From assembly GCA_018105865.1 (NCBI GenBank), contig JACLAT010000155.1, positions 21,001 through 85,000 of the forward strand: a stretch of DNA of 64,000 nt, given 5' to 3'. This document shows, piece by piece, positions 1-64,000 of this stretch. The position numbers and the translations under genes were made by a program. The stretch comes from Metaphire vulgaris (taxonomy: Eukaryota > Annelida > Clitellata > Crassiclitellata > Megascolecidae). The notes under the pieces are model-generated. The model saw only the letters and a list, made by a program, of their open reading frames with translations, did not search any database and was not told the origin of the DNA. Numbering within the stretch: position 1 is the first letter of the stretch; every line of letters begins with the position of its first letter.

Positions 1-3
1 TAA

Positions 4-9
<6 letters not shown>

Positions 10-80
<71 letters not shown>
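10..80. repeat. CA then TA dinucleotide microsatellite
   Basis: A run of CA dinucleotides passes directly into a run of TA. The flank to about 199 is paralogous to the sequence beside the TA microsatellites inside the C modules (for example near 43,000-43,140), so the left edge of the window is a diverged relative of that stretch. Confidence 0.9.
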
Positions 81-83
<3 letters not shown>

Positions 84-299
84 ATAGCGTTCAGCGTGTC
101 AAGAAAACATCATCGCTGTTCGAATAAAGTAAAGTACAGTACAGTTTATTTTCCAACTCATAAATAAATAAGCTGGCAAATGTCATTATGGCATGTGGTC
201 AGGGCTGGATTAATCATTAGGCAAACAAGACACGTGCCTAGGGCACCACGCGTTTGGGGCACCACAAGTCCTCAAGAAAATGTGTGTATTGTCCCGGTG

Positions 300-900
300 T
301 AGCATATTATAATGACTCCCATATAATAATAACTCCCCCTCTCATTATTATATGTATAATAAAGACCCCTCATTATTATATATAATAATAACTCTCTCTA
401 TATATTATAATAATTCCCAGAAGAAGTAGGCCTAAAAAATGAAAAATAACCCCAATTTATAAAAAAATGTCTCTAAAATTGTTATATGAAATTTTAGACC
501 CATTTCCAATCTCCCAGTTTTCCTAAAATTCCTGAAAGGGCAATGTTTACCAGAATGTTAAACTACTTAGATGCATTTAATATGCTATCCAGTGATCAAT
601 ATGGTTTCAGCCCTATTTTTCCACTTAAATGCCAATAATGAATTTAATTTATACCAAAACAACAAATTTTGAATCCCACAAGCACACTATTTGGAACAAT
701 CCTCGATATATAAAAAGCTTTTGGTGCTCTAGACCATGGTATCTCAGCTGGCTTCTGAAAAACTAAGGGAGTTATTATAATATAGAGAGAGTTATTATTA
801 TATATATAATAATGATGGGGGGAGTCATTATTATATATATAATAATGAGGGTGAGTTATTATTATATGGGAGTCATAATAATATACTATACCGGTGTAGC
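300..900. repeat. AT-rich inverted repeat flanking a LINE scrap
   Basis: The stretch at about 300-420 (repeated TAATAATAACTCCC and CTCATTATTATAT blocks) recurs in inverse orientation at about 770-900. The arms are rich in ATTATTATA and could fold back around 420-770. Confidence 0.7.
480..770 (+). pseudogene. LINE reverse-transcriptase fragment, heavily decayed
   Basis: Split over frames, the plus strand shows scraps that resemble the N-terminal part of a non-LTR reverse transcriptase, such as a PISNLPVFLK-like stretch and NMLSSDQYGF. Stops and frameshifts interrupt it, so it is a relic. The call rests on short motif resemblance only. Confidence 0.35.
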
Positions 901-1194
901 ATGTTATAACGACCCCATACTAATATTTATGTAATTACATTTTCGTTTTTAAAATGTAATTATGACTAATCGGAAAATGATACTTTAGCACACCCACTTA
1001 TATTAATTACATAATTTATTCATTTTTCATTTACATCTTTGCACATATTTTTTTCAGGTTGGGACCCCAAGATACAGAATTACCTTATAGTAGGTTTTAT
1101 ATAAGTGATAGTAGTACAAACATATGTCTTAGCAACGGTTTTTCTTTGTTAGTTTTTTGCATAATATTGAACATACCAGCGGTCAGTCACAGTA

Positions 1195-2620
1195 GTAGTA
1201 GTAGTAGTAGTAGACTTCTTTAGCGCCATTGTAGTAGTACATCTGCACCAGTCGATGGTCGCTTCAGTGAATAATCGTAGTCGTGAATCATTGTCCGTGG
1301 TGAATCGAGGTTGTAATCCAAAGGTCAGTCCGTACTTCCAGATTCCAGGTTAAGGCGGATATGCAGTCAGGAATAGATGTGTTTTAAGTCTAGACCTGAA
1401 GGTAGTAAGACAATCAGTTTGGCGGACCTGTACCGGCAGAGAATTCCAAAGTCTGGGTCCGGCGACAGAAAAAGCACGTTTTCCAGTAGTAGTCCTGCTA
1501 TAGGGTATGTAAAGAGTAGTAGCGTCAGATGACCTCGTTGAGTGCTGGTTGTCTTGAGCAGTCAGTAACGATCGGAGATACATTGGCTGATTTGTGTGGA
1601 GCGTCTTATGCACAATGAGACTTATCTTGAATTCAATTCTTTGTTTGACAGGTAGCCAATGAAGTGATTTTAGGATCGGTGTGATGTGCTCATATTTGGC
1701 AGTTCCAGTGATAGCCCTGGCTAATGAATTTTGAATCCTTTGCAGGCGGTTTAAGTCGGATTTTGAAATACCAGTATACAGTGAATTGCAGTAGTCGAGA
1801 CGACTCGATACCAAAGCGTTGGCCAGAGGAATAAGTGCAGAGGAAGGGATGAGGTGTCTAATCGCCCTTACATCTCGCATGTTATAGTGAGCAGAACGGC
1901 AGACGAAGGAAATGTGTTCTGAGAATGAGAGGTGATTATCAAAAATAACTCCAAGATTTCGAGCAGACTGAGAGGGATGAATCGGTGAAGTGCCAAAGGA
2001 AAGACATGTTGATGACAAGTCAATCTTCTTAAGCTGAGGTGGTGTTCCAATCAGTAGAAATTGGGTTTTTTCTGGATTTAGGAGGAGTTTGTTTTTATTC
2101 ATCCAAGTGTGCACAGAAGCCAGAATGCTTGACAGACGTTCCAGGGATGGTAAGGTAGATGGTTGGTCGAAACTCAAAAAAATTTGGGTATCGTCTGCGT
2201 ACAAATGATAAGCAGCATTTTGCATGTTGAGAAGGTGACTGAGAGGGGCAGTGTAGAGTATAAAAAGAAGAGGTCCTAAAACAGAGCCTTGTGGGACACC
2301 GCAATCAAGCTTTCTAGATTCTGACATGCAGTTCTTGACACACACAGATTGCATACGATTTTGAAGATAAGACTTGAACCAATTTAGTGCAGCACCGGTA
2401 ATGCCAAACCAGTTTTCGAGCCGGTGAATGAGTATCGAGTGGTTCACGTGTCAAATGCAGCGGTGAGATCCAGGAGGACAAGAGCAGTGACTTTACCTGA
2501 TCTATAGCGGTTATGATGCTATTCTGAACAGTAAGAAGAGCTGTTTCTGCGGAATGAAGCTTACGATATGCCGATTGAAGAGGTGTATAAAGAGAGTTTA
2601 AGGAGGATCTGGAGTCCGGG
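1195..2620 (-). pseudogene. CR1/L2-like LINE, reverse-transcriptase C-terminal half and 3' end
   Basis: A 365-codon open frame (2447 down to 1350) carries the reverse-transcriptase core: GVPQGSVLGPLLF (motif B), YADDTQIF (catalytic YADD box), then the C-terminal thumb pattern LDYCNSLY, LARAITG, HWLPVKQRIEFKI and GKRAFSVAGPRLWNSLP. Upstream the frame is broken near 2,447-2,530, and RT continues in other frames (LYTPLQSAYRKLHSAETALL, then VLLDLTAAFDT) to about 2,620. The 3' end is a short CTA repeat near 1,195-1,212. This is a 5'-truncated non-LTR retrotransposon lying inside the hAT-like element. No endonuclease domain remains. Confidence 0.85.
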
Positions 2621-2705
2621 CAGTGGAGGATCTGGGGTCCGGGGCAGAAGGGGGCACCCATGTGGGTTTGTGTCTAGGGCACCAAGTTGGCCTAATCCGC
2701 CCCGG

Positions 2706-3075
2706 CATATGGTAAAGGGATCAAGAACAGTAAATATATTCAGTCCTTCAAAAACAAAGACCAAGCTATCATAATTGATAAATAACAATAATAAAAATGA
2801 ACTTCTATAGCACCAATTATAATACCTATGGATATCAATCGATGGTACTTCAAATCCATCCGCAGAAGACCAGGTCCACCCAGAGATCAGACAAAGGGAA
2901 AGAGCAAGACAGACTATAGAGGAAAGGCTGATTGAAAGAGATGTGTTTTAAGCCTGGATCTCAAAATACCCAATGATCTGACAGCCAGAAGGAGAGTGTT
3001 CCAGATATTTGACCCAGAAAAAGAAAAAAGCTGTCTTACCAATTTCAGTGTTTGTTTTAGGTACATTTAACAATG
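2706..3075 (-). mobile_element. CR1/L2-like LINE 3' terminal fragment
   Basis: The minus strand encodes a decayed LINE C-terminus (GKTAFSFSGSNIWNTLLLAV and LKTHLFQSAFPL). A 3' UTR follows that is clearly related to the sequence at 17,110-17,290 in module C. The hAT-like element interrupts this copy's neighbourhood. Confidence 0.65.
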
Positions 3076-3095
3076 AAACAGCAAACATTGTTGAA

Positions 3096-3124
3096 TAATT
3101 AATTAATTAATTAATTAATTAATT
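3096..3124. repeat. AATT tetranucleotide microsatellite
   Basis: About seven tandem AATT units. Confidence 0.9.
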
Positions 3125-3530
3125 GGATAATTTTATTATTTGGAAAGTAGTATATGTTTTAAAATTTTTCTTTTAAATTCATTTAAATTTAATATATTAG
3201 TTATAAAGGAGGGGAGAATTTCAGATTCGAGATCCAAATATAGTAAATATAGTTCGAATATAGTAAATATTCTGGTGTTAGTTTTTGCAAACGGAATAAT
3301 ATATTGATTATTAATTCTTGCATTGTGAGTATGTAGTTTATTATTTTAAAATAGTAATTTTTATTTTAAAAATCAGTGGTAGAAGTTTGTTTTTATATTT
3401 ACACATTAAGGTTGAGGTTCGTTGTTTATGAATATCAGCAATAATACAGTAAGAATATTTACAGTTTTATATAGATTTATTGTATTGGTAAAATACAATA
3501 CTGTAAAATGGCTTTTTATTAATAGATTTC
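3125..3530. other. AT-rich DNA with no recognised gene
   Basis: Very AT-rich sequence with no open frame of note and no motif I can name. It is probably decayed transposon DNA. Confidence 0.5.
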
Positions 3531-3534
3531 ATTA

Positions 3535-5960
3535 TATCATCGTCATCATTTCCTCTTTCCTTCAGTAGTTGAAGATAAGGTGACATCATGAATCAAGCAT
3601 TTCCAGGCAGTTGTTTCTTTTGATGTTTTTGTTGATGTTGTTATAGCCATTCCAGTTCATTCTTCTATATCGTCCGCCCATCTTCTGTTCGACCGACCTC
3701 TCTTTTTTTCCTGGCATGATACCTTGTTGAATTGCTGGTTGTATGTTATCTTTGGCATCTCTTTGTGTGACCGAAATAAGTCAATTTGCGTCTTTGGCAG
3801 GTGTGAAAGAATTTTCGTTTGGTATTGGCTCTTTTTATAACTTCTTCGTTTGTTTGGTTTTTCTGTCCATGATATTCTTTGCATTGTTCTGAAGTAAAAC
3901 ATTTCAAAGGCATCTAGTTTTTGTATTATTTTCTTTTTGATGGCCCAGCTTTCACATCCATATGTTGCTGCACTCCATTCCATACATTCCATTGATCTTC
4001 GTTTGTTTTCAATGCTGATAGTGTTGCTTTTCCAGACAATTTTTAATCTCCACATTACTTCTCTGCCTTTTCCTATTCGTGAGTTTATTTCTTCTTCAAG
4101 ATTTTCATCACTGCTGATTACTGCTCCTATATATGTGAATGTGTCTGCCTGTTCAAGATTCTGTTCATTGACAGTAATCTTAATTTTCTTTCCATTTGTT
4201 GTCTTGACTTTTGTTTTAGCTTCGTTGCGGTGAAGGCCATATTTTTTGCTTTCCAAACTTATTCTGTCGACCAGTTGCTGTAATTCTTCTTCCGATGTTG
4301 CTATTAGGATTATAACATCAGCATTTCTCTAATTGTTGATTGTTTTTCCATCATCAATCCCTGCTGCTTTTCTGTTTGCTGATTTCCTCACAGCTTCTTC
4401 TACCTCAGATCTCTGGGGAGGAGGTTCAGAGTCTTGCCTATTGTTATTTGGGTGTGTGTTTATTTCTTCCATGCTTTCATTTCACCATAAAACAATTCAT
4501 TTCAGTATTCCTTCAATCTGTCTGCTATCATTTTCTTATCAGATGACATTAAACCATTTTTTATCTACATTAATACAGTAATTCAGTGCAATTTTGGAGC
4601 AAATTTCCTGGTCAGATCCTTTAATTTTTCATATGTTCCTCTGTTATTCCCTCAGTTTGCTTGTTCTTCCAGTTCAGTACAGATGCTATTGATTTGCTGG
4701 CTTTTGTCTCCTCCTAAGTTCTTTTGCACCTCTTGATTTAACTTTTTGTATTGTTCTTGTTCTACAAGTGTGGTTGTATTTTCAATAGTCTTTCTCGTGT
4801 AACTAACTTCCATGTCTCTGATGTTATCCATTCTTTGTTCTTGCGTTTTTGTTTCTTCTGTAGATTTTGCACCGCTGTATCCTTCCCATAATTCATCAAG
4901 TGCTTTTTCTTCTTGCACTTTTTGTAATATTGCAAACCTATTTATTTAAGTTATATTTGATTGGTTGCTGTGGCTTCTTTAATTTTGTAGACGTATCTTC
5001 ATAACTGCCACTAGCAGTTGGTGGTCACTATCAACAGCTGTACCAGGGGAAGTTTTACAGTTCATCGCAATTCTTCTCCATCTATCATTTGTTATAATGT
5101 AAGCAATTTGATTTTTGGTTTGACCATTTGGTGAGGTCCAAGTGTATATTCATCTTGGGTGCTGCTGGAAGAATGTGTTTTGGATGACCATTCCATTCTC
5201 TTCACAAAAATCTGCCAGTAGTTGTCGTCTTTCATTCCTATTGCCCACACCCCAAGTACCTACATAGTTTGCTTTTGTTCCGTCACTTTCAATTTTTGCA
5301 TTGAAATCTCCACGAATGATTGCTATTTATTTCTTTGAGATGTGCAATAATTCTTCACATATCTGATTGTAGAATTCTTGAATTTCATCTTCCTCTGCCT
5401 CAGACGTTGGTGCATAAACCTGTAAGATGCTTATTTTAATCGGACTTCCTGCTATCTTTGTGCTGAGTATTCTGTCACTGATAGTTTTGTATCTAATTAT
5501 ATTGGGCGATAGATCTATTCTGATATAAAATGCAACTCATTTTTGTCCCGATTTTGTTCAACCACTGTACACGGTGGTATTTCCCTTGGTGGTAATAAAA
5601 TGTCTTTCTCCTTCCCATCTCGTTTCTGCAAAACCTTCCACATCTACTTTAAATCGTTTTAGTTCGGATTCCACGAGTGCTAGTTTTCCCACTCCTATCA
5701 GGCTTCTTACATTCCAGGTGCCGAGTCTGAATTTGTGTTTTCTTGTCTTTATCTTAGTCATGCTTGAGTTTGGCTGGAAATTTTCGACTTCAGGACTTCC
5801 CTCTCTGGGCTTTGACCATGATGTGTCATCAATGCTTTTTGAAGGCTTCCAGTCTCCCTTGCCGTTCAGTCCTTCCCCAGTAGTGTTTAGCTCAACATCT
5901 ACCCTGGGGGTTTCCGTTTCCGTCAAACAAATATAATTACCTTTATCTGCTCTTTTCATG
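3535..5960 (-). pseudogene. Degenerate endonuclease-reverse transcriptase LINE
   Basis: Read on the minus strand, the element starts near 5,959 with the N-terminus of an APE-type endonuclease (RLGTWNVRSL, then a GFAETRWEG stretch; 133-codon frame 5959-5558). Frame-broken endonuclease follows to about 5,100. An unassigned open frame at 4918-4652 could be linker. A 199-codon frame (4256-3657) holds the post-RT region, including DTFTYIGAVISSD, AATYGCESWAIKKK and a degenerate C-terminus. The catalytic YADD segment is lost or unreadable near 4,260-4,330. The 3' end carries a short GATGAT tail near 3,535. A full LINE of this type would encode roughly 900-1,000 residues in one frame, so this copy is dead. 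Confidence 0.75.
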
Positions 5961-6699
5961 ACGTGTACTATAGTTTGATTAAGACAGTAGGTCCCAAGTC
6001 TTTCTGTCTCGCGGTTGCAAAGCCTTTATATCAATTGGATTGATATCTCACCTTCACATAAGGTAATCAGCACTGCTGAATACAAATAACTAGCTGACCT
6101 TCAACTGCTGCTTGCTACTCTCCTGCCGCTGCCAAGTGAGAGAGAAATTGGTTCTTCTGCTTCCTTGCCGTTGTCTATATAGGTCATCCGCGAACGGAGT
6201 CATTGTCCTCTTTCTTAGGTGTCGCTATTCGCCGGTGGAAACAATTCTTTTGAAGGATCGCGATTATTTCGATCGATGACTTAATTTCCCGCATTTCGAT
6301 CGCTTTTCCGCTTTTCGAGTGCTTTTCGATCAAAACATTTCGATACTTGCCACTGATAAAGAAAATTCGAGAAAATTCGAGAAAATCTGCTTAAAATCCG
6401 CTTAAAAGACGTTCCAGCATTATATGCCTAATAATATTAAATATTTTAGATAATTTGTTATCTAGTAATTCTGGTCAGGGATTTTGGAGATGTTTTTGAG
6501 AGAATTTGTATATTATTAATTTTCAGTCTCGGAATGCAGCTAGGCATTATTTTGCTTTTAGGTCTAAATATTATAAAATTGGTTGTATGAATATCTAATA
6601 ATAGGTATTATTTGTAGACCAGTCAGTAATTTTGAGTAGTTCAAGAATTATTTGAGAGATAAGTTCATTTAAATTAGAGTGACTAGCCACTACATTGGC
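5961..6699. other. Possible LINE 5' region and AT-rich DNA
   Basis: No gene is recognised. The first half may be the 5' UTR of the LINE that ends at 5,960. The second half is AT-rich and may be the decayed 3' part of the RT fragment that follows. Confidence 0.4.
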
Positions 6700-7098
6700 A
6701 TCTTCAAATAATAAGTAAATAGAGTAAGACGAAATTTTTGGTGTCATTAAAAATAATAAATAGGAGAGGCCCTAGAATAGAGCCTTGAGGAACAACAAAT
6801 TTTAAATTTAATTTATTGGAAATAGTAGAATTTATGTAGGTGTATTGCATGCGATTTGTCAGATAGCTAGAAAACCAGTGATGAGATTGATTACATTGAC
6901 CCTTGATTACATAATGTTGTAATTTATGGTCAATTACATCAAATGCTCTTGCTAAATCAAGAAAAAATATCAATAGTATATTTATTATTTTTTAAAAATT
7001 CTGAATTGTCATCTGTTAATTTAAGTGGGGCATATGAATAATATGCTTGGACCTGAAGCCAAATTGAGAATGAGAAAGCATGTTATATTTATCTAAGT
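6700..7098 (-). pseudogene. Non-LTR reverse-transcriptase fragment
   Basis: The minus strand reads SQFGFRSK near 7,060, then FFLDLARAFDVIDHK (motif A) and FVVPQGSILGPLLFIIFND (motif B). These are in the correct order for a CR1/jockey-type RT. The part from 7,035 to 7,098 is also present in module C (near 13,740-13,800 and 46,660-46,730). The unit homology to the right arms therefore begins inside this LINE. Confidence 0.75.
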
Positions 7099-7107
7099 AA
7101 TTTATGA

Positions 7108-7993
7108 TTCTGGAGTGCATATCTAGACTGGCATTAAAGAATATAAAAACAGGAGTTAAATGCAGTGGGGAAGATCTAAACAACTTGAAGTTTGCAGACG
7201 ATATCAGCCTGATGAGTGAAAATATTCAGGATCTACAAACTATCACTAATGAAGTAAATGATACAAGCAAACAATTTGGCCTGAAAATTAACAATTGAAA
7301 AACAAAAGATATGGTTGTTTCGAGGGACGGCAACGATGAAATAGAAATCATACTAAATGGACAAATATTGGGAAAAGTTGAAACATTCAAGTACGTAAGA
7401 GGAATACTCAAGAGCGACGGAAAACACACAGAGGACGTGAAAATGAAAATAATTAGATGATTACAAACAATGGGAAGAATGAGAACACACCTGGAGGAAC
7501 AAAAGCTTAACAATTAATACAAAACTGAAATTGTACAATACATTAGTAATACCCCAAATTTTATATGGATGGGAAACTTGGGTAATAAAAAAAGCAGACG
7601 AAAAAGGTTTAATAGTTGCAGAGATGAGCTGTCTAAGAAAAATAATGGGAGTCAGCAAATATCAACAATTGAGAAATGAAGACATCAGGCAACATACAGG
7701 AGCCACAGAAACAATTATCGGTAAAGTACGCAAAAGGAGATTAAATTGTTTTGGGCATGTTAAAAGAATGGACAACAATAGATGGGCCTAGAAAGCACTG
7801 CATACGCACAAAGTAGAAGGAGACAGAGGGAGAGGAAGGCCGAGAAAAAGATGGATGGATAACATCAAGGAAGATCTCAAGCAAAGAACATGTCGATTGT
7901 TGAAGGATGCAGATTAGCGCAAGATCGAGCGAAGTGGAAACGTTTCGTATCTAACTATTGCCGCCATGCAGGCAGAAAGTGAAGATGATGATG
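7108..7993 (+). mobile_element. 5'-truncated LINE insertion with target-site duplication
   Basis: The plus strand carries an RT remnant with LKFADDISLM (catalytic FADD box, about 7,191) and a C-terminal run including YGWETWVIKKADEK and GRGRPRKRW, broken by stops and frameshifts. It ends in a GATGATGATGA tail. The 9-bp direct repeat aatttatga flanks it at 7099-7107 and 7994-8002. The related sequence at about 13,735, 46,720 and 52,435 lacks the insert and has one copy of the 9-mer. This is a clear filled-versus-empty site for an insertion unique to this arm. Confidence 0.85.
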
Positions 7994-8040
7994 AATTTAT
8001 GAGTCTAATGTAAAGTGCCTGTGTGCCTCTTTCTGTAGGG

Positions 8041-8055
8041 CAGTGGTTCTCAACG
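8041..8055 (+). mobile_element. hAT-type terminal sequence, module A copy 1
   Basis: CAGTGGTTCTCAACG is the classical hAT transposon end. It sits in LINE-derived flank. The inverted partner at 13,667-13,681 shares this flank as its reverse complement, so the two ends are a palindromic duplication of one end and not the two TIRs of a single element. Confidence 0.55.
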
Positions 8056-8690
8056 TCCTCTGCATGCCACCAGGGGCAATTTGAATTTTAAAGGGGCAAT
8101 TGGAACATTTAAAATTTGTAACAGGGCAATTTGAGAATCATATAATATCCCTTGTTTAATAGACTACGACATGATGACCCCAACCGTGTTAGAAAAAAAC
8201 GTTTCCGTTGATTAGTCAATAGATAGTTTAACAAGTGGAGTGATTGACCAGAATAGCAAGTTAAATTCTGCGTTATAGACGACTGTTACGTAACAGATGC
8301 GATGATCCATTTACTTTTGCTTATTAGTTTTCTGTTTCGCAAACAGCAAGGCACTATCAATTAATCATTGCTATAGAGCCTAAATAATAAATTCCAGACC
8401 TTGCAGTGCATTTACTTGCCATGTCCATCGGGACGGAGTGGACATCCTAAGTATGGTCTACCTAACACCCTCCTCTGACGACGAGTGATTGTCAAAATAC
8501 TAGAACATTTTAAGATTACATTATACTGCGAATGGATCTTCTGGTAAGGGGGTTGTCAGTCGCCGATATATTTGACTTTAACATGTCACTTCAGTGAAAC
8601 ATTGACACTGTCAAAATATTTCTTCTCAGGCCTTCGAATATTGTACTTATCGGTACTTGCTATGTTAGAATCTCGTAATGGGCGAATTAC

Positions 8691-8784
8691 CTGTTTCTGG
8701 TATTTCTGTCTGAGCCATCGCCTGGAACAGAAAAACTGTCGCAATGAGAATCATCGCGAAGAGTTGAACGACTCCTTTCGCCAT
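8691..8784 (-). CDS. First coding exon of a secreted protein, copy 1
   Basis: An ATG at 8784 opens 31 codons. The N-terminus is short and polar and is followed by a hydrophobic core (VQLFAMILIATVFLFQ), then AMA and a polar QTEIPET tail. This is a textbook signal peptide with predicted cleavage after AMA. The exon ends in phase 1 at a CAG/GTAATT splice donor (8690-8689). A TATA-like box lies about 90 bp upstream. No convincing second exon is visible before the LINE at 8,040, so the gene is a fragment or its later exons lie elsewhere. The longer antisense open frame here is a shadow. The mature peptide is unknown. Confidence 0.6.
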
Positions 8785-8866
8785 TGCAGATCACCGTTCG
8801 ACCAACTGATGAAGAACAGAGTTGCTGAGCGTAGATCGTCAATGATTTCCACCAATCTCAACGCCG

Positions 8867-8875
8867 CCTTTTATG
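8867..8875 (-). promoter_or_regulatory. TATA-like box for the secreted-protein exon
   Basis: CATAAAAGG on the minus strand, 83-91 bp upstream of the ATG at 8784 and identical in all four A modules. Confidence 0.5.
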
Positions 8876-9070
8876 CAGAAATTTTTCGTCGCGCTTTGAA
8901 ATATTTTTCATTGGTATCGACGTAATGTGCATTAATTTGAATAGATTTTTCTCCCGATGGGCAACACAATAACTTGAGAAGAAAATAATAACCTCTGGGA
9001 AACATCATAAATAATTGATCAACTCCAGCGATTCAAGACGTTGCAGTGCATTGCTATGGTAGTTTGACAG

Positions 9071-9512
9071 GTGCGAATACATTATTAGATGACTTGAAAA
9101 ATCGATCATTACCATTTGTTTTCAAAAATATTTTGAAGACGTTTTATCAATTCTAGCGAATGAACGTTCCATGGCATTGCTATATAGTTGACGGGTGCGA
9201 ATACATTATTAGATGACTTGAAAAATCGATCATTACCATTTGTTTTCAAAAATATTTTGAAGACGTTTTATCAATTCTAGCGAATGAACGTTCCATGGCA
9301 TTGCTATATAGTTGACGGGTTCGAATACATTATTAGATGACTTGAAAAATCGATCATTACCATTTGTTTTCAAAAATATTTTGAAGACGTTTCATCAATT
9401 CTAGCGAATGAACGTTCCATGGCATTGCTATATAGTTGACGGGTGCGAATACATTATTAGATGACTTGAAAAATCGATCATTACCATTTGTTTTTAAAAA
9501 TATTTTCGAGAT
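9071..9512 (+). repeat. 124-bp tandem repeat, about 3.6 units
   Basis: Units start at 9071, 9195, 9319 and 9443 with GTGCGAATAC or GTTCGAATAC, an exact 124-bp period. Each contains AAAATCGATCATTACC and GAACGTTCCATGGC. The same repeat has about 1.5 units at the other A/B border (12,465-12,656). Confidence 0.9.
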
Positions 9513-10264
9513 ATTTAGAATATCTATATCTTCATCGCATTCGTTGCTGAAGCCACGAGGAAGTCCCGGAAAGAGGTCGGACTATTCGGACAAGTAGAAC
9601 TAGTAGGATCCGTTGTCGAATTGGCTGTGGTTTGGCGACCTCTGTGAGGGTCAACACTAGTGGGAAGATTGTAGCAGAAACATAAGGACTATTTTATTTA
9701 CCGAGTGGTTAGGTGATTGCCGAGTAGCTGTCCTATACAAGAAGGGCCAATGAAATAGGGACTGCTCTGTTTCGTTGCAAATATTTTCACATCCCCTAGT
9801 TAGATTGCATCAAATTTGGTGTACTTCTGAAATATAAAATCACGTATGCAGCCATTGTTGTCGCTCAAATGTCCAGGTGCAGCGGGGCCACCTAGCGAAC
9901 TCCATGCTAGAGGTAGTAATCATTCATAAGAATATGAACAAAAACGATTGTTTGCTAAAAGTAGTAACTGGAACAAAAGTGAGAAGTGTCGGTCTGTCAT
10001 GCAATTTCGCATGGACGTTTGGTCGCCTGTGAATAATATTATTGTCTTATGGGCTGCGTATAAATTCCTATAAAGCTATTATAATAGTTCTCGTCCGGAC
10101 AGAATGGGGACAATTGCTTCCTTGCTGTCTCTGCGTCGTACTGGTACGACCAACTTTTTTCAACAGGCGTTCAATACTCGTTCTACTTAGCATCTTATTT
10201 GGAGATTCTGTCAAAAGTCGTCGCAATCTCCAGAATACTCCTGACGCAGGCCATTTATTAAGTT

Positions 10265-10445
10265 TGGTACTTTCCCGTTATCCGGACCCAAGTGAAGAGA
10301 TACTTAGGGTTAGGGTGAGGATTATGGTTAGGGTTTAGGTTGTGGTGAGGGTTAGGGTTTTAGCCTAACCATAACCCTCACCCTAACCAACACCCTAACC
10401 CTAAACCTATCTCTTCACTGGGGTTCAGATAACGGGAAAATACCT
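10265..10445. repeat. Foldback palindrome with telomere-like arms
   Basis: The outer arms read GGTACTTTCCCGTTATC and, inverted, GGTATTTTCCCGTTATC, followed by AGTGAAGAGAT on both sides. The inner arms are degenerate TTAGGG repeats on the left and CCCTAA repeats on the right, meeting at about 10,361. The whole could form one long hairpin. It resembles a foldback MITE that captured or evolved telomere-like repeats. Confidence 0.75.
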
Positions 10446-10960
10446 TAAGTTTCTATATTCTGCCCAATTATTGACATATTCATAGAATTTCTTAACAAAC
10501 ACAGACTGTAAATAAAACAACGACATAAACGTGGCGCTAGCAAAGCAAAATAGCTAGAATTGTTATTTTAGGATCTATTTAATTACATCGCAAAACACAG
10601 TAGTCCTAGCTCATTTTTATGAACGCCTCTTACCCTTAGCCTGGTCTTTTCTCGTCCTGCTTTTCCCAATTTTGGAACCCTGGCTACGACTAATGTACGT
10701 ATTTTAGAATTTATCATTACAGTACAGGACTATGTTATTGAATGCAGATGGTTACATCAGTGGTTTTCACACAGGCTTACTTCGCCTCCTAAACCACTTA
10801 CAACAGGCCCGCCGGAACGAATTTTTGCCAGGGGGTGCAGATTTTGAGGAACGCACTGAGTACGGTCGGAACGAACTTTCAACAGGGGTGCTGCGGTGCA
10901 TGTCTAGAGATGTGATAGATGTGTATGTCGTTAGCAGTGTTTAATCTAGACTCCTGGACA

Positions 10961-11010
10961 CCGGGGGGAAACTGACAAAGCCGGGGGGAAACTGACAAAC
11001 CCGGGGGGAA
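10961..11010 (+). repeat. 20-bp G-rich tandem repeat, 2.5 units
   Basis: CCGGGGGGAAACTGACAAAG repeats at 10961, 10981 and 11001, the last being partial. Confidence 0.85.
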
Positions 11011-11039
11011 TTCTGCTAGGAGGCTGCTGTTAGTCCATG

Positions 11040-11240
11040 TAGTATGCCAAATTCAAATTTGCCAATTTTGTCAAAAATGTGCAATAAATTGCCTAAATTT
11101 TGCCTTAAAATGCCTAAACATGCAAAAAATTCCTAAAATTTGTCTTAAAATGCCTAAAAAATGCAAAAATGCCTAAACTTTAGAAGGAAATGCCTAGAAT
11201 TTGCCAAAAATTGCCTACAATTTGCAAAAATTTTGCAAAA
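11040..11240. repeat. Degenerate TGCCTAAA / TGCAAAAAT simple repeat
   Basis: Short words such as TGCCTAAAATT and TGCAAAAAT recur irregularly about a dozen times. It is non-coding low-complexity DNA. Confidence 0.7.
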
Positions 11241-11261
11241 AATTTTCTCGCCCCCCCAAGA

Positions 11262-11378
11262 AAAGTGTGAAATGACGCCATTGATCTTAGTGAAACGGTT
11301 AGAGAGTTGAGTAAGTAGAGTGGTTCTCCCATGCTTGAGGACCTCTGCTGGGATTCCGTCAATACCGGAAGCTTTCTC
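11262..11378 (-). pseudogene. LINE RT fragment
   Basis: The minus strand reads KASGIDGIPAEVLKHG, the conserved segment ahead of RT motif A in many non-LTR retrotransposons. Only about 40 codons remain. Confidence 0.6.
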
Positions 11379-11519
11379 AGATAGTCAGGTGGCTAGGTGC
11401 AACATTGTGCAAAATGGACCTACCAGCAAAAAATACATTTTTGTGATCAGGAAAAGAAGGCAAACAACATAGGATATTGACACATCCTCAATTATGGGAA
11501 AAATTTGTGATATATTTGG

Positions 11520-12420
11520 ACCTTCGAAAAATAATTACTACTTTTACTTTTAATTTAGTTTTGGCTTCCTTATTTGACTTTCACTTTCAATTACGGTTTT
11601 TAGTGTCATTTAATTTCTATGTCAGTTCTAATTTTACTTTGTAAATAATTGTTAATTTTACTTTTACTTTTCCAAAATAAAATTACTTTCACGTTTACTC
11701 TTACTTTTAATTACAGTTTTATGTATATCATACCTTCCAGGCTTCCACTTAATTTATTTCATTTAACAGCAGTAACAGTCATTCACTGGGCTATAGCATG
11801 CTGAATGCACAGCATTATTATACAATGCAACATGTAACGAATACGAACGACTGCCACTTGCCATTACATGCACAGAAACATTTAGTGTAATACCTAAGCT
11901 GTCACTATCAGACAGGAACAAATTCAAAATATGAGTGCAATGACTGCAAGTCTGCAATCAACTGGAAATTATTACGCAAATACGCAATGCTGCTGTTGAG
12001 CTTCATGAAGACACGCATCTCAAGACTTTTTGTGAGCCGGTTTCATTAAAAAAAACTGCCAAATACAGTATCACTCTCCATTTTTCTACCAGCAAACTGT
12101 CTAGATAAACTCATACTTTTCTATTTAGACACTCAAGAGTTGAGATGAATGATAATGTTTGTAAGAATAAACCGAAAGACGGCAGAAGTACAAACAGTAC
12201 GCTATGCCTAAACAACAGTCAGGCATGAACATAAATTTAAAATAAAACGGGAGAAAATTTTAACAATTTTACTTTACCAAATAATTACTACGTTTACTTT
12301 TAATTCATTTTTGGCGTCCTTATTTTACTTCTACTTTCTATTTCAGTTCAAACCTATATTTTACTTCCTATTTCAGCTTTACTGAACTTAATGCAAATAA
12401 TTTTACTTTTAATTTCTATT
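11520..12420. repeat. ACTTTT-rich low-complexity tracts
   Basis: Two related tracts (about 11,520-11,740 and 12,240-12,420) are built from TTTACTTTTAATT words and begin with the same AAATAATTACTAC. The sequence between them contains no recognised gene. Confidence 0.65.
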
Positions 12421-12848
12421 ATTATATAAATTCAGTAATATATCACTGCAAGACAATAACTCTAAAATATTTTTGAAAACAAATGGTAATGATCGATTTT
12501 TCAAGTCATCTAATAATGTATTCGCACCCGTCAACTATATAGCAATGCCATGGAACGTTCATTCGCTAGAATTGATAAAACGTCTTCAAAATATTTTTGA
12601 AAACAAATGGTAATGATCGATTTTTCAAGTCATCTAATAATGTATTCGCACCTGTCAAACTACCATAGCAATGCACTGCAACGTCTTGAATCGCTGGAGT
12701 TGATCAATTATTTATGATGTTTCCCAGAGGTTATTATTTTCTTCTCAAGTTATTGTGTTGCCCATCGGGGAAAAAAAATCTATTCAAATTAATGCACATT
12801 ACGTCGATACCAATGAAAAATATTTCAAAGCGCGACGAAAAATTTCTG

Positions 12849-12857
12849 CATAAAAGG
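12849..12857 (+). promoter_or_regulatory. TATA-like box, copy 2
   Basis: CATAAAAGG, 83-91 bp upstream of the ATG at 12940. Confidence 0.5.
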
Positions 12858-12939
12858 CGGCGTTGAGATTGGTGGAAATCATTGACGATCTACGCTCAGC
12901 AACTCTGTTCTTCATCAGTTGGTCGAACGGTGATCTGCA

Positions 12940-13033
12940 ATGGCGAAAGGAGTCGTTCAACTCTTCGCGATGATTCTCATTGCGACAGTTTTTCTGTTCC
13001 AGGCGATGGCTCAGACAGAAATACCAGAAACAG
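12940..13033 (+). CDS. First coding exon of a secreted protein, copy 2
   Basis: Same 31-codon signal-peptide exon as at 8691-8784, here on the plus strand, with the GTAATT donor at 13034. The two exons in this arm point away from the B spacer, so they form a divergent pair. Confidence 0.6.
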
Positions 13034-13794
13034 GTAATTCGCCCATTACGAGATTCTAACATAGCAAGTACCGATAAGTACAATATTCGAAGGCCTGAGA
13101 AGAAATATTTTGACAGTGTCAATGTTTCACTGAAGTGACATGTTAAAGTCAAATATATCGGCGACTGACAACCCCTTACCAGAAGATCCATTCGCAGTAT
13201 AATGTAATCTTAAAATGTTCTAGTATTTTGACAATCACTCGTCGTCAGAGGAGGGTGTTAGGTAGACCATACTTAGGATGTCCACTCCGTCCCGATGGAC
13301 ATGGCAAGTAAAATGCACTGCAAGGTCTGGAATTTATTATTTAGGCTCTATAGCAATGATTAATTGATAGTGCCTTGCTGTTTGCGAAACAGAAAACTAA
13401 TAAGCAAAAGTAAATGGATCATCGCATCTGTTACGTAACAGTCGTCTATAACGCAGAATTTAACTTGCTATTCTGGTCAATCACTCCACTTGTTAAACTA
13501 TCTATTGACTAATCAACGGAAACGTTTTTTTCTAACACGGTTGGGGTCATCATGTCGTAGTCTATTAAACAAGGGATATTATATGATTCTCAAATTGCCC
13601 TGTTACAAATTTTAAATGTTCCAATTGCCCTTAAAATTCAAATTGCCCCTGGTGGCATGCAGAGGACGTTGAGAACCACTGCCCCTACAGAAAGAGGCAC
13701 ACAGGCACTTTACTTTTGACTCATAAATTACTTGGATAAATGTAATATGCTTTCTGATTCTCAATTTGGCTTCAGGTCCAACCATTTTATTCAT

Positions 13795-14375
13795 ATCTCT
13801 TCTTCTTTCTTTCCTTCCGTCTTTCCCTATTGGGTTGGACGATGGGTCTGAATGAGTTCCTTCCACTTCTGTCTGTCTCTTGCTGCTCTGGTCAATTGGA
13901 TGAAGTTCATTTGCATTTCTTCTGCATCCTCTTTTAAGTTTTCTATCCATGTTTTTCTTGGTCTTCCTTTTCTCCTTTTCCCTTCAACATAGTTGTATAG
14001 TGCTTTCTTTGGTAGTCTTTCTTCCTTCATTCTTTCAACATGACCAAACCATTTCAGTCTTCGTTTCTGTATTGATTCGAGTATCGTTTCGTTTTGCTCT
14101 GTCTTTTCTCTGATCGTTTCATTTCTTATTCTTTGTCTTCTGCTGACTCCTGCTATTCCTCTTAACCAGTTCATTTCTGCAGTCATTAATCTTTTTTCGT
14201 CTTTCTTCTTTATGGTCCAGCATTCTGATCCATATAATGGTATTGGTTTGATCAGTGTATTATATAGCTTTAGTTTTGTTTTCAGTGATATTTGTTTGTC
14301 TTTCCATATCTTCTGAAGTTTTCCAAATGCTGCACTTGCTAGTCCAATTCTCCTTATTATGTCTTCTGCACCTAG
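13795..14375 (-). pseudogene. LINE C-terminal fragment, copy 1
   Basis: The open frame ending at 13827 encodes the region downstream of RT: YNTLIKPIPLYGSECWTIKK, LKWFGHVERMKEERLPKKAL, GKRRKGRPRKTWIENL and a short basic tail. This is the usual C-terminus of an endonuclease-type LINE. The RT catalytic core is missing. The upstream part of the same open frame (above about 14,375) belongs antisense to another LINE and is not part of the protein. Confidence 0.8.
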
Positions 14376-15125
14376 GACACACACTGAAATTGGTAAGAGA
14401 GCCTTTTCTATTTCTGGCCCAAAAATCTGGAACGCTCTCCCTCTGGCTGTCAGATCTACAGTACTTTTACTTCCTATGCGAAGCATTATGCAAATTCGTT
14501 GATACAAAAAAATCGATTTTCTCATATAACTCACTGGATGATGGATTTTTTATGTGGTGCATTTTGATAGTAGTAGTGTATAGTAGGCCTATCATATAGC
14601 TTAATAAAATGACCGGGTTCTTCTGCACAGGTTCCAACCTGTCTACCTTAAATCACTATTAACCTCTCAGCCTCCTCGACCCACACATTCGTCATCTCAT
14701 CTCACTCTGTCACGCCCGCCGCTCTGTCACGCCCGCCGAATCAGTCATCCCTGAAAATTTGCAACTGTGCCTTCTCATACGCCGCACCTGAACTTTGGAA
14801 CTCGACCCCATCTTCCCTCCGCAGACTTGGACACTTTCAAACAATAAAATCTGAATCCTCATTTCCTATAATTCCTGCATTATCTCCTCAAGTCTTCAGG
14901 TCTAAGCTCAAATCCTTCCTTTTTCTAAAATCATTTCCTCCCTAGCTGTAACAACCTAGCCTCACTGCCCTTCGGATGTTGACTATTGCCTGGCTGATCA
15001 TATACCTCTCCCATAGCTATTTTAAGAAAGGCTGAGCGCCTAAGAATAAGCAGCTACTGCTGTGCTGCTTTCCAAGGCGCTATAGAAATCCACGAGATTT
15101 TACCTACCTGCTTACTTACTTACTT
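14375..15125 (+). pseudogene. CR1/L2-like LINE 3' remnants
   Basis: Two decayed C-termini lie in tandem: GKRAFSISGPKIWNALPLAV near 14,390-14,450 and CAFSYAAPELWNSTPSSLRR near 14,770-14,830. The second is followed by SKLKSFLFLKSFPP, a stop and a 3' UTR ending in the LINE-typical GCGCTATAGAAAT motif and a CTTA repeat at about 15,107-15,125. Confidence 0.75.
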
Positions 15126-15487
15126 ATGGTTACTTAAATTAAAAATGCTTAAAAGCTCCTTTTACATGCCACGCTAACGCCGTATTTATTTGCAACCATA
15201 TTTATTTGCAAGCCAACAACATCAACATCCGTAAAACCATTGCGGTGTGTATTACTTGATTACTATATCACTGACTCAGTCTGTCAGTTTGCGGTTTTGT
15301 TGAGATGATAACATTATAGAACTATTTAAAATCAAGTATTTATAAATAGTGCCAAACTATTTATAACTATCATTTAAATAGGTAAGTTCACTAACTATTA
15401 AAAATAGTTGCTCAGATGGCTTAGATCTAATCAAATAGTATTTAAATAGTATTGACTATTTCAATAGTTACAACACTGCGAGACACG
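15126..15487. repeat. ACTATTT / AAATAGT-rich tract
   Basis: From about 15,310 the words ACTATTT and AAATAGT recur many times in both orientations, with potential for short hairpins. The first 180 bases hold a short duplicated TATTTATTTGCAA motif. No gene is seen. Confidence 0.6.
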
Positions 15488-15845
15488 ATCTACTCTAGAG
15501 TACGTTTTACTTAGGCGTGATGAACTCTAGAGTACATTATGCCTAGGTATGAAGTACCCAGAGTACGTTGTACCTAGGTATAATATACTCTGCAGTGCGT
15601 TGTACCTGGAGTCCACCATGCCTAGGTAGTTCGTACTCTCGAGTGCTTGCTACCGCCAGTTATCGGGTGCTCTAGAGTACATTTTACCCAGGCACGATCG
15701 TACCTGGCACAATGATACATCATACCTAGGCACAATATACTCTAGAGTACATTGTACCTAGGTATGATGTACTCTAGAGTACATTGTGCCTACGTATGTT
15801 TGTACTCTAGAATACATTGTGCCTAGAATCCGCCATGCCTGCCAC
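15488..15845. repeat. 32-bp tandem array of CTAG palindromes
   Basis: About ten degenerate units of roughly 32 bp. Most have a CTCTAGAGTAC block and a CCTAGG block separated by ATTGTA-like spacers. Both blocks are self-complementary, so the array presents evenly spaced dyad sites. Copies lie at 44,622-44,963 and 54,196-54,540. It ends at a GC-rich stretch containing CGGCGCGCGGTGACCG. A dyad-binding protein array is one possible role, but nothing in the sequence proves it. Confidence 0.8.
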
Positions 15846-16745
15846 ACCGGCGCGCGGTGACCGGGGCCTGTTGGCGATGCGTTGAGCCGTCAGCGAAGCT
15901 TCTTACCACCGTTGACGACGACGCTGTTGGGTGAGTCCCGGGTTTATCTTTCTGACGGCAAGTATTGGAAAATACAGACAGCTGTTGCTGATACCGCTCA
16001 AGCGCCGGTCTTAAAAATTGAAAATCTCTGAAAATTTGTCAGTCATGTGGATGTGGTCTCGTTTTCGCACTGTCGTGGTTATTATTGTGAAGCGAAAGAG
16101 CATAGCACAGCGATTGAAAGTGAATGAGTATTGAAGCCCGATAAAGTGCTAAAAGCTTATCGTTTCATATTGACGTATTAAAGGCTATTGATTGCATTTC
16201 TCAGTGCCGCTAGTTATTTTGGCGGCCCAGAGTGCGTCTAGCTAACGCGTCTTTGTCCGCGTTACCAGTGTTGCCACTGTTGACATTGTTTCCAAATTTG
16301 GTTACGTTCTGTAAATATTGCTTTGTCAATAACTAAATAAACCAACAGTTATCGGAAGATGCATTTGTGCCTTATAAAGTCGCTGTTGACCTAGTCTCAG
16401 CGCATTGTCAGTGAAGGCGAGTCTTGGCTGTGATGAAAAAGGCCTATCCTTTGGTTACATATGCACCGAGGAGGTCAACTCTGAGCCAAGGAAGGAGACA
16501 GACGCCCGCCTGTCGAGGCGCGGGAAGTCAGTTTGGTGAATAGACGCCGTTGAGGAAAAGAGTGGATCGCCGTCCATTCAGGCACGGTTAATCCAGGTTT
16601 TTGGTGAAAGTGCTGAGCAAGCAAATAGACGCTGCTGCCCGTCTAGAATTGAGTGCAGAAGAAACCAAGCGTGCTAAGAAGCCGTAACAGAGGAAAGACA
16701 TCGCCGCCTGTCTTTAAGAGAGCGTAAGTCGGTCACTTTACCGAC
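15846..16745. other. Moderately GC-rich DNA, possible 5' region of the next ORF
   Basis: It contains a GGTGAGTCCC donor-like site near 15,929 and short open frames, for example one ending AEETKRAKKP at about 16,687, but no recognised domain. It could be the 5' part of the basic/acidic ORF that follows. Confidence 0.4.
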
Positions 16746-16746
16746 A

Positions 16747-17118
16747 ATGAAGAGGCGTAATACAAAGTCGAAGCCAGTGACCAAAAATACGTACCGAAAT
16801 CGCTTAAGGCGCCGAGACCAAGCGGTGACCAGCGATAGGAGGAGCCAGTTAAAGTGTCTCTTGGACGAGCCTGAGACAGACAAAGACAGGTCAGACGAGG
16901 AAAATCGGGACCCTGTGTTGAGAAACGGCCATCCTCACTATGCGGCCTACCCGGCAGCCGCGGACACCTCGTCTGATGGTTGTGAATCGGAAAGTCAAAC
17001 AGATGCCGCCGATCAGGCAGAGTCGGCGGCAGATGGCGATCGGGAAACCGAGCGGGTGTCGGGGCCGCCCGACCACCGGACGCGCTACGAGACCGCGATC
17101 CAGGGTCGCCACGCATAG
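16747..17118 (+). CDS. Hypothetical basic-then-acidic protein, copy 1
   Basis: I do not recognise the family. The N-terminal third is strongly basic (KRRNTKSKPVTKN, NRLRRRDQ). The rest is acidic and Ser/Asp/Glu-rich (DEPETDKDRSDEENRD, then ESESQTDAADQAESAADGD). One G missing from a G run near 17,060 truncates this copy relative to 43,250-43,801 and 55,454-55,852. The C-terminus of the longest version reads into LINE 3'-UTR sequence, so its true end is uncertain. It could be a LINE ORF1 remnant or a nuclear protein exon. Confidence 0.35.
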   Translation: MKRRNTKSKPVTKNTYRNRLRRRDQAVTSDRRSQLKCLLDEPETDKDRSDEENRDPVLRNGHPHYAAYPAAADTSSDGCESESQTDAADQAESAADGDRETERVSGPPDHRTRYETAIQGRHA

Positions 17119-17290
17119 TCTGTCTTGCTCTTTCCTCTGTCTGATCTCTGCATTGACCTGGTCTTCTGCCGATGGATTTAAAGTACCATCGAGATACCCT
17201 TAGGTATTAGAACTGGTGCTATAGAAATGCATGATAATTATTATTGTCATATATTAATTATGATATTTTGGCCTTTGTTTTTAAAGGACT
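17110..17290 (+). mobile_element. LINE 3' UTR fragment
   Basis: Related in sequence and order to the LINE 3' end at 2,706-2,950 (minus strand). It includes the GGTGCTATAGAAATGCATG motif and an AT-rich tail. Confidence 0.6.
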
Positions 17291-17440
17291 GAAGATATTT
17301 ACTGTTTTCTAATAAATTTACCATATGCCATAATGACATTTGCAAGCTTATTTATTTATGAGATGGGAAAAAATAAACTTTACTTTACTTTACTTTACAT
17401 TCGAACAGCGATGATGATTCCTTGACCTGCAGAACGCTAT

Positions 17441-17441
<1 letters not shown>

Positions 17442-17489
<48 letters not shown>

Positions 17490-17556
17490 TGTATATATAG
17501 TTATTTATTTATGAGTTGGAAGCAATAAACTTTACTTTACTTTGCATTCGAACAGC

Positions 17557-17597
<41 letters not shown>
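17442..17597. repeat. Two TA microsatellites in a short duplicated context
   Basis: TA runs at about 17,442-17,486 and 17,559-17,597 are each flanked by a TTTACTTTACTTT...CATTCGAACAGCG context. This indicates a local tandem duplication of about 115 bp. Confidence 0.85.
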
Positions 17598-17599
<2 letters not shown>

Positions 17600-17835
17600 C
17601 GTTCTGCGGGTCAATATATGCATATATACTGTATATACGTTTTATTTTCCTGCTGAAAAACCTACTGATTGCACATCTAGGTGTAATACGCCCAACTGAA
17701 AGATTCATGCATATAATAATATACAGTATGATTGCTCGATGATATACGTGATAAGGATTTTAAAACCTATGGCTCATGGTTTCTACGTGACAAATGTTAA
17801 TTACTGATAATAAAGTAAATCGATGTCGCTATGCT

Positions 17836-17855
17836 ATGTTATATTACTATAACAT
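17836..17855. other. Perfect 8-bp hairpin with TTAC loop
   Basis: ATGTTATA-TTAC-TATAACAT is a perfect 8-bp stem with a 4-base loop. It contains TTATATTAC, one mismatch from the TAATATTAC nonanucleotide of rolling-circle origins. It is conserved at 42,602-42,621 and 56,545-56,564. In AT-rich DNA this may be chance. Confidence 0.3.
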
Positions 17856-17958
17856 CTAAATGTAACGCCCTCGGTCTTCCTTATTATATAGAAAAAGTCT
17901 AAATCGGGTTGATGAGTTTTTCGGATTGATCGGTTATTGTTTCTTTCACATCATTTAA

Positions 17959-18359
17959 CCCACTCGTGCCTTGCGTCCCCTAAATGGGACGCTTGCTAAA
18001 AAGTTATCACAAAGGCCTTTTAAACCGAATTTAAATTTAAAATCCGACCAAATGTTCCGTAACTTAATATGCTTTATTTTAAAACTGAGTTATTGGGTGA
18101 TTTTAAAGACCACTGATTGTGATTCACGAAGCGCTTTTGTTAGTCAACAAGCTAACCTTATAGTTTTCAATTTTCATGTCAAGAAAAATTCTGCAGTTAT
18201 TATTTGCACCCTTTTTGTTTGGTATCCATGAGTAATCCTTTTGGGTAAATCAGTTTTCTTGTCGTTGCTGTATTTTTAATTGTTATTTTGCGATTCTATG
18301 ATTATTTTATCAGTCATGGAAAAGGTGTCCCATTGTATGGGACGCTAGGCACGAGAAGG
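17959..18359. mobile_element. piggyBac-type MITE
   Basis: A TTAA (17955-17958) is followed by CCCACTCGTGCC, and the right end is the inverse GGCACGAGAAGG. Each end also has an internal GCGTCCC...GGGACGC-type hairpin. TTAA plus CCC ends fit the piggyBac superfamily. The right TTAA is absent. The short ORF inside has no transposase motifs. Confidence 0.6.
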
Positions 18360-18389
18360 TGTGCTATTTGTACAATATTCAGACTTGTG

Positions 18390-19140
18390 ATCTCGAGACC
18401 TTAGGTCTCGAACTCGAGTGCACTCTGAGTTTGCCCACAGAAGGTCTTGGTCTTGGTCTCGAGACCAGAGGGGCAAAGTCTTGGTATTGGTCTCGAGACT
18501 TAGAGCCAAAAGTCTCGAGTTTCTGGTTGAAGTCTCGAGTTCTCATAGCTGCTGAATTGAATTTGAAATTTTAAAAAGTAATTAATGAATTATCAATTAT
18601 AATTGTTGCACTGAACTGAATATCGCATATATAGATCCCTGGATGTGATTCCAAACAGGGCTCGTCTTGGTTCGTCTGTGCTAACTAATTTGTTTTCACA
18701 AAATGCAATATGCATTTGCAAAATGACAATTGAATGTTGTAACTAGTCATTTGAATCTAGATTGAACTTTAATTAGATTTAGTTAAATAATTATTTTTAA
18801 TGAATGAGAACAATAATATCATAAATACTGTAAAGTTGAAAAAACCATTACGTTAATGACATTAACTAACAAACCATTAACTAACTGTCTATTGTATAAC
18901 TTCAGTAGCTGGTGTTTGGATATTACAGTGTATCTTCATTGTTAATCAATACAAACATATTGGTACAAATGCGCATACTATTTTGATATTCTAACGAATA
19001 AGGATCAATAGAGCCATTGTAAAAATGTAAAAATCTATAAATATGTCGATAAGTTTGGAACTCGAGAGCAAGATGTTGAAGGTCTTGATCTTGGTCTCGA
19101 GACCAGAGGGGTAAAGTCTTGGTCTTGGTCTCGAGACCTT
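18390..19140. repeat. Clusters of the GGTCTCGAGACC dyad
   Basis: TTGGTCTCGAGACCA-type palindromes recur at about 18,390-18,550 and 19,060-19,140. The stretch between (18,560-19,060) is AT-rich with nothing recognised. Confidence 0.7.
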
Positions 19141-19710
19141 TTCAAAAGTCTCGTTAACAAGACTAACCAACGAGTTCAAAATTCATTGGCTCGGTAGTTT
19201 CAAAAACCCCAAAACGTGAGCACATAACCCCAGTCCGTAAGGGGTTTTCACTGGCTTCCAATTAAAGAAAGGATAGACTTTAAAATCTGCCTTCAGCTAT
19301 ACAAAACACTTTACTACAAGGAACCCAGTTACCTTCTTTCAAAACTTTCTGTACAAGCAAACAAATACTGACTATTACTTCACTGTAATAGTTCTTCACT
19401 GCAATAGTTCTCTCCATCTCCCATACTCGGACAGTTCTTGGTTCTCGTGCTTTCTCAGTGGCCGCCCCAAAACTCTGGAACTCATTGCCTCAGCATTGAA
19501 AATTCATTACAAATTTTTAGAGCAAGATTAAAAAGCCATCTTTTGATCGGGCTTATCCACCATAGACTGTCACCCGTTTGTCCGGCCGGATACCTTGGAT
19601 TTGACCTGGATCTTTAGTGATTTGGATTTGGTGTGCCATCGGTTGATGCTCCTGTGCATTATAAAAGTGGCGCTATAGAAGTTTAAGATTAGATTAGATT
19701 AGATATATAT
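19140..19710 (+). pseudogene. CR1/L2-like LINE 3' end, copy 1
   Basis: It encodes the thumb region VQNSLARVVSKTPKREHITP-like sequence, GFHWLPIKERIDFKICLQLY and SRAFSVAAPKLWNSLP with frameshifts. A 3' UTR follows that ends in GGCGCTATAGAAGTTTAAG and a GATTA repeat at about 19,686-19,704. Confidence 0.8.
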
Positions 19711-19814
19711 GGACGCAGAATTTTAATACAGGTTTTGACTAAGTAAGTAAAACTCGTTGTATGGTTTGCTTGAATTATAGTTTGTGCACTATATAGGGTA
19801 AGTGGTTAAATTAA

Positions 19815-20474
19815 ATGTTTAGGCTGAAAACTGGCCTTATTAAGCTATCACATATAAACTTTAGGCAAATAACAATACGGAAATTACCAAAGATGGTCGC
19901 AAGCAGAAAATTTAAGGTACATGAAGTTGTGTCTATGCTTGAAGATGAGTTGGACTCTCATGCAGCTGATGTGTATATAGCTCAACCAAATGACCCGTGT
20001 TGTCAGTGGCGGTCGGTTCCAGGATTTGGCAATTGGGGGTTGGGGGTTGGGGTGGCAACTTCTAAGCATGGGGCCAACCATTTGTTGATAGGTACTGTAT
20101 GTAGTAGTAGTGAGTATACAGTCACCACATGTGGGCTACTGGCGGGCCAGGCACTCAATAAAGGGTGGGAGCACGGACCCCGCCCAGGACCTCTCATGAT
20201 TCACCAGTGCAACAGCAACATGGGAGGGTCGATCAGATGGATCAAATTATTTCTTATAAATTTCGATCTGATCCTGTTAATGGTGGTGACCTCTGTTTGC
20301 TTATTTACTGACGTGGCAATGCAAAGCGCATGGCTTCTTTACAGGATGAATACAGCAGTAGAGACAGACCGAACTTCGGCTTCGGCTTCGGCGCCGAATC
20401 TAAGGAATCTGTCAGATTCGGCCAACATTCGGCTACGGCCTAATCGCTTTCATAATAATCGGCTTCGGCCTTAA
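19815..20474 (+). pseudogene. Possible piggyBac-like transposase N-terminal remnant
   Basis: Around 19,890-20,000 the frame reads FKVHEVVSMLEDELD and ADVYIAQPND. This resembles the acidic N-terminal region of piggyBac-type transposases, and piggyBac-type ends lie on both sides (18,359 and 21,261). No catalytic DDD core is seen, and the rest of the open frame runs into low-complexity sequence. Weak call. Confidence 0.25.
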
Positions 20475-20475
20475 C
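20375..20475. repeat. TTCGGC-type simple repeat and dyad
   Basis: TTCGGCTTCGGC and related CGGCTACGGCC words recur. A short inverted pair, GATTCGGC/GCCGAATC, lies within. Confidence 0.6.
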
Positions 20476-20729
20476 TAAGTATTGTAATTCGGCTATAAGA
20501 CGAAACTCTGTCATATAATTGATGACTGCAAACGTTTTCGTTATTATAAAGTAATTAATCTTGATTTATAATGTGTACGTATACTCTCTGGAATAAGTTG
20601 TCTAACGAATAAGGATCAATAGAGCCATTGTATTATTTGCTTTTGATAGGTCACAAATTTTATCGGAGGCAATAAGTGGATTAAGAGGGATGTGATGGGT
20701 TTACAGGTGATGGTTCAAAGAAGTGACTA

Positions 20730-21010
20730 TGTCATGTCATATCATGAAGCCGTCTTCGCTTTGCGAAGGTTGGCTGCAACGCTGAACAATAATTCTCCAT
20801 TCTCCACTGCTCCCATTTTTTAGCTGCTTCCATTAGTGGAGCACCTTTCATATTAGTCCATGTCGTAATGTTATCTATCCAGCTGGTTCAGGGTCTGCCT
20901 TGTCTCCTGGTTCCTTCCGTTAAACCTGTTATCATTGAGTTTTCAATTGAATCTTCTGTTTTTCTGGTAACATGTTCAAAATATCTCATTTTTCTTGATT
21001 TTATATGTTT
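20730..21010 (-). pseudogene. LINE C-terminal relic
   Basis: The minus strand reads HVTRKTEDSIENSMITGLTE, then GTRRQGRP, an in-frame stop, SWIDNITTW and MEAAKKWEQWR. This is the end of another endonuclease-type LINE. Confidence 0.65.
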
Positions 21011-21260
21011 CAGGAATTCCTGATCTATAGAGCCATTTTGTATAGTTATCTAATTGGATATGAAATCCGTATAACGGATCCTGAACATTTTCCTCATGCA
21101 TTTGTTTTCAAATGCTTGAATAGAAGTGACTATAATAAATTTAATTCATCAATTTCTATTCCCGATTCAAATGCTTTGAGTCGTTTAGAAACTTCAGTCC
21201 CACCGGTCCTATATGTTTGATGAGTGACATTTTTGGATTTTACTTTAACAAAACGCCCCA

Positions 21261-21294
21261 CCCTCTCGTGCCTAGCGTCCCATAAATGGGACGC
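21261..21294 (+). mobile_element. Solitary piggyBac-type terminal repeat
   Basis: CCCTCTCGTGCCTAGCGTCC followed by a GGGACGC hairpin arm matches the ends of the MITE at 17,959-18,359. A TTAA lies 12 bp upstream at 21245-21248. No partner end is seen nearby. Confidence 0.5.
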
Positions 21295-22350
21295 TAATAT
21301 AACTTAGGCCTATTAAATCTCAGCATTGAAAAAGTATGTGATTAGGGGCTAATAGTTATGTCTTATGTATAATATTGAACCTTTCACAAACGAAAAAACA
21401 ATCAGGCATGAATGGGCAAAACGAAATTGCAATGCCAAAATGGTTCGTGAAAATCATTGATGATTCGTTACATCCTGTGTTTTCGTTTATAAACAGAAAG
21501 TTGTGTGCAGTGCTCCGACACAAACCAAAGTTGTATTGCAACGCCTCCACTTGAATGTGGTTTTGGTCACTGTGAACAGCAAAATGGTTCATTTCCAGTA
21601 GAATTCTGTAGGGATTGCCCTAAGGGACAGCGTTGTGTACTGGATACTCATTTTGTCCACTACAAACTTGGAGTCTGCGAAAAAATCGATTAATGGATGC
21701 AGTTTCTCGTGAGTTGTGTTCCAATAATTTATGCAGTTTATATCAGCAGACTCAAATAAAACATATACGTTTCCAATCTTATTAAAATATGAAAATAGTA
21801 TTTTGAAAGAATTTTTAAATTAATATACAATCAATGAGGCATCATTTAGGCAATTAATCTTGCCACATTCAAAATTTTCGCTAAAAATTATTCAAAACTC
21901 AGTTGCGAAATTATCTGATTATGTATTGCTTATAAAATTCAAATTATCGTGATTCAAATCGTGATCAAATTGTGTTCTTGATAGGGTAGCATCATCGTAT
22001 CAGAGAAATTGCTGAAGGAGTGGAATGTCTTAAAGCAATTGCCAAGACTTCGAAACAGATTAAATTCTGTCGTCATTTTGAATTTCAACCAACCACATTT
22101 TCGAAAATTGTGTTCAAATATTGCATAAATTTTTGTCTTGGTTTTAATTTGAGTTTCCAGGGAAGTTATTATTGAGTTTTCCATTCTTTAAAATAAAAAA
22201 TATGAAGCAGTATTTGCGTGTTAATGTATTGCTTGTTAGATTCGTCTACATGAGAATTAAGTCACGCCGATTTGTCTGTTAGGAATAATGGGCTGTCAGT
22301 TGGTTCTCAAATCTCGGACTCTTCCCAAAAGTAGGCCAACGTCACAAACT
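21295..22350. other. AT-rich stretch with unrecognised short frames
   Basis: A cysteine-rich frame at 21,505-21,693 (CRDCPKGQRC among its motifs) and frames on the opposite strand overlap it. None matches a family I can name. The stretch may be decayed piggyBac DNA. It contains the 3' flank of the Rep gene. Confidence 0.4.
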
Positions 22351-22967
22351 TTAGACCCCCATAGGCGTCCTCAATAAATAACGTCGCGTAGGTGTTCTAT
22401 TTAATATTGTGACGAATTTATAAATAGCCGACGAACTGTTCGCTTTGGTCGCCGATGCATTGGCGACGCTAGCATGGGCAGCCTTGGTATTGAGAAAACG
22501 CCGGTTGTTAGGGCAGCGGTCGGTTTGAATTTGTAACGTGGGCCAGAAGAAGTGCATATGGCCGTTGTCGATGGTACATGACCATGGTTATTTGGACGCT
22601 GAGTTTGAGGAGGAGGAGGAGTAGCTGTGGGTTTGCTGGTGACATATACGGTGCAGTTGTTAGAGGAAGAAGATGGAGGAGGAGGGGGCGGAGGTGGAGT
22701 CGTCGGTTTACTGGGAGCAAAGGCAAAGCTGTTGTTACGCTGAGTGGGAGGAGCCGTCGGTCTAATGGGAGCAAAGGCAAAGCTGTTGTTACGCTGAGTG
22801 GGAGGACGATGAAGAAGAGAGGGGAGGTGGAGTAGGAGCCGTGGCTTTAATGTTTGCATATATAATGTTGTTGTGGGAAGGAGAAGGAGGAGGAGGAGGT
22901 GGAGTAGGTGTAGGAGTAGGTGGTGGCTGACGGCGCAATGACAGACGTCCTCTTTGGCTGGGCGTTT
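22351..22967 (-). CDS. rep: Rep-fusion gene copy 1, exon 6 (proline-rich C-terminus)
   Basis: Equivalent to 37,483-38,099, with the acceptor TTTTTGTAG immediately upstream. This copy has one extra G near 22,810 and one missing G near 22,495. The frame is thus shifted between those points and restored at the end. Both changes are in short homopolymers, so sequencing error is possible. Confidence 0.7.
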
Positions 22968-23116
22968 CTACAAAAAGAGTGAAAGACACTGGATTGACTA
23001 GACATGTAGACAAAAAATTGCAACTGCGAGCTGCTATTAAGTATAAAAAGCATCGTATTGCAAAGGAACTAGTAACTCGTAAAGATGTATAAGTATGGTA
23101 TAATAGCTGGACATAC

Positions 23117-23230
23117 GCGAAGCCAAAGGTGGAGCATCGAAAAGATTGTTGTTCTGATTGTAGTTCTGTTCTTTCTCGACCGATATATCCTGACGGCGCA
23201 GCGACAGACGTCCTCGCTGGGTGGGCGTTT
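23117..23230 (-). CDS. rep: Rep-fusion gene copy 1, exon 5 cassette
   Basis: 114-nt symmetrical phase-1 exon, matching 37,219-37,332 in length, splice sites and basic motif. Confidence 0.75.
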
Positions 23231-23449
23231 CTACACAAAAATGGGAAAGAAAGACAGCGGAGTTAATAGAAAATTAAAAACGCGGACAATACGCAACAAA
23301 TTAAATAGCTGCGAGCCGTTAAGTCCATGTATCCAGTAACTCCTAAATAACATCTAGTGTTACTCGTTAGATCACCCATATGCTGCGAACTAGTAACGTA
23401 TAAAGGAAATTATCATATATCTGTCGAACAAGTTCTTAGGAGCACATAC

Positions 23450-23566
23450 GCGAAGCAAATATGGGCGCCTCGACGACAATGCAGTGCGACTCCTCTTCTT
23501 CTTGATCTTTGGCGGCTGGTATCTTCTGACGGCGCAGCGACAGACGTCCTCGCTGGGTGGGCGTTT
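23450..23566 (-). CDS. rep: Rep-fusion gene copy 1, exon 4 cassette
   Basis: 117-nt symmetrical phase-1 exon, matching 36,883-36,999. Confidence 0.75.
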
Positions 23567-23735
23567 CTATAGAAACAGACTCAAAGCTGTAACAGTTTAT
23601 TTACCAGTTGTCAAGAAAAGGATGGCAAACTAACGCGAAGTACAGAAAACAGGAAACAACTCCTTAATCAAGTAAGGACTCTTTGAATTCGTACAAGAGA
23701 CAGTTCTTTTCTGGACTCAGTAAACGTCTGCTTAC

Positions 23736-23926
23736 GTGAACCGAATGCTGGCGTCTCCACGACAGTCGTTATATCTTGCGCCGTCCAATTCTTGTTGCCT
23801 TTGTCCGCTTGCGATGAGCCGAATATGTCGTCGTCTTCGTCGTCGCCGTCTTGTGGAGGCACAGTGTTGTTGGTTTTTGCATCGACAGACGCCGCCTCCT
23901 TTTAAATCGGTTGTACCTACACGGTT
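23736..23926 (-). CDS. rep: Rep-fusion gene copy 1, exon 3 cassette (1-nt deletion)
   Basis: Matches 36,522-36,713 but is 191 nt instead of 192, because a T run near 23,873 has five instead of six bases. Taken literally this shifts the frame and kills copy 1. It is in a homopolymer, so it could also be an assembly error. Confidence 0.7.
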
Positions 23927-24023
23927 CTGTATACGCGAAAAAAAAGTATCAGTCACGCCTATGAGCGAAAGCATATATCTTAACAGTCTACTTGCAACCG
24001 GTCCTAAAGACTTGTTTGATAAG

Positions 24024-24072
24024 CCTAACCCTAACCCTAACCCTAACCCTAACCCGAACCCTGACCCTTACC
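24024..24072 (-). repeat. Short interstitial telomeric repeat in Rep intron 2, copy 1
   Basis: Five to six CCCTAA units on the plus strand decay into CCCGAACCCTGACCC. They lie inside the intron between exons 3 and 2, next to a TA microsatellite at about 24,094-24,114. Confidence 0.85.
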
Positions 24073-24169
24073 ACCGCTAAAGTTCATATACTAGATATAT
24101 ATATATATATATATAGGTGACGAATTCTTTTTCCTTATATATACATAAATATAGCGCTACAATACTTAC

Positions 24170-24914
24170 GTGACGCACAGGGCGGTGTATCAGGTACGAA
24201 GTGCTGCGCTGGTTGCGTGATCTGAGGCATCCTCGGTTGCTGCTGCTGCTGCTGCTGCGTCGGCGGCGGCGGCGGCGGCGTCGGCTGCGGCTGCGGCGGC
24301 GTGGGAGCAGCTTCCGGTTGGGTTGCCTGTCCGTCGTCGTGGGCGCCTTGCATAGGGGTTGCCTGTCCGTTGTCGTCGTCGACACCACCTCCCATACGTT
24401 GTGGCACATTCCAGTGCACGTCCTTGAATAGTTCCCGGTGTTGGATGACGAAAATGGCGAATCTACGAGTTATGGCCTCGCATAAGAAGACGTCGTTGGG
24501 CCATAACTCGTTGATTTGGTAATTTGAAGTAACGATTACGCCGAGCGGTCTTATATATAGCGTTCCGCCTTTTGTTTCTGCATAAAATGCTGTCTCATCG
24601 GTCCATATCTTGATGCAGTGAGCAAGGTATTTTGCGGCGGTATGATCTACGTCTTCTATAATTACTATAGATTGGTTTGTGTAGCCATCCCACCATTTTG
24701 TCAGTGCTGATTTCATGTAGTACGTGATATTCCTAGTCCGGCAAAACTCCTTGGCGAAATGGCTCTTGCCCACGCCCGGTACGCCCGTCAACCAAAGGCC
24801 GACGGTCGAGCCCGGTCGCAGGTCGGCGACGGGTTCGGCGAGCACAGCATCTTGTCTGATCCGCTTTATGTTGTGATAGCAGCGGATCAGTATGCTGGGC
24901 TCTATGTCGTCTAT
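24170..24914 (-). CDS. rep: Rep-fusion gene copy 1, exon 2 (SF3 helicase)
   Basis: Same reading as 35,538-36,282, including Walker A, Walker B and motif C, and open throughout. The proline/glutamine tract differs from the other copies by one extra Pro codon and one fewer Gln codon, so the length is unchanged. Confidence 0.9.
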
Positions 24915-25172
24915 CTGTTAGTGTTAAAGGCATGAAACAAGAAATTACTGCAAAGATAAGCAAGACGACGGTGTGCTTTTCAATATTAAAAGCAAATTAC
25001 TGCAAACCACTTTTTATAAGCGAATAGTAGCTAATAATCTGTGATTGCCCAAATGCAAGGAAACCAAAAAACCACTATCTGTAATAGCTAAACTGCCATA
25101 AATTATAAGCTCGAAATACTCGGCTGACCATCGACCAGTTGTTAGTGGCGTATTACAGGCAAATGAATTTAC

Positions 25173-25547
25173 CTGTCCCGAGCGTGCTTTCCGTAGAGCG
25201 TCGACGTAGCGCTCTTTGTTGGCGCGCCCGCCGCTGGCGCCCTGTTCGTCTGGCACTTCGCCGAATTCCACGAAGTCGCCGTCCTTCGCACAGTAATTCC
25301 TGTTGTCGGCGACGCTGCCTCTGGCCCTTTCGAAATGCGCGAAGGCGTCTACCTTTTCCTTGATCTTGGCAACTGTAGCTCTATTTTTCAAACACAGAAA
25401 GCCTTGCAGATGGCGTCGTCCCGTGTCTGGGCAGGTCTCTCTGCCGTAGCATAGGTATGCCATTAGAACTTCGTTGAATACGATCGGCTCATCGACTCTG
25501 AAGCTGGTGAAGCACCAGCGCTTCGAACCACCGCCCGCTCCTGGCAT
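25173..25547 (-). CDS. rep: Rep-fusion gene copy 1, exon 1 (HUH endonuclease)
   Basis: The translation is identical to copy 2 exon 1 (34,905-35,279). The chosen start is the ATG at 25547, and an in-frame ATG 28 codons upstream (25631) would add a basic leader. The donor is CAG/GTAAAT, phase 0. Confidence 0.9.
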
Positions 25548-25639
25548 TGTATATCTTACTGACTGTACTAGACGCTTTAAAATGCCGAAAATCTTCTTCT
25601 TCTGTCTCAGGGAACGTCTCTTCTCTCGCAATGTCGTCG

Positions 25640-26124
25640 TCTAAAAGGACTACGCACTAAATCGTTTCGGACTATGTTCTGCTGGCGGGGGGGGGGGCCT
25701 GCAAGCCGCATCCGCGGCTGCGAATAGCCCAAGGGGTCATCATACTCTGGACAATACCGTTGATCGTCGTTCGTTAACTTATCATCAGTCGGTCGCCTGT
25801 CGATTCATTAGCTCATCGGCATGTGTTTATCGCGCATCATGAGCGCGGCTTATGCAACCGTTTGGGGGGTGGAGGGGAAAGATTGTGCAACGCTTCTGCT
25901 GGCCGTCGCTGTTTTCTTTGCCCTACCCTCTATTCAGGTGCTGTCGGCCTGTCGGTCATCGATTTGAAAGCCAGTGATCAGGCGCTAGAGATTAAATTGT
26001 TTTCGGTCACGTGGTCAACGGAACGATAGAGCCGGCCGGGCAGTCTACGTGACGTGTTTCCTTCCGCAGTTATTCGTCGTATGCTACTGCTTTCGAACGG
26101 TCTGCGTTTCTTGCTCCTTGCGAA
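25640..26124. promoter_or_regulatory. Shared intergenic region between divergent Rep and Rep-like exons
   Basis: About 500 bp separate the two divergent first exons. It holds a G run (25,687-25,696) and otherwise unique moderately GC-rich sequence. No clear TATA box is seen. A bidirectional promoter is inferred from geometry only. Confidence 0.35.
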
Positions 26125-26268
26125 ATGGCGAATAGGTCTGTTAATTGGCAGATGCAGGCGTGGCATTGCAAAGAAGAAGAAGCGATTCGTTACGACGCCT
26201 CTAAGATGTACTTCCTTTGCTACACAGTTACGCGAGGGAGAGCTTTTATCGGTTTCGTCCGAATGAAG
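26125..26268 (+). CDS. Possible degenerate Rep-like first exon, copy 1
   Basis: 48 codons from ATG to a phase-0 GAAG/GTAAAC donor at 26269. The stretch MYFLCYTVTRGRAFIGFVRM resembles the Rep segment around motif II (MAYLCY... then a GF-hydrophobic-K end), with similar spacing from an upstream tryptophan. The HUH histidine is absent, so it could not be an active nickase. The longer open frame to 26,514 reads into the presumed intron. No following exon was found. It could be a diverged tandem copy of Rep exon 1 turned around, or a coincidence. Confidence 0.35.
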
Positions 26269-26900
26269 GTAAACTGCGCAGCATACTTTATTCTTCTAAG
26301 TCATCTCTTCGTAACTTTTACTCGTCGCTTGTGTCTTGCTGAATACGTACATGACTCGAAGCTGTGCCGTTTACCGCTCGATTTAATCAACGTTACGCGC
26401 CATTTCTCAAAGCTGTGCAGTTCTCCTTTCGCTTTCATATACATAGGTATATATGAAATTAACTCTATAGTCGGCTGTGCAGTTGACCTTTCAATTTCTC
26501 ATATATATATATAGATTTTGATCGGTAGGTGGCGCCGAGTGTGGCAGCCAAAAACTTCGATCGCGTGATTAAATGTTATTTTTGTCAGACTGTTTTCTCG
26601 TTATGCTTCTTGCGATATATCAAAATTCGTATCGTTCGACAATAAATTCGAAACTAGCGCTAGTTTGATTAAAATTCGAGTGGCCACGGTGATATTAAGT
26701 TGTAACGGAACGATATCAACATTAACACCGTTATAAATTTGAAAATTACCGTTGTTCAATATGGCCGTCGCCTGATTTTATTTTATTCTTATCGCTACGT
26801 TTCTCGACTGGATTATTCTCGCTACGTTTCTCGACTGGATTATTACGGTTGCAGAATCGTGAACTCTCGTTTTCACTCCTTTTCTTGTCTAACCGAGTTC
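26269..26900. other. Presumed intron or 5' flank, no gene recognised
   Basis: It contains three spaced AGCTGTGC motifs (26,361; 26,411; 26,469), a short TA run near 26,502, and a directly repeated TCGCTACGTTTCTCGACTGG (about 26,791 and 26,819). Its end is likely the 5' UTR of the LINE that follows. Confidence 0.4.
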
Positions 26901-26920
26901 ACTGGAGTGTGTAAGCCTGC

Positions 26921-27573
26921 GTGCATCACAGTATGCGTTCGTTACGTTACACGTCGACAGAGCTGCTGGCTTGCTGTCACGGTGGTCGTCCTGCACCTTG
27001 CGTCGTTGAAACGCTATCTGAATTTGGGATTCTCAGACTCTATGAGACCTACATGCGTAAAGCCCATCGCCATCGCGGAAAAGAGGAGGAAGACGACGAT
27101 ATAAACCACTCCTTACAAGTTTAACGAATGGAGTGTATATTGTAGCTAGCTCAGTCAGAAGCAACCCTCAGATACACGAGTGTGTTCGACCTAGGGAGCT
27201 ACAACCAGTTCACTGTCACCGTCTTTCACTTGGTGCAAATAGAACTCTAAAGTTCGGCTTGCTAAACATCCGTGCAGTAAACCATAAGCTGGATGACTTA
27301 CTAGAACTGAATCGAGATCTTAGAACCCAGGTTCTATGCCTGTGTGAGACCTGGCATGACTCAAACTCAGCATGGATCGGACGACTACTCCAGGATAGAT
27401 ATACAGTCGTCGAGCAAGCTCGCAGACGCTCTACACGAGAGATAGAGAAACTGTCCTCCAATCACGGTGGAGTGGCAATCTGCGCCACACCTGGGATTCG
27501 TATGATGAGGATGGAAATTCCAATGATCGCCCAAACCTTCGAATACGTCTGCGCGCGTGTCACCTCAGAGTCA
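26921..27573 (+). pseudogene. LINE 5' part with truncated APE endonuclease, copy 1
   Basis: The N-terminal stretch has the ETLSEFGILRLYETYMRKAH pattern seen ahead of many LINE endonucleases. It is followed by LKFGLLNIRAVNHKLDDL and LCLCETWHD (endonuclease motifs with the catalytic Glu), then NHGGVAI. The frame stops abruptly at the telomeric array, mid-endonuclease. Copy 1 lacks one A in an A run near 27,080 and is frameshifted relative to copy 2. Confidence 0.8.
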
Positions 27574-27648
27574 GGTTAGGGTTAGGTTAGGGTTAGGGTT
27601 AGGGTTAGGGTTAGGGTTAGGTTAGGTTAGGGTTAGGGTTGGGTTAGG
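27574..27648 (+). repeat. Telomeric TTAGGG array at the end of module C1
   Basis: About twelve TTAGGG/TTAGG units start directly at the broken LINE frame. The G-rich strand points away from module C, as it would at a chromosome end. Confidence 0.9.
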
Positions 27649-27876
27649 CAACAAAAAAACGAGTGCACGGGCAACTACCACTGCCCCCGCATCCTACCCC
27701 CAGACAATAAGTTATTATATGATCTTATTGATTTTAGTATTATGTAACCATTGTATAAACAGCTCTAGAATAGGCTTAAATTAAGCTCAAAAATTAGTAT
27801 TATTAGATGTAAAAACCTGTTTTATTGTAGAATAATTCGAACTGTGATGTCAGATTCGAAGAGCGGCTTCACGTAA

Positions 27877-27917
27877 GCTCGACGCGCGTTTCGGGAGGTC
27901 CTCTCCTCTTCAGGAGC
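27877..27917 (-). ncRNA. Hammerhead ribozyme, satellite unit 1
   Basis: Same core as 32,527-32,568. Stem II is one pair shorter because one base of the first strand is missing. Confidence 0.7.
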
Positions 27918-28520
27918 AAGAGTAGGCTTCCAGCGGGCAGACCAACAGACAAATGACCAAACATCAGCAGCAGCAAGAAGAACCGGGAAAGACCAGAGGC
28001 TGGACAGGTACAATTCCAAAGGCAAGGGGGAACTGCCCGTATCTAAGGCGGGTCAGCTCGGGGAGAGGCATGCGGCCTATGCTCCGCCGGCATGCGGCCG
28101 GCGAGGAGGTGCCCAAAGGAGAAAGTCAACCGCCGCCGCGGCCCGGTCCCAGTCCCCACCACTGCCGGGGTAGTCAACAGAAAATTCAAGTCTTAGCCAA
28201 GGGGCGTAGCCAGATCCATTGTAGATTAACATACAGAAACTGACGAAGGGCAGAAACGAGGGGAACAAGCGATATGCGCTGGCTAGGTTAGGCAACAAAA
28301 ACGAGTGCACGGGCAACTACCACTGCCCCCGCATCCTACCCCCCAGACAATAAGTTATTATATGATCTTATTGATTTTAGTATTATGTAACCATTGTATA
28401 AACAGCTCTAGAATAGGCTTAAATTAAGCTCAAAAATTAGTATTATTAGATGTAAAAAACCTGTTTTATTGTAGAATAATTCGAACTGTGATGTCAGATT
28501 CGAAGAGCGGCTTCACGTAA

Positions 28521-28562
28521 GCTCGACGCGCGTTTCGGGAGGTCCTCTCCCTCTTCAGGAGC
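28521..28562 (-). ncRNA. Hammerhead ribozyme, satellite unit 2
   Basis: Complete core with a 5-bp stem II, identical to 32,527-32,568. Confidence 0.8.
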
Positions 28563-29173
28563 AAGAGTAGGCTTCCAGCGGGCAGACCAACAGACAAATG
28601 ACCAAACATCAGCAGCAGCAAGAAGAACCGGGAAAGACCAGAGGCTGGACAGGTACAATTCCAAAGGCAAGGGGGGAACTGCCCGTATCTAAGGCGGGTC
28701 AGCTCGGGGAGAGGCATGCGGCCTATGCTCCGCCGGCATGCGGCCGGGGAGGGAGGTGCCCAAAGGAGAAAGTCAACCGCCGCCGCGGCCCGGTCCCAGT
28801 CCCCCCACCACTGCCGGGGTAGTCAACAGAAAATTCAAGTCTTAGCCAAGGGGCGTAGCCAGATCCATTGTAGATTAACATACAGAAACTGACGAAGGGC
28901 AGAAACGAGGGGAACAAGCGATATGCGCTGGCTAGGTTAGGCAACAAAAAAACGAGTGCACGGGCAACTACCACTGCCCCCCCGCATCCTACCCCCCAGA
29001 CAATAAGTTATTATATGATCTTATTGATTTTAGTATTATGTAACCATTGTATAAACAGCTCTAGAATAGGCTTAAATTAAGCTCAAAAATTAGTATTATT
29101 AGATGTAAAAAACCTGTTTTATTGTAGAATAATTCGAACTGTGATGTCAGATTCGAAGAGCGGCTTCACGTAA

Positions 29174-29215
29174 GCTCGACGCGCGTTTCGGGAGGTCCTC
29201 TCCCTCTTCAGGAGC
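29174..29215 (-). ncRNA. Hammerhead ribozyme, satellite unit 3
   Basis: Complete core with a 5-bp stem II. Confidence 0.8.
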
Positions 29216-29821
29216 AAGAGTAGGCTTCCAGCGGGCAGACCAACAGACAAATGACCAAACATCAGCAGCAGCAAGAAGAACCGGGAAAGACCAGAGGCTG
29301 GACAGGTACAATTCCAAAGGCAAGGGGGGAACTGCCCGTATCTAAGGCGGGTCAGCTCGGGGAGAGGCATGCGGCCTATGCTCCGCCGGCATGCGGCCGG
29401 CGAGGGAGGTGCCCAAAGGAGAAAGTCAACCGCCGCCGCGGCCCGGTCCCAGTCCCCCCACCACTGCCGGGGTAGTCAACAGAAAATTCAAGTCTTAGCC
29501 AAGGGGCGTAGCCAGATCCATTGTAGATTAACATACAGAAACTGACGAAGGGCAGAAACGAGGGGAACAAGCGATATGCGCTGGCTAGGTTAGGCAACAA
29601 AAAAACGAGTGCACGGGCAACTACCACTGCCCCCGCATCCTACCCCAGACAATAAGTTATTATATGATCTTATTGATTTTAGTATTATGTAACCATTGTA
29701 TAAACAGCTCTAGAATAGGCTTAAATTAAGCTCAAAAATTAGTATTATTAGATGTAAAAACCTGTTTTATTGTAGAATAATTCGAACTGTGATGTCAGAT
29801 TCGAAGAGCGGCTTCACGTAA

Positions 29822-29862
29822 GCTCGACGCGCGTTTCGGGAGGTCCTCTCCTCTTCAGGAGC
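29822..29862 (-). ncRNA. Hammerhead ribozyme, satellite unit 4
   Basis: Core present, with stem II one base shorter on its 5' strand. Confidence 0.7.
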
Positions 29863-30468
29863 AAAGTAGGCTTCCAGCGGGCAGACCAACAGACAAATGA
29901 CCAAACATCAGCAGCAGCAAGAAGAACCTGGGAAAGACCAGAGGCTGGACAGGTACAATTCCAAAGGCAAGGGGGAACTGCCCGTATCTAAGGCGGGTCA
30001 GCTCGGGGAGAGGCATGCGGCCTATGCTCCGCCGGCATGCGGCCGGGGAGGAGGTGCCCAAAGGAGAAAGTCAACCGCCGCCGCGGCCCGGTCCCAGTCC
30101 CCACCACTGCCGGGGTAGTCAACAGAAAATTCAAGTCTTAGCCAAGGGGCGTAGCCAGATCCATTGTAGATTAACATACAGAAACTGACGAAGGGCAGAA
30201 ACGAGGGGAACAAGCGATATGCGCTGGCTAGGTTAGGCAACAAAAAACGAGTGCACGGGCAACTACCACTGCCCCCCCGCATCCTACCCCCCAGACAATA
30301 AGTTATTATATGATCTTATTGATTTTAGTATTATGTAACCATTGTATAAACAGCTCTATAATAGGCTTAAATTAAGCTCAAAAATTAGCATTATTAGATG
30401 TAAAAAACCTGTTTTATTGTAGAATAATTCGAACTGTGATGTCAGATTCGAAGAGCGGCTTCACGTAA

Positions 30469-30509
30469 GCTCGACGCGCGTTTCGGGAGGTCCTCTCCTC
30501 TTCAGGAGC
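30469..30509 (-). ncRNA. Hammerhead ribozyme, satellite unit 5
   Basis: Core present, with stem II one base shorter on its 5' strand. Confidence 0.7.
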
Positions 30510-31112
30510 AAGAGTAGGCTTCCAGCGGGCAGACCAACAGACAAATGACCAAACATCAGCAGCAGCAAGAAGAACGGGAAAGACCAGAGGCTGGACAGGT
30601 ACAATTCCAAAGGCAAGGGGAACTGCCCGTATCTAAGGCGGGTCAGCTCGGGGAGAGGCATGCGGCCTATGCTCCGCCGGCATGCGGCCGGGGAGGAGGT
30701 GCCCAAAGGAGAAAGTCAACCGCCGCCGCGGCCCGGTCCCAGTCCCCACCACTGCCGGGGTAGTCAACAGAAAATTCAAGTCTTAGCCAAGGGGCGTAGC
30801 CAGATCCATTGTAGATTAACATACAGAAACTGACGAAGGGCAGAAACGAGGGGAACAAGCGATATGCGCTGGCTAGGTTAGGCAACAAAAAAACGAGTGC
30901 ACGGGCAACTACCACTGCCCCCGCATCCTACCCCCCAGACAATAAGTTATTATATGATCTTATTGATTTTAGTATTATGTAACCATTGTATAAACAGCTC
31001 TAGAATAGGCTTAAATTAAGCTCAAAAATTAGTATTATTAGATGTAAAAAACCTGTTTTATTGTAGAATAATTCGAACTGTGATGTCAGATTCGAAGAGC
31101 GGCTTCACGTAA

Positions 31113-31154
31113 GCTCGACGCGCGTTTCGGGAGGTCCTCTCCCTCTTCAGGAGC
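31113..31154 (-). ncRNA. Hammerhead ribozyme, satellite unit 6
   Basis: Complete core with a 5-bp stem II. Confidence 0.8.
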
Positions 31155-31761
31155 AAGAGTAGGCTTCCAGCGGGCAGACCAACAGACAAATGACCAAACA
31201 TCAGCAGCAGCAAGAAGAACCGGGAAAGACCAGAGGCTGGACAGGTACAATTCCAAAGGCAAGGGGGGAACTGCCCGTATCTAAGGCGGGTCAGCTCGGG
31301 GAGAGGCATGCGGCCTATGCTCCGCCGGCATGCGGCCGGGGAGGGAGGTGCCCAAAGGAGAAAGTCAACCGCCGCCGCGGCCCGGTCCCAGTCCCCACCA
31401 CTGCCGGGGTAGTCAACAGAAAATTCAAGTCTTAGCCAAGGGGCGTAGCCAGATCCATTGTAGATTAACATACAGAAACTGACGAAGGGCAGAAACGAGG
31501 GGAACAAGCGATATGCGCTGGCTAGGTTAGGCAACAAAAAAACGAGTGCACGGGCAACTACCACTGCCCCCGCATCCTACCCCCCAGACAATAAGTTATT
31601 ATATGATCTTATTGATTTTAGTATTATGTAACCATTGTATAAACAGCTCTAGAATAGGCTTAAATTAAGCTCAAAAATTAGTATTATTAGATGTAAAAAA
31701 CCTGTTTTATTGTAGAATAATTCGAACTGTGATGTCAGATTCGAAGAGCGGCTTCACGTAA

Positions 31762-31803
31762 GCTCGACGCGCGTTTCGGGAGGTCCTCTCCCTCTTCAGG
31801 AGC
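31762..31803 (-). ncRNA. Hammerhead ribozyme, satellite unit 7
   Basis: Complete core with a 5-bp stem II. Confidence 0.8.
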
Positions 31804-32068
31804 AAGAGTAGGCTTCCAGCGGACAGACCAACAGACAAATGACCAAACATCAGCAGCAGCAAGAAGAACCGGGAAAGACCAGAGGCTGGACAGGTACAAT
31901 TCCAAAGGCAAGGGGGGAACTGCCCGTATCTAAGGCGGGTCAGCTCGGGGAGAGGCATGCGGCCTATGCTCCGCCGGCATGCGGCCGGGGAGGGAGGTGC
32001 CCAAAGGAGAAAGTCAACCGCCGCCGCGGCCCGGTCCCAGTCCCCCCACCACTGCCGGGGTAGTCAAC

Positions 32069-32800
32069 AAGATCATATAATAACTTATTGTCTGGGGGGT
32101 AGGATGCGGGGGGGCAGTGGTAGTTGCCCGTGCACTCGTTTTTTTGTTGCCTAACCTAGCCAGCGCATATCGCTTGTTCCCCTCGTTTCTGCCCTTCGTC
32201 AGTTTCTGTATGTTAATCTACAATGGATCTGGCTACGCCCCTTGGCTAAGACTTGAATTTTCTGTTGACTACCCCGGCAGTGGTGGGGACTGGGACCGGG
32301 CCGCGGCGGCGGTTGACTTTCTCCTTTGGGCACCTCCCTTCCCGGCCGCATGCCGGCGGAGCATAGGCCGCATGCCTCTCCCCGAGCTGACCCGCCTTAG
32401 ATACGGGCAGTTCCCCCCTTGCCTTTGGAATTGTACCTGTCCAGCCTCTGGTCTTTCCCGGTTCTTCTTGCTGCTGCTGATGTTTGGTCATTTGTCTGTT
32501 GGTCTGCCCGCTGGAAGCCTACTCTTGCTCCTGAAGAGGGAGAGGACCTCCCGAAACGCGCGTCGAGCTTACGTGAAGCCGCTCTTCGAATCTGACATCA
32601 CAGTTCGAATTATTCTACAATAAAACAGGTTTTTTACATCTAATAATACTAATTTTTGAGCTTAATTTAAGCCTATTCTAGAGCTGTTTATACAATGGTT
32701 ACATAATACTAAAATCAATAAGATCATATAATAACTTATTGTCTGGGGGGTAGGATGCGGGGGGGCAGTGGTAGTTGCCCGTGCACTCGTTTTTTTGTTG
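32069..32800 (-). repeat. Inverted satellite, 1.1 units
   Basis: After 32,068 the sequence switches to the inverse of the satellite. There are 81 bases of one unit, then a full unit up to the CCCTAA array. The switch joins about position 539 of a forward unit to about position 81 of an inverted unit with at most a base or two of shared sequence. Confidence 0.95.
32527..32568 (+). ncRNA. Hammerhead ribozyme, inverted unit (reference copy)
   Basis: All conserved hammerhead elements are present in order: stem I strand GCTC (32527-32530), core CTGAAGA (32531-32537), stem II GGGAG/CTCCC closed by AGGAC (32538-32552), core GAAA (32553-32556), the A15.1-to-U16.1 segment ACGCGCGT, cleavage after C (32564, GUC), and stem I strand GAGC (32565-32568). 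Stem III is minimal and self-complementary. That is the form known in Penelope-like retroelements and animal retrozymes, which act as dimers. AATAAA follows at 32619-32624. Confidence 0.85.
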
Positions 32801-32880
32801 CCTAACCCTAACCCTAACCCTAACCCTAACCCTAACCCTAACCCTAACCCTAACCCTAACCCTAACCCTAACCCTAACCC
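32801..32880 (-). repeat. Telomeric CCCTAA array at the end of module C2
   Basis: About thirteen near-perfect CCCTAA units. The orientation is opposite to 27,574-27,648, so the two arrays face each other across the satellite. Confidence 0.95.
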
Positions 32881-33533
32881 GACTCTGAGGTGACACGCGC
32901 GCAGACGTATTCGAAGGTTTGGGCGATCATTGGAATTTCCATCCTCATCATACGAATCCCAGGTGTGGCGCAGATTGCCACTCCACCGTGATTGGAGGAC
33001 AGTTTCTCTATCTCTCGTGTAGAGCGTCTGCGAGCTTGCTCGACGACTGTATATCTATCCTGGAGTAGTCGTCCGATCCATGCTGAGTTTGAGTCATGCC
33101 AGGTCTCACACAGGCATAGAACCTGGGTTCTAAGATCTCGATTCAGTTCTAGTAAGTCATCCAGCTTATGGTTTACTGCACGGATGTTTAGCAAGCCGAA
33201 CTTTAGAGTTCTATTTGCACCAAGTGAAAGACGGTGACAGTGAACTGGTTGTAGCTCCCTAGGTCGAACACACTCGTGTATCTGAGGGTTGCTTCTGACT
33301 GAGCTAGCTACAATATACACTCCATTCGTTAAACTTGTAAGGAGTGGTTTATATCGTCGTCTTCCTCCTCTTTTTCCGCGATGGCGATGGGCTTTACGCA
33401 TGTAGGTCTCATAGAGTCTGAGAATCCCAAATTCAGATAGCGTTTCAACGACGCAAGGTGCAGGACGACCACCGTGACAGCAAGCCAGCAGCTCTGTCGA
33501 CGTGTAACGTAACGAACGCATACTGTGATGCAC
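32874..33533 (-). pseudogene. LINE 5' part with truncated APE endonuclease, copy 2
   Basis: A 219-codon open frame without the copy 1 frameshift. It carries ETYMRKAHRHRG, the LKFGLLNIRA endonuclease start, the LCLCETWHD catalytic-Glu motif and NHGGVAI. It runs straight into the CCCTAA array, so the LINE was cut at the same base in both arms. Confidence 0.8.
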
Positions 33534-34185
33534 GCAGGCTTACACACTCCAGTGAACTCGGTTAGACAAGAAAAGGAGTGAAAACGAGAGTTCACGATTC
33601 TGCAACCGTAATAATCCAGTCGAGAAACGTAGCGAGAATAATCCAGTCGAGAAACGTAGCGATAAGAATAAAATAAAATCAGGCGACGGCCATATTGAAC
33701 AACGGTAATTTTCAAATTTATAACGGTGTTAATGTTGATATCGTTCCGTTACAACTTAATATCACCGTGGCCACTCGAATTTTAATCAAACTAGCGCTAG
33801 TTTCGAATTTATTGTCGAACGATACGAATTTTGATATATCGCAAGAAGCATAACGAGAAAACAGTCTGACAAAAATAACATTTAATCACGCGATCGAAGT
33901 TTTTGGCTGCCACACTCGGCGCCACCTACCGATCAAAATCTATATATATATATGAGAAATTGAAAGGTCAACTGCACAGCCGACTATAGAGTTAATTTCA
34001 TATATACCTATGTATATGAAAGCGAAAGGAGAACTGCACAGCTTTGAGAAATGGCGCGTAACGTTGATTAAATCGAGCGGTAAACGGCACAGCTTCGAGT
34101 CATGTACGTATTCAGCAAGACACAAGCGACGAGTAAAAGTTACGAAGAGATGACTTAGAAGAATAAAGTATGCTGCGCAGTTTAC

Positions 34186-34329
34186 CTTCATTCGGACGAA
34201 ACCGATAAAAGCTCTCCCTCGCGTAACTGTGTAGCAAAGGAAGTACATCTTAGAGGCGTCGTAACGAATCGCTTCTTCTTCTTTGCAATGCCACGCCTGC
34301 ATCTGCCAATTAACAGACCTATTCGCCAT
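34186..34329 (-). CDS. Possible degenerate Rep-like first exon, copy 2
   Basis: Identical 48-codon exon with GTAAAC donor, divergent from the Rep gene at 34,905. Confidence 0.35.
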
Positions 34330-34904
34330 TTCGCAAGGAGCAAGAAACGCAGACCGTTCGAAAGCAGTAGCATACGACGAATAACTGCGGAAGGAAACAC
34401 GTCACGTAGACTGCCCGGCCGGCTCTATCGTTCCGTTGACCACGTGACCGAAAACAATTTAATCTCTAGCGCCTGATCACTGGCTTTCAAATCGATGACC
34501 GACAGGCCGACAGCACCTGAATAGAGGGTAGGGCAAAGAAAACAGCGACGGCCAGCAGAAGCGTTGCACAATCTTTCCCTCCACCCCCAAACGGTTGCAT
34601 AAGCCGCGCTCATGATGCGCGATAAACACATGCCGATGAGCTAATGAATCGACAGGCGACCGACTGATGATAAGTTAACGAACGACGATCAACGGTATTG
34701 TCCAGAGTATGATGACCCCTTGGGCTATTCGCAGCCGCGGATGCGGCTTGCAGGCCCCCCCCCCCGCCAGCAGAACATAGTCCGAAACGATTTAGTGCGT
34801 AGTCCTTTTAGACGACGACATTGCGAGAGAAGAGACGTTCCCTGAGACAGAAGAAGAAGATTTTCGGCATTTTAAAGCGTCTAGTACAGTCAGTAAGATA
34901 TACA

Positions 34905-35279
34905 ATGCCAGGAGCGGGCGGTGGTTCGAAGCGCTGGTGCTTCACCAGCTTCAGAGTCGATGAGCCGATCGTATTCAACGAAGTTCTAATGGCATACCTA
35001 TGCTACGGCAGAGAGACCTGCCCAGACACGGGACGACGCCATCTGCAAGGCTTTCTGTGTTTGAAAAATAGAGCTACAGTTGCCAAGATCAAGGAAAAGG
35101 TAGACGCCTTCGCGCATTTCGAAAGGGCCAGAGGCAGCGTCGCCGACAACAGGAATTACTGTGCGAAGGACGGCGACTTCGTGGAATTCGGCGAAGTGCC
35201 AGACGAACAGGGCGCCAGCGGCGGGCGCGCCAACAAAGAGCGCTACGTCGACGCTCTACGGAAAGCACGCTCGGGACAG
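34905..35279 (+). CDS. rep: Rep-fusion gene copy 2, exon 1 (HUH endonuclease)
   Basis: 125 codons in phase 0, ending at a CAG/GTAAAT donor. It encodes the nicking domain of a CRESS-DNA (circovirus-like) Rep, which cuts and rejoins single-stranded DNA at a rolling-circle origin. Motif I is WCFTSF (residues 11-16), motif II HLQGF (46-50) supplies metal-binding residues, and motif III YCAK (85-88) holds the catalytic tyrosine. The start at 34905 puts motif I about 11 residues in, as in known Reps. An in-frame ATG at 34821 would add 28 basic residues. Intron 1 (35,280-35,537) is 258 nt. Spliceosomal introns are foreign to these viruses, so this is a resident nuclear gene. Confidence 0.92.
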
Positions 35280-35537
35280 GTAAATTCATTTGCCTGTAAT
35301 ACGCCACTAACAACTGGTCGATGGTCAGCCGAGTATTTCGAGCTTATAATTTATGGCAGTTTAGCTATTACAGATAGTGGTTTTTTGGTTTCCTTGCATT
35401 TGGGCAATCACAGATTATTAGCTACTATTCGCTTATAAAAAGTGGTTTGCAGTAATTTGCTTTTAATATTGAAAAGCACACCGTCGTCTTGCTTATCTTT
35501 GCAGTAATTTCTTGTTTCATGCCTTTAACACTAACAG

Positions 35538-36282
35538 ATAGACGACATAGAGCCCAGCATACTGATCCGCTGCTATCACAACATAAAGCGGATCAGACAA
35601 GATGCTGTGCTCGCCGAACCCGTCGCCGACCTGCGACCGGGCTCGACCGTCGGCCTTTGGTTGACGGGCGTACCGGGCGTGGGCAAGAGCCATTTCGCCA
35701 AGGAGTTTTGCCGGACTAGGAATATCACGTACTACATGAAATCAGCACTGACAAAATGGTGGGATGGCTACACAAACCAATCTATAGTAATTATAGAAGA
35801 CGTAGATCATACCGCCGCAAAATACCTTGCTCACTGCATCAAGATATGGACCGATGAGACAGCATTTTATGCAGAAACAAAAGGCGGAACGCTATATATA
35901 AGACCGCTCGGCGTAATCGTTACTTCAAATTACCAAATCAACGAGTTATGGCCCAACGACGTCTTCTTATGCGAGGCCATAACTCGTAGATTCGCCATTT
36001 TCGTCATCCAACACCGGGAACTATTCAAGGACGTGCACTGGAATGTGCCACAACGTATGGGAGGTGGTGTCGACGACGACAACGGACAGGCAAACCCTAT
36101 GCAAGGCGCCCACGACGACGGACAGGCAACCCAACCGGAAGCTGCTCCCACGCCGCCGCAGCCGCAGCCGACGCCGCCGCCGCCGCCGACGCAGCAGCAG
36201 CAGCAGCAGCAGCAACCGAGGATGCCTCAGATCACGCAACCAGCGCAGCACTTCGTACCTGATACACCGCCCTGTGCGTCAC
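35538..36282 (+). CDS. rep: Rep-fusion gene copy 2, exon 2 (SF3 helicase)
   Basis: 745 nt from acceptor CTAACAG to donor TCAC/GTAAGT (phase 1). It encodes the superfamily 3 helicase of the Rep. Walker A is GVPGVGKS (about residues 169-176 of the mature order). KWWDGY is diagnostic of circovirus-like Reps. Walker B is IIEDVD (210-215), motif C is VIVTSN (251-256), and an ITRRF arginine-finger-like stretch lies near 273-277. All catalytic residues are present. A low-complexity Pro/Gln tract follows and the exon ends DTPPCAS, the first of a series of similar exon ends. The open frame beyond 36,282 reads into the intron. Confidence 0.92.
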
Positions 36283-36378
36283 GTAAGTATTGTAGCGCTA
36301 TATTTATGTATATATAAGGAAAAAGAATTCGTCACCTATATATATATATATATATATCTAGTATATGAACTTTAGCGG

Positions 36379-36427
36379 TGGTAAGGGTCAGGGTTCGGGT
36401 TAGGTTAGGGTTAGGTTAGGGTTAGGC
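36379..36427 (+). repeat. Short interstitial telomeric repeat in Rep intron 2, copy 2
   Basis: GGGTTAGG-type repeats inside the 239-nt intron (36,283-36,521), shorter than in copies 1 and 3, beside a TA run at about 36,338-36,356. Confidence 0.85.
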
Positions 36428-36521
36428 TTATCAAACAAGTCTTTAGGACCGGTTGCAAGTAGACTGTTAAGATATATGCTTTCGCTCATAGGCGTGACTG
36501 ATACTTTTTTCGCGTATACAG

Positions 36522-36713
36522 AACCGTGTAGGTACAACCGATTTAAAAGGAGGCGGCGTCTGTCGATGCAAAAAACCAACAACACTGTGCCTCCACAAGA
36601 CGGCGACGACGAAGACGACGACATATTCGGCTCATCGCAAGCGGACAAAGGCAACAAGAATTGGACGGCGCAAGATATAACGACTGTCGTGGAGACGCCA
36701 GCATTCGGTTCAC
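36522..36713 (+). CDS. rep: Rep-fusion gene copy 2, exon 3 cassette
   Basis: 192 nt, symmetrical phase 1 (acceptor TATACAG, donor CAC/GTAAGC). It opens with a basic segment containing FKRRRRLSMQ, passes into an acidic DGDDEDDDIFG stretch and ends ETPAFGS. The basic start and the TPxxxS-like end match exons 4-6, so this is the diverged first member of a repeated exon family. A nuclear-localisation or phosphorylation role for RRRRLS is plausible but inferred. Confidence 0.8.
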
Positions 36714-36882
36714 GTAAGCAGACGTTTACTGAGTCCAGAAAAGAACTGTCTCTTGTACGAATTCAAAGAGTCCTTACTTGATTAAGGAGTTGTTTCCTGT
36801 TTTCTGTACTTCGCGTTAGTTTGCCATCCTTTTCTTGACAACTGGTAAATAAACTGTTACAGCTTTGAGTCTGTTTCTATAG

Positions 36883-36999
36883 AAACGCCCACCCAGCGAG
36901 GACGTCTGTCGCTGCGCCGTCAGAAGATACCAGCCGCCAAAGATCAAGAAGAAGAGGAGTCGCACTGCATTGTCGTCGAGGCGCCCATATTTGCTTCGC
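36883..36999 (+). CDS. rep: Rep-fusion gene copy 2, exon 4 cassette
   Basis: 117 nt, symmetrical phase 1, from acceptor TTTCTATAG to donor TTCGC/GTATGT. It begins TPTQRGRLSLRRQ and ends EAPIFAS, with an acidic DQEEEES middle. The first 40 nt are almost identical to the start of exon 5. Skipping or repeating this exon would leave the frame intact. Confidence 0.82.
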
Positions 37000-37218
37000 G
37001 TATGTGCTCCTAAGAACTTGTTCGACAGATATATGATAATTTCCTTTATACGTTACTAGTTCGCAGCATATGGGTGATCTAACGAGTAACACTAGATGTT
37101 ATTTAGGAGTTACTGGATACATGGACTTAACGGCTCGCAGCTATTTAATTTGTTGCGTATTGTCCGCGTTTTTAATTTTCTATTAACTCCGCTGTCTTTC
37201 TTTCCCATTTTTGTGTAG

Positions 37219-37332
37219 AAACGCCCACCCAGCGAGGACGTCTGTCGCTGCGCCGTCAGGATATATCGGTCGAGAAAGAACAGAACTACAATCAGAACAA
37301 CAATCTTTTCGATGCTCCACCTTTGGCTTCGC
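37219..37332 (+). CDS. rep: Rep-fusion gene copy 2, exon 5 cassette
   Basis: 114 nt, symmetrical phase 1, from acceptor TTTGTGTAG to donor TTCGC/GTATGT. It begins TPTQRGRLSLRRQ and ends DAPPLAS, with an Asn/Gln-rich middle. Tandem duplicate of exon 4 that has diverged in the middle. Confidence 0.82.
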
Positions 37333-37482
37333 GTATGTCCAGCTATTATACCATACTTATACATCTTTACGAGTTACTAGTTCCTTTGCAATACGATGCT
37401 TTTTTATACTTAATAGCAGCTCGCAGTTGCAATTTTTTGTCTACATGTCTAGTCAATCCAGTGTCTTTCACTCTTTTTGTAG

Positions 37483-38099
37483 AAACGCCCAGCCAAAGAG
37501 GACGTCTGTCATTGCGCCGTCAGCCACCACCTACTCCTACACCTACTCCACCTCCTCCTCCTCCTTCTCCTTCCCACAACAACATTATATATGCAAACAT
37601 TAAAGCCACGGCTCCTACTCCACCTCCCTCTCTTCTTCATCGTCCTCCCACTCAGCGTAACAACAGCTTTGCCTTTGCTCCCATTAGACCGACGGCTCCT
37701 CCCACTCAGCGTAACAACAGCTTTGCCTTTGCTCCCAGTAAACCGACGACTCCACCTCCGCCCCCTCCTCCTCCATCTTCTTCCTCTAACAACTGCACCG
37801 TATATGTCACCAGCAAACCCACAGCTACTCCTCCTCCTCCTCAAACTCAGCGTCCAAATAACCATGGTCATGTACCATCGACAACGGCCATATGCACTTC
37901 TTCTGGCCCACGTTACAAATTCAAACCGACCGCTGCCCTAACAACCGGCGTTTTCTCCAATACCAAGGCTGCCCATGCTAGCGTCGCCAATGCATCGGCG
38001 ACCAAAGCGAACAGTTCGTCGGCTATTTATAAATTCGTCACAATATTAAATAGAACACCTACGCGACGTTATTTATTGAGGACGCCTATGGGGGTCTAA
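37483..38099 (+). CDS. rep: Rep-fusion gene copy 2, exon 6 (proline-rich C-terminus)
   Basis: Last exon, from acceptor CTTTTTGTAG to a TAA stop. It begins TPSQRGRLSLRRQ like exons 4 and 5. About 100 residues follow of proline runs and repeated TQRNNSFAFAP blocks (two copies), then a less biased Ala/Thr/Lys tail of about 60 residues. With exons 1-5 the total is 2,160 nt, that is 719 residues. Known CRESS Reps are about 280-400 residues, so nearly half of this protein is extension. The long upstream part of the open frame is intron. Confidence 0.82.
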
Positions 38100-39154
38100 A
38101 GTTTGTGACGTTGGCCTACTTTTGGGAAGAGTCCGAGATTTGAGAACCAACTGACAGCCCATTATTCCTAACAGACAAATCGGCGTGACTTAATTCTCAT
38201 GTAGACGAATCTAACAAGCAATACATTAACACGCAAATACTGCTTCATATTTTTTATTTTAAAGAATGGAAAACTCAATAATAACTTCCCTTGAAACTCA
38301 AATTAAAACCAAGACAAAAATTTATGCAATATTTGAACACAATTTTCGAAAATGTGGTTGGTTGAAATTCAAAATGACGACAGAATTTAATCTGTTTCGA
38401 AGTCTTGGCAATTGCTTTAAGACATTCCACTCCTTCAGCAATTTCTCTGATACGATGATGCTACCCTATCAAGAACACAATTTGATCACGATTTGAATCA
38501 CGATAATTTGAATTTTATAAGCAATACATAATCAGATAATTTCGCAACTGAGTTTTGAATAATTTTTAGCGAAAATTTTGAATGTGGCAAGATTAATTGC
38601 CTAAATGATGCCTCATTGATTGTATATTAATTTAAAAATTCTTTCAAAATACTATTTTCATATTTTAATAAGATTGGAAACGTATATGTTTTATTTGAGT
38701 CTGCTGATATAAACTGCATAAATTATTGGAACACAACTCACGAGAAACTGCATCCATTAATCGATTTTTTCGCAGACTCCAAGTTTGTAGTGGACAAAAT
38801 GAGTATCCAGTACACAACGCTGTCCCTTTAGGCAATCCCTACAGAATTCTACTGAAATGAACCATTTTGCTGTTCACAGTGACCAAAACCACATTCAAGT
38901 GGAGGCGTTGCAATACAACTTTGGTTTGTGTCGGAGCACTGCACACAACTTTCTGTTTATAAACGAAAACACAGGATGTAACGAATCATCAATGATTTTC
39001 ACGAACCATTTTGGCATTGCAATTTCGTTTTGCCCATTCATGCCTGATTGTTTTTTCGTTTGTGAAAGGTTCAATATTATACATAAGACATAACTATTAG
39101 CCCCTAATCACATACTTTTTCAATGCTGAGATTTAATAGGCCTAAGTTATATTA

Positions 39155-39188
39155 GCGTCCCATTTATGGGACGCTAGGCACGAGAGGG
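39155..39188 (-). mobile_element. Solitary piggyBac-type terminal repeat, copy 2
   Basis: Inverse of 21,261-21,294. Confidence 0.5.
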
Positions 39189-39444
39189 TGGGGCGTTTTG
39201 TTAAAGTAAAATCCAAAAATGTCACTCATCAAACATATAGGACCGGTGGGACTGAAGTTTCTAAACGACTCAAAGCATTTGAATCGGGAATAGAAATTGA
39301 TGAATTAAATTTATTATAGTCACTTCTATTCAAGCATTTGAAAACAAATGCATGAGGAAAATGTTCAGGATCCGTTATACGGATTTCATATCCAATTAGA
39401 TAACTATACAAAATGGCTCTATAGATCAGGAATTCCTGAAACAT

Positions 39445-39725
39445 ATAAAATCAAGAAAAATGAGATATTTTGAACATGTTACCAGAAAAACAGAAGATTC
39501 AATTGAAAACTCAATGATAACAGGTTTAACGGAAGGAACCAGGAGACAAGGCAGACCCTGAACCAGCTGGATAGATAACATTACGACATGGACTAATATG
39601 AAAGGTGCTCCACTAATGGAAGCAGCTAAAAAATGGGAGCAGTGGAGAATGGAGAATTATTGTTCAGCGTTGCAGCCAACCTTCGCAAAGCGAAGACGGC
39701 TTCATGATATGACATGACATAGTCA
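39445..39725 (+). pseudogene. LINE C-terminal relic, copy 2
   Basis: Inverse copy of 20,730-21,010 with the same in-frame stop after GRP. Confidence 0.65.
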
Positions 39726-40289
39726 CTTCTTTGAACCATCACCTGTAAACCCATCACATCCCTCTTAATCCACTTATTGCCTCCGATAAAATTTGTGACC
39801 TATCAAAAGCAAATAATACAATGGCTCTATTGATCCTTATTCGTTAGACAACTTATTCCAGAGAGTATACGTACACATTATAAATCAAGATTAATTACTT
39901 TATAATAACGAAAACGTTTGCAGTCATCAATTATATGACAGAGTTTCGTCTTATAGCCGAATTACAATACTTAGTTAAGGCCGAAGCCGATTATTATGAA
40001 AGCGATTAGGCCGTAGCCGAATGTTGGCCGAATCTGACAGATTCCTTAGATTCGGCGCCGAAGCCGAAGCCGAAGTTCGGTCTGTCTCTACTGCTGTATT
40101 CATCCTGTAAAGAAGCCATGCGCTTTGCATTGCCACGTCCAGTAAATAAGCAAACAGAGGTCACCACCATTAACAGGATCAGATCGAAATTTATAAGAAA
40201 TAATTTGATCCATCTGATCGACCCTCCCATGTTGCTGTTGCACTGGTGAATCATGAGAGGTCCTGGGCGGGGGTCCGTGCTCCCACCCT

Positions 40290-40637
40290 TTATTGAGTGC
40301 CTGGCCCCGCCAGTAGCCCACATGTGGTGACTGTATACTCACTACTACTACATACAGTACCTATCAACAAATGGTTGGCCCCATGCTTAGAAGTTGCCAC
40401 CCCAACCCCCAACCCCCAATTGCCAAATCCTGGAACCGACCGCCACTGACAACACGGGTCATTTGGTTGAGCTATATACACATCAGCTGCATGAGAGTCC
40501 AACTCATCTTCAAGCATAGACACAACTTCATGTACCTTAAATTTTCTGCTTGCGACCATCTTTGGTAATTTCCGTATTGTTATTTGCCTAAAGTTTATAT
40601 GTGATAGCTTAATAAGGCCAGTTTTCAGCCTAAACAT
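40290..40637 (-). pseudogene. Possible piggyBac-like N-terminal remnant, copy 2
   Basis: Same FKVHEVVSMLEDELD and ADVYIAQPND motifs as copy 1. The frame breaks earlier here because of a 1-base difference. Confidence 0.25.
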
Positions 40638-40749
40638 TTAATTTAACCACTTACCCTATATAGTGCACAAACTATAATTCAAGCAAACCATACAACGAGT
40701 TTTACTTACTTAGTCAAAACCTGTATTAAAATTCTGCGTCCATATATAT

Positions 40750-41310
40750 CTAATCTAATCTAATCTTAAACTTCTATAGCGCCACTTTTTTATAATGCAC
40801 AGGAGCATCAACCGATGGCACACCAAATCCAAATCACTAAAGATCCAGGTCAAATCCAAGGTATCCGGCCGGACAAACGGGTGACAGTCTATGGTGGATA
40901 AGCCCGATCAAAAAGATGGCTTTTTAATCTTGCTCTAAAAATTTGTAATGAATTTTCAATGCTGAGGCAATGAGTTCCAGAGTTTTGGGGCGGCCACTGA
41001 GAAAGCACGAGAACCAAGAACTGTCCGAGTATGGGAGATGGAGAGAACTATTGCAGTGAAGAACTATTACAGTGAAGTAATAGTCGAGTATTTGTTTGCT
41101 TGTACAGAAAGTTTTGAAAGAAGGTAACTGGGTTCCTTGTAGTAAAGTGTTTTGTATAGCTGAAGGCAGATTTTAAAGTCTATCCTTTCTTTAATTGGAA
41201 GCCAGTGAAAACCCTTACGGACTGGGGTTATGTGCTCACGTTTTGGGGTTTTTGAAACTACCCGAGCCAATGAATTTTGAACTCGTTGGTTAGTCTTGTT
41301 AACGAGACTT
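40750..41310 (-). pseudogene. CR1/L2-like LINE 3' end, copy 2
   Basis: Inverse of 19,140-19,710. This copy keeps a 115-codon frame over the thumb region (41,414-41,067). Confidence 0.8.
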
Positions 41311-42097
41311 TTGAAAAGGTCTCGAGACCAAGACCAAGACTTTACCCCTCTGGTCTCGAGACCAAGATCAAGACCTTCCAACATCTTGCTCTCGAGTTCC
41401 AAACTTATCGACATATTTATAGATTTTTACATTTTTACAATGGCTCTATTGATCCTTATTCGTTAGAATATCAAAATAGTATGCGCATTTGTACCAATAT
41501 GTTTGTATTGATTAACAATGAAGATACACTGTAATATCCAAACACCAGCTACTGAAGTTATACAATAGACAGTTAGTTAATGGTTTGTTAGTTAATGTCA
41601 TTAACGTAATGGTTTTTTCAACTTTACAGTATTTATGATATTATTGTTCTCATTCATTAAAAATAATTATTTAACTAAATCTAATTAAAGTTCAATCTAG
41701 ATTCAAATGACTAGTTACAACATTCAATTGTCATTTTGCAAATGCATATTGCATTTTGTGAAAACCAAATTGGTTAGCACAGACGAACCAAGACGAGCCC
41801 TGTTTGGAATCACATCCAGGGATCTATATATGCGATATTCAGTTCAGTGCAACAATTATAATTGATAATTCATTAATTACTTTTTAAAATTTCAAATTCA
41901 ATTCAGCAGCTATGAGAACTCGAGACTTCAACCAGAAACTCGAGACTTTTGGCTCTAAGTCTCGAGACCAATACCAAGACTTTTGCCCTCTGGTCTCGAG
42001 ACCAAGACCAAGACCTTCTGTGGGCAAACTCGAGTGCACTCGAGTTCGAGACCTAAGGTCTCGAGATCACAAGTCTGAATATTGTACAAATAGCACA

Positions 42098-42498
42098 CCT
42101 TCTCGTGCCTAGCGTCCCATACAATGGGACACCTTTTCCATGACTGATAAAATAATCATAGAATCGCAAAATAACAATTAAAAATACAGCAACGACAAGA
42201 AAACTGATTTACCCAAAAGGATTACTCATGGATACCAAACAAAAAGGGTGCAAATAATAACTGCAGAATTTTTCTTGACATGAAAATTGAAAACTATAAG
42301 GTTAGCTTGTTGACTAACAAAAGCGCTTCGTGAATCACAATCAGTGGTCTTTAAAATCACCCAATAACTCAGTTTTAAAATAAAGCATATTAAGTTACGG
42401 AACATTTGGTCGGATTTTAAATTTAAATTCGGTTTAAAAGGCCTTTGTGATAACTTTTTAGCAAGCGTCCCATTTAGGGGACGCAAGGCACGAGTGGG
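42098..42498. mobile_element. piggyBac-type MITE, copy 2
   Basis: Inverse of 17,959-18,359, with TTAA at 42,499-42,502. Confidence 0.6.
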
Positions 42499-42601
42499 TT
42501 AAATGATGTGAAAGAAACAATAACCGATCAATCCGAAAAACTCATCAACCCGATTTAGACTTTTTCTATATAATAAGGAAGACTGAGGGCGTTACATTTA
42601 G

Positions 42602-42621
42602 ATGTTATAGTAATATAACAT
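42602..42621. other. Perfect 8-bp hairpin with GTAA loop, copy 2
   Basis: Inverse of 17,836-17,855, unchanged. Confidence 0.3.
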
Positions 42622-42857
42622 AGCATAGCGACATCGATTTACTTTATTATCAGTAATTAACATTTGTCACGTAGAAACCATGAGCCATAGGTTTTAAAAT
42701 CCTTATCACGTATATCATCGAGCAATCATACTGTATATTATTATATGCATGAATCTTTCAGTTGGGCGTATTACACCTAGATGTGCAATCAGTAGGTTTT
42801 TCAGCAGGAAAATAAAACGTATATACAGTATATATGCATATATTGACCCGCAGAACG

Positions 42858-42859
<2 letters not shown>

Positions 42860-42898
<39 letters not shown>

Positions 42899-42965
42899 GC
42901 TGTTCGAATGCAAAGTAAAGTAAAGTTTATTGCTTCCAACTCATAAATAAATAACTATATATACA

Positions 42966-43008
<43 letters not shown>
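42860..43008. repeat. Two TA microsatellites, copy 2
   Basis: Inverse of 17,442-17,597, with TA runs at about 42,860-42,895 and 42,969-43,008. Confidence 0.85.
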
Positions 43009-43012
<4 letters not shown>

Positions 43013-43249
43013 ATAGCGTTCTGCAGGTCAAGGAATCATCATCGCTGTTCGAATGTAAAGTAAAGTAAAGTAAAGTTTATTTTTTCCCATCTCATAAATA
43101 AATAAGCTTGCAAATGTCATTATGGCATATGGTAAATTTATTAGAAAACAGTAAATATCTTCAGTCCTTTAAAAACAAAGGCCAAAATATCATAATTAAT
43201 ATATGACAATAATAATTATCATGCATTTCTATAGCACCAGTTCTAATAC

Positions 43250-43801
43250 CTAAGGGTATCTCGATGGTACTTTAAATCCATCGGCAGAAGACCAGGTCAA
43301 TGCAGAGATCAGACAGAGGGAAAGAGCAAGACAGACTATGCGTGGCGACCCTGGATCGCGGTCTCGTAGCGCGTCCGGTGGTCGGGCGGCCCCCGACACC
43401 CGCTCGGTTTCCCGATCGCCATCTGCCGCCGACTCTGCCTGATCGGCGGCATCTGTTTGACTTTCCGATTCACAACCATCAGACGAGGTGTCCGCGGCTG
43501 CCGGGTAGGCCGCATAGTGAGGATGGCCGTTTCTCAACACAGGGTCCCGATTTTCCTCGTCTGACCTGTCTTTGTCTGTCTCAGGCTCGTCCAAGAGACA
43601 CTTTAACTGGCTCCTCCTATCGCTGGTCACCGCTTGGTCTCGGCGCCTTAAGCGATTTCGGTACGTATTTTTGGTCACTGGCTTCGACTTTGTATTACGC
43701 CTCTTCATTGTCGGTAAAGTGACCGACTTACGCCTCTTAAAGACAGGCGGCGATGTCTTTCCTCTGTTACGGCTTCTTAGCACGCTTGGTTTCTTCTGCA
43801 C
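43250..43801 (-). CDS. Hypothetical basic-then-acidic protein, copy 2 (longest frame)
   Basis: 183-codon frame. Relative to copies 1 and 3 it lacks a 2-base difference in the AAGAG(AG)CG region near 43,733. This joins an upstream basic stretch (RSRNRGKTSPPVFKRRKS) to the same core. The last ~25 codons lie in LINE 3'-UTR-like sequence. No known domain. Confidence 0.4.
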   Translation of the reverse strand: MQKKPSVLRSRNRGKTSPPVFKRRKSVTLPTMKRRNTKSKPVTKNTYRNRLRRRDQAVTSDRRSQLKCLLDEPETDKDRSDEENRDPVLRNGHPHYAAYPAAADTSSDGCESESQTDAADQAESAADGDRETERVSGAARPPDALRDRDPGSPRIVCLALSLCLISALTWSSADGFKVPSRYP

Positions 43802-44621
43802 TCAATTCTAGACGGGCAGCAGCGTCTATTTGCTTGCTCAGCACTTTCACCAAAAACCTGGATTAACCGTGCCTGAATGGACGGCGATCCACTCTTTTCC
43901 TCAACGGCGTCTATTCACCAAACTGACTTCCCGCGCCTCGACAGGCGGGCGTCTGTCTCCTTCCTTGGCTCAGAGTTGACCTCCTCGGTGCATATGTAAC
44001 CAAAGGATAGGCCTTTTCATCACAGCCAAGACTCGCCTTCACTGACAATGCGCTGAGACTAGGTCAACAGCGACTTTATAAGGCACAAATGCATCTTCCG
44101 ATAACTGTTGGTTTATTTAGTTATTGACAAAGCAATATTTACAGAACGTAACCAAATTTGGAAACAATGTCAACAGTGGCAACACTGGTAACGCGGACAA
44201 AGACGCGTTAGCTAGACGCACTCTGGGCCGCCAAAATAACTAGCGGCACTGAGAAATGCAATCAATAGCCTTTAATACGTCAATATGAAACGATAAGCTT
44301 TTAGCACTTTATCGGGCTTCAATACTCATTCACTTTCAATCGCTGTGCTATGCTCTTTCGCTTCACAATAATAACCACGACAGTGCGAAAACGAGACCAC
44401 ATCCACATGACTGACAAATTTTCAGAGATTTTCAATTTTTAAGACCGGCGCTTGAGCGGTATCAGCAACAGCTGTCTGTATTTTCCAATACTTGCCGTCA
44501 GAAAGATAAACCCGGGACTCACCCAACAGCGTCGTCGTCAACGGTGGTAAGAAGCTTCGCTGACGGCTCAACGCATCGCCAACAGGCCCCGGTCACCGCG
44601 CGCCGGTGTGGCAGGCATGGC

Positions 44622-44963
44622 GGATTCTAGGCACAATGTATTCTAGAGTACAACATACGTAGGCACAATGTACTCTAGAGTACATCATACCTAGGTACAA
44701 TGTACTCTAGAGTATATTGTGCCTAGGTATGATGTATCATTGTGCCAGGTACGATCGTGCCTGGGTAAAATGTACTCTAGAGCACCCGATAACTGGCGGT
44801 AGCAAGCACTCGAGAGTACGAACTACCTAGGCATGGTGGACTCCAGGTACAACGCACTGCAGAGTATATTATACCTAGGTACAACGTACTCTGGGTACTT
44901 CATACCTAGGCATAATGTACTCTAGAGTTCATCACGCCTAAGTAAAACGTACTCTAGAGTAGA
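44622..44963. repeat. 32-bp CTAG-dyad tandem array, copy 2
   Basis: Inverse of 15,488-15,845. Confidence 0.8.
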
Positions 44964-45324
44964 TCGTGTCTCGCAGTGTTGTAACTATTGAAATAGTCAA
45001 TACTATTTAAATACTATTTGATTAGATCTAAGCCATCTGAGCAACTATTTTAATAGTTAGTGAACTTACCTATTTAAATGATAGTTATAAATAGTTTGGC
45101 ACTATTTATAAATACTTGATTTTAAATAGTTCTATAATGTTATCATCTCAACAAAACCGCAAACTGACAGACTGAGTCAGTGATATAGTAATCAAGTAAT
45201 ACACACCGCAATGGTTTTACGGATGTTGATGTTGTTGGCTTGCAAATAAATATGGTTGCAAATAAATACGGCGTTAGCGTGGCATGTAAAAGGAGCTTTT
45301 AAGCATTTTTAATTTAAGTAACCA

Positions 45325-46075
45325 TAAGTAAGTAAGTAAGCAGGTAGGTAAAATCTCGTGGATTTCTATAGCGCCTTGGAAAGCAGCACAGCAGTAGCTG
45401 CTTATTCTTAGGCGCTCAGCCTTTCTTAAAATAGCTATGGGAGAGGTATATGATCAGCCAGGCAATAGTCAACATCCGAAGGGCAGTGAGGCTAGGTTGT
45501 TACAGCTAGGGAGGAAATGATTTTAGAAAAAGGAAGGATTTGAGCTTAGACCTGAAGACTTGAGGAGATAATGCAGGAATTATAGGAAATGAGGATTCAG
45601 ATTTTATTGTTTGAAAGTGTCCAAGTCTGCGGAGGGAAGATGGGGTCGAGTTCCAAAGTTCAGGTGCGGCGTATGAGAAGGCACAGTTGCAAATTTTCAG
45701 GGATGACTGATTCGGCGGGCGTGACAGAGCGGCGGGCGTGACAGAGTGAGATGAGATGACGAATGTGTGGGTCGAGGAGGCTGAGAGGTTAATAGTGATT
45801 TAAGGTAGACAGGTTGGAACCTGTGCAGAAGAACCCGGTCATTTTATTAAGCTATATGATAGGCCTACTATACACTACTACTATCAAAATGCACCACATA
45901 AAAATCCATCATCCAGTGAGTTATATGAGAAAATCGATTTTTTTGTATCAACGAATTTGCATAATGCTTCGCATAGGAAGTAAAAGTACTGTAGATCTGA
46001 CAGCCAGAGGAGAGCGTTCCAGATTTTGGGCCAGAAATAGAAAAGGCTCTCTTACCAATTTCAGTGTGTGTCCTA
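45325..46075 (-). pseudogene. CR1/L2-like LINE 3' remnants, copy 2
   Basis: Inverse of 14,375-15,125. Confidence 0.7.
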
Positions 46076-46650
46076 GGTGCAGAAGACATAATAAGGAGAA
46101 TTGGACTAGCAAGTGCAGCATTTGGAAAACTTCAGAAGATATGGAAAGACAAACAAATATCACTGAAAACAAAACTAAAGCTATATAATACACTGATCAA
46201 ACCAATACCATTATATGGATCAGAATGCTGGACCATAAAGAAGAAAGACGAAAAAAGATTAATGACTGCAGAAATGAACTGGTTAAGAGGAATAGCAGGA
46301 GTCAGCAGAAGACAAAGAATAAGAAATGAAACGATCAGAGAAAAGACAGAGCAAAACGAAACGATACTCGAATCAATACAGAAACGAAGACTGAAATGGT
46401 TTGGTCATGTTGAAAGAATGAAGGAAGAAAGACTACCAAAGAAAGCACTATACAACTATGTTGAAGGGAAAAGGAGAAAAGGAAGACCAAGAAAACATGG
46501 ATAGAAAACTTAAAAGAGGATGCAGAAGAAATGCAAATGAACTTCATCCAATTGACCAGAGCAGCAAGAGACAGACAGAAGTGGAAGGAACTCATTCAGA
46601 CCCATCGTCCAACCCAATAGGGAAAGACGGAAGGAAAGAAAGAAGAAGAG
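46064..46650 (+). pseudogene. LINE C-terminal fragment, copy 2
   Basis: Inverse of 13,795-14,375. One A is missing from an A run near 46,494, so the frame ends after KGRPRK instead of continuing. Confidence 0.75.
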
Positions 46651-46764
46651 ATATGAATAAAATGGTTGGACCTGAAGCCAAATTGAGAATCAGAAAGCAT
46701 ATTACATTTATCCAAGTAATTTATGAGTCAAAAGTAAAGTGCCTGTGTGCCTCTTTCTGTAGGG

Positions 46765-47985
46765 CAGTGGTTCTCAACGTCCTCTGCATGCCACCAGGGC
46801 AATTTGAATTTTTAAGGGCAATTGGAACATTTAAAATTTGTAACAGGGCAATTTGAGAATCATATAATATCCCTTGTTTAATAGACTACGACATGATGAC
46901 CCCAACCGTGTTAGAAAAAAACGTTTCCGTTGATTAGTCAATAGATAGTTTAACAAGTGGAGTGATTGACCAGAATAGCAAGTTAAATTCTGCGTTATAG
47001 ACGACTGTTACGTAACAGATGCGATGATCCATTTACTTTTGCTTATTAGTTTTCTGTTTCGCAAACAGCAAGGCACTATCAATTAATCATTGCTATAGAG
47101 CCTAAATAATAAATTCCAGACCTTGCAGTGCATTTACTTGCCATGTCCATCGGGACGGAGTGGACATCCTAAGTATGGTCTACCTAACACCCTCCTCTGA
47201 CGACGAGTGATTGTCAAAATACTAGAACATTTTAAGATTACATTATACTGCGAATGGATCTTCTGGTAAGGGGTTGTCAGTCGCCGATATATTTGACTTT
47301 AACATGTCACTTCAGTGAAACATTGACACTGTCAAAATATTTCTTCTCAGGCCTTCGAATATTGTACTTATCGGTACTTGCTATGTTAGAATCTCGTAAT
47401 GGGCGAATTACCTGTTTCTGGTATTTCTGTCTGAGCCATCGCCTGGAACAGAAAAACTGTCGCAATGAGAATCATCGCGAAGAGTTGAACGACTCCTTTC
47501 GCCATTGCAGATCACCGTTCGACCAACTGATGAAGAACAGAGTTGCTGAGCGTAGATCGTCAATGATTTCCACCAATCTCAACGCCGCCTTTTATGCAGA
47601 AATTTTTCGTCGCGCTTTGAAATATTTTTCATTGGTATCGACGTAATGTGCATTAATTTGAATAGATTTTTTTCCCGATGGGCAAACACAATAACTTGAG
47701 AAGAAAAATAATAACCTCTGGGAAACATCATAAATAATTGATCAACTCCAGCGATTCAAGACGTTGCAGTGCATTGCTATGGTAGTTTGACAGGTGCGAA
47801 TACATTATTAGATGACTTGAAAAATCGATCATTACCATTTGTTTTCAAAAATATTTTGAAGACGTTTTATCAATTCTAGCGAATGAACGTTCCATGGCAT
47901 TGCTATATAGTTGACGGGTGCGAATACATTATTAGATGACTTGAAAAATCGATCATTACCATTTGTTTTCAAAAATATTTTAGAG
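46765..47985 (+). repeat. Module A, copy 3
   Basis: Starts at the hAT-type CAGTGGTTCTCAACG (46,765-46,779) and ends with about 1.5 units of the 124-bp repeat (from about 47,795). Confidence 0.9.
47412..47505 (-). CDS. First coding exon of a secreted protein, copy 3
   Basis: Same 31-codon signal-peptide exon, with the GTAATT donor just below 47,412 on the minus strand and the CATAAAAGG box about 90 bp upstream. Confidence 0.6.
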
Positions 47986-50931
47986 TTATTGTCTTGCAGT
48001 GATATATTACTGAATTTATATAATAATAGAAATTAAAAGTAAAATTATTTGCATTCAGTTCAGTAAAGCTGAAATAGGAAGTAAAATATAGGTTTGAACT
48101 GAAATAGAAAGTAGAAGTAAAATAAGGACGCCAAAAATGAATTAAAAGTAAACGTAGTAATTATTTGTAAAGTAAAATTGTTAAAATTTTCTCCCGTTTT
48201 ATTTTAAATTTATGTTCATGCCTGACTGTTGTTTAGGCATAGCGTACTGTTTGTACTTCTGCCGTCTTTCGGTTTATTCTTACAAACATTATCATTCATC
48301 TCAACTCTTGAGTGTCTAAATAGAAAAGTATGAGTTTATCTAGACAGTTTGCTGGTAGAAAAAGGGAGAGTGATACTGTATTTGGCAGTTTTTTTAATGA
48401 AACCGGCTCACAAAAAGTCTTGAGATGCGTGTCTTCATGAAGCTCAACAGCAGCATTTCGTATTTGCGTAATAATTTCCAGTTGATTGCAGACTTGCAGT
48501 CATTGCACTCATATTTTGAATTTGTTCCTGTCTGATAGTGACAGCTTAGGTATTACACTAAATGTTTCTGTGCATGTAATGGCAAGTGGCAGTCGTTCGT
48601 ATTCGTTACATGTTGCATTGTATAATAATGCTGTGCATTCAGCATGCTATAGCCCAGTGAATGACTGTTACTGCTGTTAAATGAAATAAATTAAGTGGAA
48701 GCCTAGAAGGTATGATATACATAAAACTGTAATTAAAAGTAAGAGTAAACGTGAAAGTAATTTTATTTTGGAAAAGTAAAAGTAAAATTAACAATTATTT
48801 ACAAAGTAAAATTAGAACTGACATAGAAATTAAATGACACTAAAAACCGTAATTGAAAGTGAAAGTCAAATAAGGAAGCCAAAACTAAATTAAAAGTAAA
48901 AGTAGTAATTATTTTCGAAGGTCCAAATATATCACAAATTTTTCCCATAATTGAGGATGTGTCAATATCCTATGTTGTTTGCCTTCTTTTCCTGATCACA
49001 AAAATGTATTTTTTGCTGGTAGGTCCATTTTGCACAATGTTGCACCTAGCCACCTGACTATCTGAGAAAGCTTCCGGTATTGACGGAATCCCAGCAGAGG
49101 TCCTCAAGCATGGGAGAACCACTCTACTTACTCAACTCTCTAACCGTTTCACTAAGATCAATGGCGTCATTTCACACTTTTCTTGGGGCGAGAAAATTTT
49201 TGCAAAATTTTTTGCAAATTGTAGGCAATTTTTGGCAAATTCTAGGCATTTCCTTCTAAAGTTTAGGCATTTTTGCATTTTTAGGCATTTTAAGACAAAT
49301 TTTAGGAATTTTTTGCATGTTTAGGCATTTTAAGGCAAAATTTAGGCAATTTATTGCACATTTTTGACAAAATTGGCAAATTTGAATTTGGCATACTACA
49401 TGGACTAACAGCAGCCTCCTAGCAGAATTCCCCCCGGGTTTGTCAGTTTCCCCCCGGCTTTGTCAGTTTCCCCCCGGTGTCCAGGAGTCTAGATTAAACA
49501 CTGCTAACGACATACACATCTATCACATCTCTAGACATGCACCGCAGCACCCCTGTTGAAAGTTCGTTCCGACCGTACTCAGTGCGTTCCTCAAAATCTG
49601 CACCCCTGGCAAAAATTCGTTCCGGCGGGCCTGTTGTAAGTGGTTTAGAGGCGAAGTAAGCCTGTGTGAAAACCACTGATGTAACCATCTGCATTCAATA
49701 ACATAGTCCTGTACTGTAATGATAAATTCTAAAATACGTACATTAGTCGTAGCCAGGGTTCCAAAATTGGGAAAAGCAGGACGAGAAAAGACCAGGCTAA
49801 GGGTAAGAGGCGTTCATAAAAATGAGCTAGGACTACTGTGTTTTGCGATGTAATTAAATAGATCCTAAAATAACAATTCTAGCTATTTTGCTTTTGCTAG
49901 CGCCACGTTTATGTCGTTGTTTTATTTACAGTCTGTGTTTGTTAAGAAATTCTATGAATATGTCAATAATTGGGCAGAATATAGAAACTTAAGGTATTTT
50001 CCCGTTATCTGAACCCCAGTGAAGAGATAGGTTTAGGGTTAGGGTGTTGGTTAGGTGAGGGTTATGGTTAGGCTAAAACCCTAACCCTCACCACAACCTA
50101 AACCCTAACCATAATCCTCACCCTAACCCTAAGTATCTCTTCACTTGGGTCCGGATAACGGGAAAGTACCAAACTTAATAAATGGCCTGCGTCAGGAGTA
50201 TTCTGGAGATTGCGACGACTTTTGACAGAATCTCCAAATAAGATGCTAAGTAGAACGAGTATTGAACGCCTGTTGAAAAAGTTGGTCGTACCAGTACGAC
50301 GCAGAGACAGCAAAGGAAGCAATTGTCCCCATTCTGTCCGGACGAGAACTATTATAATAGCTTTATAGGAATTTATACGCAGCCCATAAGACAATAATAT
50401 TATTCACAGGCGACCAAACGTCCATGCGAAATTGCATGACAGACCGACACTTCTCACTTTTGTTCCAGTTACTACTTTTAGCAAACAATCGTTTTTGTTC
50501 ATATTCTTATGAATGATTACTACCTCTAGCATGGAGTTCGCTAGGTGGCCCCGCTGCACCTGGACATTTGAGCGACAACAATGGCTGCATACGTGATTTT
50601 ATATTTCAGAAGTACACCAAATTTGATGCAATCTAACTAGGGGATGTGAAAATATTTGCAACGAAACAGAGCAGTCCCTATTTCATTGGCCCTTCTTGTA
50701 TAGGACAGCTACTCGGCAATCACCTAACCACTCGGTAAATAAAATAGTCCTTATGTTTCTGCTACAATCTTCCCACTAGTGTTGACCCTCACAGAGGTCG
50801 CCAAACCACAGCCAATTCGACAACGGATCCTACTAGTTCTACTTGTCCGAATAGTCCGACCTCTTTCCGGGACTTCCTCGTGGCTTCAGCAACGAATGCG
50901 ATGAAGATATAGATATTCTAAATATCTCGAA
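47986..50931 (-). repeat. Module B, copy 2 (inverted)
   Basis: Inverse of 9,513-12,464. Includes the LINE RT scrap at about 49,063-49,180 (plus strand), the C-rich 20-bp repeat at about 49,428-49,478 and the TGCCTAAA tract. The rest has no recognised gene. Confidence 0.85.
49992..50170. repeat. Foldback palindrome with telomere-like arms, copy 2
   Basis: Inverse of 10,265-10,445. Confidence 0.75.
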
Positions 50932-52394
50932 AATATTTTTAAAAACAAATGGTAATGATCGATTTTTCAAGTCATCTAATAATGTATTCGCACCCGTCAA
51001 CTATATAGCAATGCCATGGAACGTTCATTCGCTAGAATTGATGAAACGTCTTCAAAATATTTTTGAAAACAAATGGTAATGATCGATTTTTTCAAGTCAT
51101 CTAATAATGTATTCGAACCCGTCAACTATATAGCAATGCCATGGAACGTTCATTCGCTAGAATTGATAAAACGTCTTCAAAATATTTTGAAAACAAATGG
51201 TAATGATCGATTTTTCAAGTCATCTAATAATGTATTCGCACCCGTCAACTATATAGCAATGCCATGGAACGTTCATTCGCTAGAATTGATAAAACGTCTT
51301 CAAAATATTTTTGAAAACAAATGGTAATGATCGATTTTTCAAGTCATCTAATAATGTATTCGCACCTGTCAAACTACCATAGCAATGCACTGCAACGTCT
51401 TGAATCGCTGGAGTTGATCAATTATTTATGATGTTTCCCAGAGGTTATTATTTTCTTCTCAAGTTATTGTGTTGCCCATCGGGAGAAAAAATCTATTCAA
51501 ATTAATGCACATTACGTCGATACCAATGAAAAATATTTCAAAGCGCGACGAAAAATTTCTGCATAAAAGGCGGCGTTGAGATTGGTGGAAATCATTGACG
51601 ATCTACGCTCAGCAACTCTGTTCTTCATCAGTTGGTCGAACGGTGATCTGCAATGGCGAAAGGAGTCGTTCAACTCTTCGCGATGATTCTCATTGCGACA
51701 GTTTTTCTGTTCCAGGCGATGGCTCAGACAGAAATACCAGAAACAGGTAATTCGCCCATTACGAGATTCTAACATAGCAAGTACCGATAAGTACAATATT
51801 CGAAGGCCTGAGAAGAAATATTTTGACAGTGTCAATGTTTCACTGAAGTGACATGTTAAAGTCAAATATATCGGCGACTGACAACCCTTACCAGAAGATC
51901 CATTCGCAGTATAATGTAATCTTAAAATGTTCTAGTATTTTGACAATCACTCGTCGTCAGAGGAGGGTGTTAGGTAGACCATACTTAGGATGTCCACTCC
52001 GTCCCGATGGACATGGCAAGTAAATGCACTGCAAGGTCTGGAATTTATTATTTAGGCTCTATAGCAATGATTAATTGATAGTGCCTTGCTGTTTGCGAAA
52101 CAGAAAACTAATAAGCAAAAGTAAATGGATCATCGCATCTGTTACGTAACAGTCGTCTATAACGCAGAATTTAACTTGCTATTCTGGTCAATCACTCCAC
52201 TTGTTAAACTATCTATTGACTAATCAACGGAAACGTTTTTTTCTAACACGGTTGGGGTCATCATGTCGTAGTCTATTAAACAAGGGATATTATATGATTC
52301 TCAAATTGCCCTGTTACAAATTTTAAATGTTCCAATTGCCCCTTAAAAATTCAAATTGCCCCTGGTGGCATGCAGAGGACGTTGAGAACCACTG
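50932..52394 (-). repeat. Module A, copy 4 (inverted)
   Basis: Begins with about 3.6 units of the 124-bp repeat (50,932-51,372) and ends at the hAT-type CGTTGAGAACCACTG (52,380-52,394). Confidence 0.9.
51653..51746 (+). CDS. First coding exon of a secreted protein, copy 4
   Basis: Same signal-peptide exon, ending at a GTAATT donor at 51,747. Confidence 0.6.
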
Positions 52395-52509
52395 CCCTAC
52401 AGAAAGAGGCACACAGGCACTTTACTTTTGACTCATAAATTACTTGGATAAATGTAATATGCTTTCTGATTCTCAATTTGGCTTCAGGTCCAACCATTTT
52501 ATTCATATC

Positions 52510-53095
52510 TCTTCTTCTTTCTTTCCTTCCGTCTTTCCCTATTGGGTTGGACGATGGGTCTGAATGAGTTCCTTCCACTTCTGTCTGTCTCTTGCTGCTC
52601 TGGTCAATTGGATGAAGTTCATTTGCATTTCTTCTGCATCCTCTTTTAAGTTTTCTATCCATGTTTTTCTTGGTCTTCCTTTTCTCCTTTTCCCTTCAAC
52701 ATAGTTGTATAGTGCTTTCTTTGGTAGTCTTTCTTCCTTCATTCTTTCAACATGACCAAACCATTTCAGTCTTCGTTTCTGTATTGATTCGAGTATCGTT
52801 TCGTTTTGCTCTGTCTTTTCTCTGATCGTTTCATTTCTTATTCTTTGTCTTCTGCTGACTCCTGCTATTCCTCTTAACCAGTTCATTTCTGCAGTCATTA
52901 ATCTTTTTTCGTCTTTCTTCTTTATGGTCCAGCATTCTGATCCATATAATGGTATTGGTTTGATCAGTGTATTATATAGCTTTAGTTTTGTTTTCAGTGA
53001 TATTTGTTTGTCTTTCCATATCTTCTGAAGTTTTCCAAATGCTGCACTTGCTAGTCCAATTCTCCTTATTATGTCTTCTGCACCTAGGACACACA
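52510..53095 (-). pseudogene. LINE C-terminal fragment, copy 3
   Basis: Same post-RT region as 13,795-14,375 (PLYGSECWTIKK, GKRRKGRPRKTW). The open frame extends antisense into the neighbouring LINE to 53,348, which is not meaningful. Confidence 0.75.
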
Positions 53096-53830
53096 CTGAA
53101 ATTGGTAAGAGAGCCTTTTCTATTTCTGGCCCAAAAATCTGGAACGCTCTCCCTCTGGCTGTCAGATCTACAGTACTTTTACTTCCTATGCGAAGCATTA
53201 TGCAAATTCGTTGATACAAAAAAATCGATTTTCTCATATAACTCACTGGATGATGGATTTTTATGTGGTGCATTTTGATAGTAGTAGTGTATAGTAGGCC
53301 TATCATATAGCTTAATAAAATGACCGGGTTCTTCTGCACAGGTTCCAACCTGTCTACCTTAAATCACTATTAACCTCTCAGCCTCCTCGACCCACACATT
53401 CGTCATCTCATCTCACTCTGTCACGCCCGCCGCTCTGTCACGCCCGCCGAATCAGTCATCCCTGAAAATTTGCAACTGTGCCTTCTCATACGCCGCACCT
53501 GAACTTTGGAACTCGACCCCATCTTCCCTCCGCAGACTTGGACACTTTCAAACAATAAAATCTGAATCCTCATTTCCTATAATTCCTGCATTATCTCCTC
53601 AAGTCTTCAGGTCTAAGCTCAAATCCTTCCTTTTTTCTAAAATCATTTCCTCCTAGCTGTAACAACCTAGCCTCACTGCCCTTCGGATGTTGACTATTGC
53701 CTGGCTGATCATATACCTCTCCCATAGCTATTTTAAGAAAGGCTGAGCGCCTAAGAATAAGCAGCTACTGCTGTGCTGCTTTCCAAGGCGCTATAAAATC
53801 CACGAGATTTTACCTACCTGCTTACTTACT
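53095..53830 (+). pseudogene. CR1/L2-like LINE 3' remnants, copy 3
   Basis: Copy of 14,375-15,125. Confidence 0.7.
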
Positions 53831-54195
53831 TACTTATGGTTACTTAAATTAAAAATGCTTAAAAGCTCCTTTTACATGCCACGCTAACGCCGTATTTATT
53901 TGCAACCATATTTATTTGCAAGCCAACAACATCAACATCCGTAAAACCATTGCGGTGTGTATTACTTGATTACTATATCACTGACTCAGTCTGTCAGTTT
54001 GCGGTTTTGTTGAGATGATAACATTATAGAACTATTTAAAATCAAGTATTTATAAATAGTGCCAAACTATTTATAACTATCATTTAAATAGGTAAGTTCA
54101 CTAACTATTAAAATAGTTGCTCAGATGGCTTAGATCTAATCAAATAGTATTTAAATAGTATTGACTATTTCAATAGTTACAACACTGCGAGACAC

Positions 54196-54540
54196 GATCT
54201 ACTCTAGAGTACGTTTTACTTAGGCGTGATGAACTCTAGAGTACATTATGCCTAGGTATGAAGTACCCAGAGTACGTTGTACCTAGGTATAATATACTCT
54301 GCAGTGCGTTGTACCTGGAGTCCACCATGCCTAGGTAGTTCGTACTCTCGAGTGCTTGCTACCGCCAGTTATCGGGTGCTCTAGAGTACATTTTACCCAG
54401 GCACGATCGTACCTGGCACAATGGTACATCATACCTAGGCACAATATACTCTAGAGTACATTGTACCTAGGTATGATGTACTCTAGAGTACATTGTGCCT
54501 ACGTATGTTGTACTCTAGAATACATTGTGCCTAGAATCCG
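54196..54540. repeat. 32-bp CTAG-dyad tandem array, copy 3
   Basis: Copy of 15,488-15,845 with two or three base differences. Confidence 0.8.
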
Positions 54541-55453
54541 CCATGCCTGCCACACCGGCGCGCGGTGACCGGGGCCTGTTGGCGATGCGTTGAGCCGTCA
54601 GCGAAGCTTCTTACCACCGTTGACGACGACGCTGTTGGGTGAGTCCCGGGTTTATCTTTCTGACGGCAAGTATTGGAAAATACAGACAGCTGTTGCTGAT
54701 ACCGCTCAAGCGCCGGTCTTAAAAATTGAAAATCTCTGAAAATTTGTCAGTCATGTGGATGTGGTCTCGTTTTCGCACTGTCGTGGTTATTATTGTGAAG
54801 CGAAAGAGCATAGCACAGCGATTGAAAGTGAATGAGTATTGAAGCCCGATAAAGTGCTAAAAGCTTATCGTTTCATATTGACGTATTAAAGGCTATTGAT
54901 TGCATTTCTCAGTGCCGCTAGTTATTTTGGCGGCCCAGAGTGCGTCTAGCTAACGCGTCTTTGTCCGCGTTACCAGTGTTGCCACTGTTGACATTGTTTC
55001 CAAATTTGGTTACGTTCTGTAAATATTGCTTTGTCAATAACTAAATAAACCAACAGTTATCGGAAGATGCATTTGTGCCTTATAAAGTCGCTGTTGACCT
55101 AGTCTCAGCGCATTGTCAGTGAAGGCGAGTCTTGGCTGTGATGAAAAGGCCTATCCTTTGGTTACATATGCACCGAGGAGGTCAACTCTGAGCCAAGGAA
55201 GGAGACAGACGCCCGCCTGTCGAGGCGCGGGAAGTCAGTTTGGTGAATAGACGCCGTTGAGGAAAAGAGTGGATCGCCGTCCATTCAGGCACGGTTAATC
55301 CAGGTTTTTGGTGAAAGTGCTGAGCAAGCAAATAGACGCTGCTGCCCGTCTAGAATTGAGTGCAGAAGAAACCAAGCGTGCTAAGAAGCCGTAACAGAGG
55401 AAAGACATCGCCGCCTGTCTTTAAGAGAGCGTAAGTCGGTCACTTTACCGACA

Positions 55454-55852
55454 ATGAAGAGGCGTAATACAAAGTCGAAGCCAGTGACCAAAAATACGTA
55501 CCGAAATCGCTTAAGGCGCCGAGACCAAGCGGTGACCAGCGATAGGAGGAGCCAGTTAAAGTGTCTCTTGGACGAGCCTGAGACAGACAAAGACAGGTCA
55601 GACGAGGAAAATCGGGACCCTGTGTTGAGAAACGGCCATCCTCACTATGCGGCCTACCCGGCAGCCGCGGACACCTCGTCTGATGGTTGTGAATCGGAAA
55701 GTCAAACAGATGCCGCCGATCAGGCAGAGTCGGCGGCAGATGGCGATCGGGAAACCGAGCGGGTGTCGGGGGCCGCCCGACCACCGGACGCGCTACGAGA
55801 CCGCGATCCAGGGTCGCCACGCATAGTCTGTCTTGCTCTTTCCTCTGTCTGA
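55454..55852 (+). CDS. Hypothetical basic-then-acidic protein, copy 3
   Basis: 132-codon frame with the G run of copy 2, so the Arg/Pro/Asp-rich C-terminal part is kept. It stops where copy 2 has one more C near 55,844. Confidence 0.35.
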   Translation: MKRRNTKSKPVTKNTYRNRLRRRDQAVTSDRRSQLKCLLDEPETDKDRSDEENRDPVLRNGHPHYAAYPAAADTSSDGCESESQTDAADQAESAADGDRETERVSGAARPPDALRDRDPGSPRIVCLALSSV

Positions 55853-56149
55853 TCTCTGCATTGACCTGGTCTTCTGCCGATGGATTTAAAGTACCATCGA
55901 GATACCCTTAGGTATTAGAACTGGTGCTATAGAAATGCATGATAATTATTATTGTCATATATTAATTATGATATTTTGGCCTTTGTTTTTAAAGGACTGA
56001 AGATATTTACTGTTTTCTAATAAATTTACCATATGCCATAATGACATTTGCAAGCTTATTTATTTATGAGATGGGAAAAATAAACTTTACTTTACTTTAC
56101 TTTTTACATTCGAACAGCGATGATGATTCCTTGACCTGCAGAACGCTAT

Positions 56150-56153
<4 letters not shown>

Positions 56154-56200
<47 letters not shown>

Positions 56201-56267
56201 TGTATATATAGTTATTTATTTATGAGTTGGAAGCAATAAACTTTACTTTACTTTGCATTCGAACAGC

Positions 56268-56307
<40 letters not shown>
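56154..56307. repeat. Two TA microsatellites, copy 3
   Basis: Copy of 17,442-17,597. Confidence 0.85.
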
Positions 56308-56308
<1 letters not shown>

Positions 56309-56544
56309 CGTTCTATGGGTCAATATATGCATATATACTGTATATACGTTTTATTTTCCTGCTGAAAAACCTACTGATTGCACATCTAGGTGTAATACGC
56401 CCAACTGAAAGATTCATGCATATAATAATATACAGTATGATTGCTCGATGATATACGTGATAAGGATTTTAAAACCTATGGCTCATGGTTTCTACGTGAC
56501 AAATGTTAATTACTGATAATAAAGTAAATCGATGTCGCTATGCT

Positions 56545-56564
56545 ATGTTATATTACTATAACAT
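56545..56564. other. Perfect 8-bp hairpin with TTAC loop, copy 3
   Basis: Copy of 17,836-17,855, unchanged. Confidence 0.3.
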
Positions 56565-56667
56565 CTAAATGTAACGCCCTCGGTCTTCCTTATTATATAG
56601 AAAAAGTCTAAATCGGGTTGATGAGTTTTTCGGATTGATCGGTTATTGTTTCTTTCACATCATTTAA

Positions 56668-57068
56668 CCCACTCGTGCCTTGCGTCCCCTAAATGGGACG
56701 CTTGCTAAAAGTTATCACAAAGGCCTTTTAAACTGAATTTAAATTTAAAATCCGACCAAATGTTCCGTAACTTAATATGCTTTATTTTAAAACTGAGTTA
56801 TTGGGTGATTTTAAAGACCACTGATTGTGATTCACGAAGCGCTTTTGTTAGTCAACAAGCTAACCTTATAGTTTTCAATTTTCATGTCAAGAAAAAATTC
56901 TGCAGTTATTATTTGCACCCTTTTTGTTTGGTATCCATGAGTAATCCTTTTGGGTAAATCAGTTTTCTTGTCGTTGCTGTATTTTTAATTGTTATTTTGC
57001 GATTCTATGATTATTTTATCAGTCATGGAAAAGGTGTCCCATTGTATGGGACGCTAGGCACGAGAAGG
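56668..57068. mobile_element. piggyBac-type MITE, copy 3
   Basis: Copy of 17,959-18,359, with TTAA at 56,664-56,667. Confidence 0.6.
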
Positions 57069-57859
57069 TGTGCTATTTGTACAATATTCAGACTTGTGAT
57101 CTCGAGACCTTAGGTCTCGAACTCGAGTGCACTCGAGTTTGCCCACAGAAGGTCTTGGTCTTGGTCTCGAGACCAGAGGGGCAAAGTCTTGGTATTGGTC
57201 TCGAGACTTAGAGCCAAAAGTCTCGAGTTTCTGGTTGAAGTCTCGAGTTCTCATAGCTGCTGAATTGAATTTGAAATTTTAAAAAGTAATTAATGAATTA
57301 TCAATTATAATTGTTGCACTGAACTGAATATCGCATATATAGATCCCTGGATGTGATTCCAAACAGGGCTCGTCTTGGTTCGTCTGTGCTAACCAATTTG
57401 GTTTTCACAAAATGCAATATGCATTTGCAAAATGACAATTGAATGTTGTAACTAGTCATTTGAATCTAGATTGAACTTTAATTAGATTTAGTTAAATAAT
57501 TATTTTTAATGAATGAGAACAATAATATCATAAATACTGTAAAAGTTGAAAAAACCATTACGTTAATGACATTAACTAACAAACCATTAACTAACTGTCT
57601 ATTGTATAACTTCAGTAGCTGGTGTTTGGATATTACAGTGTATCTTCATTGTTAATCAATACAAACATATTGGTACAAATGCGCATACTATTTTGATATT
57701 CTAACGAATAAGGATCAATAGAGCCATTGTAAAAATGTAAAATCTATAAATATGTCGATAAGTTTGGAACTCGAGAGCAAGATGTTGGAAGGTCTTGATC
57801 TTGGTCTCGAGACCAGAGGGGTAAAGTCTTGGTCTTGGTCTCGAGACCTTTTCAAAAGT

Positions 57860-58415
57860 CTCGTTAACAAGACTAACCAACGAGTTCAAAATTCATTGGC
57901 TCGGGTAGTTTCAAAAACCCCAAAACGTGAGCACATAACCCCAGTCCGTAAGGGTTTTCACTGGCTTCCAATTAAAGAAAGGATAGACTTTAAAATCTGC
58001 CTTCAGCTATACAAAACACTTTACTACAAGGAACCCAGTTACCTTCTTTCAAAACTTTCTGTACAAGCAAACAAATACTCGACTATTACTTCACTGTAAT
58101 AGTTCTTCACTGCAATAGTTCTCTCCATCTCCCATACTCGGACAGTTCTTGGTTCTCGTGCTTTCTCAGTGGCCGCCCCAAAACTCTGGAACTCATTGCC
58201 TCAGCATTGAAAATTCATTACAAATTTTTAGAGCAAGATTAAAAGCCATCTTTTGATCGGGCTTATCCACCATAGACTGTCACCCGTTTGTCCGGCCGGA
58301 TACCTTGGATTTGACCTGGATCTTTAGTGATTTGGATTTGGTGTGCCATCGGTTGATGCTCCTGTGCATTATAAAAGTGGCGCTATAGAAGTTTAAGATT
58401 AGATTAGATTAGATA
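57860..58415 (+). pseudogene. CR1/L2-like LINE 3' end, copy 3
   Basis: Copy of 19,140-19,710, with the thumb region open as in copy 2. Confidence 0.8.
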
Positions 58416-58524
58416 TATATGGACGCAGAATTTTAATACAGGTTTTGACTAAGTAAGTAAAACTCGTTGTATGGTTTGCTTGAATTATAGTTTGTGCACT
58501 ATATAGGGTAAGTGGTTAAATTAA

Positions 58525-58773
58525 ATGTTTAGGCTGAAAACTGGCCTTATTAAGCTATCACATATAAACTTTAGGCAAATAACAATACGGAAATTACCAA
58601 AGATGGTCGCAAGCAGAAAATTTAAGGTACATGAAGTTGTGTCTATGCTTGAAGATGAGTTGGACTCTCATGCAGCTGATGTGTATATAGCTCAACCAAA
58701 TGACCCGTGTTGTCAGTGGCGGTCGGTTCCAGGATTTGGCAATTGGGGTTGGGGTTGGGGTGGCAACTTCTAA
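58525..58773 (+). pseudogene. Possible piggyBac-like N-terminal remnant, copy 3
   Basis: Same motifs as copy 1. The frame ends early at a G/T-run length difference near 58,745-58,760. Confidence 0.25.
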
Positions 58774-59429
58774 GCATGGGGCCAACCATTTGTTGATAGG
58801 TACTGTATGTAGTAGTAGTGAGTATACAGTCACCACATGTGGGCTACTGGCGGGGCCAGGCACTCAATAAAGGGTGGGAGCACGGACCCCCGCCCAGGAC
58901 CTCTCATGATTCACCAGTGCAACAGCAACATGGGAGGGTCGATCAGATGGATCAAATTATTTCTTATAAATTTCGATCTGATCCTGTTAATGGTGGTGAC
59001 CTCTGTTTGCTTATTTACTGGACGTGGCAATGCAAAGCGCATGGCTTCTTTACAGGATGAATACAGCAGTAGAGACAGACCGAACTTCGGCTTCGGCTTC
59101 GGCGCCGAATCTAAGGAATCTGTCAGATTCGGCCAACATTCGGCTACGGCCTAATCGCTTTCATAATAATCGGCTTCGGCCTTAACTAAGTATTGTAATT
59201 CGGCTATAAGACGAAACTCTGTCATATAATTGATGACTGCAAACGTTTTCGTTATTATAAAGTAATTAATCTTGATTTATAATGTGTACGTATACTCTCT
59301 GGAATAAGTTGTCTAACGAATAAGGATCAATAGAGCCATTGTATTATTTGCTTTTGATAGGTCACAAATTTTATCGGAGGCAATAAGTGGATTAAGAGGG
59401 ATGTGATGGGTTTACAGGTGATGGTTCAA

Positions 59430-59712
59430 AGAAGTGACTATGTCATGTCATATCATGAAGCCGTCTTCGCTTTGCGAAGGTTGGCTGCAACGCTGAACAA
59501 TAATTCTCCATTCTCCACTGCTCCCATTTTTTAGCTGCTTCCATTAGTGGAGCACCTTTCATATTAGTCCATGTCGTAATGTTATCTATCCAGCTGGTTC
59601 AGGGTCTGCCTTGTCTCCTGGTTCCTTCCGTTAAACCTGTTATCATTGAGTTTTCAATTGAATCTTCTGTTTTTCTGGTAACATGTTCAAAATATCTCAT
59701 TTTTCTTGATTT
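59430..59712 (-). pseudogene. LINE C-terminal relic, copy 3
   Basis: Copy of 20,730-21,010. Confidence 0.65.
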
Positions 59713-59970
59713 TATATGTTTCAGGAATTCCTGATCTATAGAGCCATTTTGTATAGTTATCTAATTGGATATGAAATCCGTATAACGGATCCTGAACATT
59801 TTCCTCATGCATTTGTTTTCAAATGCTTGAATAGAAGTGACTATAATAAATTTAATTCATCAATTTCTATTCCCGATTCAAATGCTTTGAGTCGTTTAGA
59901 AACTTCAGTCCCACCGGTCCTATATGTTTGATGAGTGACATTTTGGATTTTACTTTAACAAAACGCCCCA

Positions 59971-60004
59971 CCCTCTCGTGCCTAGCGTCCCATAAATGGG
60001 ACGC
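59971..60004 (+). mobile_element. Solitary piggyBac-type terminal repeat, copy 3
   Basis: Copy of 21,261-21,294. Confidence 0.5.
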
Positions 60005-61057
60005 TAATATAACTTAGGCCTATTAAATCTCAGCATTGAAAAAGTATGTGATTAGGGGCTAATAGTTATGTCTTATGTATAATATTGAACCTTTCACAAA
60101 CGAAAAACAATCAGGCATGAATGGGCAAAACGAAATTGCAATGCCAAAATGGTTCGTGAAAATCATTGATGATTCGTTACATCCTGTGTTTTCGTTTATA
60201 AACAGAAAGTTGTGTGCAGTGCTCCGACACAAACCAAAGTTGTATTGCAACGCCTCCACTTGAATGTGGTTTTGGTCACTGTGAACAGCAAAATGGTTCA
60301 TTTCCAGTAGAATTCTGTAGGGATTGCCCTAAGGGACAGCGTTGTGTACTGGATACTCATTTTGTCCACTACAAACTTGGAGTCTGCGAAAAATCGATTA
60401 ATGGATGCAGTTTCTCGTGAGTTGTGTTCCAATAATTTATGCAGTTTATATCAGCAGACTCAAATAAAACATATACGTTTCAATCTTATTAAAATATGAA
60501 AATAGTATTTTGAAAGAATTTTTTAAATTAATATACAATCAATGAGGCATCATTTAGGCAATTAATCTTGCCACATTCAAAATTTTCGCTAAAAATTATT
60601 CAAAACTCAGTTGCGAAATTATCTGATTATGTATTGCTTATAAAATTCAAATTATCGTGATTCAAATCGTGATCAAATTGTGTTCTTGATAGGTAGCATC
60701 ATCGTATCAGAGAAATTGCTGAAGGAGTGGAATGTCTTAAAGCAATTGCCAAGACTTCGAAACAGATTAAATTCTGTCGTCATTTTGAATTTCAACCAAC
60801 CACATTTTCGAAAATTGTGTTCAAATATTGCATAAATTTTTGTCTTGGTTTTAATTTGAGTTTCCAGGGAAGTTATTATTGAGTTTTCCATTCTTTAAAA
60901 TAAAAAATATGAAGCAGTATTTGCGTGTTAATGTATTGCTTGTTAGATTCGTCTACATGAGAATTAAGTCACGCCGATTTGTCTGTTAGGAATAATGGGC
61001 TGTCAGTTGGTTCTCAAATCTCGGACTCTTCCCAAAAGTAGGCCAACGTCACAAACT

Positions 61058-61674
61058 TTAGACCCCCATAGGCGTCCTCAATAAATAACGTCGCGTAGGT
61101 GTTCTATTTAATATTGTGACGAATTTATAAATAGCCGACGAACTGTTCGCTTTGGTCGCCGATGCATTGGCGACGCTAGCATGGGCAGCCTTGGTATTGG
61201 AGAAAACGCCGGTTGTTAGGGCAGCGGTCGGTTTGAATTTGTAACGTGGGCCAGAAGAAGTGCATATGGCCGTTGTCGATGGTACATGACCATGGTTATT
61301 TGGACGCTGAGTTTGAGGAGGAGGAGGAGTAGCTGTGGGTTTGCTGGTGACATATACGGTGCAGTTGTTAGAGGAAGAAGATGGAGGAGGAGGGGGCGGA
61401 GGTGGAGTCGTCGGTTTACTGGGAGCAAAGGCAAAGCTGTTGTTACGCTGAGTGGGAGGAGCCGTCGGTCTAATGGGAGCAAAGGCAAAGCTGTTGTTAC
61501 GCTGAGTGGGAGGACGATGAAGAAGAGAGGGAGGTGGAGTAGGAGCCGTGGCTTTAATGTTTGCATATATAATGTTGTTGTGGGAAGGAGAAGGAGGAGG
61601 AGGAGGTGGAGTAGGTGTAGGAGTAGGTGGTGGCTGACGGCGCAATGACAGACGTCCTCTTTGGCTGGGCGTTT
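61058..61674 (-). CDS. rep: Rep-fusion gene copy 3, exon 6
   Basis: 617 nt with the same frame and stop as copy 2 exon 6. Uninterrupted. Confidence 0.82.
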
Positions 61675-61823
61675 CTACAAAAAGAGTGAAAGACACTGGA
61701 TTGACTAGACATGTAGACAAAAAATTGCAACTGCGAGCTGCTATTAAGTATAAAAAGCATCGTATTGCAAAGGAACTAGTAACTCGTAAAGATGTATAAG
61801 TATGGTATAATAGCTGGACATAC

Positions 61824-61937
61824 GCGAAGCCAAAGGTGGAGCATCGAAAAGATTGTTGTTCTGATTGTAGTTCTGTTCTTTCTCGACCGATATATCCTGA
61901 CGGCGCAGCGACAGACGTCCTCGCTGGGTGGGCGTTT
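61824..61937 (-). CDS. rep: Rep-fusion gene copy 3, exon 5 cassette
   Basis: 114 nt, identical in structure to copy 2 exon 5. Confidence 0.82.
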
Positions 61938-62157
61938 CTACACAAAAATGGGAAAGAAAGACAGCGGAGTTAATAGAAAATTAAAAACGCGGACAATACG
62001 CAACAAATTAAATAGCTGCGAGCCGTTAAGTCCATGTATCCAGTAACTCCTAAATAACATCTAGTGTTACTCGTTAGATCACCCATATGCTGCGAACTAG
62101 TAACGTATAAAGGAAATTATCATATATCTGTCGAACAAGTTCTTAGGGAGCACATAC

Positions 62158-62274
62158 GCGAAGCAAATATGGGCGCCTCGACGACAATGCAGTGCGACTC
62201 CTCTTCTTCTTGATCTTTGGCGGCTGGTATCTTCTGACGGCGCAGCGACAGACGTCCTCGCTGGGTGGGCGTTT
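62158..62274 (-). CDS. rep: Rep-fusion gene copy 3, exon 4 cassette
   Basis: 117 nt, identical in structure to copy 2 exon 4. Confidence 0.82.
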
Positions 62275-62443
62275 CTATAGAAACAGACTCAAAGCTGTAA
62301 CAGTTTATTTACCAGTTGTCAAGAAAAGGATGGCAAACTAACGCGAAGTACAGAAAACAGGAAACAACTCCTTAATCAAGTAAGGACTCTTTGAATTCGT
62401 ACAAGAGACAGTTCTTTTCTGGACTCAGTAAACGTCTGCTTAC

Positions 62444-62635
62444 GTGAACCGAATGCTGGCGTCTCCACGACAGTCGTTATATCTTGCGCCGTCCAATTCT
62501 TGTTGCCTTTGTCCGCTTGCGATGAGCCGAATATGTCGTCGTCTTCGTCGTCGCCGTCTTGTGGAGGCACAGTGTTGTTGGTTTTTTGCATCGACAGACG
62601 CCGCCTCCTTTTAAATCGGTTGTACCTACACGGTT
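62444..62635 (-). CDS. rep: Rep-fusion gene copy 3, exon 3 cassette
   Basis: 192 nt. The T run that is short in copy 1 has six bases here, keeping the frame. Confidence 0.82.
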
Positions 62636-62732
62636 CTGTATACGCGAAAAAAAAGTATCAGTCACGCCTATGAGCGAAAGCATATATCTTAACAGTCTAC
62701 TTGCAACCGGTCCTAAAGACTTGTTTGATAAG

Positions 62733-62780
62733 CCTAACCCTAACCCTAACCCTAACCCTAACCCGAACCCTGACCCTTAC
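62733..62780 (-). repeat. Short interstitial telomeric repeat in Rep intron 2, copy 3
   Basis: About five CCCTAA units decaying to CCCGAACCCTGACCC, as in copy 1. Confidence 0.85.
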
Positions 62781-62878
62781 CACCGCTAAAGTTCATATAC
62801 TAGATATATATATATATATATATAGGTGACGAATTCTTTTTCCTTATATATACATAAATATAGCGCTACAATACTTAC

Positions 62879-63623
62879 GTGACGCACAGGGCGGTGTATC
62901 AGGTACGAAGTGCTGCGCTGGTTGCGTGATCTGAGGCATCCTCGGTTGCTGCTGCTGCTGCTGCTGCTGCGTCGGCGGCGGCGGCGGCGTCGGCTGCGGC
63001 TGCGGCGGCGTGGGAGCAGCTTCCGGTTGGGTTGCCTGTCCGTCGTCGTGGGCGCCTTGCATAGGGGTTGCCTGTCCGTTGTCGTCGTCGACACCACCTC
63101 CCATACGTTGTGGCACATTCCAGTGCACGTCCTTGAATAGTTCCCGGTGTTGGATGACGAAAATGGCGAATCTACGAGTTATGGCCTCGCATAAGAAGAC
63201 GTCGTTGGGCCATAACTCGTTGATTTGGTAATTTGAAGTAACGATTACGCCGAGCGGTCTTATATATAGCGTTCCGCCTTTTGTTTCTGCATAAAATGCT
63301 GTCTCATCGGTCCATATCTTGATGCAGTGAGCAAGGTATTTTGCGGCGGTATGATCTACGTCTTCTATAATTACTATAGATTGGTTTGTGTAGCCATCCC
63401 ACCATTTTGTCAGTGCTGATTTCATGTAGTACGTGATATTCCTAGTCCGGCAAAACTCCTTGGCGAAATGGCTCTTGCCCACGCCCGGTACGCCCGTCAA
63501 CCAAAGGCCGACGGTCGAGCCCGGTCGCAGGTCGGCGACGGGTTCGGCGAGCACAGCATCTTGTCTGATCCGCTTTATGTTGTGATAGCAGCGGATCAGT
63601 ATGCTGGGCTCTATGTCGTCTAT
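62879..63623 (-). CDS. rep: Rep-fusion gene copy 3, exon 2 (SF3 helicase)
   Basis: 745 nt, open throughout, with the same helicase motifs and Pro/Gln tract as copy 2. Confidence 0.92.
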
Positions 63624-63881
63624 CTGTTAGTGTTAAAGGCATGAAACAAGAAATTACTGCAAAGATAAGCAAGACGACGGTGTGCTTTTCAATATTAAAA
63701 GCAAATTACTGCAAACCACTTTTTATAAGCGAATAGTAGCTAATAATCTGTGATTGCCCAAATGCAAGGAAACCAAAAAACCACTATCTGTAATAGCTAA
63801 ACTGCCATAAATTATAAGCTCGAAATACTCGGCTGACCATCGACCAGTTGTTAGTGGCGTATTACAGGCAAATGAATTTAC

Positions 63882-64000
63882 CTGTCCCGAGCGTGCTTTC
63901 CGTAGAGCGTCGACGTAGCGCTCTTTGTTGGCGCGCCCGCCGCTGGCGCCCTGTTCGTCTGGCACTTCGCCGAATTCCACGAAGTCGCCGTCCTTCGCAC
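63882..64000 (-). CDS. rep: Rep-fusion gene copy 3, exon 1 (partial, cut by window end)
   Basis: The last ~39 codons of the nicking-domain exon before the CAG/GTAAAT donor. The HUH motifs lie beyond the window. Confidence 0.85.

What the first reader, a model, noticed from the sequence alone, without database searches (positions are those of the whole stretch)
34905..38099. Intron-bearing CRESS-DNA Rep fused to a long host-style C-terminal extension
The sequence shows an HUH nickase exon (WCFTSF, HLQGF, YCAK) spliced in phase to an SF3 helicase exon (GVPGVGKS, KWWDGY, IIEDVD, VIVTSN), then four more exons with consensus splice sites, all in frame. Known circovirus-like Reps are intronless and about 280-400 residues, while this reads as 719. 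All catalytic residues remain in the open copy. Several introns plus an intact frame argue for an old, functional, resident gene and not a recent viral scar. I know of no described Rep with this architecture, but I could not search.
Basis: partly seen in the sequence, partly recalled or inferred. Interest (0 to 1): 0.95.

Follow-up and report, generated by a model that had tools for sequence, protein, structure and literature searches.

The report
Spliced virus-derived replication gene near telomeres
A eukaryotic genome carries a gene that came from a tiny circular DNA virus and appears to have gained introns and a long extra tail, while its nuclease and helicase parts still look selected, as if it does or recently did something in its new home.

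Summary
In detail: six exons (34905-38099) with five GT-AG introns keep one frame of 719 codons plus stop: an HUH nickase exon, an SF3 helicase exon and four tail exons. The first intron has independent support: an intron-free paralogue (C25) is collinear across it, and paralogue C18 carries a diverged intron there. C155 and C18 share short stretches of upstream non-coding DNA, found elsewhere without an adjoining Rep, so one integration is likely. Since they parted, amino-acid sites changed far less than synonymous sites (dN/dS 0.08 helicase, 0.15-0.18 nickase), while the intron drifted like synonymous sites.

The tail is weaker: no known domain, one clear relative with dN/dS near 0.5, last 27 codons in a shared repeat. 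The window's three copies are 99.5% alike, not independent evidence. 'Circovirus-like Reps are intronless' is wrong: cyclovirus Reps have introns.

Best reading: a resident CRESS-derived Rep family, enriched near contig ends, whose C155 member gained introns after endogenization. Whether host gene or selfish mobile gene is unresolved; no transcript could be tested. New variant of a known kind.

The parts
34905..35279 (+). exon 1: HUH (rolling-circle) endonuclease domain; begins with ATG
   Evidence: Viral_Rep E 2.4e-19; circovirus Rep structures; collinear with C25 and C72 copies
35280..35537 (+). intron 1, 258 nt, GTAAAT..ACAG, phase 0; absent in C25, present and diverged in C18 (176 of 238 aligned bases alike, 35 gap columns)
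35538..36282 (+). exon 2: SF3 helicase domain (35538-36059) and Pro/Gln-rich start of the tail (36060-36282)
   Evidence: RNA_helicase E 1.6e-10; 8xms/7lar; NG86 dN/dS 0.08 against C18 over 158 codons
36283..36521 (+). intron 2, 239 nt, with a TTAGGG-like repeat (36380-36430) also found at other loci
36522..36713 (+). exon 3, 192 nt, phase 1-1
36714..36882 (+). intron 3, 169 nt
36883..36999 (+). exon 4, 117 nt; first 41 nt identical to exon 5
37000..37218 (+). intron 4, 219 nt, holding a 50-nt piece of a 150/170-bp satellite (37066-37115)
37219..37332 (+). exon 5, 114 nt; starts like exon 4
37333..37482 (+). intron 5, 150 nt; C13 has a related stretch before its exon-6 homologue
37483..38099 (+). 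exon 6, 617 nt with stop; Pro-rich; homologous to C13 up to about 38024
   Evidence: dN 0.31, dS 0.57 over 115 codons
38021..39000 (+). repeat shared at 98-99% with C14:16972724 and C14:16973907, where searches list no Rep; supplies the last 27 codons, stop and 3' flank
34012..34875 (+). 5' flank, stops in all six frames over 34063-34875; related stretches at C24 (75-88%), C32 (79-85%, a RepA copy lies 10 kb away) and, short and diverged, upstream of the C18 Rep (72%)
22351..25547 (-). copy 1 of the gene; parts of exons 3 and 6 out of frame
61058..64000 (-). copy 3; exons 2-6 open, exon 1 cut by the contig end
7994..28374 (.). 20.4-kb arm, inverted copy of 52441-32064 at 99.5%
27642..32807 (.). 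tandem units of about 650 bp and TTAGGG-like tracts at the centre of the palindrome

Best explanation
It is a resident, intron-bearing gene of an endogenous CRESS-virus Rep family. Shown: a circovirus-like HUH plus SF3 Rep; a family of two clades in this genome; an intron shared only by C155 and C18 among the copies that could be checked; both domains conserved at amino-acid level between these two. Inferred: a viral Rep was captured, gained a spliceosomal intron, then acquired tail exons by local exon duplication and by reading into repeats, and was copied with subtelomeric blocks. The likely product is a spliced nuclear protein that nicks DNA with its tyrosine, unwinds it with its helicase, and uses a disordered tail for contacts. 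What was selected is probably this nick-and-unwind activity, either helping its own family to be copied by a rolling-circle route or recruited by the host. I lean slightly to the selfish option because the family is multicopy with many broken members.
For: Pfam and PDB matches of both exon frames. Intron-free collinear C25 and intron-bearing C18. dN/dS against C18: helicase 0.08 (33.0 synonymous, 12.0 non-synonymous changes, 158 codons), nickase pieces 0.15 and 0.18 (69 and 29 codons). The intron differs at 26% of aligned bases, like synonymous sites (pS 0.21-0.31). C155 and C18 share two upstream non-coding stretches of about 90 bp at 72%, belonging to a flank that also occurs at C24 and C32. 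C155+C18 are sisters (SH-aLRT 95) in the helicase tree; C18 is not in the nickase tree. RepA clade, open stretches of 6 of 10 rows: 14 of 15 pairs dN/dS 0.04-0.18, several with saturated dS. Of 16 nickase loci on large contigs 3 lie within 100 kb of an end (p about 0.001 assuming a 15-Mb mean contig). C40's copy is 4 kb from a TTAGGG-rich contig end.
Against: No transcript evidence. C18 is broken, and of the other loci whose frames I listed only C16 and C182 run unbroken, so constraint may belong to an ancestor that was still mobile or viral. Of 21 amino-acid differences between C155 and C18 in the two domains 7 fall on C155, 9 on C18, 5 are unclear: C155 is not clearly more conserved than its broken sister. 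The shared flank is short and diverged. Exons 3-5 lack a relative outside C155 and frames that short are often open by chance. Tail dN/dS is about 0.5. C155 is an 85-kb contig of inverted repeats, so local assembly error is possible.
Confidence: 0.55

Rival explanations
1. Two integrations of an exogenous CRESS virus lineage whose Rep was already spliced, as in cycloviruses; the low dN/dS is viral history and C155 is the younger fossil.
For: Cyclovirus Reps carry introns (PMC3684831, passages). Uninterrupted Reps from roughly 2-kb metagenome contigs (P0005, P0007, P0009) lie near both clades, and the nickase tree joins RepA with two of them, not with RepB. A spliced viral Rep would not appear as one frame in the protein database, so its absence there says little.
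Against: C155 and C18 share short pieces of a non-coding flank that also stands at C24 and C32 without an adjoining Rep. The nearest relatives found are uninterrupted frames on contigs of 1.2-2.5 kb, shorter than this 3.2-kb gene. No origin nonamer near the gene (weak); capsid family without hits, but its control was silent too.
Confidence: 0.18
2. A sub-case of the best explanation: a host-recruited gene (for example interference with incoming CRESS viruses, or handling of chromosome ends) under continuing selection.
For: Motifs intact, splice structure, low dN/dS; precedents: an intact expressed circovirus Rep in an ant (PMC6069186, passages) and EVE-host fusion proteins (PMC12300724, start of abstract in a listing).
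Against: No orthologue or transcript could be examined; C155 is no more conserved than its broken sister by amino-acid count; the family is scattered and many listed copies are broken.
Confidence: 0.25
3. A fossil without function: only exons 1 and 2 are real, the tail exons are a chance chain of open stretches and the constraint predates endogenization.
For: Exons 3-5 are short and often open by chance; the tail end comes from a repeat; one of three copies is partly out of frame in exons 3 and 6.
Against: The exon 6 frame stays open in 2 of 1000 shuffles and its C13 relative keeps a 168-codon frame behind an acceptor; all five introns keep the frame.
Confidence: 0.2

Closest known systems
Circovirus/cyclovirus Rep (Cressdnaviricota)
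   Same: HUH nickase followed by SF3 helicase, sequence matches to solved circovirus Reps; cyclovirus Reps can carry one intron (PMC3684831, passages)
   Different: 719 codons in six exons, chromosomal, long Pro-rich tail, no capsid or origin found nearby
Endogenous CRESS Reps (Liu 2011 PMC3198968 and Dennis 2018 PMC6069186, passages; Dennis 2019 PMC6372831, listing only)
   Same: chromosomal Rep-derived sequences, often multicopy, some intact and expressed
   Different: several introns, an intron shared between paralogues, a tail of duplicated exons, placement among subtelomeric repeats
Geminivirus-like Rep transposon of Tuber (Liu 2011, passages)
   Same: Rep family amplified inside a genome
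   Different: that one has 37-bp terminal inverted repeats and transposase frames; none were identified here, where the inverted arms are 20 kb
Avipoxvirus captured Reps (PMC10193959, passages)
   Same: captured CRESS Reps under purifying selection (dN/dS 0.17-0.33)
   Different: in a poxvirus, often with inactivated catalytic motifs; here motifs are intact and the gene is split by introns
Helitrons
   Same: eukaryotic HUH nickase joined to a helicase (recalled)
   Different: Helitron helicase is of another superfamily (recalled); Pfam shows Viral_Rep and RNA_helicase here

Membership tests
CRESS-virus Rep (circovirus/cyclovirus-like) | HUH endonuclease domain with motifs I-III | tested here: met
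CRESS-virus Rep (circovirus/cyclovirus-like) | SF3 helicase downstream in the same gene | tested here: met
   same frame by arithmetic
CRESS-virus Rep (circovirus/cyclovirus-like) | part of a small circular genome with capsid gene and nonanucleotide origin | tested here: inconclusive
   no nonamer core between 33616 and 41062; capsid family 0 hits but the control rang nowhere
   719 codons
Endogenous viral element | flanked by DNA of the host genome | tested here: met
   33550-33933 is 100% identical to C57 and repeated on many contigs
Endogenous viral element | groups with viral Reps in a tree | tested here: met
   (quick trees; references are two named viruses and metagenome contigs; long branches flagged)
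Co-opted host gene | coding sequence conserved after endogenization | tested here: inconclusive
   dN/dS 0.08-0.18 against intron-sharing C18, but changes are not fewer on C155 than on broken C18
Co-opted host gene | orthologue at the same locus in related species | not testable with these tools
   no relatives of G000 are held
Co-opted host gene | spliced transcript and protein | not testable with these tools
   no RNA-seq at hand; the protein search takes only lengths up to 1.75 times the query (tool description)
Mobile element (Rep transposon) | many copies with defined ends or target-site duplications | tested here: inconclusive
   33 matching stretches of the exon 1 frame at E<=0.001; element ends were not searched for systematically
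Helitron | Helitron-type Rep plus its own helicase class | tested here: not met
   Pfam scan of the exon 1, exon 2 and exon 5-6 frames

The most novel reading that the evidence does not exclude
The RepA and RepB families are a chromosome-end-associated, capsid-free lineage of rolling-circle nickase-helicases that amplifies itself and its subtelomeric surroundings, with the spliced C155 member as a living source gene: a CRESS-derived mobile gene class that has adopted introns and a eukaryotic tail.
Probability: 0.15. Interest if true: 0.85.

Novelty: new variant of a known kind. Interest (0 to 1): 0.55.

Why it matters
If expressed, it would be a CRESS Rep that became a multi-exon eukaryotic gene with both enzymes intact. 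Paralogues with and without the first intron make intron gain in a captured viral gene open to dating, and the placement near chromosome ends offers a testable link between rolling-circle enzymes and subtelomeric amplification.

Tried and rejected
Led nowhere. Viral contig scans with profiles of both domains: 0 relatives confirmed of 55 and of 27 pattern stretches. Host identification: COX1 gave one short match, rRNA searches failed twice, the reverse-transcriptase search gave no organism names in the 120 rows listed of 7532 hits. The PF02443 capsid search was uninformative, its control being silent.

Considered and rejected. Contamination: the contig shares repeats at up to 100% identity with other contigs. 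Three copies as proof of selection: arms differ mostly by single-base length differences (22 mismatches, 81 gap bases over 20,420 columns). C25 as a processed copy of the C155 gene: its exon 1 differs at dS 1.16 and it groups with another RepB branch. Tail from a host gene: no support (C13 shows only the last exon in the 10 kb read). Weak 26-36% Pro-rich matches of exon 6 to RepA loci are not taken as homology. Short Tyr- and PTAP-like motifs in the tail were seen but not tested. The end-proximity count takes the 16 clusters on large contigs; lengths of C1 and C15 were not looked up (C1 has a match at 44.7 Mb; C15 judged interior from the size order of the contigs). A first count used the 14 stronger clusters (p 0.0008).

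Full report
What is there. The window is bases 21001-85000 of an 85-kb contig (C155) in a 728-Mb assembly of 246 contigs with no relatives held. The exon 1 frame is a CRESS Rep nickase domain and the exon 2 frame an SF3 helicase by Pfam and by solved Reps. Exons 1, 2 and 6 are open beyond chance (16, 0 and 2 of 1000 shuffles); exons 3, 4 and 5 are not on their own (115, 356, 350 of 1000). Their support is the splice sites, the shared phase 1 of introns 2-5, and the starts of exons 4, 5 and 6: the first 41 nt are identical in exons 4 and 5 and alike at 36 of 41 in exon 6 (read).

The contig. The gene lies in a 20.4-kb arm that is repeated inverted and then partly direct at 99.5%; differences are mostly length differences (9-22 mismatches against 45-81 gap bases per comparison). 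So three copies exist in the window, one cut by the contig end and one partly out of frame in exons 3 and 6. They are too alike to test selection and may in part reflect assembly.

The family. The exon 1 frame finds 33 matching stretches at E<=0.001 in the genome and the SF3 family 22 (not all of these need be Reps). Trees of the two domains, built apart, give two clades: RepB (C155, C18, C10B, C16b, C25, C72, a second C18 copy) and RepA (C16, C9, C32, C4, C11, C182, C40, C10A). The helicase tree makes them sisters (90); the nickase tree puts RepA with two metagenome Reps (80), so one or two captures are possible (quick trees, SH-aLRT only, many forks open, long branches flagged). Open stretches of six RepA rows give dN/dS 0.04-0.18 in 14 of 15 pairs, several at saturated dS; the fifteenth, C182 against C40, has only 7 changes (0.39). 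Many copies are broken: of the loci whose frames I listed, C16 and C182 run unbroken, C25, C40, C9 and C10 are split between frames, and C32 departs from the family after the helicase.

The intron. C25 is collinear with exons 1 and 2 with no gap at the junction (its helicase frame is broken further on), so the intron position is fixed by comparison. C18 has an intron at the same point with a GT donor of different following bases, the same acceptor bases, and 176 of 238 aligned intron bases alike. The second C18 copy runs through without it. C16b leaves only 46 nt between its exon-1 and exon-2 matches, too little for the intron. The RepA frames of C16 and C182 are uninterrupted. C10B and C72 lack one side and cannot tell. 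Gain in the C155+C18 lineage is the simplest reading. Against C18 the helicase piece has dS 0.40 and dN 0.033, the nickase pieces dS 0.25-0.29 and dN 0.042-0.045, while the intron drifted about as far as synonymous sites. Polarised on the other RepB copies, amino-acid changes split 7 on C155, 9 on C18, 5 unclear; this does not show that C155 alone stayed constrained.

Viral or resident. A spliced virus integrating twice could give the same pattern, and spliced cyclovirus Reps are on record (PMC3684831, passages). Against it, the 5' flank of C155, with stops in all six frames, recurs at C24 (75-88%) and C32 (79-85%) with no Rep adjoining (on C32 a RepA copy lies about 10 kb away), and two pieces of about 90 bp at 72% lie upstream of the C18 Rep. 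These shared pieces are short, and a spliced viral Rep would not show as one frame in the protein database, so the point is moderate. I favour one capture and later duplication, with the intron gained in the genome.

The tail. The exon 5-6 frame has no Pfam match. Exon 6 has one clear relative, at C13, behind an acceptor and with a 168-codon frame; dN/dS is about 0.54 over 115 codons. From 38021 the sequence is a repeat shared at 98-99% with two places on C14, so the last 27 codons are borrowed. Introns 2 and 4 hold TTAGGG-like and satellite pieces; the satellite lies within 92 kb of an end in the six large contigs whose lengths I looked up for this. Of 16 nickase loci on large contigs 3 are within 100 kb of an end (p about 0.001 under an assumed 15-Mb mean length), and four more are on contigs of 48-281 kb.

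Literature. Eight searches listed no multi-exon, long-tailed endogenous Rep in the rows I saw; the library lacks most subscription papers. Endogenous and expressed Reps are known (PMC3198968 and PMC6069186, passages), captured Reps under purifying selection too (PMC10193959, passages), circovirus-derived sequences amplified in carnivores (PMC11089739, passages), and EVE-host fusion proteins for parvoviruses (PMC12300724, start of the abstract in a listing).

Verdict. A new variant of a known kind: an endogenous CRESS Rep. Expression, chromosomal place and function are open.

Noticed in passing
G000:C10:2292874-2299949 (L001-L003, L005, L027, L028): Tandem array with a 1,856-1,867-bp period, neighbouring units 98-100% alike, holding RepA stretches and a RepB helicase fragment; the period is close to CRESS genome size. 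A database protein (P0004, 8 contigs, longest 1,851 bp) is identical to part of it.
   Followed up: partly
L049 3485-4882 (C16) and L050 5854-7629 (C182): Intron-free Rep frames of 465 and 591 codons (stop to stop) with long tails, Pro-rich in C182 and both acidic at the end; dN/dS 0.12 between them over 399 codons, with dS 1.59.
   Followed up: partly
L011 2455-3375 (C25): Unknown 307-codon open frame running off the locus, divergent to a Rep copy, no Pfam match.
   Followed up: partly
window 37066-37115; C27, C29, C30, C33, C34, C38, C40: A 150/170-bp satellite lies within 92 kb of a contig end on these seven large contigs (rows shown, capped list), and a 50-nt piece of it lies in intron 4.
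   Followed up: partly
window 27642-32807: About 650-bp tandem units at the centre of a 20-kb-armed palindrome; diverged pieces of the unit also lie upstream of the C18 Rep.
   Followed up: no
L047 7959-8696 (C18): A second, intron-free RepB copy, broken, 3.4 kb from the intron-bearing one.
   Followed up: partly
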